Positions 1 to 64,000 of a stretch of 64,000 nt of DNA are shown piece by piece; positions within the stretch are counted from its first letter, which is position 1, and the number at the start of each line of letters is the position of its first letter. Position numbers and translations under genes: made by a program. The notes below the pieces were generated by a model. The model saw only the letters and a list, made by a program, of their open reading frames with translations, was not told where the DNA came from and searched no databases. Origin of the DNA: Cheilinus undulatus (taxonomy: Eukaryota > Chordata > Actinopteri > Labriformes > Labridae); the NCBI RefSeq assembly GCF_018320785.1, contig NC_054869.1, positions 32,590,289 through 32,654,288 of the forward strand, given 5' to 3'.

Positions 1-222
1 CATTTGTAGCAGAGAATAAATCAGAGCAACAATTGGCTGTGCTTCCTGTGGGCGGTCAGTGTAATAAATCTGTGAGGCAGCAGGGAGACACTGATGAGGA
101 CACCAGATGATCCCTGTTCCATCCACATCAAATGCAAAAGGAATGGACATACAATGCAGGATATACAAATCCCCCTCCTCATCCATCTTGAAGTATCCCT
201 CGAACTGCATCATATTTCTCAA
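1..222 (-). CDS. Unidentified open exon candidate at left edge
   Basis: Read on the minus strand, 74 codons are open from an acceptor-like TTTCAG (just above 222) to the window edge. The peptide looks protein-like (it includes GYFKMDEEGDLYILHC and GTGIIWCPHQCLP), but I do not recognise the family. It would need an upstream exon ending on a codon boundary. Neither the exon at 2729-2819 nor the one at 8139-8208 fits, since both end in phase 1, so at least one unseen exon would have to lie between. An open run of this length is only mildly unlikely by chance. It could be a further arhgef28 exon, part of another minus-strand gene, or fortuitous. Confidence 0.25.
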   Translation of the reverse strand, partial: MRNMMQFEGYFKMDEEGDLYILHCMSIPFAFDVDGTGIIWCPHQCLPAASQIYYTDRPQEAQPIVALIYSLLQM

Positions 223-2728
223 CTGAAACATATAATTCTGTAAGTTAATGCAGCAGAAAACATCCCACTGTAAACATTACAACCTGCTCCTCTGTTGTTA
301 AACATTATTCTTAACTTGATCCAAAATTCCTTCAAAAAGGCATGTTACAATTTCTTTTATGCATTTTAGGAATAGTTTTAGACCAGTACAGACTAGGGGT
401 CAGATACTGGATGTGGGTCAAACCACTGTTTGAAAGCAGATACTGTTTCATATAAGCCTACTTAGGGGGCTTGACAGGCAGGACTAATAGTTAAGGTTCT
501 TGGCCAGGTCCAAAGCTGCAGCTGGCTGCCACAGGCCTGATCATTTGCACACCTCTGACCCATAAACACTGCCTCAGTGAACATTACTGTCAGGCGGTGC
601 GATCTGTGTTTAACATCAGTTAACTGAGGGAATAACAGAGGAGCAGGGAGTTCATATTACTGACAAGTTAGAGCAGCACTGAATCAATCTTTCTGCAGGA
701 GAAGCTGTCTTTATCGACAGGGCAGAGAATGCTGTCTGCAGGCTGCCATTTCAATGAGGTTTTTAAGGAAAGCAGAGCAGCATGTGGGGTTATTTGTACA
801 AGATTTTGTTCACAAAGTATATTTGGAGTGATGTGATATTCAGTGCATGTCCCTGAGAGAGAGACAACCCTATACAGTAGCAGTGCCGGCAGCAGGGGCA
901 GAGAGAAAAAGAAAGAGCTGGAGCTGTGCAGAGAGGCAGACAAAGACTGCAGTCACTGCCAGGTTTCCAGACCAGGGCAGTTAAACACAGAGAGTGACCC
1001 TTCAACCCATGCACACCCCTGGGAGAAAGAGATCGGTGAAGGCAGGATGGGGGGGGCAGGGCTGACACAAGGGCTCTTTCTCAAAGTTCACTCTTTTGAG
1101 AGGCTGAATGTGTCCTAAAAATGTTCAAGAAAAGTTCAAGACAAACAGTTAAAGTTGTTAATCATGTAAACACCTTGGTTTGATTTATTTTTTCATGCTG
1201 TCCCTTCTTCAGTGATGTAAGCTGCTTTCTGAGCACCACACTAAACAGTTGTCACCATGGTGAGAGCTGGGAGAAATTAGGAGTGGAGTAAAATAACAAG
1301 CAGGCTCTAAAAGAATCACAACAGCGGCTGTTATTAGCTCATAAAAATGTGAGAGGTAATTATTTGACTTCAGTGATCATGGAGGGCCGTTTAAATCATT
1401 AAAACAATTGTCCACCAAAATCCACAAACCGACTCTGAGTTATGACACCTGCGGTCAAACATCACGGTCCAAGCATCACATTGTGCATTCCCGTGGTGTT
1501 TACATTTCAGCCTGTCACCCGGCCCGAGAGATCCAGGAAGAGGTAAACCCAGGGAGAGCTATCCGTCTTCAGAGTGGAGAAATAAACTTGTGGCTCCACA
1601 CACCTGAAATCACATTTCACCGTGCAGGTGCATGGTGACACCAGAGCTGCTCTGCTCTGGATTTTGACTTCTGTGAGTATCTAAATGCAAACTGAGAATT
1701 CACGGTCGGTTTAATAAGTTTTTATAGCGTTGCTGTTTCTGAAAAGCCCAGACAGGCAGATTGGATAAATTTTGCCTATGTCAATCAGAATTACAAAGCA
1801 ATAACAGGGATAATCTTGCAGAGGTCTATGGTGAAAGATGAGGAAAAGAGCACTGGAGTAGAGCCATGACACAGACATGGCAGTAACCTGATCTTTCTCT
1901 GTGTCTCCTGCTCTTTCTCTCTCTCTCTCTTCCCACACACAAGCAATGAACTGTTTAACCATGCTAGCTTAGTTTTGCACTATTTTGAGCATCCATCCAA
2001 CTCTCCTATGACTAATGATGAAGTAACAAACTTGTATCCAAGTTTAAGGACCAGGATTTGGAAAAGTCATAAGCTGGGGCAAAAGCAAACCTCAGCCCTG
2101 ACACGTCAGCGGCACAAAATAAACCAGAATATGATTAAAAGCAACAGGTGCCTCAGGGTTGGTATATTAAGGCACATAACAAACACTGGGTCTGCTCCGC
2201 ACTGGTCACACCAGGCTGCAGCTTCATTCATGCAAACAACAGTGCAGCCTAAGGATGTCGAAAGCTGCGAGACTCTCAATCAGGTTCGAGTGGACATCTG
2301 ACATTCCCCAACATACTGTCAGATATCAGGTTACATCAGCGACAAACATGCAGTTATCTTACTGTGGTTGTGTCGCTGCTGCAGAGGATGCCAGTGAATA
2401 AGAGTGGGTAATGGAAAACAGGCTAATTTTAACTGTATTGTTCAGCAGAGGGGCTGAGACGTGTCTGCATGGAGGGAAGTTTGTGGTAAAGCCTGAATTG
2501 GCCGTGGATGAGGGATGTCGAAGGACAGGGAAAAGTGCATGGTCCATGTATGGACATGGCAGCAGTAAAACTTGCCTCTGTAACTGTAATCTTACAATAT
2601 GTGACTATCTGCAAAACTGTAAGTCAGCTTTTTAACTGCAAAAGATACAAAGAAATTCAAGAAACAAATGTTAGAAAGATGTAAAGTAAATTAAGATTTC
2701 CATATTCATCAGTAGCAGCAGCACTCAC
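223..2728. other. Non-coding stretch, probable intron
   Basis: No convincing exon was found on either strand. Short open frames exist, but none has both splice signals and a protein-like sequence. A short TC-rich run lies near 1911-1931. Confidence 0.4.
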
Positions 2729-2819
2729 TGTTATCTTTCTTTCCTGTCTTCCTGCGCATCCTCATCTTAGGAAAAGAAGGCCAGGAGTAGTTGAAAGGAG
2801 AGTCAGAGTCAGAATCCAT
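2729..2819 (-). CDS. Candidate arhgef28 exon or alternative first exon
   Basis: On the minus strand an ATG at 2819-2817 opens 30 codons plus one base (MDSDSDSPFNYSWPSFPKM, then a basic run RMRRKTGKKDN) ending at a good donor A|GTGAGT. An in-frame TGA lies 15 bases upstream of the ATG, which suits a translation start in an alternative first exon. Alternatively, an acceptor TTGAG just before GATTCC (polypyrimidine tract poor) would take the phase-1 output of the exon at 8139-8208 in frame. Neither reading can be proved from sequence alone. I cannot match this peptide firmly to mammalian ARHGEF28. Confidence 0.4.
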
Positions 2820-4780
2820 GGTTTGGAATCCTCAATAAAATCTTCATCCAAACAGCTCAGGGTGATAAATAAATGAATAGCCCCTCAGTTTACATCCATT
2901 TCTCACAGCGTTCTCACAGCGCTGTAGTGTTCACTTTCCTTTTTTTTTTCCAGATCCATGCACTGTAGACACTCTTGACACTTCAGAAGTGAGCCAGCAT
3001 GTTCCCCTCAGCCACCCCTCCCCCTAAAATCCACCCCTTCCCCCTTCTATAACTTTGTACCAACTGTTGGACAGAGCCGGGACTGGATCCTGTCTTCCCT
3101 CTGTTGCTTTCTCTGACTTTTCTCTTACTTTCTAACTGCTCTTCTCAAACCAGGTTTCCTAAATCTGTCTCTCCCCTCAGTCACTCATCTACCACACGCA
3201 GTAAAGAGGGAGGGGGTGAGAGATCAACACATGCTGACAGGAGCAGGGGGGAGGAGTGTATTGACGGCCGGAAAGAGTGACTGAAGGAAGGAGAGAGAGA
3301 GAGAAACAAAGTCAAACAGAGGAGTGACTTCGAAGCCTACATCAAAGACAAACAGGAGGGCAGACAGCTTCGTGGGGTTGAGTCTCAGACATGGGGGAAA
3401 TCATTAACCCTGTGAATTCATGATTGTCTCAGAAATGCTGGGGCTGCACTCTCTACATACAACAAAATATAGGCTGTTAATCCTAAAACACGCCTGATGC
3501 CACGTCTGAAGGGTGCTCTCCTGTATCGCTCCATTTTCTTTATATCTCAGCATGTCAAAGCCATGCTACTGGGGGAAAGGGGGTTTGGAGCATGGGGAGT
3601 TAAGGGGGGGAACAGACTGCCAGGTCAGCAGCCTCACCATGGAGACAGCAGTGAGAGCCGTGGCTGTTTTCTTCTTCCGCTGCCCCCCCTCCGTCTCTCT
3701 TTGCCAACTTGCAGGAGTACAGTGCCCCATTTGCAGCAGCAGGGATAAATGTGGTGGTAAAGGAGGAGGTAAAAGTGAGAGAATGGGATGGTGAAGGGGG
3801 TTTAAGAGACAAATCACACAATGGCACTCTGGAAAGAGGCCAAACATGGGTTTATAAACACACATAAATGAAGGAATGTGATAAAAAAAAAAAAAAAAAC
3901 AGGCGAATAAAAGAGATGAGAAGCTGGGGAGGGCTACTGAGGTACACTGAGACTATAGAAAGAGGTTTCTGCATGGGAAGGGGTGTTGGCACTGTACTGG
4001 TGAACATTAATGCTGCCTTTGTGGGGTCTGTGTGGGGTTTAATCCTTTTTTCCGTTCTCCAATTAGATCGCTCAGCCGGGGTCGGAGACTCTTGTTAGCG
4101 TTTCTGGCGTTGAACTCATCGTCTGTTGTCACCCAGCCAAACTATCCATATCATAAATCCCTCTCCCTCTTTCTTTTTTCCCCTCCATATCACACAAACA
4201 CACACACACACACACACACACCATTCTCCCACTCCACCACTCTCCTCTCCCTGGGGATCTCAACAAGCTGCTGGAAAACTGCATTCACCAAAGCCCTGGC
4301 AACCCCCATTCAGCCACAGACTACCCCTTTTTTTAAACTTCCACAAACCCCTTGCCCCCTTCAGAGTGCTCTTCCCCACTAAATTCTCCCTCTTCAAGAC
4401 ACACAAACACAAACACTGACAACGCACAAGCACACACACATGCATCGACCTTCTTCCTTTCTTGAGTGGTGGAGAGCAGAACTCCTCAGGATGAAGAGGC
4501 CTTTGCTGTTTCTTTACTTAACTCACATTAAAATGCTGACCTGGGAGGGTGAGACCTTAGGGGCTTGGGTGCATGAGTGCATGTCTGTTTGTGTGTAGGT
4601 ATTTGGGGCAAGTGTGTGTTTTGGGTGGGGTATTTAAATTTCAGGGGCATTATGAGGGCAGAGGTGGGGGAAAGAGGGGGGAGCAGGAGGTATTGAAGGG
4701 AGAGGATTTGTTTTTTTTGCTTTCACAGTTGAAAATTTTGATCTGCTAAAGCGGAGAAATCAAAGAATCACATTCTAGTT
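2820..4780. other. Non-coding, simple-sequence rich
   Basis: No coding signal was seen. The stretch contains a poly-T run near 2940, GA-rich DNA near 3290, an A-run near 3882-3899, a (CA)n microsatellite near 4196-4222 and G-rich DNA at 4640-4690. If 2729-2819 is an alternative first exon, its promoter would lie here on the minus strand. Confidence 0.4.
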
Positions 4781-5199
4781 AGGGCTGCTTGATTATGGTA
4801 AAAACATAATCACGATTATTTGATTAGTATTAAGATCACAATCCATTAAGACCAACACTTGTTGGCTTTAGAACATCTGCATCACATGCACTTATCAAAC
4901 TGAGGCAATTTACACTTTCTAAAAAAAAAGTAATACATAAAAATAAATGAGTGAAACGAACATAATAATAATAATACTAAAATGATGATATATAATACCA
5001 ATAAATCACCATATGAAAAATCCTACACACAAAACTAGATTGGGCACAGTAAATGTTTAATCCCGTTTATCTTGTTTTAATGATCCTGGGAACCACACAC
5101 AATGTCTTTCAGAACAGAAGTACGGTACGAAAGTGCTGTTCCAGTACGTTAAACAAAGTCAGTTACATTCATGAAATAACCAGCACTTTAACAATGTAG

Positions 5200-5560
5200 C
5201 TTTCGTAGCCCCTTTACATTAGCTACCTAGCTATGTTATCTGCGTACCTTACGTAGCCCTGTTACTTACCAGTTAGATTCATGAAACAACCAGTGCTTTA
5301 GAAAACGTAGCTAAAGTTAATATAGTTATGTAGAGAACGCAGCTATGCAGCCCAACTGAGAGCTTTACTTTAGCTTCATAGCTGCATTAGCTATGAAGCT
5401 TATGCAGCCAACGGAGCTAAGTTGCTAATGTAGCTATGTTAGCTAAGTAGTTAAAGAAGCTAGACTATTTACGTAGCTAATGGAGCTACATTAACTATGT
5501 GGCTACGTTAGCTACAGAGCTTAGGCAGCTAACAGAGCTACGTAAGCTACACTTGCTGCG
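5200..5560. repeat. Degenerate TAGCTA/ACGTAGC-rich array
   Basis: About 360 bases are dominated by variants of GCTAnnTAGCTA and TACGTAGC, for example repeated gctatgttagcta and agctacgtta. The words are self-complementary, so the stretch can fold extensively. Spacing is irregular, which suggests an old, decayed tandem repeat inside the surrounding transposon. Confidence 0.6.
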
Positions 5561-5889
5561 TTAAAATATTTTCATGGATGAGGAGGTTTCTCCCTGTAAG
5601 CAGACTATTTACTCAGCTTTATTAAACATTTTGTTATCACGTTTTGCAGGTCAGGTTTTGAATTTTCAACTTTTGGTATTCTTTACTTTAGCCCTTACCC
5701 TAACCCTAACCGGAAGTTTAATCTGATTTCATTTAGAAAGTTTAAGCGTGTATTTCCATTCTGAAATAGATGGCGTCTGAGATGAACAGTCTGTGAGAGT
5801 GGCCATCAGTAATGTACAGTCTGCAATCAGACCCCCTCTCAATGGGATTTGGATTCATGGCTGAAAATGAAACAGATACTTAAGATTTA

Positions 5890-6419
5890 TAACCTTATAA
5901 AGTTTTTTCTCACTGACGAATCCATCTTGCAAAGCTCCCATCTGAACCGTTTGGGCCCAGTTAGAAAGTGACAGGACCAATCAACGACGAGGGGCAGTAC
6001 TTTCAGGCGCAGCAGAGTCATGACGTAAACAAGCAGCAGCAAGAGCTGGTGCAGTGATGGAGGAAGAGATTAGCGTGGATGTTGCCAAAGCGCCAGTTTT
6101 ATCAGAACTTGACAACATTTCTTCATTAAAAGAAGAACAAAGAACAGAAGTGAGTTGTTTTCTTTTCAAAAACGACAAAAGTCGAGTACTTACATGTCTA
6201 TAGTTGTCATGTTTGGCGTTATTCCTCAGTAGCTGACCACGTGCAGCTTGCTAGCAGCTATGTCACATGCTTTCCTGCTCGTGGGCCCGTAAGGATGTGA
6301 CAGAACGTTCACCCAATCATACTCCGAGGATGTTCAAGGCCTCTGCCTTTTCTCAAACGTTTCCTATTTAAGCTTTCCCAGATGGATGTGTGAAACAATC
6401 CATCTGGCGTGTCAGGTTA
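5890..6419 (+). mobile_element. 0.53 kb element with 9-bp target duplication and a helicase-like first exon
   Basis: The element begins TAACCTTATAAAG and ends CAGGTTA. It is flanked on both sides by the 9-base word TAAGATTTA (5881-5889 and 6420-6428). A second copy in the opposite orientation lies at 24987-25507 with a different 9-base duplication, so this is a genuine mobile family. Near the right end an inverted repeat pairs CCAGATGGAT with ATCCATCTGG. On plus, an ATG at 6058 opens MEEEISVDVAKAPVLSELDN and continues to SSLKEEQRTE, followed directly by GTGAGT, a good splice donor. LKEEQRT resembles the Q-motif region just before the P-loop in RecQ-like helicases; that assignment is inference. 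Confidence 0.65.
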
Positions 6420-6809
6420 TAAGATTTAGCCCTTTAAGAGAGCTCGAACTGGCTGATACGAAACAGCTTTGGTTTTTCTAAAATGTCAGGGTGTAAAAAC
6501 AGTTATTTGCGTAGTCTGCATAAAGTTTGCTAACTTTTTTGACAATCTCATGGGACTACATCCTTATAATTTTATCGTGGTGAATGCAGGGAGTCTAAAA
6601 CATTTGGTGCTTAAAGTATTTTGGAGAAGACCACCTACCTGGTGGTGCCATCTATAAAATGGCGAATATTTATCTCCGCCAGGTTATGTGATCGGTAGGG
6701 TTTGTTTGTTAGTTTGTTAGCAACATAACTCAAAAAGTTGATAAAATCCATATCATGATCCCGCCATAAAAAATCATGATAAGATGTTTTTACCATCACG
6801 CCCAACCCT

Positions 6810-8138
6810 AGCTTAATTTATAAACATTGTAAAATCTTCTGTGGCTACACTATCTGTTGATACAGCCATACGTATAAATCTGTAAGTTGAATTGGAGAGA
6901 GGAAAGAGCTGACATCAAGAAGACAAGAGAAACATGACAGCTACACTCCAAATTCCTCATCCCTTGCTGAAGCTCTTGGTGCAGGAGTTGTGTCTGTCTT
7001 TCAGTCTGATGACGCATTAGCTCAAGTCAAGCTGCCATATTGTATGTGATAAAAACAGACTGGAATCCCACGTTATCCTTCACTAGTTTGTAAAGAAAGA
7101 AAAACTTTCCGGTCACTTGCAATGCCTGACAGCTTAAGAATGTCTAATAAGGAATTGAAATTCCACAAGGGTCAAAATAAGCATTGTAATCCTGGAAGAA
7201 TAACATCATATAAAGCCTGAGTCATTCTCAGTCTGACTTATTGTTTCATCAGACATTACATTGAGGGGAAACTTGGACAAAAACAGGATTCCAGTGACCA
7301 GTGTTATTCGTTTGAACCGCGAAAAAGGGATCAATCTAGGTCACAGGAGGCAGTCTTCAAACAGTCCACAGAAATATGACTACTCTGACCAGCCAGATAC
7401 ACACATAGAGAGTCAAACTCACAAGAGCACACAAAGTACAAAATGGCCAAACCATATAGCATGGAAAACATTAGCCGCAGGAAGTCTAGATTGCAGATGT
7501 CCGGTGCCAAGTGTTATAAAGTGAGCAGCCTCAGCTTGTACCCACAGCATTCTTACACTGAGGCATCAGTCTGCTCTGCAGCAATGCAAGCCAATTATTA
7601 ACCCGTGGGATCTTCCCACTCCACAATCCTTCTTTTCCCATCCTTGAGCAGATCAGAGCAAAGCCACCTTCATTCAACAAGTCAGGACTAATTTCTGATC
7701 CTCTGTTACTGCACGAGGGAGTATGACTAACAGGATGGCCTACAGGAGTCTTCCTGACATGATGAATGAAAAAGATTCCTTCTCTGTGTAAAGATCACCG
7801 TAAACACAAGTGACAAGACTCTTAAAACTCAAGGGGGAAAGACAAGGCAAGGCTAAAATGTGATGCCACAGTCTGTGGGAATGGTAGACAGCCATATCTA
7901 AAGATTAGAGTTGTATTCAGGAAAGGAAATGTTTCCTGCAGTTCAAGATGCAAAGCCAAGGTCACTTTCTATGAATAAAACACAACTTAGCACAACAACG
8001 ATCACTTTCAGCCTGGATTGAACATGATCTACAGCCAAGGCACCACAGACTCTAAAATTAAAACCATATCTAAAAACAGGCTTCAAAGAAAGTGAGTGTG
8101 TTTGAAGAAAAGACCAACTTTAAAAATAAAATCTTTAC
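6810..8138. other. arhgef28 intron sequence
   Basis: No exon was recognised between the transposon and the exon at 8139. The open frames here lack splice sites and protein-like character. Confidence 0.45.
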
Positions 8139-11100
8139 CGCAGTCAGGCTGTGATGGATCGTCCTCTTCTTCCTCATTTAGGCAGAACATCAGTGGCTCC
8201 TCATAGTCCTGAGTGAAGAAACAGAGAACCTTTCACCAAACAGCATATACGTTTCCAAGCCAACTTTCACATCACTTCACAAACATATCACCAAAAGTAA
8301 AAGTAAGCATGAAAACACAATTATGTGGCTGGAGCCTAGGTATGTAACAGACAATCATTTTGACTGTATTACATAAAAAGGTCTGACTGGATGTCATGTA
8401 TATAACATCTCTCTGAACATGAAACTAACACTTGACCACTCATAAAGTGGGCTATTCAGTGAGGTGTGTGAGGTGTCAACTCCAACACCTTAACAACAGC
8501 AAAGCAAAACAATGTGGAGCATTGAGGGGCAGTCAGGCCTTTTTGAAGCCCTGCCTGCAGTTTGGTAATGGTTGATACAGATGTTCACGGAGAAAAATGA
8601 ACCTTTGAGTGTTTAAAACATGAAAGTAGATATCCTAGACAACACCTATTCTTGGGGAAGAGAACAAAGTCGGTCTGGAAAGTTTTAAATGAACTTGTTT
8701 ATATTCATTTTTGACACATTTCATGAGATACAGCTGTTTAGACACAAGTTACAGGTAACGCTACAGTCAATCTATACATGTGCACTTCATTTTATTCATA
8801 AGAGAATAATTATGAAGAAATGTAGCACCGTCCTTGCATCAAACACTTACATTTTCCTCTGCAGCGGAGTTCCCTCCATTGATATCAGCATACAGAGCTG
8901 AAAGAGGAGAAAACATGCTCAGATGCAGCCATTAAACTTCAAAAGAGGCTCAACTAAGCACAGATGTTTGTCCATATTTAACAACATATATATCACATAA
9001 AGTCTTATTTTTGTTGTCTTTTCATAGCCTGAGAAGATCTTTACCCCATGACCTTTATCATCTTTGTTTCCTTTAACTACCATGTGCATCCCAGATCAAA
9101 GGGAACAAAGAAGAAATGAGTGTTTGCATGGTTGGATATGAGGTCTGAGGTCATATAAAAAACATAAAGGAAAGAAATGCAACAGAAGGAAGTCAAAGCA
9201 ACTCATAAAAGATTGTAAGGCTGGGAGTGAAAAAGAGACAAGATATAAATAAGATGAGCAGGAAATTTGAAGATCTAAGGTTTATGAGAACACTAAATAT
9301 CAACTTTATTTTGACAAAGGTCTGTTTCTCAGCACGAGACCATAAAACACATTTACTAAGGACTGATATAGAGATGCTAGCTGGCTCTGATAGTTAGAGA
9401 TAGAGAAAGAGGGGGTCAAGGAGAGCAGTTTTGTAAAGGAGTGTGACCTCCCAATTTTCACCTGGCAACTAACTCCATGTTTGTTCTACATTTTTGAAGC
9501 TTTACTCAGCAAACTGTAAAAAATTAAAAAAAAAAAAAAGTTCTAACATGGCTTTTTGCATCTTTTATTCATTTCTGCTCTTTAATCTTTTGCTTTGAAA
9601 CAAAGAAAACCCACTTAACTGTCTTCCTACATGCCAATGTAATCAACATAATTACACTTCCCACTTCATAAAATGTGTATGGTTATTGAGCAAGAAGATG
9701 AAAATTGTTCTTAAAAAAAATGAAAAAAATAAAAAATAAAGTAAATAAAGTAAATAAAAAACAGTGGTGTTAAGACAAAGGAGGTACTCAGAAAGATCTT
9801 CTTTTTATGCAAATTAATTTGTTGTAGACCACTACCCATCCTCTCGGGCTTTTATAATGAAACTCAGCTCTATAAGTCCATTAAACTGATGAAACCTAAT
9901 GAGTTATCTGATTTACTCAAATGATCTCACAAATGAAATGTCTTTGAATGTCTATTTTTAACTTAATTTATTTTATTATATGTGCCTTGGTATATATCTA
10001 TTTATTTTTGTAATCTATAATGTTTTTTTAAGGTATGGCTGCTTACTGTTTTATAGCATTCATTTAATGTGAATGTTTGCCTTACAGTTTATAAATTTCA
10101 AACGTTCACAACAAAATTAAGAAAAAAAAAAATCACTGTAGACCAGGGATAAGTAGTGGTCAGCTAAGGGGCCACATGTGCCCTCAGTGTTGTCCCAGGG
10201 TCAAATTTTAAAATAATTTAATTGTAACCATAAAAAACACGACAGAAAGAGATGAAGGAAGCTGACTTGAGTTGCCAATCCAAATGTAACGTAAAGTTAC
10301 ATATGTATTTAATATGTAACTAATATGTAATATGTATGTATGTTTAATATGTTAATATGTATTTATTTTCCCATGTTATTTTAAAACCAAACATTTTCTG
10401 TCATTTCCGTGCATGCCCTCAAGTGTTTCCCGAGTGTGGACATTGCGTTTCAGCTTTGTTCTAGTTTTGGGATTTTCTTCGATTTATCTTTGCCTGTGTT
10501 TAGGATTTGGATTTTTGCTTGTTCCACGCTGGACTGTTTGTTTGTTCATACTGCCTTTTGTGTATGACCAAATGTTGTCTGCAAGGATAAAAAGTATTTT
10601 TGAACCTCAAACTGAGTCAGTTCATCATTTGAGTCTTTTGGTACCTGGAACCTTTTCACCAAAACCATACACAATGACTAAATGCATTAGAACATGAAAA
10701 TAGAAACATTTCTACAATATTTTTTTATTTCTGGAATATGTTTCATTCTTTGCAAAGCATTTTTGGAAACACTTGGCTGTAATTTTTGTGTGAAACTTTG
10801 ATTATTACCACAGGCCAGTGTTTCTCAAATGATGTGGCAAGGCACAGCGGTGTGCCTTGGTGCAAGTCTTGGTGTTCTATGGGAATGTGTTCAACCTTAT
10901 GCTAAAGCCAAGTTAAACTGTGGGAAAATGTTTTAAAGAGGCTATTTTATATGAGGGTTAGGGTTAGGCTCATACAGTGAATGAAGGTAAAACCAGAAAC
11001 TCTTTCACAGACTTGCAATACCTCAAACTTCCACCAGAGAGCAGCCATTTTCTATTTAAAATGTATCCCCTTCTCTAGACACAGTATCTTTCCACATAAA

Positions 11101-14100
11101 CCACTGAGATGCAACAGATTACACCGACATGAAAGAGAAGAGTTAAGACTGGAAGGTTTTGTGAAATGGGGTCCCAAAAATGCAACAGAGCCAGACAGAT
11201 TGATAATACCGCTGTCCGCAGGATCATCCACCAGGTCCTCCTTCTCTAAGATCGTCTCCACTCGCTCCCTCCTTAGAGCTTTGATCTGTGGAAGTACATT
11301 CAATGTTTAAGTATGGAATAAAATATGTCTACTACTATTCTACCCTATGCCTCCAACTGGATGTACTCTGACAGTGTATTCATGTCATTCAGGCATGCAA
11401 GAGAGTTGCATGATAATGTGCATGATCCCTTGAGAAAGTTATTGATTTTGATTACAGAAATTAAAGATTAAAGTGTATATTTCATAATAAATAGTATTAT
11501 TCTGTGTAGGTCAGTTGTCTGCAGATCTCAATAAGTCAAACTCACCTCTCTGAGGAAATCCTCATCTCTGAGCCGGTCTCTGAGAAGCAGGATGTCAGCA
11601 TGTCGGCTCTCCTCTGAGCTCCACCTCAGGTTTTGTCGAACAGTCAGAGTTAGGTTCCCTGTATCGTGACAAAACCTCAGCAAGCGGGATCGATCGGCCC
11701 AAACCTGGGACAGATCTGCAGGAGGGGTGGCTAGAGGGTTGGGTGGGCTGCAGGATGACACATCATTTAATTGCAAAGTAAATACATTCAGAATGAATTT
11801 TGCTTAAATAACTACTAAGACAGCTAGTAAGACTTCCCAAACATCAGGGCTCTATAAACCAATCACTATCACTCAGCAGATCAAAGAACAGTCTAGGTTT
11901 TTAGGCCAAGCAGACAGGTTTATAAAGGCTGAGCTTTGAGATTTATGGATCCAGATTGAGCATAACACATTCCTGAGTTTGACAGCTTTTACAAACTGGT
12001 GTTTAGCATTTGACATATTCATAAAAAGTACTTTAACCTGTATGTTTACATTACCTGAAATATCTAAAGAATCCAAGTAATCTTGTGTAATAGCTCGAAG
12101 GCACAGCAATGCAGAGGTTAGTGACAATGTAGTGCTGGGTTTGAACCTGCTGGCCAAATGGAGGATTTCTATGCAGAGTATTTCCTTCTTTAGAGGGGTT
12201 TATGGTTCTTAGCCTCCCCTCAAAGGTCCATTACATGCAGCTTTTGGTTAATTGGCAACTCTTGAGACCTGTAATTGACTAGTGACCTGTCTGGGGTACA
12301 TCACGACTCTCCAGAAAAATAATATATGATGTTTTTCATGACTGAGTGATCTCACAAAACCAAGGAAAAGTTCAAAAAAGGATAAAAGCTGGTATCAAAC
12401 AGTCTTTTCAATAATTTTTGCAGCTTAACAGTGACTCAGTCAATATCTTCCCTGTTAGAGTTGAGATCTTACTGTGTAAGCAGCTCCAGCAGCTCTGTGT
12501 TGCCGGCTGTCCGTGCCAGCTGCAGCGGCGTGACTCCCTCCTCATTTGGCAAATTGATGGCAATCAGCCCCCCTGGCTGACAAAGCAGCAGCTCCGCAAG
12601 GCGATAAAGACCCCACCGCACTGCCAGGTGGAGGGGAGACTCTCTGTGACTGTGCTCTGAGGATAAGGGGAGAAATATGGTACTGTAAAACAAAAAACTA
12701 TAACTCTGTAAAGATAGGAGAAAACAGGCAGAACAAAGGTAGGTAGGTGCAGGAAAAGAGAATCTGTATCCAATGAGACAAGAAAAATAATCCAGTGACT
12801 AAATAAGAGGGAGGGAACTAGGCTACCAAAATCATTTCTTACTAACAGCTACCTTTCCTTGATAATTAACCTAAATGTGAATGATTGATTCCCCCTTCAG
12901 ATCTCTCTGCCCCACTGACCCACTTTGAGGAAATAAAAGCTTTTATTCCCAGCACTTAACAGAGTCTGACCCAGACCTGTATCCAGGTAACTGTGCAGGA
13001 TTAAATCAGCACAGATGCATCCGTTTTAAATTGGAATCAGCCCTTTTTACAAACATCAGACATCCTAAACATAATGTGGCATGAACAGATATCAGTTAGC
13101 AACATTCATCTGTTGTGTTCAAACAATTTTATGCTGGCAACTAGTATATCTAGCTGAAACAAATGAGAGATTTTTTTACGGGGCAGAGAAAGTGACCAGT
13201 TAGACAAACTCTAATCTGTTTTCATGGTCAAACATGAGAGAAAATGTTTGCACAAAAAGAAGCAATGAAGAATTATCTGTATAAGCCTCGAGTTCAGCTA
13301 AATTATTATGTTAAACATCCTGTAGCCCTAATTTTAACACACCTTTACATTTCACAATGCAATACAATGCTAGCTATAACTTCTAGCTCAGCGGTTCTCA
13401 ACTAGTGGGCTGGGACCCAAAAGTGGGTTGTAAAACTGTTTCCAGTGGGTCGTGAATGTCTGCTGGAAAAAATTGTGGAAAAAGTCTATGATGTATGGAA
13501 GTCCTAAGTTGACATACAGTATGTCAATGATCTTTATTAGGTTTTCCTGCAACAGCAGGTACATTTCTGTCTTTTTCCTTAAGATTTCATCTTAGTTATG
13601 TCCTTTCCCCCAGATAACAAAGCTGGTTCGCCCAAGATAATAAGGAGAGTCCTTGAAAAATTACCAAATTTCCATGCTGTCTTCAGAAAATGGGGTAAAA
13701 TGAAATCTTCATGCATGTCCTTCAGTAGTGATGTGCTTTCAAACATGGTTGTTTTATCCTGTCCTTTTGTTAAGTCTGGTTTTGTTTCATTTAGGGTGCA
13801 AACTGCAACATTTTTCATACAATGAATTGAAGTGGTCGAACATTTCTAAATATTTGGGTCGCAATTTCTCATAAGGGGTAGTGGTGGGTCCTGATGCCTG
13901 AGCAGTTGAGAACCACTGGTCTAGCTCAATCAATAGATCATTTTAAGTATAGCACCTCTCATACAATAATAACATAGAACAAAGTGCCTTGAATACTGTG
14001 AAATTAACAAAAACAATATAATTCCTGCCCTCAACCTCACAATCCAGGCTCTAGTTAAAATGAAACATCATACAAAATGGACTTGGAAAAGAAGGACCTA

Positions 14101-17100
14101 AAAACTGAGGAAAGGGAGTTTCAAAGCTTAAAATAGTTATTTTGTTGTTTTAACACTTCATAAATATGTACAAAGGTGTACTTAATGAAATAAAGTTCCC
14201 CTCTACGTATTCTTATGATTGATTGTACTTTATTTATGTGTCATGCACAAAAAGTGCCCAACCATCAAGGGTTGATGTGACACTTGACATATGACTCAAC
14301 GTTGTAACTATTCTTTATCTGACAATACCTTCACAATTTTGGTTTACACCATATTTCAACTGTACTGTATATTTCTGTACATAACAAATATAGCACTCTT
14401 AATGTCCTGAATCTCAAAAAGTAACTCATTTTGAAAAATGAAAGACATATTATTTGCATAAATCACAGATTTCCACTCACTGGCCCAGGGCTCAAAATGA
14501 AGTGTCCCAATTAAAGATCTTTTTTAGTGAGTCTCTGATCAGAAACTTTACAAGCCCATCCCAAAGCCACAGCATTTCATATTTGTGTCTGATGTTTGGT
14601 GGCTCCCATCCCATATCTCTACTCATAGCCAGGACTGATGTGAATTTATGAAGCCCAAGAATGCTCGAATAGCTCTGCGCTCTACAGAATTACAGCTTTG
14701 ATGTGCCTCGAACCCCCATACACCAGAGGTATAGTCATTATCTTGTAGGGTTTTTGGGGTGTGTTTGGGTTAGGTTATCATATTTTTGTAATTCACTTAT
14801 AATTTCACTGCAATTACTACACAGCTGATGTAATTCAGGTTTTGGCAACAATAAATAAGTCAGTGTGTTATACAAGTCCCACTTCTAAATGCAATGGCAG
14901 GAGTCAGGCTTATTAACTAAAATTACAGAAGGGTATGTGATATGTACCAATAATCTGACAGTGACTTCTTGAATAACTGAGGTTTTGAGGCATGATGAAA
15001 AAATTACTGAAAGAGGTAGAAAGAGTTAGACAGTCGCTGTCTGAAGTGATTGTAGATCAGGCATCACAACACTGACAGAGTAAAGAGGGAACGAGTCAAA
15101 ACTCAAGAGTGAATCTGATGAAACATACTCTTGCAAAGAGAAACACTGGGAAGTTTTCTACACCAACACCCCTGTTTGAAGAACTTTTAATCAGATGTTT
15201 CTTTAGCTACAGCACGTTATAATTAGTGGCAAACAAATGTAATCAACACTTCAGTCTCATTTAACACTCTTAATAATTGACATTTTCTGCAAGAGGCGTT
15301 GTGGATTCAAAGTGTTTACCTGTATGTTATACTGTTTATATGTTTGTGGAACGCTAATGTAATGTTTTTGTCTTTCATGAAGGTCTTGCTAAATTACACT
15401 AAAAAAGGAGCTCAGCAAACGTTCAAGCAGAAAGACTGTTTCTTCTCACTCATAAGTCCTCACTTGTACACATCTCTCCCTTTTTCCATTCCTTCTCTCT
15501 TCCCGCTCTGGTGATCAGCTGATACGGGTGTTCACCCTCTTAAGCACCCAGCTAATCAAATTCTGCCACAACCTTTTCTTGACCAATCATCATGCACCTG
15601 TCATATTTTAAATCTGCTATTCTCTCTTCACTGTCAGCATGTCATTTCAGTATGGATGTTGCAACCCTCCTCCACCCCAGCTACCTCCATCAGTATCAAG
15701 TCCAGATCTGACCCTGCATCCCTCATCGACACCACCATCAGTATCTAGACTCCATAGGAGTATCCTCCGGCAATTTCCCTCACTACCCCTTTAAGTACAT
15801 GAAGTCATCACGATGGAGTCTAAACGCCAAAGACATTGCACATTTCTGTTTCATGAAATTTGTAAAATAAATTATTGTTAAACTTGTATAAAGTCTCTCC
15901 TGATTGAATGAAAGTTATCTTGTTACTATAAATCTAACATGTCTTTGAGTTACTTAAGGTAACAAAAGTGTTAAAAACACAAGAGATGAAAGCCTAATTT
16001 CTGAGGTAATAATCCTTAATTCTTCTTAATTGTAGAAGACAAAACTGACAGATTTTTTTTTTTTACAGTTCAATTTTAATTTATTTGATAGCAAACACTG
16101 GGTATTTTCTTTGCAGATCTAAAAGGTTCACTGTTTTGTAGTTGTCCAAGAATATTCTGAATCAAAGTCCTGGCATCAATGTATCAGAATAAGGATTTTT
16201 GTAGTGCCTTTAACAATGCATCCACTATCAACATAAAAACGGACAAAGGAAAGTCCAGGACCTATCATTTCTTTGGATATAGCATCATAAAATGATGTTA
16301 TCAGCACTGTTATCAAATTAACTTCAGACATTCAGAGGGAGACGCTGCAATGAAACAGACTGCCATAACTATATTAACTCTAAATCTAGTTTGTATTTTA
16401 TGTAGGTGGCCCTACACAAACAGATGGTGGCATCTAGCAAACATGGTGCTCAACACACGCATAAGCTTCACACACACAAGCACTCTTGCCCTCAGATTTA
16501 TTAAGCTTTGCCTGAGGCTACTTCCAGATGGAAAGGCTCTATTAACCGCATTACATGCTGCTTAATTGGCTTTGATGAGTTTAACAGAAGCACACATGTG
16601 ACTGTGTTCACTTCCGATTTTCAGCCCAGTGAGCATGGATGGAAAATAGGAATGATGGCAGTGAAGTAGGCGGGTAGAGGCGAGCGGAGTTCAGCAGTTC
16701 ACCTTTCTCGTACAACACCAGCTACAACCTTTCCTAGCCAAAACTGAGTCTGTCTTTAAAGTGATTTCTCTCATTCAAACTACCCTTCAACCATTCTTAT
16801 CTTTCATTTTGTATGCAAAGACATTACTTAATCACAAAAGAACAAACAATGTGCTTTTACTAAACACATTTGAGTAGGAATGCCCATCCAAGATAAGATA
16901 ATCCTGCTCTCACCCTCTCCACTGTGGCTCCCCAGTACATTCCAGTTCTGCGGGATATCCAGGTTGGCCATGGCCAAGGCCACGCGTCGATCCATAGCCC
17001 AGCGAGAGCTCTGCTGGCCAAGGTTAAAAAGGCTGCTCAACTCTTTGTGATCTGTGGAGCTAAGGGAATGTCCGTGGATAACCAGGTGCTCTGCCAGTTC

Positions 17101-20100
17101 CTGAGCAAAAGCAGTCATGGATCAGGTACAATCTGTGATAACTTGTGGGCAATGTAAAAAGAGTTGAAATTTCAATACAATACAAAATATTTAGAGGGAG
17201 AGAATTTCTCTTTACTTCAGGTGAGTTATCATTACGCTAATATCTTATTAAAAAAAAAAAAAAATCTAATTCCCCCACTAAGATGGACAATTGACAGGAA
17301 AACACAAAACACAAAGAATCCGAGTAAAAGCACATCATATTAACTACAGGAATGTTAAATTTTGCATGTATTGTAGGGTCAGATTTGTGCTTCTTCCCTA
17401 CCTGAGCATCATCTTGGACATACTCCAGTGAAGCCCCGCCTACCCAGGTGAGGGGTGTGGTTTCAGAGCACATATAGGCCTGGACAGAAACCATCTCTGC
17501 CAGGTTATGACCTATAGCAGGGGATAGGACAGCAAAATCCAAGCTTTACTCCAGACAGAAACTTAAAAGAGCTTAAGAATTAGATCTATACCAAGGGTAG
17601 CTGCCTTCCAATGCACCAAAAAACCTACAGCAGAAAATATACAGTCACTAATCATCAATGAACACTGAAAAAAAATCCTATAAATAAAAAGAACTGAAAT
17701 ACAGTTCTCTCTTAATAAAAAATCAATCATAAGTCTTTGATATATTGATTTTATAAAGTGTAGATTGACCTTATTTGAAAGAAGACATCATGAAAACCCC
17801 ACTTTTTAGTATTTGTGTACATATATTTTGAGTATCCCTTGTATCAATTAACCAGTAAATTGTAAAATAAGTTAACCCAGTCCTTCTTCTATGGTCTGCC
17901 TGTGTCTGAAAATAAAAAAAATCTGACCATCTGTTCAGATTCTGCACACCTTTTGGCATTACAGTTTCAGCCATTATATTGACATTTGCTCTGACCCTGG
18001 CATCTTCATCCACGGCCATGGAAGTATGCAGTAAGAACAAGCAGTAAAACAGTAATACAGTATCCCGGGGGCATTAAAAAATAGCAATGGTATTGCTTTA
18101 ATTAAAATCTAAAGATGGTGCGGCGTAATGAGTGCACATTTATAATAACTGCTTTAATAATATGTATCCATATACACCAGCAACACCACTGCCAAAGTGT
18201 GACAATGCTTTAACATGATAAATGATATCCTGTTAATGATCTCAGGCCAGTTTGGCAAACCACAAACGTGCACATATATACCTGCACAAAACTGTATACT
18301 CGTGTTGTGCGCCATGGCTTGGCACCGTGTTGGCACAGTGCTGATTATTCTATAAAGTCAAACTATTGAGCATGCACTGCTGGCTGTAATGTGATCCACA
18401 GCAATGTGAGTTAAAAAACATTTTAATTCTTCTTTCTACATAATGATTGGTTGTGAGAAATGATGATGTTTATGCTATTAATAACCACAGTTGTTGCGTG
18501 CTGCAGCTGCAAAGTCAAGCACAATGAAACTATCAATGGTTTTTAAAAACATTTCAACCTTCATTTTAAACCTTTTAATGTGAAATATAGACCATGTTAA
18601 TCAGTGCTTCTTTGTTATTTTAGATCTGAAAATAGTTTCCCATAAAGAGAATTCATGGCAGCTCTCTAATGTTGTGCAACATGGAAATAAATAATTATTA
18701 AGGCCAATCTATCTGTTTATAAGGCCACAGAACATTACTTCACATTCTTAGACACTGTGTGATAACAGTTGTGGATTATTTTTTAACATTTCCTCTTAAT
18801 GATGGGGGACAAGGGCATATAAGCTATTACACACAGAGACAGAGTGGGGGGGTCATATGATCCTGATGTAACTCTGCTTGTCTGTAAAATGTGAAAACAA
18901 TGCTCCAACTTTAAATCTCCTCCAGCACCCCTGTTTTCAATGTCCTTTTTGTTTTTTAATTGAAGCATTTCTTTAAATGTTTAAATGACGTGCCTGCAGA
19001 GGCGCAAGCTCTGCTGTTCTTGACATGCACACCGGTAAATGCTTGTATAGTGTGGTTTTTTAACACCTGGTGGTAATACCGTATGCCCCAGCAAAATTTG
19101 GGGTAGTTTGACAGTATCAAAAAACAGATACCCTCCAATACTAGTATGCAGTTGTACTCATGTGTCCACACCCCACAATAGAAAAGGACAGGGTGAGAGG
19201 GAGCTGATTTGCATTTAAAGAGACATACAATGAATGCAACTGTTATAAGAAAGGCTGTAGAGCTGTTTCACACAGGGTCAAATACCTCATCTGGTGTTTC
19301 ATCCAAATTACAATTTGACTTAAGCACAGCACAGACGTTTCAGTGAGACCACAAGGGACTGTATTAAAAAGGGTATGTCACCTTTAAATCACCAGTGATC
19401 AGGCATCAGATACTGTATCAACTGAGGCAACCCTGGTATTGATGCATTTTATGATTTTCTCTCATTTCTCACATTGTATGACAGCATAGACTCAAGCTCA
19501 GAAACCTTTCACCATAACATTACCAGGCCCGAAAATCCCCGACAAAAACTTTGACCATGGCATCACAGTCACATACTGAAAAGATACAACCCACTTAGTC
19601 TGGATTCTTTATGCATTTATGTTTTCTCAGATTAGTCTACATGTAACAACAACAGTCTTGTCCTTGAATGTTTTTAGAGATATTACAAAAAGGCAGGATG
19701 GTTACAGTGTAAAACGAACACTGTAGATGCTATTTAGACAGTCACCTTTCTCCATAATGGGCTGTTAACTCTGACACACTTACCCACTGAACTGAAATAA
19801 ACTGATTTAAAATGTTTTACAACAAACGTAATGAGCTGGCTGAAAGCAAACCAGTGCTGTTATTCATTTTAAATTTCTAATTAATATTTATTTATAGAAT
19901 GTATGTAGAATAAAGTCATATGTAATAGTTTTTTTGTATCTTCATCCATGTAGTGTTATGAGGTTATATGATATGTACTCAAATGTAAAACCCTTTTTAC
20001 ACACGGCTTATCTGCATACTAACAAGTTTATTTTCTTCCCATTTTAAATGAAGATAATGGTCCAGCTCTTGTAGTGAGTGAACAAGACAGCGGGACTGTG

Positions 20101-23100
20101 TGTTGTCTGTGTCAACCTACACAGAGACTCAGTAATGTTGACATATTGTTTATGGAGCTGTTTCCCTCCTGAGAGGAAGCTGATAAGATTCTGTGACCTT
20201 CCAGACCACTCACACAGACAGACTAGGTCTACATGTGTGTGCGTTTGTGTGGAGGTTCATACAGTAATTAACAGTTCCCGAGTTTATCACAGACAGGAGT
20301 GGAAAACCTGGGATTGTCAGGACACGCAGTCTGACATCTGAACACGATTTTCTATTATGCATTCAGCCCTTTTCTCATTAGACAAAACAATGGCATCAGA
20401 AGACATGACCACACATACATGTGAAAGACAAATGTATACGTACCAGGCACTATAAAGCAAAGCATGACATCACTCTGAGCCCGGGTGACATGAACCAGCG
20501 TGGACCCTTCCAAAACAATGTAGACCTCTGTATCCTCTGGCATCGAGTCTAAACCCTCCAGCAGGGCAAATACCTTGGCCTGGCCCTGAGATAAAGAAAG
20601 GTGTGAGAAGTTGAAAGGGAGTATAAAAAAGGGAAAGACAGCAGAGCGGAAAATACCACTATTCATAAAGATACAGGCTCATAATCTAAGTACGACTCTA
20701 TTCTGATGTAGAGCTCTACATTTCTGTAAAGCACACCAAATCCTTTCACGGCATTCCTTTGGAGGTTACAATAAAGCATTCCCCCCTCAATAAAAACAGG
20801 AATGTCTTAGTGTCTACTGCAAAGACCTGTCTTGATCCTAACTGAGCAGAACTCTTTAGACCTGTGGTATGAGCAGAGCAGTCACACTGATATTTAGACT
20901 GATGGGTAGCTTTTAAAAACTCTGTCTGATGTGGGTGTGACAACATGTTATGGCTCAGCTTCACTAGACTGTAAATCCTCACTGAAGAGGCCATGACTGA
21001 GCTGTTCAGATTCTAGGTCAATGATGGATCTTGTGTTATGTGTTGTTATTCTCAGGGGCAGGAATTATGGTTTATCACAAAATATGATATGATATGATTC
21101 ATACCTGTCTCATTACATCACATAGTTATTCTGTGATAATTCATACCTTACAACAAAGATGTAATTAAGTATACTAATATGTGATTTATGGAGTAATGTA
21201 TTAATTCACTTAAATATGGTATCAATTTCACCTCTAATCATGCTTAAAGTCTTAACTTCCATTCAGTTTACACTGGCTCATCTCATGAGCCCCACAGTGA
21301 TGACTGGCAGGGAAGTCTACTTTGAGCCCTGTGCTTTTCATTATTAGATTATTGATATTTAGTGCCAGTGATTCAGTATTGGTACCATAAGTCAAGATGA
21401 CAATATAATGCCAGGTTAATATTTTTCACCCCGCCCCTAGTTATTTTAGATGGACTGACCATTAAAATCAGGGATCATTATCGATACCAAAGCTTAAAAA
21501 ACAATTTAACCAATGACTGAAACTGATGGAGGTGTTTTTGTACCATTTTCTCTCATCTTTGACCACGAGAACAGATCAGTATTAGCAAACAGATCACATC
21601 TTCTGCCAAATAATACATACCGTCCCTTAATCAGCTGGTTTGTGTGCTTAATGTTAGCAATAAATTGATACTACACAACAGATAAACATCTGCTGTTAAC
21701 ATTGGTCAATGCTCACACTATTTGCTGACTGCCAATATTTGTCTTCAGGTCCAATACTGGTGCGAAACTGATGTTAAACTAAATCTGCACTAGTTTTGAT
21801 TCTAGAGAGCTTTGTTTTTGGTATAAATAATAAATGATTTGTTAAAACCTTTGTATAGTGGAAAAATGTAAAAAGAGGTATTTCAACAAGTTTTAAATAA
21901 AGATTTTACTCAGATATTACTGTTTTGAAACCAGAGCTGAATGAACAGTAAAGGTGATATTAGATTAAGTGAGCTATAATATGTAAAGTCGTATTCGTTG
22001 TGTTTGGGTCTAGGATAGCAGGTATATTACATTAAAATAATTTCAGATCAAGCATTTTTTTTCTTTTCTAATTATACATGAAATTAGTCTTCTTTTTTTT
22101 GGTGAACTCACTCATTAATAATGGGAGTAATGTTTGTGACATAGATATTAAACTCTTAAAGTCCTTATTTAATGTTAGTGTTTATAGTGGAAAAAAAAAA
22201 CAATTCTATCATGAGATAGTTTTTAACATGAAACCTTCTATTAAAATGAATATGTGAAAAACAAATCATATCTTGTAACAGATTTTTGTTAACAGTGAAT
22301 TCATAACTATGTTTTCCTCCTTCTAATCCCCCAGCTGGCTACTTCTGGTTACCTATTTACACACTGAGCAGCTCCAAAGTAAAATTAGCCTCACTGTGGG
22401 GGCACGTTAAACTGAGGAACAAAAGTCCATGATGCCCCTTTGTGTTGGTTTCCCTCAAGATGTAAGGGAAATATCAGAATTTTTTTGCCAAATCTGTAAT
22501 TATGTTAACCAATGCTGCTGAATTCACATTATTCTCCTATGTACAGTTCAGTTGGTTGGTTAGCTGTTTGTTACTTAATTTGTTTGTTAACTTGCTAATG
22601 TTGGAAAGCTGTTGCAAGGAAGCCAGAAGACTCAACTTGATTAATTTACGCAGCCAATCTATAACTTTCATTTACAAGCCAAATGCATGGATGGCTGATG
22701 ATTAACACGTATTTTGCAATAAAAGGGAGCACTTTAAAATCATCCAACCCAACTTTAATCCAAAACTAATTTTATATGTAGCTTTGTTCAAATTCTGTTC
22801 TGTGGAGGTAATTTTCTTCATCATTCTTCTTCATTGTGGCAGTTTCTAGATGTCTAATCTCCTGTAACAAAGTGGGATGGCAGATCTTTAATAGGTTAAA
22901 TATCAAATCTCAATCTGCTTTTTTACTTTAACTTCAAAACATCTTTCAGGGTCAATTGACTGCTTTTTAAAGCTGCTGCTTTCCACCAACACCTAACATT
23001 TGCCAAGGAAGAAGTCTTTTATGAAAGGTATCAATACGTCCACCTACAGTAGCTTCAATAGAGCAGACAGCACTGTAGCCACACAACATGCTGTACAAGG

Positions 23101-26100
23101 ATTATACTGGGAAACATATTCAATGACGAACTGAGGAGACAGATTGAAGGGGAAAAAGCAAAATCATAAAATATAAGGCTTGACTTGAAATGCAATAGGT
23201 GTCAAAGAGTGTGTTATAGTGAAAAAACGGGGGTTTATTTTTAAGTAGTCTCTTGCTTTCTTTTACTCATGAGAATCTATCTATTAGCCTTGCATCACCT
23301 CAAGCACTGACCTGATTTCTCACGCTATGAAACAGAGAGGCTCTACTCCTAACTCCTCTCACTTTCTCAGATAGAAACAATGTCTGTAAATCCTTCCTCC
23401 ATGAGTATCCATCTCACCTAATCCCACCTTTCAGTTCTCTTATCCATTTCATTATCCCAAGCCGGATATTCTTTGACAGAGAGAACATCAAGTTTACCCA
23501 CAGCTTCATGTAGCTTTCCCTGTGCCCTTATTAAAGCTCCTCACCTGATCAGATGTTAAACAATAATGACACTGTGGAGATTAAAAATAATGCTGGACAA
23601 TACAAAGGGAGGGAAATGGACGGATGGGAGCAGACTTTTAAACCAAAAACAGTTGTTCACTGGACATGCTGCCAGTGTAGTCTTATGTATCTGTTTTCTG
23701 TTTCATTCTGGCAGGCAAGCATAAGTGGTTTTAAGGGAAATACACCATATGGATAGGGAAGTATTTGGTCATCTGACCATTACACCAACAGGGACTGTAG
23801 TGACATTGTGTTCAAAAATATGTACAGTGCTGTGAAAAAGTATTTGCCCCCTTCTGATTCCTTTCAATTACTTTTTCACATAGGGCCAGAAGAGTTTGGA
23901 TTTTTTTTCCCTTTATAAATAAAATGATCATTTAGAAACTGCATTTTCTATTGACTTGGGTTGTCTTTGTGAGATATTAAAATTGGTTTGATGATCCAAA
24001 ACATTTAAGTGTGATAAATATGCCAAAAAATCAGGAATCAGAAGGACGCAAATACTTTTTCATGGCACTATACTTTAATATGAGTGGGTCCTCTTATACA
24101 GCCACATCAGCGTCCACTCTTCTTGGAAGGAACTTCGATAAGATTTTGGAGTGTTTCTGTGTAAATTTGTGCCCATTCATTCTGTAGAGCATTTATGGGG
24201 TCAGACACTGATGCTTAAAGGGATACTTCAACATTTTGGCAAATTCGCCCATTGCCATAATCCCTATAGTCTTAGTAGTAGGTTTGTTACCTTTAGTTGT
24301 TGGTGCAAGCTATTTTTAGATCAGCGCTGCCGAGTTCAGACCTGCTGTGCCAACTCAATGTAAGCAGACGGTATCCCGGCTTTCCCTCATCAAACTCATC
24401 AAATACACAATCCAACAACTCCAAAACGCTCCCGTGGACAAGTTGTGACCTGCACATTCACCACGCTATGAAATAATAACGTATAAATATGTAACATTAC
24501 GACACATGAAGCAAATACTCGCAACTATTTTTTGAGCAAACCACGGGGTGGAGTGACACAATGCAGCAGCCATGTCTGGAGAGTAGTTCCGGCTTTGTTT
24601 TTAGCTTTAAAACATCTCCGTCTCGTAATGTTCCATGATTATTCCATGAAACTCAATCCATTAAGCTCCATGCCACTCAGTTATTGTTCTTACATAAATG
24701 CCAGTGGTTCAGGACTCTTCAGCTATGGAATCAGCAGAGCACTTATGACTGGCACCATGCGCCTCAGCAGTTGTTAATCCCACTCTGGGATTTTATGTGG
24801 TCTTCTGTTTTGTGGCTGAGTTGCTGTTGTTCCTAAATGCTTCCACTTTCTGAAAATATCACTTACAGTTAGCTGTGGAATATCAAGCAGGGATGAAATT
24901 TCACAAACCGTCTTATTGCAAAGGTGGCATCCACCGCAGTGCCACGATCTAAGTCACTGAGTTCTTCTGAACAACCTGTTCTATTTTAACCTGGCATGCC
25001 AGATCTGGAAAACCACTCATACACAGCATGTGAGAAAGGGCAGAGCCTTTGAAAAAAACTCGGATGGTGATTGGATGAAGGTTCTGTCTGTCACATCTTT
25101 ACGGGCCAGAGTAACAAAACATGTGACGTAGCCGCCAAAGGAGTAAACTCCATTAGAGCTAAATAACACGAATCATGGCAACTGTATACATGTCAGTACA
25201 TGACTTTTGACGTTTTTGAAAAGAAAACAACTCACTGCTGTTCTTTGTTCTTCTTTAAACAAATAATTGTCATCAAGTTCTGATAAAACTGGCGCTTTAG
25301 CAGCGTCCACGCTAATGTCTTCTACCATTACGGCACTGGCCTCTTGTTGCTGCTTGCTTACGTCACAACTCCACCGCGCCGGAAAGTACTGCCCCTTTAC
25401 GCTGACTGGTCCAGTCACTTTCTAACCAGGCCCAAATGATTCAAACAGGAGCTTTGCAAGATGGATTTGCCAGTGAGAAACACAGATCCTTCTGCTTTGC
25501 AAGGTTAGTTCTATTTCACAAATGTTTGCAAATGGAGACTGCATGGATAGGCTTTTTATTTTATACACCTGTGGCAAAGGGTCAGATTGAAACTCCTGAA
25601 TTCAATAACAGGTGTGGCAAAATACTTTTGTCCATATAGTGTATCTCAACAACTGTTGTACATTTAACCATGATAGTTGTTACAGGCATTTATAAGGATG
25701 AATTTTAAAAACTAGAGACTATTTCACTTTGCTCCCTGTGCCACAAGCAGTTGAAAAATATCTTTAATCTGTCCAGTATTTGCTTTTTGGGGCAAATACC
25801 TTCAAATAACATTCCCATTGTTGTCCCAATTAGCAAACACGTTGAACATTATTTGGTAGGCACTAGAATGCTAGCTTTGTCGCTGTTGGCACCAAAGGAA
25901 ACTGATGTCAGGAGCGCACTCCACATCTCATAGTGCAACAAGGCTGTCAAAAGTTTTCAATAAAACATTGTAAACAGCATAACCTATGTTTTTTAATGAT
26001 ATAGCTCTGAAATGTACAGAAGAATTTCTGTCCTATTTTAAGAAACAGGCAGAAAGGGGAGAGAGAGAACTATAAAAATTGCATGGCAACATTCGGTACC

Positions 26101-27275
26101 AAAAGTACTGACGGTTTATTTGAGCAACTTTTGACAGTATGCTGGAATCTGCTCTCAATTTTTGGCAATTAAATCAAGAAATTGCCCACTAACGGTTCCT
26201 AGTACTTGTGTTTTTGTTGATTTAATGTTGTAACAGGTACTGACATTGATTAATGCAAGTATCATATACAGGTTTAAACCTTTGGTATTGTGCCCACCCC
26301 ACAGTAAAATAGAAATAGAACCATCCATTCAAGTGTGTCCTTGTATAGAGAGCAAGTACAAAACTAGGGTGTAGGTGTTTCATTACATGGAATAGGTAAG
26401 TGTCCACATTCAAAGAGTGGTAACCTTTCAGTAACCTCAAGTCAAAGGAAAACAGGGTTAAAAACATGTCAAATTGGAAGGACTTGATTGAATTAATAAA
26501 GTGTGAGCAACCCCTTTGATCCCTAGAGAGACATTAGATCCTAAACTGAAACTAATAACAGGATATTTGACAGCAGTCCTGCCCTGTTTGATTTCAGCTT
26601 AACCTCACAGACAACACATTCATACAACTTTTCAGCATGACTAGAGCCACCACAAATCAAACGGATTGCAAATACAAGTTTCTTTCTAACCCTGAGTGTG
26701 TAAAATACAAATAAAAAGCATGACTGCGAATGAATCACAGTTACTGATTTACTAGTTAAATACACAAACGCCAAGCTGATGAATAAGGGTGTTTATTACA
26801 AAGAACCATGATTCAGTGCTCAAATAATATGTCAGGAAAGCTGTGAAATGTTTTATTTAAACACTAATAATGTCTGAAGTTAAAAGAATTGTTCTCCTTT
26901 CATCTCGGCGCCCTCACTGACCCATTCTGGCGTCTTGTTTAGGAAAAAAACACACAACTATTCTGAACATGATTAAATTACATGTCCTGTGGTGATGCAT
27001 AAATAGAAAACAATTAAACCCTTTCAGATACAGACCAACAGCTGATTCAGTTTCATTGAACATAATCGTTTGGACATGAGCACAAAACCTCTGCACAGAC
27101 TTTCAGTTCATACAAATGGCGGCTGATCTCCCTCTGCTGTCTTAACTCAATTTGCAGAGATTTTCCAGAGGGATAACAAACTCTTGAGATTAATAGAAGT
27201 AGCTGGTCTCAAACATGTCTGCAAACTGGGGCTCATACTTACATACAGAGGCACTTTCCTCCTGCTCAGCTCCAT
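8139..27275 (-). CDS. arhgef28: Rho guanine nucleotide exchange factor 28, N-terminal half (partial)
   Basis: This is the 5' part of a large Rho activator. Coding exons in gene order: 27243-27275 (MELSRRKVPLY), 20444-20585, 17402-17511, 16914-17100, 12473-12656, 11546-11747, 11210-11285, 8851-8897, 8139-8208. All have GT-AG borders and join in phase. The first exon's start, the PEDTEVYIVLEGS segment, the NWNVLGSHSGE segment and the ankyrin-like stretch (RESPLHLAVRWG, LCQPGG, LPNEEGVTPLQLA) match the N-terminus of ARHGEF28. AKAP13 is the next closest, but MELS..VPLY and LPNEEG favour ARHGEF28, as do the utp15 and btf3 neighbours. Later exons are acidic (LNEEEEDD). The C1, DH and PH regions expected of the family are not in the window, so the gene should continue past the left edge or into the candidate exon at 2729. 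The protein activates RhoA in the cytoplasm and at focal adhesions (family knowledge). Confidence 0.85.
8898..11209. other. arhgef28 intron
   Basis: The intron holds A-rich and T-rich simple sequence (about 9515-9535 and 9710-9760) and AT-rich TATGTA-type repeats near 10300-10360. A short piece near 10815-10880 (AGTGTTTCTCAA, then GGTGTGCCTTGG) looks like a decayed hAT-type fragment. No exon was recognised. Confidence 0.5.
11748..12472. other. arhgef28 intron
   Basis: Nothing beyond intron sequence was seen between the exons at 12473 and 11747. Confidence 0.5.
12657..16913. other. arhgef28 intron with one hAT-like insertion
   Basis: This 4.3 kb intron contains a short hAT-like element at 13389-13918. 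The remainder shows no exon or RNA gene that I can support. Confidence 0.5.
13389..13918. mobile_element. Non-autonomous hAT-like element
   Basis: The 530-bp element begins CAGCGGTTCTCAAC and ends GTTGAGAACCACTG, giving near-perfect 14-base inverted ends. It is flanked by the 8-base words TTCTAGCT and GTCTAGCT (7 of 8 identical). An 8-base duplication with CAGNGGTTCTCAA ends fits the hAT superfamily. No transposase is encoded. Relatives occur at 48208-49222 and, as a fragment, at 60915-61007. Confidence 0.75.
17512..20443. other. arhgef28 intron
   Basis: This is AT-rich intron sequence. No exon, RNA gene or intact transposon was recognised. Confidence 0.45.
23825..24070. mobile_element. Short inverted-repeat element (Tc1/mariner-type MITE)
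   Basis: The left end is CAGTGCTGTGAAAAAGTATT. The right end reverse-complements to TAGTGCCATGAAAAAGTATT. Both are next to TA. The roughly 250-bp size, lack of coding and these ends match a widespread teleost non-autonomous family. It is inserted in the larger Tc1-like relic. Confidence 0.7.
24216..24640. mobile_element. Repeat insertion starting AAAGGGATACTTCAACATTTTGG
   Basis: The Tc1-like body breaks off at about 24215 and resumes at about 24640 (ccattaagctccatg). The intervening 0.42 kb begins with taaagggatacttcaaca, a start I recognise from dispersed teleost repeats. The borders are approximate. No target duplication was found, and some host-element sequence has been lost at this point. 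Confidence 0.45.
24987..25507 (-). mobile_element. Second copy of the helicase-exon element, with 9-bp duplication
   Basis: The copy starts TAACCTGGCATGCC and ends AAGGTTA, flanked by GTTCTATTT at 24978-24986 and again at 25508-25516. Read on minus it aligns along its whole length with 5890-6419, including the coding part (EDISVDAAKAPVLSELDDN, then LFKEEQRTAV) and the splice donor after the EQRT motif. It is inserted inside the Tc1-like relic, so it is younger than that element. Confidence 0.7.
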
Positions 27276-28200
27276 CTGTGCAGCAACTGCAGGCAAAGAA
27301 GGACATTAAACAGAAGAATGAGAGATGAAACATAAAAATGGTTTCCATAGTTGCTTTATTGGTTATTCTGACTGCACCTCTGTTCCTGAGGAGATTATTA
27401 AAGCTTGTCTGTGCCAAACACAGTGTCTAATGAGACAGGATCATCTTTTGATCTCAAGTAATGATTTTAACGATGATGCTTTCTCCTTTGGCGCAAACGG
27501 ACAATAGCAGAAGTATGCCCAAATCTGATTTGCAGGCAGTGTTAGTGTGCCTCTGCAAAACCTACATGGGAGAAACAGCATAAGGTTTCTGGACAAATAA
27601 ATGAGTGCATGAGGGAAAAACAACAAACGTACATAATTTATAGAAATATGGAAGCAAGAACTGTAATTCCCAAAAGCAGGAAACTGTCTGCTTTCATTGC
27701 AGTTAATCAGATATGTTCTATAGCAGAGGCTTCTCCCTGAATAGGGAAGCAAGGTTTTAACATAATAATTTTAACGTTTAACCAATACCAGTGAAACTTT
27801 TCATTTAAAAGAGTTTACATTTGGAAAAATAGACTTTATTCTACAATAAAAGAAGCAGAGTGGTAACAAACTAAGATGAGTTAACGATTGTTTTATGATA
27901 CAGAAAAAATGCTCATTACAGTTCCGTCATTTATTTCGAAATATTGAATATTTTTATCAATTAAAATACAAAAAACAATACAACAAAATAGTCTAACATT
28001 AGACTGAGTCTATCCTCGCTCTTATTGATTCAAATGAGTTTTATGTTGCCCTATTTAGCTGCAGAAAAATGAAGGCTGTCTTTTTTTGCCAAACAGGGTT
28101 GACATATTGAAAAACCGTCTGTGCTGTCACATTAAATTAACTCCTCTTTTTTTAGAAGTCCACAGCTCGTAGAAAGGGTTAAAAATATTGCTATACCTAC

Positions 28201-28450
28201 CTTCGCAGGAGCTCAAACTCCGGCTGAAGGAGCCTGTCAGAGCGCGGTAATGTCGTAAATAAAGCGTCCCTAACTCGGACTCATGCTCGGTTTGCTAACT
28301 GCTAATTGAAGTGTCGCAGTTAGAGCCACAAGTTGAGAAATGGCGTTCACCGAGGCTGCTGTTTCCAGAGAGAGCTGCAGCCTCCACTGACACAGCATCC
28401 TCCTCTCTGACAGTGTTGATGCTTTCTGTCTTCCGTCTGTTCAAATGCAA
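28201..28450 (-). promoter_or_regulatory. arhgef28: Probable arhgef28 5' non-coding exon and promoter
   Basis: The minus strand has a donor (GCGAAG|GTAGGTAT) at 28201. Above it is a more GC-rich block than its surroundings, with CpG dinucleotides, as expected for a vertebrate first exon. It would splice to the acceptor at 27286 (CCTGCAG), 11 bases before the start codon. The transcription start cannot be fixed by eye, so the upper border is approximate. Confidence 0.4.
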
Positions 28451-29120
28451 ATTCATCCCTTTACGTGAAAGTTAGCATTTTATCTGAGTTTCCAGCGACC
28501 TCTAGTGGAGAAATAGATAGAAAGTGAGGAGAACAGGAGGGGGTGGTCTCTTCATGAGGGGCTGTTTCGGGGCTCTGGAGGTCCTGGATAGCAAAGTTAA
28601 AGCGAGTGTAGAAAAAAATTCGAAGCTTCTATTTTCAATTAACAAACCATCATAACTCCAAATTAAATAGCATACCCAATTTTGAATTATGGTAATAGCA
28701 TACCCAATTTTGAATTATGGTAAACATACACAACAGCATTGTAGCCAATTAACGCTTGAGAGACAACATAACATCATAACATTTTCAAATGGCTTTAAAA
28801 AAAGATGTGCAACATATGCTTATGTCATCATAATCTATTTGATCGGTTTGTTATTTCTATATAAACTTAAAACAAAAAGTAAGGCAATTTGTGTTTGGTA
28901 CATTATTTCTTTGTTGTAACAATGCTTCTTGGTAATAAATCTTATATGTTGGAAAGCCCGTTTATTACCCTTTTAAATGGTGCCACATTTGTAAGGATCA
29001 TGCATTTGTGGGATGAGCAGCAGAGTTGAATATGTGGGTTGCGCCCATGAAAAATGTGCCAAATCTTCTCTGCCAGTGCTAAACAGCTTATATTGCTGTT
29101 GCTATTGACTCTTGTTTTGA
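28451..29120. other. Intergenic, with an exact 28-bp tandem duplication
   Basis: No gene was seen. At 28668-28695 and 28696-28723 the same 28 bases (starting TAGCATACCCAATTTTG) occur twice without a mismatch, which suggests a recent local duplication. Confidence 0.6.
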
Positions 29121-29980
29121 GCCTCTGGTACCCCCACGTGCTGCCAATCAGGTGCCTGACTGGCAGCACCTGTGAACATTGGCCCTGCTACAGTGGTCGG
29201 TAGATGTCTGCTTCAAGAATCAGCATGCCACGTTTGACTGATCTGGATAGGGCCCGTCGGCAGGGCAACTTCAAGCTGGTGTTCCGCAAAACCAAGCTGC
29301 AGCATTGTTTGGAGTGAACCCTAGTACCATCTCCAAACTGAAGGCCAAGTTCCATATAACGGGGAACGTCAGAGACAGGCTGGGAAGTGGGTTTCCCAAG
29401 AAGACAACACCCCAAGAATACTGTTTTATCACCCTGTCAGCAAGAACTCTATCCTCCAAGATGACAACACTCGCCCCCACAGAGCAGGGTTTATCAGAGA
29501 CTACCTCCAGAATTTGGGATTGGAGAGGATGGAATGGCCTGCCAGCATCATTTGATTTTCAAATGAAATTCAAAATTTTGATTCATCTGAATACAGGAGT
29601 TTGAATCACTGAGCAACGGTCCACTTCTTTTTATCCTTAGCCCAGTTTGAGACACTTCATGTCTCCGGTTCAGTATTGGTTCAACACAACACAAAACTTG
29701 TAGCCCATTCCCTGGACTGGTTTGCTGGTTGCTTTTGTACAGCCTCTGATAACAGTCTGCCCTTTCAGCAGTGGCCTTCTGTGGCTTACCCTCCTTGTGT
29801 GGGGTGTCAATGGCTGTCTTCTATAGACTACAGTCAACTCACCAGTCTTCCCCATGATTTTAGTTGTGTACAGAACCAGAGTGAGAGAAGGAAGGTCCAG
29901 GGAACCTTTTTAAATCGGCCTCTTCCTTAATATTCTAATATTTTGAAATAATCAAGATTAAAACAAAAAAGTCTTGAAAT
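29121..29980. mobile_element. Decayed Tc1-like transposon remnants (two families)
   Basis: On plus, an ATG at 29225 opens MPRLTDLDRAR and, in another frame, LFGVNPSTISKLKAKFHITG and KKTTPQE follow. This is the helix-turn-helix N-terminus of a Tc1-like transposase, broken by frameshifts. From about 29540 to 29980 the sequence switches to an antisense piece of another teleost DNA transposon (for example gtagcccattccctggactg and cagtcttccccatgatttt). Neither part keeps a full reading frame. Confidence 0.6.
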
Positions 29981-30359
29981 ATTTTTATTTATATGATATT
30001 AATCTAAAATTAATAGAAGTTTAACTCTTTGAAGTAAACCATTGGGAAATATTGATCTTTAACATGATATTCTATTTTTTTCTAGATACACCTGTAGATC
30101 AACTTTGAAAAAATGATTAATATGAATTCAGTGTGGGACTTTCTGATAGGATTTGAGCTCTGCAGTTCAATGTCCTTCCCAGGAAATATTTCGGACAATC
30201 TGACTATCCTGATTATGCCTAGTGGCCCCTTGTTGCATGTGCCCCCAAGCAATTGTCTTCCTCTTTGTAATGTTAAAATCATCTTTGGTCACAACTTTCA
30301 TTGTAATTTTCCAGAGATATGAACACAATTACTTCTAATCAATCTGAATATTACAAAGA

Positions 30360-30365
30360 TTTATT
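30360..30365 (-). terminator. utp15: Probable utp15 poly(A) signal
   Basis: AATAAA on the minus strand lies about 380 bases past the utp15 stop codon, a normal 3'UTR length. No earlier canonical signal was noticed. Confidence 0.4.
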
Positions 30366-30746
30366 CTTATCTGCTTAGAAAACATTTGTCAATGCCAAAT
30401 ATTATGAAAATACAAAGCAGACATTCATGGTGAACACATTCAAACAAGCACACACATCACATTTACAACTGAAAGTTACACAAGACTTTCAGTAAAAGCA
30501 GCAACTTGCTTTTCATTCACTCACACACAGTCTTCATTAAGTAAAATCATGTTCTCTTTGTTGTGTTTTCATTCACACCAGACAGCGACCATGGGTTTGT
30601 CAGTCTATTAAAAACTGTACCAAAACGTTCTGTTGAAGACACACAGCCTGTCATGTCAGGAAATTTGTGTCTAAAAAGGAGGTTTCAGAGTTCTAAAGGC
30701 ACTCTTACCCAGTCTAAAGCAGTTTATCTTAACCCCAGTGCAAGTC

Positions 30747-33700
30747 TCAGGTGGCCTGCAGTTGTGGTTTTGAGGTGGTTGCTTCTCCCTGATTGAGGCC
30801 GTTAGACCTGTTGGCTCCAGAGCAAGTCACCTCCTTCCTGGGGAGGGAGGAGGCGAACATTGTGTCCAACATGCCCAGAACCTCCAGGAGCTCCTGCTGG
30901 TAGTCAATCTCTTTCTCCAGCAGATCCTGAAGACGCAACAGCTGTCGGTCCACAACTGATGACTGTCCGATTATAGACTGGTAGATGTCCAGGATCATCT
31001 CGGCCGCTGTAACAAGGACTGGAGCGAACCTGGGGTCCACCAAGTTCCTGATGAAGAGACAGAAATGGCATACTCCTTCATTAAAATGTTTTAGCATGGA
31101 AAACTGTTGGGAAATGTATTTCTTTCAGCATCTCACCCAATGAGGAAATTGAGCAGCCTAGAGAGTTCCTGTTCATCCCTTCCTGCCAGCGCGTTCTTCA
31201 ATGTTCCTCTTCGATCCAGCTCCTTTATGACGGCTACTGTGATCTCTGGCTTCCTCATTCTTGTCCATGTCTGTGAATAAAATTCTGTTTTATTACCAAT
31301 AGTAAATCATACTGCTGTGTTTTTGAAAGGTCTACTTATGCATGGAGGTTGCAGTTCAGCTTCCGGTTTACAAAACGGCAACCCACACAGCTACAAGAAA
31401 ATAGCATTTCACTGCTTTATTTAGCAAACTACAAAAAGGACACATTAAAAAACAAAAACGGACCTTTTAATGATAACTCATTAAGCATTGTTGCCACAGT
31501 TTAAATAAATAAAAAGCATACCTCCAGAGCTGTATCCAAAGCCTTTGTTACATTAAATTTCTTGAGCTGTTTGTCATATTTGGCCAAATGCTGTTTCACT
31601 GGCTTACTGACAAGATAATCATCCTGAAAAGAGATTAAAAAACAAGCCTTTAACCAACTATGTGAAAGAAACCAGTCTATGTGCCATACTAGCATTACAA
31701 GCATCACTCATAGTATGAGGGGTTTTTAAGAATTTACATCATGCATTTTTAGAGAATAAGAACTTTTCCTGTATCAGACTATCGCAGTTTTTACTGCATA
31801 TTACTTTATGAAAGTTTACCTGTTTAGGGACGTAGTTCTTGCCCTTTACAAAGACACGATATGTTGGTCGTCGCCTCTGCTGGACAAGACTTTCCTTTGA
31901 CTCCTCAGGGCTTTTTCTGTGTTTGATACTCAAAATGCTGTTGGTCATACCCACGACAATGGACTCATCATCCGGCTTAAGGAAAAACAATAGGTGTTAT
32001 TTTCTATAGTTGTTTTAGAGGATTTATGGTATAAAATGTAGCAGTAGGTATCAAAATACGCATCAAGTAAAATTTGTATAGACGTGGTTTTAACCGCAAT
32101 ATGTTTGTGCTAAGTACATGACTGATGGTGATTAAAAGGGAAAATTAGAAAGTAATAAAAGCCAAATGCAACAAAATTGAGGTTTTTGAGTTTGAACCAA
32201 AACCCTACACCCTCTTTTTAATATGGAGAGAATTTATTGTTTTATCTTTTTACAATTTAAATCGAAGGCAGTGCATAAAATTTGCAATCACTGTGGCAAA
32301 ATCACTTTAGATCCTCAGAGCTGGTTTTTCAAAGAAAAGTTGTACATGAAATTTTGTCTTTGAGAGAAAAAAAATTTCTTCTGTATTGGGGTTTTTCTTT
32401 TCATGTTATGGGGAGATAACTAAAGACTTTCCCACCTTGGGTGGCTGTAGTGATACAGGGTATGAGAACGTTAGCTTTTGCCTCCTTTATTTTTTAATTT
32501 ATTTTCTTCAACTCAATATAATTTGAAAAATAACAGCAAACATGATTGAGAGATGAACATAATCTCTTACCCCCAAAGCCAGACTGAGGATGGAGGCAGC
32601 GTAGTCAAAGTTGTGGACCACTTTATAGGTGGTTGTGTTGTACACCTTCACGTGCCTGAGAGAAAAACACAGGCTCTGTATTTGAGTCTTGTAAAAAGCT
32701 CATAACTTTGCATCCATTCAGGACAAACAGATCTTCTCTTGTGATTTACAACATTAAAAATGCTTTGCCTTGTCTGCTGAGTCAGCTCTTCCTATTACAC
32801 AGACACTTATTCTTGTACCTGTCAAGAGAAGCTGACAGAAGCCTCTGACCATTGCTGCTGAGAGATAAGCAGGTAACAGTTTTGTGATGGTTCTTCAGAG
32901 ACACCAGAGGCTGTCCTCCTTTTAGTAGATCCCACACTTTCACAAAGCGGCCACCTAAAGAGAAGGATACAGAAACTTTCAATGTACTTGACACAAAGAA
33001 AACTAAAGAACTACTGTAAAGAAAAGTGTCAGTGCATGACTGCAGGGAGGAAAATCATGTTTGAAAAACTATTTCAGCCTATTTTTGTCCTAACTGAAAA
33101 CACAGCCAAGAATTTAATGACCTTTCATGCTGTTATCCTCCTTTTCGTTCCTTGTATGGCAAAGCCTGTACAACTTTGAACATTTACCCCATGTATGGAG
33201 AACAATCTCCAATGGCTAAGGGACTTTTTATTTTATTTAACTCTACAAAAATGGTGTACAGAATTAGTATGTGGTCTGAAAATAAGATGAAATGTTTAAT
33301 GAGTGCAATGTCCAAATACCTGCAGAGACAAGGAGCCCTTCAGAAGGATAGAGAAGCAGACTCTCTACCGGCTGTCCATGGTCCATCGTCAGGACACTCT
33401 TCTCCGCTCTTGCATCAAACAGTTTCACTGTGTGGTCATACGATCCTAGAGGGAATGAATGATTTTGGTCAGGCAAAAACAGACAAAACTCCATCATTAC
33501 ATCTGCAAAAACACTCTTGCTAAATAATGATTTAATTATGGCAGAAAGTATGGCATCAAAACGTTTAGAAGTACAACAAAAATTCAACAGTCACTCACTA
33601 AACATTGCTGCAAAGGTGAAAACTATTTCAACCTTTCCTTGCAAATAAATAAATAAATAAGACGTCAACAGTAACGTCCATCTCACCAGTGATGAACAGA

Positions 33701-34981
33701 TCTCTATTAAGTTTGCTTGTGACACCGCAGCGGATGTAATCTGTGTGTTCTTGGTAAGTGTTTAGCTCTGTTGCATTTGGGATGTCCCAAAGTCGACAGG
33801 TGTAGTCATCTGATCCCGTGAGGATCTGGTAACGATCCGAGGTGAAATCTGTCACATGTACAGCCCTGAGAAGACACACAATAAGAAAAAATGTTTTATC
33901 AGTCTGAAAGTCAGTAAGATGGTGTAACTTGGGAGAGGGGGGTCATCTACTCCTCATTTACACTTGTTTACACTCAAAGCCCCCCCCCCCAATGAATTTA
34001 TCAGTGTGTGTGTGTGCATGTTTGCAAGATTGAATAAAATGTTGTCAGAATTCTTGAGATCATCATGAATTTCGGTTGATGGATCACTCAAGAGATCATC
34101 ATTCAACCCATCATTACGTACACAAGAACTTCAGGGGACTCAGAGGCTATTCAAACACCTTCTACATCCCTTAAAAGGTAAGAATGATTCATGAATGGTC
34201 AGAAATGGACTGTTCCAGTGATTTCACCCTTGGCAGGAATCCTAAGTTAAAACATCCTGCTGTTAAAATTTCTAGATTAACACTGTTATGAAACCCTCTT
34301 GATGCAAGAATAACAACTAAAACCCCACCAGAAGAGATAAGGTAAGAAATAACTTCATTAATCCTGAGGGAAATTTTTGCATCAGCTATTAACACATGGG
34401 ATACCTACTTTGTGTGCCCTTTGAACATCCTTAGTGCCACCTTGCCACTGACGTCAAACAGCCGAACTACAGAATCCTCACATCCGGCCACGAGCAGCTG
34501 ACCATCTGACCTGAACCTCCCACAGTACGCGGTGTCCTTGAACCGACTAAATGCCTTGATTGGCTCCTGGGAGAACGGCCCATAAATGTGGATCTGCAAA
34601 GAAACCGGTGCTGCACACTTAGAACTTGGGAGATTCAAAGAACAGAGTTAAAGACTTTTTCTGCCGAATTCATACAACAGAAGTCAACATACTCTTGTGA
34701 ATGCAGTCACTGCAAAGCTATGTGGAGCCACAGGGGAGAAGTCTATATTTGTGATAGCCCCAAACTCTTTAATCTGGACAGGAGCCTGCAAGAAATTGGA
34801 CAAAATATAACATTAAGAAGGCCAAAACATGTGAAAAGGAATGTCATATTCTGGTTTATAATAATGTTAAGAAAGAACATAAAAAACTCACTTTGTAGTT
34901 TTTCCAGTATAATGTGTCTTGTGTGACTTTCTCTCCAAGTTTAGGGTAGACTTGGATTTTTGTAGGTTTAAATGAAGCCAT
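30747..34981 (-). CDS. utp15: U3 small nucleolar RNA-associated protein 15
   Basis: Complete gene. Coding exons: 34892-34981 (starts [19 protein letters not shown]), 34693-34785, 34409-34593, 33687-33865, 33320-33445, 32819-32954, 32571-32655, 31820-31975, 31522-31623, 31137-31270, 30747-31047. All are GT-AG and in phase, giving about 530 residues against about 518 in human. WD40 repeats fill the first two thirds (KLWD-like [51 protein letters not shown]). The C-terminal UTP15 domain follows ([21 protein letters not shown], then [18 protein letters not shown]). The protein belongs to the t-UTP/UtpA part of the nucleolar small-subunit processome, needed for rDNA transcription and early 18S rRNA processing (family knowledge). 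A 5' non-coding exon ends at 35502. The start was chosen by the match to the family N-terminus. Confidence 0.95.
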
Positions 34982-35501
34982 TTTGGATGAATGAAATGCT
35001 CTTTGCCTGGTAAGATACAGAAAGTAAAAACATGAGTTGTAGAATAAGATAACTACAGGAGAAACGCTTGATATGGCTAATATTTGGACGAATATTATGT
35101 TGATCAGCAGAAGACAATCGGCAAACAGCAGGCAACATATTCAACAGCATAAAAATAACAACGAAAGAGATTCAGACTTTTTCTCAAACAGCACCACAAC
35201 TCACCAAACTGTGCCATCCTTAAACGCTACACTCACGTTATACTGCCTCAGAAATGTCGCTTGTTTACTGGGATTTACTGTTGTGCATAAAAGGCTCGAA
35301 CAATTTCAGAAAATAATGCCAGTAAATCTTGTTTTTTCGGATAGCCAAATTTAAACTAAAATTACTTGTCAGAAAACAATAACAGCATGTATGCCTTGAC
35401 CAGCGTGTTCAGTGCCTGACGTTACAACTCAAACTGAAGTTAGCACAAAGCGATTTAGCCGGCTAGCATTTTCTACTAAACCGCATTTCGTTGATGCTTA
35501 C

Positions 35502-36181
35502 CTTTAAATGAAAGGGTCCGCCACTGAATACGTGTCTTTTGAACCTAAATGTGTTTAAAGTAAAATGCAAGGATGCGTATGGGCAAAGTAAAGCAAAAGT
35601 TTGTCATTTCAAATAGTTATCACGTTGCCTCTCAGCGCACCGGAGGACGCCATGATTCCAAATGTGACTACTTCCGTTATGCATATCACACTGCTCCCTC
35701 CGCAATGTTCATCTTAAGGCTTAATACGCTGAATTTTTTTCTCAAATTATATTTTGAATGATATTCAAAGTGGTCCGCGTATAGATTTTTTTAAGAAAAC
35801 CTCACTACTATTGAGACTATATTCTTCCTGACACCGATTTCATTTAAATCTGACTGTTACTAGTACTGATTTAGTGATTTTAGTCATTTATTTCAATGTC
35901 TTCATTGAATCTTTTAGTAAATGTATTTTAAATAAAACAAATATTAATAAATAAAGGTATCTAAACATTCCTTTTAACCTTTATAAATGAATTACTGCCT
36001 GGTGTGTCAAGAAATCAACTGTAGTAATAGTCATTTCAATTAAAAAAAAAAAATCTTGCTCTAATTTGACCATGACAATTGATTTCAACATATGAAACGT
36101 AGATTACAGTTTACAAATTGTTTTTTGAAACTACGATCTTATCCGGCAAATCTTCGACCTCAGTGCGTCACTTCCGCTCTT
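35502..36181. promoter_or_regulatory. Shared head-to-head promoter region of utp15 and btf3
   Basis: The utp15 5' non-coding exon (donor AAAG|GTAAGC, exon ending at 35502) and the btf3 first exon (donor at 36238) face each other across about 0.5 kb. ETS-type cores lie near both starts: ACTTCCG near 35670 and ACTTCCGC at 36170-36177, the latter preceded by a GCGTCA half-site. This is typical of housekeeping bidirectional promoters. The middle part is plain AT-rich sequence. Transcription starts are inferred. Confidence 0.5.
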
Positions 36182-36238
36182 CACTCCTTTCCTCGAGCTT
36201 CTGTCGGCTGTGTGATCCGCGTGTTTACACACTCCCAG
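36182..36238 (+). promoter_or_regulatory. btf3: btf3 5' non-coding exon with pyrimidine-rich start
   Basis: The exon ends at the donor CTCCCAG|GTCAGT and has no ATG. Its upstream part, CACTCCTTTCCTC, is a run of pyrimidines. This could be a 5'-terminal oligopyrimidine (TOP) start as used by translation-machinery genes; the exact start is not visible. Confidence 0.45.
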
Positions 36239-40629
<4,391 letters not shown>

Positions 40630-40940
40630 CTGGCCATTTCTGTCCTCTTGACTCACTGTACTTTGACACAGCAGCAGTTTATAATTGTTCATCTCTATTA
40701 TTGCTCTTTGCCTTCTCGCAAAATTTGCTTTTATTTGTATCATACACAATCAGGCTTGAACAAGAAGAATCATCTTTTTATGACAGTTTATACCCACTTC
40801 TATTTGTCTTATTTGCCTTGTCCTGTAGTACAAGTGAAGCTATTTAACTCCGTGGAATGTGCAAGCCTTTCTCTATCCCAAGCTGCCTCTACTGCAATGT
40901 GATGCTTTCATATCAAAAATGTTTTGGTGGTCAATCATGT

Positions 40941-40946
40941 AATAAA
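40941..40946 (+). terminator. btf3: btf3 poly(A) signal
   Basis: AATAAA lies about 310 bases after the btf3 stop codon and is followed by an A-run. Confidence 0.5.
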
Positions 40947-41577
40947 AAAAAAATACAGATACATTTCTCTATTTTATTTTTTTTCATAGCATCATTCAAT
41001 TTGCAAAATTATATGGAAGAAGGTGTGGTTTATCATTTTCAAAAAATGTTGAAAGACGGACTTTCTTTTTGAAAGAGGTATTGGCATTCATTTCTAATAT
41101 TCCTGAGAAAAAAAAAGACTGTGTTCTTTTGTTTTGATGTTTTTTTTTACCTATAGCCCATCTTTAGAGTAGTCTTTTATTGTTTAGACTTAGAGTCACC
41201 TTAGAATAAGGTGTAATGCTAACAAAAAAATGAAAATGATTTTGGTTCCTGGTATCATATGCAAATAGCACATTGATAAGCAGGGACTTTGTTGGTTTGC
41301 TGACACTGATTAATCAAATTTAAGGGAAAGAGCGAGCTTACTAAATCAAAAGTTCCCTTTAAAATACAGTTGCCATTTCACATGTTTAGTTTCACTTTTG
41401 GGGATGTGAAAGTATACATTTACAGTTAAAGTCAAAACTCTACAACAAGATTTTTCAAACATTTTTGACTTCTATGCCATTAACTGGGGGAGAGAGGTTG
41501 GACTTGAACACTGGCCTTCTGCTCTGACATCCATAGCCTACATCCTAAATTAATGGCTTTCTAACAAAGTCAAATTT

Positions 41578-42565
41578 TATGCTTACCTAGAATTAGTTTT
41601 TTGATACATTTCACCACTACTAATTAGCTGTGTCCTGTTGTGGCACTCATGATTGTAGACACTCTCAGTACCTTTATGACACATTCTGTCATGCAGTAAT
41701 GGCTCCACCTTTATATTCATCCACTCCTTATTTGGTTGTTGAGCTCTCCAGAAATTTGAACACTACTTTAGGAGATTTTAGGGAACTGAAACTTGAAAAA
41801 AAAACCCTCTTTCAAATGACCTAAGAGGTTTCAAAGAATTTTATTTCATCAGTGTAGTTTATTTATAGCAACAGCTGTACAAAGTTTCTATGCTTACTTT
41901 AAGAAAAGTTTGTTGATGTATTTTACTACTACTAATTACCTATGTCTTGTTGTGGCACTCAATTTTAGGCACTCTCAGTACCTTTATGACACATTCTGTC
42001 ATGCAGAAATGGCTCCACCTTTATATTCATCCACTCCTCATTTGGTTGTTGAGCTCTCCAGAAATTTGAACTCTGCTTTATAAGATTTTAGGGAACTGAA
42101 ACTTGAAAAAAAAAACCCTCTTTCAAATGACCTAAGAGGTTTCAAAGAATTTTATTTCATCATTGTAGTTTATTTATGGCAATAGCTGTACACAGTTTCT
42201 ATGCTTACTTTAAGAAAAGTTTGTTGATGTATTTCACTACTACTGATTTCCTATCTCTTGTTATGGCACTCAATTTTAGGCACTCACAGTACCTTTATGA
42301 CACATTCTGTCATGAGAAATGGCTCCACCTTTATATTTATCCACTCCTCATTTGGTTGTTGAGCTGCCTGGAAATAAGGTATCTTATAGGAACTCTTCAA
42401 ATATTTACTGCAGTTTCTAAATATTTAGAGGTGTCAGATTTAATCTTCTCCAGAAATATGAACACAGCTTTAGAAGATTTTAGGGAACTGAAACTCGAAA
42501 CAAACTCTCAAATTGCCTAAAAGGTGTTAAAGAATTTGATTTCATCAGTGTAGTTTGTTTATAGC
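41578..42565. repeat. Three tandem copies of a roughly 311-bp unit
   Basis: Units start at about 41578, 41890 and 42200, each with the landmark ctatgcttact...cactactaat, followed by cctttatgacacattctgtc and ggctccacctttatatt. The third copy contains an extra block of about 60-70 bases (about 42375-42450). No coding potential or transposon ends were recognised. It is a local segmental duplication just downstream of btf3. Confidence 0.75.
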
Positions 42566-44960
42566 AATAGCTTTACAAAGACAACGTTTCTTTGAAAATA
42601 CGCTGTGATTCTTTTACCAAAGAGACTGAGGAGGACAAGGAATAAAGTATCAGGCACCAACAGCCTACAGAGGAAACATGAAATACGATGCTTTGTTTAC
42701 AATGGAAGTACATCACAGACTGTTGAAAACATGACAGTATCAGTTGATTTACATATGTGTGAGTATGAACTTTGCCTTGTTTTCCACAGGTGACATTTGC
42801 TAAAAGAAAACTGGGTTGCCCCTTTAGTGACTCGGAAGGGAAAGTCCTTGCATCGCTCCTTGTCCCACTTTGTTGGTGTGAACCTGAGTGTGTGTTGGCA
42901 TGTTTATGTAAGGGGCATCAAACACAGTAATGTTTTTTTGGAGGTAAACCCATGACTGGAAGAACACCAGTTTCATCTGATTCTACATTGTTTTCAGTTT
43001 CAGTTTAGGTTAAAGTCAGAGGAGTATGGACAAGTAAATTCATGAAAAATCACTTTAGCAAGACAGCTAGCAATATTCTTAAATGTTCTTACTTATCTGA
43101 TCTCTGTGTAACAGGGTTGCTTGTTATAATTACACAAAATTACCTGGCATTATGTATCAGCCTGAGAGAAACTCCTTAACCCATGATGCACTGTGTTGTT
43201 GTTTGCAGCCCCTCCCTTTGTTTTCTTCTTCGTTGGTCATATATTTTTACCCCCTCCCCTCTCCCCTTTTAAAGGTGCAGTGTGTAAAACTGAATATCAA
43301 CATCTAGAAGTGGGTTCTAGATTGCATTTCTCTGCTGGAAACTGGCAACCAGTTGAAATTAATGTGCATCTGTAATGTGAATACGATACAATACAAAAAC
43401 TTTATCTATCCTTTTTACCTCTATCTTACCATGGAAACATGTATGACTTAAAGGTTTATTCTGAGTTGTTTTGTTCAAAATAGCTATTTTTGAATTTAGA
43501 TGACTTTGCTTTATTTTACCAATGTACTTTAATATTTTTCCTCCCGTTGACATGTTTATATGCTTTAAATTTCTTGTATAATTACTTTTATGGAAGTCAT
43601 GGATGTTTGCGTGCCACTCAAGCTAGCTTACGTGCACTTCGCAGCTAACTTATGTGCATGTCATGTTAAGCTAATTTTACGTACTGTAGTTTTATTTTGT
43701 GTAGGATCTGGAGCGGGCTGTGGAACTTATGGGAGGTTTTGTCTCGTTATCTCTGCCAGAGATTAAAAGTGGTCAAAGAGAGAATTCCAGTGGCAGTCTC
43801 CTTCACATCAACATAAACACAACGCAGATATTTCCATCATCTAATCTCTATCTTCAAATAAATGGATTAAATATAAAGAACAGAATTATTCATGTAAGAA
43901 GTTTTAATTCTCCAAAGCACAGGATGATGTGTTTGCTTGTTTGAGACAACCAATGAGAAAAAAAATCAATAAAGGCAGTTAACTTCAGAACTATAACCAT
44001 ATATATTTGTTATAGGCAGCATAAATGCCAATTATTCATAATGTTAGGCAAATACAGTTTTTTTTTTTGTCATTTTAAGCTACAATTGGCTTAATGATTA
44101 TAAATAAATATCAAACTGCCTGACTACAAAGTTTAGCTTTGTTTGCACATCTCTCCATTTGAAACTCCTGTGAGGTTTGTGGCAGTTTTGGCTCTCCATG
44201 TGGCAGTCCTTGCTGGTCTTTTGCTTTACATGTGTGAGTGTTTTTTAAATGCCAAATTCTCCCCTCCTTTATCTTAAGTCAAACATATTTCTTGGTAAGA
44301 ATCTTTGCTGTGGAAATGATCAAAAGGCTGTTTGTGAAGTATGTTATCAATAACTTTGATAACACCTACACCTGACACCTACCCCACCCATGAGTGGTTT
44401 TAAATAAAAAGATAACTAAATGTTATCAATCTATACGCTGATAGTCAGGTTTGCTTTCATCTACCGTTAAAAGGCATCAATATCAGTCTTTTTCATAATA
44501 AGCTTAGACTTAATACAGTATCTGTTAAATTTCCACTGATATTTCAATTATTTACTGTTTCAAATGCCTTAAAATTAAATTCTCTGGGTCTATTTATGCC
44601 TTTACAGTGAAGTTCATATTTGTGTATTTTATAACTGTCTATGTGTGTTTGAGTGTGTGTTTGAATATTCGATCAGATATAGTATTTCCCCAGATTCTGT
44701 GCTTTAGGTGCTGTATTTCAGTCATAACTGAGGGCAAACCCCCACCCCTCTGCACACCCACACTTCACACTTTATATCTTCATCTCACACTTCTTCACTC
44801 GAAACTTTTATCTGTTCGTAGAATTTGACATTCAAATTTCTGTAGAGGAAATCCACTTCTCCCCAACTCTGTTTATAGGCTATTAATCAGTTTACTATAT
44901 CTTTTAGTTTCTTTCCCACCTCTAAAGGCCATGATGCTGATTGTGGTGATGATGTATGCA
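42566..44960. other. Intergenic region between btf3 and il12b
   Basis: No gene was seen. At about 43270 the sequence AAAGGTGCAGTGTGTAAAAC matches the start of a dispersed teleost repeat, but its far end could not be identified. The remainder is AT-rich. Confidence 0.45.
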
Positions 44961-44971
44961 GTGGGCAGTAG

Positions 44972-44978
44972 TATAAAT
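44972..44978 (+). promoter_or_regulatory. il12b: Probable il12b TATA box
   Basis: TATAAAT lies about 100 bases upstream of the il12b start codon, the right place for an inducible cytokine promoter with transcription starting near 45005. Placement is by inspection only. Confidence 0.5.
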
Positions 44979-45077
44979 ATGATGGTCAGTTGTTAGTTGG
45001 AGCATATGATCATCAAGACGACCACAGCTGAACCTCTGCTCCTTTATTGCATCACTTCAATGTTACTTCATCTAAAA

Positions 45078-48000
45078 ATGGTAAGAAATTATTTCATGGA
45101 GTCAACTTAGATAATTACTTTGAGAGAACATTAAGTAAATTTAAAGCTTTGTAATCCCATTATGATAACATATTAGCTCTATACTTACGGCATTTTCCCA
45201 AAAGTTAAACAACATGACATTTAACAGTGCATTTAAACCTAACTTTTAGGTTTAAATGCAAGAAAATTGATGTCTGAATCCTTTTTTCTTGTTGTCTCTC
45301 AATCTTTCAGAAGGCCATGTCAATGTGGATATTTGGGCTCCTGTGCCTCAGCCTCTCAGGAGCACATGGACTGCACGAGTTTCCAGGAAACTGTATGTTT
45401 AACTTGTTTTCCTCATATTTGCCTCATATCATTTGATTCCTTGAATTATCCTCATTTTGATCTTTTGTGAATAGCATTATTTTGTGCATTTATGTGGACT
45501 TGACTCCTTGATTGTGTTTGTGTAGTTGTTGTCGCCAAAAGAAACAGTGAAGATCCAGTCGTTCTGACCTGCAGTACAAATACTGAAGGAAATGTCACAT
45601 GGAATTTTAATGGGGAAGAGATAGATGTGGATTTGGAGGACCATCTCCAGCAGGACGGGCTACATTTGACAGTGTCAGAGGTAGGCACTCCCACGCTGGG
45701 AGAATACAGCTGCTGGAGAGGAGGGAGCAGGTTATCATCAACCTATCTGCTGTTGGAGGCAGAGGAGGGTAAGAGGATCTTGTTGTGTTTTTAAGTCATC
45801 ATTCTTTAATAGAGGAACTTATGGCACTCATGCTAATATTAACCAGAGGTGTGTATTTCTCAAGGATGAGAGTAAAAATTAAGACATAGTGAAATGTTTG
45901 ATAAAGCAACACTGATGCTAAGACAGTTGCTCAATATTCAGTGATATTTCTGATTTTGGTTTCCTCAAACTTTCCAACATATTGCCTTTTTCCAGATTCT
46001 CCTCTCAGTTGTCAGGCAAAGTCTTATGACTGCTTCTTCAGCTGTTCCTGGACCAACACTGAATATGAAGTAGTGCGCCTTGGACTTGGCCCAGAGTGGT
46101 AAAAACAAGACAAAAAACACAATCTAGTAAAAACAACGAAGTGGAAAGAATTGCACCTTTCCTGGTTTTAAATCTTCCTCTGCCCCTGTTTTATTTCTTT
46201 CTCTGTAGCACTGAAGGTGAGCAGTCCTGTCAATGGGTCAGCAGTAGAGATCTGCACTCAGACGGGACATTCCAGTTTGAGGTGCCACATGCCATCTCAC
46301 CCTACACCGAAGAAAGCACCGTGCTTGAAGTCACAGCTGAGGCCATCGCTGACCTCTCCATCCTCAGGAAAACCATTAGGTTTTATCTCAGAGAAATCGG
46401 TAAGCTGAGGGAAACTGAATGACATTTAAGGCATTCAGCAGAAAATTATCTAGATTAAATAGTCAACTGCAGTAAAATTCAGACACAGCTATCCACAAAG
46501 TATGGAAAAATTAGTTATCAGGAAATTTTGGTGGATGCAATCAGTTTATGTTGTGTTTAAGAAATGTTACTTAAATGACTTTCTAAAGTATAAGGACATA
46601 CACTGGAGATATTTAAACAAATATTCTATAAACTATTGGCTCTCACACATTCATTACAAAACATGCATAATCAGCGGTGACTGGGTGGCTTAGAAACATT
46701 TACATTTGATTAAAAAAGAAAGAAGTGCCCTTTCTCACTTTTCTGCCATTTCTATCATCATTTGTGTTCTTTCCAGTTAAACCCGACAGCCCCCAGATTG
46801 TCCGGTGTCAGGAGATGGAGCAGGACTTGAACGTGACCATTGATCCTCCATCCAGCTGGTCCACTCCTCACAGCTTCTTCAGTCTGGAGCACGAGATCGA
46901 ATATGTGCTCAAAGATAACGGCAAGGTACACACAAACTCGCTCTAAAACGAAGCCAGCTGATATCTCCTCTTGTACATTTTGTTTTCTAATCGTGTGACT
47001 CCATCTTTGTTTCAGACTGGACGTTCTTTGTCAACTCTGATACCGAAGACGATCAGCAAGCTGAGGGTTCGCTCCAGAGACTCGCTGGTGCTCTCGGACT
47101 GGAGCCAGTGGACTCCCTGGAAAAATGTAACCTACTGATTCTATAAGAACACAAACCTATCTGCACCTGCTCTTTCTATGTTCTTACTTGGCCGTAGTAT
47201 GATGTCTCGTCATGTCCTGTCACCTACTGTTTGTCACTGTGGTGTCTGACTGTCTCTTTTTGGTGCAATCGCTCACTGATGAGCAAGAGTTAACACAACA
47301 CCCACCCAAAGCTCAGTGACGTCACAAGTTCTGTTTAGTTCTAAGGAACTATGCAGCCACTATTTATTCTTTTTATTTACGAATTAATTCAAGCTATTTA
47401 TTTTATTTCTGAATTTAATCAAACTATTTGTTTTAATTATGAATTTAATCAAACTATTTATTTTGATTCTGAATGAACTCAAACTATTTATTTATGTATT
47501 TATTATTTAATTATTATTTTAGAGCTCATGTTAAATGAGGTAAACAATCATCTATGATAGGCTACGAACATTTCTTCCCAGAGTTGTCAGATGTGCTTTC
47601 GTGAGACCAAATCTTTTAAAGCATGTATTTCTCTCTATGATGCCTTTCACACAAAAATCAAATTAAATCAACATAATTGAAAATTTAACATGAATCACAA
47701 CATATACTAACAAAGGAGTCTGGCTCAGTCTCCACTTTATACATAATTTCACACATTATGTTCCTTGTTTGTGTTATTTATATTTGTGTGTTGGTCTTTC
47801 TGTGAACAGTGATGGTTTGACTGTGCAAAAAAGCTATTAAAATGCTTGTGCTTCCTTCCTTATACATGTTACTTCTTTATTTCTGTGTTGCTCATGTCAT
47901 GTACTAGACTAAAAAGAAAATCCCCATTTACCTGAAAACACTTTCGACCAATAATTCCCACACGGCAGCAGACAAAAAATCAGAAACATTTGAAAAACAA

Positions 48001-50073
48001 AGCAGCAAATACAATTTCTGGGATGATAAGTTTAATAAAAAGGATGAAGCTTATTAAAAGAAGTCATTTTCTGAATGAAAGCCACCAACAAAAAAATGAA
48101 TGTAAACCAGAATATAGATGTTTGTACAATAAAGGACTTGTCAGTAGCACATGATGTAAAACACGGGTGTTTATTTTATTACAATAAGCAGTTGTTTTAG
48201 TTTACACCAGTGGTTCTCAACTTGTCTGGCTTTAGGAACCACTACCAGAGGTGGAAAGTAACTAATTACATTGGCTCATATTACTGTAATTGAGTAGTAT
48301 TTTGGGGTATTTGTAATTTTTTGAGTACATTTTAAAATCAGTACTTTTCCTTCCACGTGAGTAAGTTTTAACCAGAGTAACTATACTTTTATTTTACAAT
48401 ACTCTTGTATTTATTCCACCTCCATTGACTACACAGTAGCACACAGTGAGAGAATGATTCCACATCAGATCCATAAATAACTGTTGCTTTTCACTTTATT
48501 TAGTTGAACAACTTGGCTGGAGATGGTTATTTTCACGGTGTTATTATCAAGAAGGAGATATCGTATTTCACCATACAACTCCTAAAATGTTACTAGTACT
48601 ACTAGCAATACTGCTAATATTGCAATTTAACATGAGATTATTTTTGAAGTTCATACTCTTATGTACTTTTCAACAAACAAAGCAATAAATCATCCTATCT
48701 TATAATCAACACAATATTAGACATATTACATGTAAACTGTTCATAGGTCAGTTCCAATATGTTAGGATGGTGTAAACATGGTGCATATATCGATAAAAAT
48801 TACATATTTTATTTATCCATTTAATCACAGTAGTAAACTGACTGATTAGTTTTACTTACAGCCTTTTAAGCAATCATCATGACAACATAAAAAAGCTCTG
48901 ACAATAAGTGTGGTGTAAACATCAATATGAAAGTCAACGGATTAGGGCTGATTGAATTTAAAAAATGATCTGTTTGTGATTATCTTACCCATTTAATAGA
49001 AAACCAGCTCTGTTATCACAAGACAGCAGGATAGCTATGTCAACAGTTTGAGGAATCAACCAAAACCTACTCATTATCATGGAAAAAGTCAAAGGAAATA
49101 TATGTGTACAAATCTGCTTAGAGATTCCAAAGCTTATAGACTCTTTGCCACATTTTTCTCAGAACATACAAAAGGGCTCAGTGACCTATTTTAGATCCTG
49201 ACCCACCAGTTGAGAACCCCTGGCTTACAACAAGTCATTTAGACTATGAAACAGGTGGACTTAATCAACAGTCAGCTGGTTTATTTATTTATTTGTATCA
49301 GTTCCTCAAATTGCATTCATTCGTCTACAAGCCTACTACTATGTCCACAGCAGTCTTTCTTGGTACTTTGTTTATTATGGAAAGGTTGTCAAATTTTAAT
49401 TATGGACAAGATCATGAATTAGTGATAAACTTTTCTGAACTACAATGGCCCTCTGAACAAACTGAAGCATATTAAATCTGGATTTTATAGCTCCATCTAC
49501 CTTTACAGCCTTTTTTAACCCATAAATGTATTTACATCTGGATATGATTTAAGTGACTGTCAGTGGATTTACTGTACTGGATAATCTTAGCAACTTGTTC
49601 ACTAACCTGGTAGAGGCTGTGACAACCAAAACAACAACAACAAAAAAAGCTTACCTATAGTTGCTTACAGTTCATTAACATAAAAAGGGAAGATGGGGAC
49701 ATGGACACATATACAGCAGGTTAACTGCAACAATATTTAAGAGCCTCTTGTCTGGTCCCTTCAACAGCCATGTTACAATTATATCTGAGCTTGCTGCCTT
49801 CCTGCAATACAGTATTCACATCTCATGCAACAAGATTAGAAACATCACTGCCAGAACTTTCTAATATGACTTTAATACCGACGCTTAGCAACATTTCCTG
49901 TCATTTCTGACCCTAATCTATCTATGAACTCATTGCAGGTAATTACAAGTAAAAAGAAGCTGTGCAAATGCAAAAACACAGCTAAATTTTGCTGTCCAGA
50001 ATTGCCTGATGGGTTGGACCGCTGCAAGAAAAGAAATAAGAAGAAGAGAAAGGGAAAAAAGGATGTTCAATAG
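45078..50073 (+). CDS. il12b: Interleukin-12 subunit beta (p40)
   Basis: Coding exons: 45078-45080 (ATG at the end of exon 1), 45311-45392, 45526-45768, 45996-46098, 46209-46399, 46777-46925, 47016-47126, and a proposed last exon 49939-50073. All join in phase. If the donor at 47127 is not used, translation stops at 47138. Order of parts: signal peptide (MKAMSMWIFGLLCLSLSGAHG), Ig-like domain (VVLTCSTNT, then GEYSCWRGG), first fibronectin-type domain (DCFFSCSW), and a second domain beginning VKPDSPQIVRC with SSWSTPHSFFSL, closely like mammalian p40. It ends in the WSxWS-like WSQWTPW. p40 is secreted and pairs with p35 (IL-12) or p19 (IL-23) to drive cellular immunity. Fish have several p40 paralogues; which one this is cannot be settled here. 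The extra exon adds a basic tail. Confidence 0.9.
47016..47138 (+). CDS. il12b: il12b short-form last exon (read-through of the weak donor)
   Basis: If exon 7 is not spliced at AAAAAT|GTAACC, it reads on for four codons (VTY, stop at 47136-47138), giving a p40 that ends soon after WSQWTPW like the mammalian protein. The donor is weak (T before the junction, GTAACC after it), so both outcomes are plausible. The following 3'UTR is AU-rich and has ATTAAA near 47835. Confidence 0.55.
   Translation, partial: TGRSLSTLIPKTISKLRVRSRDSLVLSDWSQWTPWKNVTY
47340..47520 (+). promoter_or_regulatory. il12b: AU-rich element block with 30-bp tandem repeat
   Basis: About ten ATTTA pentamers, several overlapping as ATTTATTTA, lie in 180 bases after the short-form stop. 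From 47390 a 30-bp unit (about caaactatttattttgattc) repeats four times, each copy bringing new pentamers. In cytokine mRNAs such blocks recruit decay factors such as tristetraprolin (known); the role here is inferred. Confidence 0.6.
48208..49222. mobile_element. hAT-like element with nested repeat, in il12b last intron
   Basis: The ends are CAGTGGTTCTCAACTTG and, reverse-complemented on the right, CAGGGGTTCTCAACTGG. The flanks GTTTACAC and GCTTACAA agree at 6 of 8 bases. From about 48249 a second dispersed repeat (AGAGGTGGAAAGTAACTAAT) is nested inside. Confidence 0.6.
49939..50073 (+). CDS. il12b: il12b alternative terminal exon: basic, cysteine-bearing tail
   Basis: A clean acceptor (ACTCATTGCAG) precedes 45 in-phase codons: VITSKKKLCKCKNTAKFCC, then a PELPDGLDRCKK stretch and a lysine/arginine run RNKKKRKGKK, ending DVQ and TAG at 50071-50073. 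AATAAA follows 23 bases later. The frame matches the output phase of exon 7 if the donor after AAAAAT (47126) is used. Mammalian p40 has no such tail. The composition suggests a glycosaminoglycan-binding or matrix-retaining extension; CKCKNT also recalls the heparin-binding part of VEGF-A, which is only an analogy. Confidence 0.6.
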   Translation, partial: VITSKKKLCKCKNTAKFCCPELPDGLDRCKKRNKKKRKGKKDVQ

Positions 50074-50095
50074 AATCAAACACCTGAGGTTTTTC

Positions 50096-50101
50096 AATAA
50101 A
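50096..50101 (+). terminator. il12b: Poly(A) signal after the il12b tail exon
   Basis: AATAAA sits 23 bases past the stop of the 49939-50073 exon. This very short 3'UTR lacks the ATTTA block of the short form. Confidence 0.55.
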
Positions 50102-50109
50102 ATTTTGTG

Positions 50110-51200
50110 TGCAAAAGCCCTGTGTTTTATTTATTTGAAAACAATCTGATAAAAGTAGTATGGGATATCGAACTAAATATCTTAAACTGTGAATTGTATA
50201 AGGAAATGCTTGTTTATGTGTGCTTATTTATGAATCTTTATTTAATTGTTTCAGTCTTGCCAAAAACATTTCCGACTGTAAATTTTCTAGTGTCTATTTT
50301 TTTAAGATTCTAACTTTTCTTTAAACATTCCCCTTCAATAAGGATGTTTTTCTTGGTACCGTGAAACACACTTAGGTCTATTTAATAAGGGTGTCCCTTG
50401 GAGCACACACCATCAGATTTAGTGACAGCTTTTTCCACCAGGCTTAAAAGTTGTAATCAATAAAACTGCATAATAACAGAAGTGCAATAAAACTTCTTGT
50501 TCAATACTCACTGATCCTTAAATGTATATTTATGCTCTGAATGTTAAGTTCTGCCTACATTCTCTGTACACATTCAGCGTATGCTCTGCCAAACAGGCTT
50601 CACATTTTTGATAACTCGTCTTACATTTTCTTATTTATTTTTTACACTTTCTAAATGGAGACTTATGGCATAAGAATTTCACATTGTACTAACCAGAAGG
50701 CCTTAAACATCTTGGATGTTGAGTCCAAGCTTATTGTTTGTGAGTCAGATGTGGATTTTGTAGGAAACACTGACACATGCTACACATCATCACAAGTTTC
50801 ATGATGACTATTAGATACTGAGCATGGGCAATACTGGGAAGAGAAACCTCAAAAACACATTTCATAAATAGACCCAAACACTTACTTTAAAAAAATCTAT
50901 GTTGACCCCCCCAAATGCTAAGCTTTAAAGCTATTTAGCTTAATCAAGCCCTGCACAAAGACCGGCATTTGAGTTTAGGTGAGAAAACTGCAAATTTCCA
51001 GTGTCTTCTGGTTCACCGCATTTTTAATATTATAGCACTGGTAACTATAAGCACGGGTGTAGAGACTAGAAACATAAAAAGAATAGACTGGTTGATACAA
51101 TTGTAATAACTATGACTTAAAAAAAAAAATTAACGTTCAATGCATGCTAATGGGGGTCCCAGTTTTCCCGTGGCCACCTAGCAGGTTAATCCGGCTCTGT
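50110..51200. other. Intergenic region between il12b and pradc1
   Basis: This is AT-rich sequence without a recognised gene or transposon. It becomes GC- and CpG-richer from about 51160 towards the pradc1 start (TACGCATGCGCATTAAGCGG), consistent with a promoter. Confidence 0.5.
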
Positions 51201-51370
51201 AAATATACGCATGCGCATTAAGCGGAGCGCGGAAGTGCTTGCCAACCTGCTCCTCTGTTGTGTCCAAACCGAGGGAATACAGCTACTGATGGACAAAGAC
51301 CGCTCTTAAATACGAACCACATTGAAGTATAGTCTGTCCAAAGTTGTGGAGCTCTGCAAATGCCTTAAAA

Positions 51371-57949
<6,579 letters not shown>

Positions 57950-58022
57950 AAATAATACACAACTTGATCCACTTCCCTGCTGAGTGACCTTTGCTTTATC
58001 AGTGCATATCTCATCAGTTTTG

Positions 58023-58028
58023 AATAAA
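58023..58028 (+). terminator. pradc1: pradc1 poly(A) signal
   Basis: AATAAA lies about 75 bases after the pradc1 stop codon. Confidence 0.6.
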
Positions 58029-58099
58029 CTCACAGGGGAATTCCACAGCGGTGGTTAAAAACATTTACATGCACCGAGGGTGAACCAGTGACATTAATT

Positions 58100-61000
58100 C
58101 AAGGGCACGTGATTATGTCAGCATTAAACACACAACCACACAAATGGAGCAGAACGTATTGGCATATCCAAACAGGCTTAACTCAGCCGTTTATCAAGGT
58201 AAAGACACACAGAGCAAGAAACACATGTGCTCCCTTCTGTGTGTTGTGCTTGTGCTGTGTCACGGCTTTTGCATACTTGTGAATAATTGTTCCATAGTTA
58301 GTGAGGAGATGTGGAAAAGTTGAATCAGACAATACCGGACATAAAGCCTCTTCTACAGTCAACTAGTGCAAGCTGATGTTTGGGCCACTGTAGAAATAAA
58401 AGGGAAAAAGACTATCAAAGCTTTCACTATACAAACACCGCTACATAACACCAGGAATGTCATCTCATTGTAAAATGTGAAAAAGTCTTGCTCATTTGCA
58501 TGAACTTTAATGTTGTAGCTTTTGAGTTAGAATCAAACTGTTTCATAGTGGTTAATAAATAATTCATTTTTTGTGCAATTAATTAAACAACTTTGTTAAA
58601 TAAACATCGGTACAACTTTTAAGACATGCACACTTTTTTGTCTGCTCACCTAGCCCATTGTAAGAAGCAGTGCTATCATCATTTTAACTACTTTTTTACT
58701 CCAAAGACCCAATTACTCAAGAGGCTTATTCAGCTCTGCTTTGTTTTCATGAACATTTTGAGAACAGTAGTGTAACCCTGAAGCATGATAAGGTTTCTGG
58801 ACAATATTAATTGATTTCTAACATTTCACTTGTACACAAATGTTAATTTCCTCATTGAGAGTGTTTGAGAAATTAAAAATTCTACTCTTCTAATGTCGAT
58901 ATTGAATGAAGGGCTTGGAGGACGATGATAACAGTTTCTCCCCTGAATTGTATCAGGAATAGTTAGGTTTTTGAAAATATTTAGGGTCATTTTAATAGAT
59001 TATTTTCTTGTCTTTGGAGAACTTACACCGGGTGAAGAATTTTTAAACCCCCATGGATCCAATAATGTTACTGGCTACATGCCTAGTATGAATGATAAAA
59101 AGGAGTGAGAGAAAACAAATGGACTGGAGTGAATAGTTTAAATTACTTTAAATGTGAATAACTCCCTAACTGTAATGAGCTTTGTTCAAAACCTGCCCTT
59201 TTACTATCATGGACCATTAAGTCTCTAATGTCCCCTCAAAATTTACAACAACTGTGTTATGAAATCCATGAGGGACTTAATCATCCTGTAGTCTTGCCAG
59301 TGTAAATCACTACATACAGAAATGTTTTTCTTTAATGAACTTCATATCACTGCTGTCAGGCCAAAACCTTGTACCTCCATTTTTCATTATTTATTTTTTC
59401 ATGAATCAGTCCTATTGGTCCCCTTTATATCTGTCAGGGGTTTTAATCAATTAAAGCAATAAAAAGTGTTAAGATGCTGACTATGACTATTCAGTGTTAG
59501 ATTAAATGAAAATAAACCGTTTTTTTTAATTCCCTGAAAGGTGGTGATTTTGGAGATATGGGGATTTGGCCTGAAGCCAGCAATAAACTGTTACACAGCT
59601 AGCTCTAATTTTGTTTGCCAAAATTACTAAATGGCTCAAGTGATTTCATTTGATTATATACCGTATGCGTTAAAGTTTCAAGTGCAGAGCTTTAAATTTA
59701 AGGGTATCTTTGGGTTAGTTTTAACAGTTTCGAAGGGTAAAATATATATGGTCGCTAACACAAGCTGTGTAGGTGCAAATGAAAAAACCAACCATGCAGT
59801 TATTTCAGAAAAAAAGCATTTGATTGTCTTTCAAAATTAGGCATAAATCAACAGAAGGGATTTTATTTACATTTTTTTTAGAAAAGATTATGTTAGAAAG
59901 AAATGCACATTGTGTTTTTAAATGTATGTTTTTTTTAAGTAGAACGTTTGTGGATTATGAACATTTGTTGACTTAAATAGAGGGATTATTGAAGTAATCT
60001 ATAAAGGAAAATGTTACTAAAAACTTTTGCTACTTTGATCAAGCTAATTTTAATTAACATCCTTTGTAAATGAACTATATATATATATATATATATATAT
60101 AAAAACATTTACAGTGTTCTTTAAGACAAAGTTTTGGTAGAAGTTTGGCTTTGCTGTCATTTGTGTACTTCACAGGCCATTTGCAATCACCTACGAAAAA
60201 AACTCTGATCCATAGATGCCCTGCACACCAGGCTTTTTAAAGCCATGGTCTTTGTGACTCCCAAGTATGTCCAGCTCATTTGCCATTAACAAAAAAAGAG
60301 AAAGAAAAGAAAGATACCATTTTTTCATATTTTCAGGTAACTTTTGGGTGATTGAGAGGGATGGCTACATTTCAAATGATGAAAAAAATCAATATTTTAT
60401 TCTTTAATTAAATCATTTGATCTTTTCATTCCCATTAAACTAATATTTAAAAAGATAAAAGAAAGAGGAAGTTGTCTTTACAAACTATCTTTATTAAGTT
60501 ACTCATTTAACATTTAACCCTTGCTGAAACAACTACATATCTTAACAGTTAAGATAAAAAAGCTCAAATGTCTTGATTTGTGTACGTGATTAAAGAGATT
60601 CAGCACCACACAGCAAGGACAGCAACACTTACCTACAGCCATGCACATTTACATCCCAGCAAAGAGACAGGCCAAAACAAACATGTTTATAAAGCACATA
60701 AAATCTAAAAGAAAAACTTTAATATATTTTATTTGAATCTATTTTCAAAAATCCCACATTACTGTGGTAATTTATTAAAGAAGTCCCTTATTACCTTGGT
60801 AACCAAGCTTTGTTATGAGGGGGAAGGTTATAAATGAGTTAAAATCTTGAGAAAAGGACAGAAATTTACTCATCATTGCAAAAAAAACATGTTCTCTTCA
60901 GGCTTCCGTACATCATGGACTTTTTGCCACACTTTTTCCTGGCCCACTGGAAACAACTTTGTCACCCACTTTTGGGTCCCGACCCAAGTGTTGAGGATCG

Positions 61001-61260
61001 CTGCTATAAAGTACATTTTCATTTCTTAGTCTATTTCCTGCTTATATAGTAGCAGTGATTTCATGAGGGAGCTTCAGCAACATGGATGGAGCGTGAGAAG
61101 AAGTGAATCAGAGTAAGGCGCTGGAAAGTCCTGTGGATTTTTCATTTCCATGCAGTCTGTACATCACCTCTCCTCTGACAAGAGCCCACTCTGAAAAAGG
61201 GGTGGAAACTGCATTAAAATCACAGTATAGATGATGTAATCAACCTGGTCATAATCTCTG
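58100..61260. other. Intergenic, AT-rich
   Basis: No gene was seen between pradc1 and the receptor. There is an (AT)n run at about 60076-60100. A fragment of the CAGNGGTTCTCAA hAT-like family lies at about 60915-61007 in reverse orientation (ggcccactggaaaca, then cacttttgggtcccgaccc). Confidence 0.55.
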
Positions 61261-61261
61261 C

Positions 61262-62149
61262 TTACCTCCTCTTACACCGTGGACACACTCTACCCCACAC
61301 TGTCCTCACCGTGGCGTCCCTCAGAGCAGGACTCCCCCAGATGTACACAGACGGGGTGCAAACCGCGTTCAGACGGGCCATGATGGCGAACAGGTTAGTG
61401 GCTTCGTTTCTGAACGTTAGCCCTCTCCCTCCCACGAACCTGAAGATGATATTCACAAAAGAGGGACACCACAACACCAAGAAGCTTACGACAACAAAGA
61501 TGATGATTCTCAGGGATTCCTTCTTGCTGTCTTTGTCAGCGCTCGGAGGGTCTCTCGCAAGCTGGAACCTGGCAACGACATACAGTTTGATAGTCATGAC
61601 CACTTTAGTGAAAATGATGAGCTGAAAGAAGACGATGCTGAACACGTAAAGCTGAATCGCTTTGGAAACTGGCAACAAGTTCCTTGCGAGCAGGTGGGCG
61701 AAGTTATAAACCCAGCAGTAGATATTAATGCCGATCACAAAGTGTCTGGTTATGAAGCGGCTGTAGATGAAGGGATGGCACACTGCAAAGTACCGATCGA
61801 ACTGTGCGAACAAAAACGTCAAAATATTCACCCCAAGAAGAGACGGTAACACATTATAAGTACCGTTTCTAGAGGGATAGCCCTCCTGAACATCAAACAG
61901 ACCCAGATAAAACACTGAAAAGCCCACTAAAGTGTCACAAATACTCGTATTCAGCATGAAAATGAATCTGTTCTGAAGGCGCAGAGCTTTAGTGGCTGAG
62001 ATGCTGATGACTACTGTTCCTGCCACCAGGACAGTGGTGGTGGCGAATAAGATCTGGAAAATAAAGATGAAATAATCCTCAGGATTGTCGAAGTCCACCG
62101 AGAGAGGCACTCCTCCTGTCAGAGAGTCTGTTGTGTTGGAGAGGTGCAT
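61262..62149 (-). CDS. Rhodopsin-like (class A) G protein-coupled receptor, orphan
   Basis: This is an uninterrupted 295-residue frame with seven hydrophobic segments. The N-terminus has an NTT glycosylation site. TM2 carries the conserved aspartate (NTSICDTLVGF). TM3 ends in DRYFAVCHPF, a clear DRY motif. TM6 has LWCPSF in place of CWxP, and TM7 has TPSVY in place of NPxxY. The cysteine usually found at the top of TM3 is missing and the second extracellular loop has none, so the standard disulfide is absent. That is a feature of the melanocortin/cannabinoid/lysophospholipid group, and GPR119 shows similar DTLIG and FDRYLAI..PF motifs. I cannot name the orthologue. The short basic tail contains cysteines (CPRCKRR). 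Intronless structure is common for the class. Confidence 0.85.
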   Translation of the reverse strand: MHLSNTTDSLTGGVPLSVDFDNPEDYFIFIFQILFATTTVLVAGTVVISISATKALRLQNRFIFMLNTSICDTLVGFSVFYLGLFDVQEGYPSRNGTYNVLPSLLGVNILTFLFAQFDRYFAVCHPFIYSRFITRHFVIGINIYCWVYNFAHLLARNLLPVSKAIQLYVFSIVFFQLIIFTKVVMTIKLYVVARFQLARDPPSADKDSKKESLRIIIFVVVSFLVLWCPSFVNIIFRFVGGRGLTFRNEATNLFAIMARLNAVCTPSVYIWGSPALRDATVRTVWGRVCPRCKRR

Positions 62150-62357
62150 TGTTCATGCAAATGTGACTCTTAAGTACAACCATTCTTTTATAGCTAAGAC
62201 TTGATGTCATAAACCTCTGTCTCTTGAGATCGTGTTAACTAATGCACTTTTTAACCGTAAACAACAGCAGCATGCAGAAGTCCTGCACAGCGTGCAGTTT
62301 CAACTTTAAAGACGAATCCATGAGCCCAACTTTCCTGCATTTTATACATAACAGCAC

Positions 62358-62722
62358 CTATGGTGGCCCTGAAGGCCAACAGGATTAATATTTCAAAAAT
62401 GCAAAATAAATTTCACAAAACACAAATGCATTTCAAAAAATACAAAAATAATTCACAAAACACAAAAATATTTCACAAAACACAAATATTTTACAAAACA
62501 GAAATATATTTCCCAAAACACACAAAAATTTCACAGAGCACAAAAATATTTCACAAAACACAAATGTTTTACAAAACACAAAAATATTTCACGTAAAATG
62601 TATTTGTTTTGTGAAATATTTTTGTGTTTTGTGAAATGTTTTTGTGAAATGTATTTTTGTTTTGTGAAATTTATTTTGCACTTTTGAAATATTAATCCTT
62701 TTGGCCTTCAGGGCCACCGTAG
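62358..62722. mobile_element. Foldback (hairpin) element
   Basis: The left arm CTATGGTGGCCCTGAAGGCC and the right-arm inverse CTACGGTGGCCCTGAAGGCC differ at one base in 20. Pairing continues through GGATTAATATTTCAAAA and AAATTTCACAAAAC. The middle is a simple-sequence expansion of TTTCACAAAACACAAA words. The whole 365 bases can fold into one long hairpin. No coding capacity and no clear target duplication were seen. Confidence 0.7.
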
Positions 62723-62850
62723 ATACAGCTAAATAAAGCTTCACAGAGGAGTGAAAAATAGGAAATAAAATCCTAAACAGACAGCTAATCAATTGATGAA
62801 ATACTCAAAAACATGAGAGAAGTCGAGAATAATGAGTTGGGTAAAACAAA

Positions 62851-63969
62851 TACAACGACTATTGCAAAAAAGTTGGAACGCGGAAAAATGTAAATAAAAA
62901 ACAGTGCAATGATTTGCAAATCTCAAACTCATATTTTATTCACAAAAGAACATAAACAACACATCAGATGTTAAAAATGGAGACATTTGCCATTTCATGA
63001 AAAATAGTAGCTTACTTTGAATTTGATGGGAGCAACACATCTAAGAAAAGTAGGGATGGTGCAACAAAAGGCTGGAAAAGCTGTACTAATGCTAATGGTG
63101 GTATATGAAAAACAGCTGGAGGAGCATTTTTCAACTAGCAACAGGTCAGTTACATGACCTGCTGCCTCTCCAAAAAAGGATTTCAGAGAGGCAGAGTCTC
63201 TCAGAAGTAAAGGCAGACAGAGGTTCACCAATCTGCAAAAAGAAATGCATCTAAAAATTGAGGAGCAATTTCAGGAAATTGTTCCTCAATGTAAAATTGC
63301 AAAAACTTTGAATATTCCACCATCTACGGTCAATATTGGATGCTGGTAATCTTCCAGGAAGCACTGCATTAAAACCCGGCATAATTCAGAACTGAAAATC
63401 ACTGCATGTGCTCAGAAGCACTTCCAAGTCACTGTCTGTCAACACAGTTCACAGTGCAATCCATAAAAACAAGTTAAAGCTTTACCATGCAAAGAAAACG
63501 CCATATGTGAACACAGTCCAGAAATGCTGCTGTCTTCTCAGGGCCAAAGCTCATTCAAATTGGACTGAGGTGATATGCAAAACTGTTCTGTAGTTAGATG
63601 AAATAAAATGTGAAGTTCTTTATGGAAACCATGAATGCTGTATGCTGTAGGCAAACAGAAGATGGACCATTCAGTTTGTTATCAGCACACAGTTCAAAAG
63701 CCTACATTTCTGATGGTACTGGGGTTGCATTATTGCCAGTGGCGTGGGAAGCTTACACATTTAGAAAAGCACTGCTAATGCTGAAAAGTATATAGAAGGT
63801 TTAGAGCAACATGTGCTCTAAACCTTCTATATACTTTTTTCAGCAAGACAGTGCTAAACCACATACCACATCCATCACAACAGCATGGCTTTGTGGTAGA
63901 AGAGTCTGGGTGCAGAACTTGCCCGCCAGCTGCCCAAACCTTTTACCTATAGAAAACATTTGCAACTTA
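62851..63969 (+). mobile_element. Degenerate Tc1-like transposon with transposase remains
   Basis: The start tacaacgactattgcaaaaaagttgg and subterminal gtgcaatgatttgcaaatctc are those of a common teleost Tc1-like family. On plus, broken pieces of transposase can be read in several frames, including the catalytic-region words corresponding to QQDSAKPHT and ENI near 63843-63960. Frameshifts, stops and a 25-bp hairpin replacing internal sequence (63784-63838) make it a pseudogene. It is truncated on the right by another element starting at about 63970. Confidence 0.7.
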
Positions 63970-64000
63970 CACTATATTGCCAAAAGTATTCACTCACCCA
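63970..64000. mobile_element. Terminus of another DNA transposon, cut by the window edge
   Basis: The last 31 bases read CACTATATTGCCAAAAGTAT and continue to the edge, immediately after TA. I recognise this as the end of a frequent teleost DNA transposon, but the rest lies outside the window. Confidence 0.5.

Follow-up and report, generated by a model that had tools for sequence, protein, structure and literature searches.

Exon 7 of VEGF-A is known to encode a heparin-binding domain, a basic and cysteine-rich C-terminal module that is added by splicing. In PDGF-A, exon 6 of the long form, PDGF-A(L), is an alternative Lys/Arg-rich C-terminal exon that confers association with heparan sulfate proteoglycans, while the other form diffuses (PMC3072383). 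In CXCL12gamma, a tail of 30 residues, unstructured and 60% Lys/Arg, is added by alternative splicing and results in tight heparin binding and retention at the surface (PMC2040504). Thus, as far as the accessible parts of these two reports go, a cationic terminal exon can serve retention. The p40 chain of interleukin-12 has a heparin site of another kind. According to the accessible part of one report, heparin binding of human and mouse p40 needs domain D3, the basic C'D' loop is predicted as its core, and the human cluster consists of 6 basic residues in 9 (PMC6109204). The activity of human IL-12 is reported to increase more than 6-fold with heparin in vitro (PMC5509706).

I analysed a stretch of 64,000 nucleotides of Cheilinus undulatus DNA (the window). 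A gene on its + strand is a teleost il12b, which encodes the p40 chain common to IL-12 and IL-23. Its site would differ from that of mammalian p40, a member of the same protein family, in lying in a C-terminal tail and not in a D3 loop. The features discussed below are as follows; splice scores here and throughout come from a splice-site matrix and are to be read as approximate.

45060-45080, 45311-45392, 45526-45768, 45996-46098, 46209-46399, 46777-46925 and 47016-47126, + strand: coding exons 1-7 of il12b (p40c-type), hand-built model
47127..47138, + strand: read-through end of exon 7, Val-Thr-Tyr-stop (short form ...TPWKNVTY)
47127..49938, + strand: predicted intron 7, donor GTAACC (score 2.9), acceptor TTGCAG (score 6.3)
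47139..47860, + strand: putative AU-rich 3'UTR of the short form, 722 bases, with ATTAAA at 47836
49939..50073, + strand: candidate exon 8, a basic C-terminal tail of 44 codons with five cysteines, and TAG (from frame, acceptor, composition and control scans)
50096..50101, + strand: AATAAA of the predicted long form, with a T/G-rich stretch behind it; 22 bases between stop and signal

The p40 membership of the gene follows from its domain matches. The predicted protein scores 52.6 bits against Pfam IL12p40_C (cut-off 25) and matches solved p40 structures in the PDB (best E 4.8e-23) in an alignment that spans residues 14-296. By this alignment, the protein has the layout of an Ig-like D1 and fibronectin D2/D3 with a WSxW motif, here WSQW, the Ig profiles themselves remaining below the Pfam cut-off (25.5 against 27.3 bits for Ig_5 and 22.2 against 30 for Ig_3). 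The interchain cysteine to p35 is absent; ISPYTEES lies opposite ACPAAEES of the PDB chain. Carp p40c is likewise reported to be without the p35-bonding cysteine, so this residue, to judge from the accessible part of that report, is not family-defining (PMC2946394). The primer and probe sequences for Seriola p40a, p40b and p40c found in the accessible part of PMC10165394 were compared with the il12b copies of the window and of C10 and C12. The p40c probe agrees at 20 of 25 bases in the window, against 15/25 in C10 and 14/25 in C12, and the three p40c primer and probe sites are collinear in the window only. However, the p40c forward primer fits C10 better (17/20, versus 15/20 in the window), and with the reverse primer the window and C10 tie at 15/23. 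The missing cysteine and the probe fit, taken together, are why the gene is called p40c-type here; in sequence it appears to be most like p40c.

Exon 7 ends at 47126 (AAAAAT/GTAACC). A join from there to 49939, behind the acceptor AG at 49937-49938, is in phase 0, and the coding frame runs over 49939-50070 to the TAG at 50071-50073. The predicted tail is VITSKKKLCKCKNTAKFCCPELPDGLDRCKKRNKKKRKGKKDVQ, with 5 Cys, 14 Lys and 3 Arg. The phase, the 44 open codons, the AATAAA closely past the stop and the Lys/Arg-rich composition with four or five cysteines all stand as first proposed. The frame is open upstream back to 49876, and a branch-point-like CTGAC was seen by eye at 49907-49911, with no AG from there to the acceptor. 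More AATAAA signals lie downstream at 50459 and 50486. The donor of exon 7 is the lowest of the gene's seven (the others score 3.2-8.8) and is indeed weak, as had been said. The acceptor of exon 8 compares with 4.0-11.1 for the six other acceptors of the gene. To call it clean was generous: the AG is in place with its score of 6.3, but 47127-51300 holds 10 other acceptors of at least 6, and 8 of these 10 outscore it, which counts against the explanation preferred below. I consider it likely from the sequence that 49939-50073 is a genuine exon, spliced at least sometimes.

PDGF-A is like p40c in having an alternative basic C-terminal exon, which in p40c is a predicted one; it is unlike p40c in that it is a growth factor with an 18-residue motif and established splice forms. 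CXCL12gamma is a chemokine, whereas the predicted tail of p40c is 39% Lys/Arg with five cysteines. VEGF-A exon 7 resembles this tail in kind, being basic, cysteine-rich and C-terminal. Homology of the tail to the VEGF-A heparin-binding domain was rejected, since its score is reached by 300 of 5000 shuffles. A metallothionein identity was also rejected; it is the sole Pfam family match, with an E value of 0.11, below the cut-off. The tail has no match among PDB sequences up to E 10. In the open-access literature, among the titles and abstract starts of the matches listed, no basic tail on a fish p40 was found; the papers on the original cloning of p40 in carp, trout, rock bream, grouper and amberjack lie outside this scope, so I do not claim that such a tail is unpublished.

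How often would such an exon arise by chance? A strict test asked for three things together: an acceptor scoring no less than 6.2, a phase-0 frame open for 44 codons or more, and AATAAA within 30 bases. When the 4.17-kb interval was simulated 2000 times with a first-order model, 26 of the simulations passed this test. On both strands of the real window and of the loci of two paralogues described below (L005 and L006), three other places pass it: the p40b acceptor of L006 and, in the window, positions 14688 and 43705. The real chance rate is therefore above the simulated one. The frame at window 43705 was dropped as a candidate exon, its translation by eye being unlike a known protein. A frame was counted as dense basic if it followed an acceptor scoring 6.2 or more, had a K+R content of at least 38% and carried a net charge of +8 or higher. 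The scan for such frames covered the window and both paralogue loci, where 10,632 AGs in three phases gave 18,464 frames that stay open over 10 residues or more. Dense basic frames occur at five places, and the exons of p40c and p40a, each in its correct phase, account for two of them; a further hit at 50000 lies inside the p40c exon and was counted with that exon. The remaining three places correspond, by my own arithmetic, to an expectation of about 0.02 per 4 kb for a single given phase. A looser test of net charge alone was passed by 32 of 120 real 4-kb segment and phase combinations, both tails included, and was dropped as too permissive. In second-order simulations, a net charge of +8 is reached in 68/1000 (p40c) and 66/1000 (p40a), and +13, the charge of the p40c tail, in 2/1000. 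Queries with 193 bp of the exon DNA and with the tail peptide each gave one match in the 1.17-Gb genome, in a search that scores the best candidates only and skips simple repeats. There is thus no sign of a repeat origin among the candidates scored, and this origin was rejected.

The D3 end of p40 faces away from the p35/p19 interface. Two PDB p40 chains, presumably human, stop five residues past the aligned WSEW region and are tail-less, in agreement with the claim that mammalian p40 has no such tail. The p40c core has a net charge of -21 and no BBXB motif; the predicted tail has a net charge of +13 and four BBXB motifs, so that the predicted exon is a cationic C-terminal exon with motifs of the heparin-binding type. 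In the p40 alignment, p40c has a gap opposite the qgkskr part of the D3 basic loop and VLKDNGKTGRS, with a net charge of +2, opposite the remainder; the human cluster of 6 basic residues in 9 falls in part on the gap and in part on VLKDN. The mammalian-type basic loop is mostly missing in p40c, and the tail may therefore take over the heparin role. Read most simply, the tail would be the place where p40c holds heparan sulfate. If the exon is real, retention on heparan sulfate through the tail seems fairly probable. The original prediction set p40c apart from mammalian p40 by the tail, but heparin binding itself is reported for human and mouse p40, through D3 (PMC6109204).

When exon 7 is read through, the short form gains an N-V-T sequon, which splicing to exon 8 would remove. 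The stretch 47139-47860 holds 12 ATTTA and 7 TATTTAT motifs, where simulated means are 2.24 and 0.21 and none of 1000 simulations reaches either count. A 30-bp tandem repeat (47371-47493, 4.1 copies) builds part of this AU-rich block; the element was apparently expanded there by tandem duplication, which multiplied the ATTTA-type motifs. Farther down the intron, ATTTA again exceeds expectation, with 15 in 2078 bases against a simulated mean of 7.28 (7/1000 reach the count), so that the AU-rich block, though enriched, is not unique. A stretch of 1010 bases upstream has 2 ATTTA, with a mean of 3.31. A long form cut after 50096 would have a short UTR without AU-rich motifs, but five ATTTA occur in the stretch as far as 50500. 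The weak donor of exon 7 and the AU-rich stretch past the read-through stop thus suggest two forms. That a real exon gives p40c two ends and two forms is, on this sequence evidence, an evenly balanced proposition.

Is a terminal exon present in other il12b genes of the same fish? A search of its own genome with the IL12p40_C profile found at least four exon matches in at least three genes: the window gene, on C5, and one gene each on C10 and C12. The genome holds at least two further il12b genes beside the window copy. The C10 gene is p40a-like (Seriola p40a probe, 24/26) and the C12 gene is p40b-like (Seriola p40b probe, 25/30). In each of the two, a strong donor follows closely on the WSxW-type motif, which is WSEW in p40a and FSHW in p40b, and a possible short terminal coding exon, matched in phase 2, lies downstream of that donor. 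In p40a (L005, predicted join of 5329 to 6683), the donor scores 8.3 and the acceptor 7.5, and the candidate exon, 1.35 kb on, would encode the basic tail RLKKSKRNKKNKH before a stop. This exon is only predicted, because its acceptor was hand-picked for the basic frame from 12 that score 6.2 or more, three of them outscoring it, and because five AATAAA precede it. In p40b (L006, modelled from D2 on), the donor scores 8.4 and the acceptor 12.2, which is the highest value among the four listed, and the predicted tail is MVNRNDVKC followed by a stop. This end is not basic, which counts against the preferred explanation. The p40b acceptor exon (reverse complement of L006, 4136-4320) has, in addition, 61 open codons in a different phase (GESKRCEMLDPV...), while the phase-2 donor yields the nine-residue end. 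At L005 5330-5421, inside intron 7, the read-through stop of p40a is soon followed by AATAAA (5416), which may allow an early end in this gene too.

Since both paralogues offer a splice at the corresponding point, the exon of p40c may be an ordinary terminal exon and not an add-on. The original prediction had placed the expected il12b end in exon 7; this is a mammal-based end, and in both other il12b genes of this genome a splice to a terminal coding exon is on offer there. The candidate exons of the paralogues raise the probability of the exon at 49939-50073, which probably descends from a terminal exon common to the il12b paralogues of this genome. The splice sites must then have moved, because the p40c join is in phase 0 and those of both paralogues are in phase 2. 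The tails of p40c and p40a align no better than shuffled ones (587 of 5000 shuffles as high). Both the difference in phase and this alignment result count against the preferred explanation. A comparison of C-termini across paralogues, proposed earlier as a check, gave candidate terminal exons in both genes of the same genome, that of p40a being basic, but no alignment of the p40c and p40a tails better than shuffles. The real-sequence control and the choice of the p40a acceptor lower the probability of the exon and of the two forms. In genome_contigs (6 pattern stretches) and viral_contigs (1 stretch), no il12b relative was confirmed, as expected for a fish gene.

The preferred explanation is that 49939-50073 is a true terminal coding exon of a p40c-type il12b gene with two ends. 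Splicing of exon 7 to exon 8 would put a 44-residue, probably unstructured, cationic C-terminus off the end of D3. The tail would most likely act as an electrostatic anchor to heparan sulfate on cell surfaces and in the matrix, the role proposed for the basic D3 loop of mammalian p40. Without use of the weak donor, the transcript would end in the AU-rich stretch, giving a tail-less, more diffusible chain and probably a less stable mRNA. The sequence with its frame and charge, the candidate exons of the paralogues and the AU-rich block are what the analysis shows; I infer the splicing, the use of both ends, the binding to heparan sulfate and the retention, the last of these, in the matrix, by likeness to PDGF-A(L) and CXCL12gamma.

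It is possible, if less probable, that the exon is real but constitutive, so that p40c is always tailed and the read-through end is an unspliced by-product with no isoform switch. The exon 7 donors of p40a and p40b are strong and could splice by default, and the p40c donor is barely below those of exons 2 and 4 (3.2 and 3.3), but the AU-rich block and the ATTAAA past the read-through stop resemble a used cytokine 3'UTR. The same AU-rich UTR behind exon 7 would fit a p40c that simply ends at NVTY, with 49939-50073 an unspliced relic or chance frame. The weak donor, the higher-scoring acceptors nearby and the phase unlike that of the paralogues agree with this, as do the simulations and the three other real places that show a similar arrangement. 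I nevertheless regard it as doubtful, since a dense basic tail, an intact 44-codon frame, an acceptor and a poly(A) signal occur all together and p40a has a basic candidate exon at the corresponding place. A separate small gene, starting at an in-frame ATG (49924-49926) in the frame that is open upstream and encoding a 49-residue Lys/Cys peptide unrelated to il12b, is highly improbable: no signal peptide is evident by eye, the tail has no family match apart from the rejected metallothionein, and the acceptor sits in the il12b phase.

The two-ended terminal exon may be extended to a wider scheme, which I offer as an unlikely speculation. The retention element of fish p40 would be a dedicated terminal exon at the stalk position of p40's receptor ancestor, where mammals use the D3 loop. 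In p40c it would be switchable through the weak donor and the AU-rich early end, with a short-lived mRNA and a diffusible chain on one side and a longer-lived mRNA and a tethered chain on the other. The five tail cysteines could replace the lost interchain cysteine, cross-linking p40c dimers or partners.

IL-12 and IL-23 steer immune programmes, so the distance over which they spread matters. Keeping IL-12 local is something that is being engineered towards for cancer therapy, according to the accessible part of one report (PMC7593768); a natural tethered p40, if true, would be a test case for it. A tethered p40 could also help explain why fish have several p40 genes with differing reported activities (PMC4929537 and PMC10165394, in their accessible parts). 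If the preferred explanation is true, a heparin site would have relocated within one protein family.

Other genes were noticed in the window. On the - strand, the two stretches 30747-31124 and 33264-33590 hold a match to the UTP15 C-terminal domain (69.1 bits, cut-off 33.1) and a weak WD40 match below the cut-off, and an ankyrin-repeat match lies at 12469-12798. A gene start on the + strand at 51372-52000, 1.3 kb downstream of exon 8, by eye resembles what I take to be PRADC1. At 61262-62152 on the - strand, a single open frame of 296 residues matches 7tm_1, the rhodopsin-family receptors (49.4 bits, cut-off 30.5), and is possibly a chemosensory receptor.
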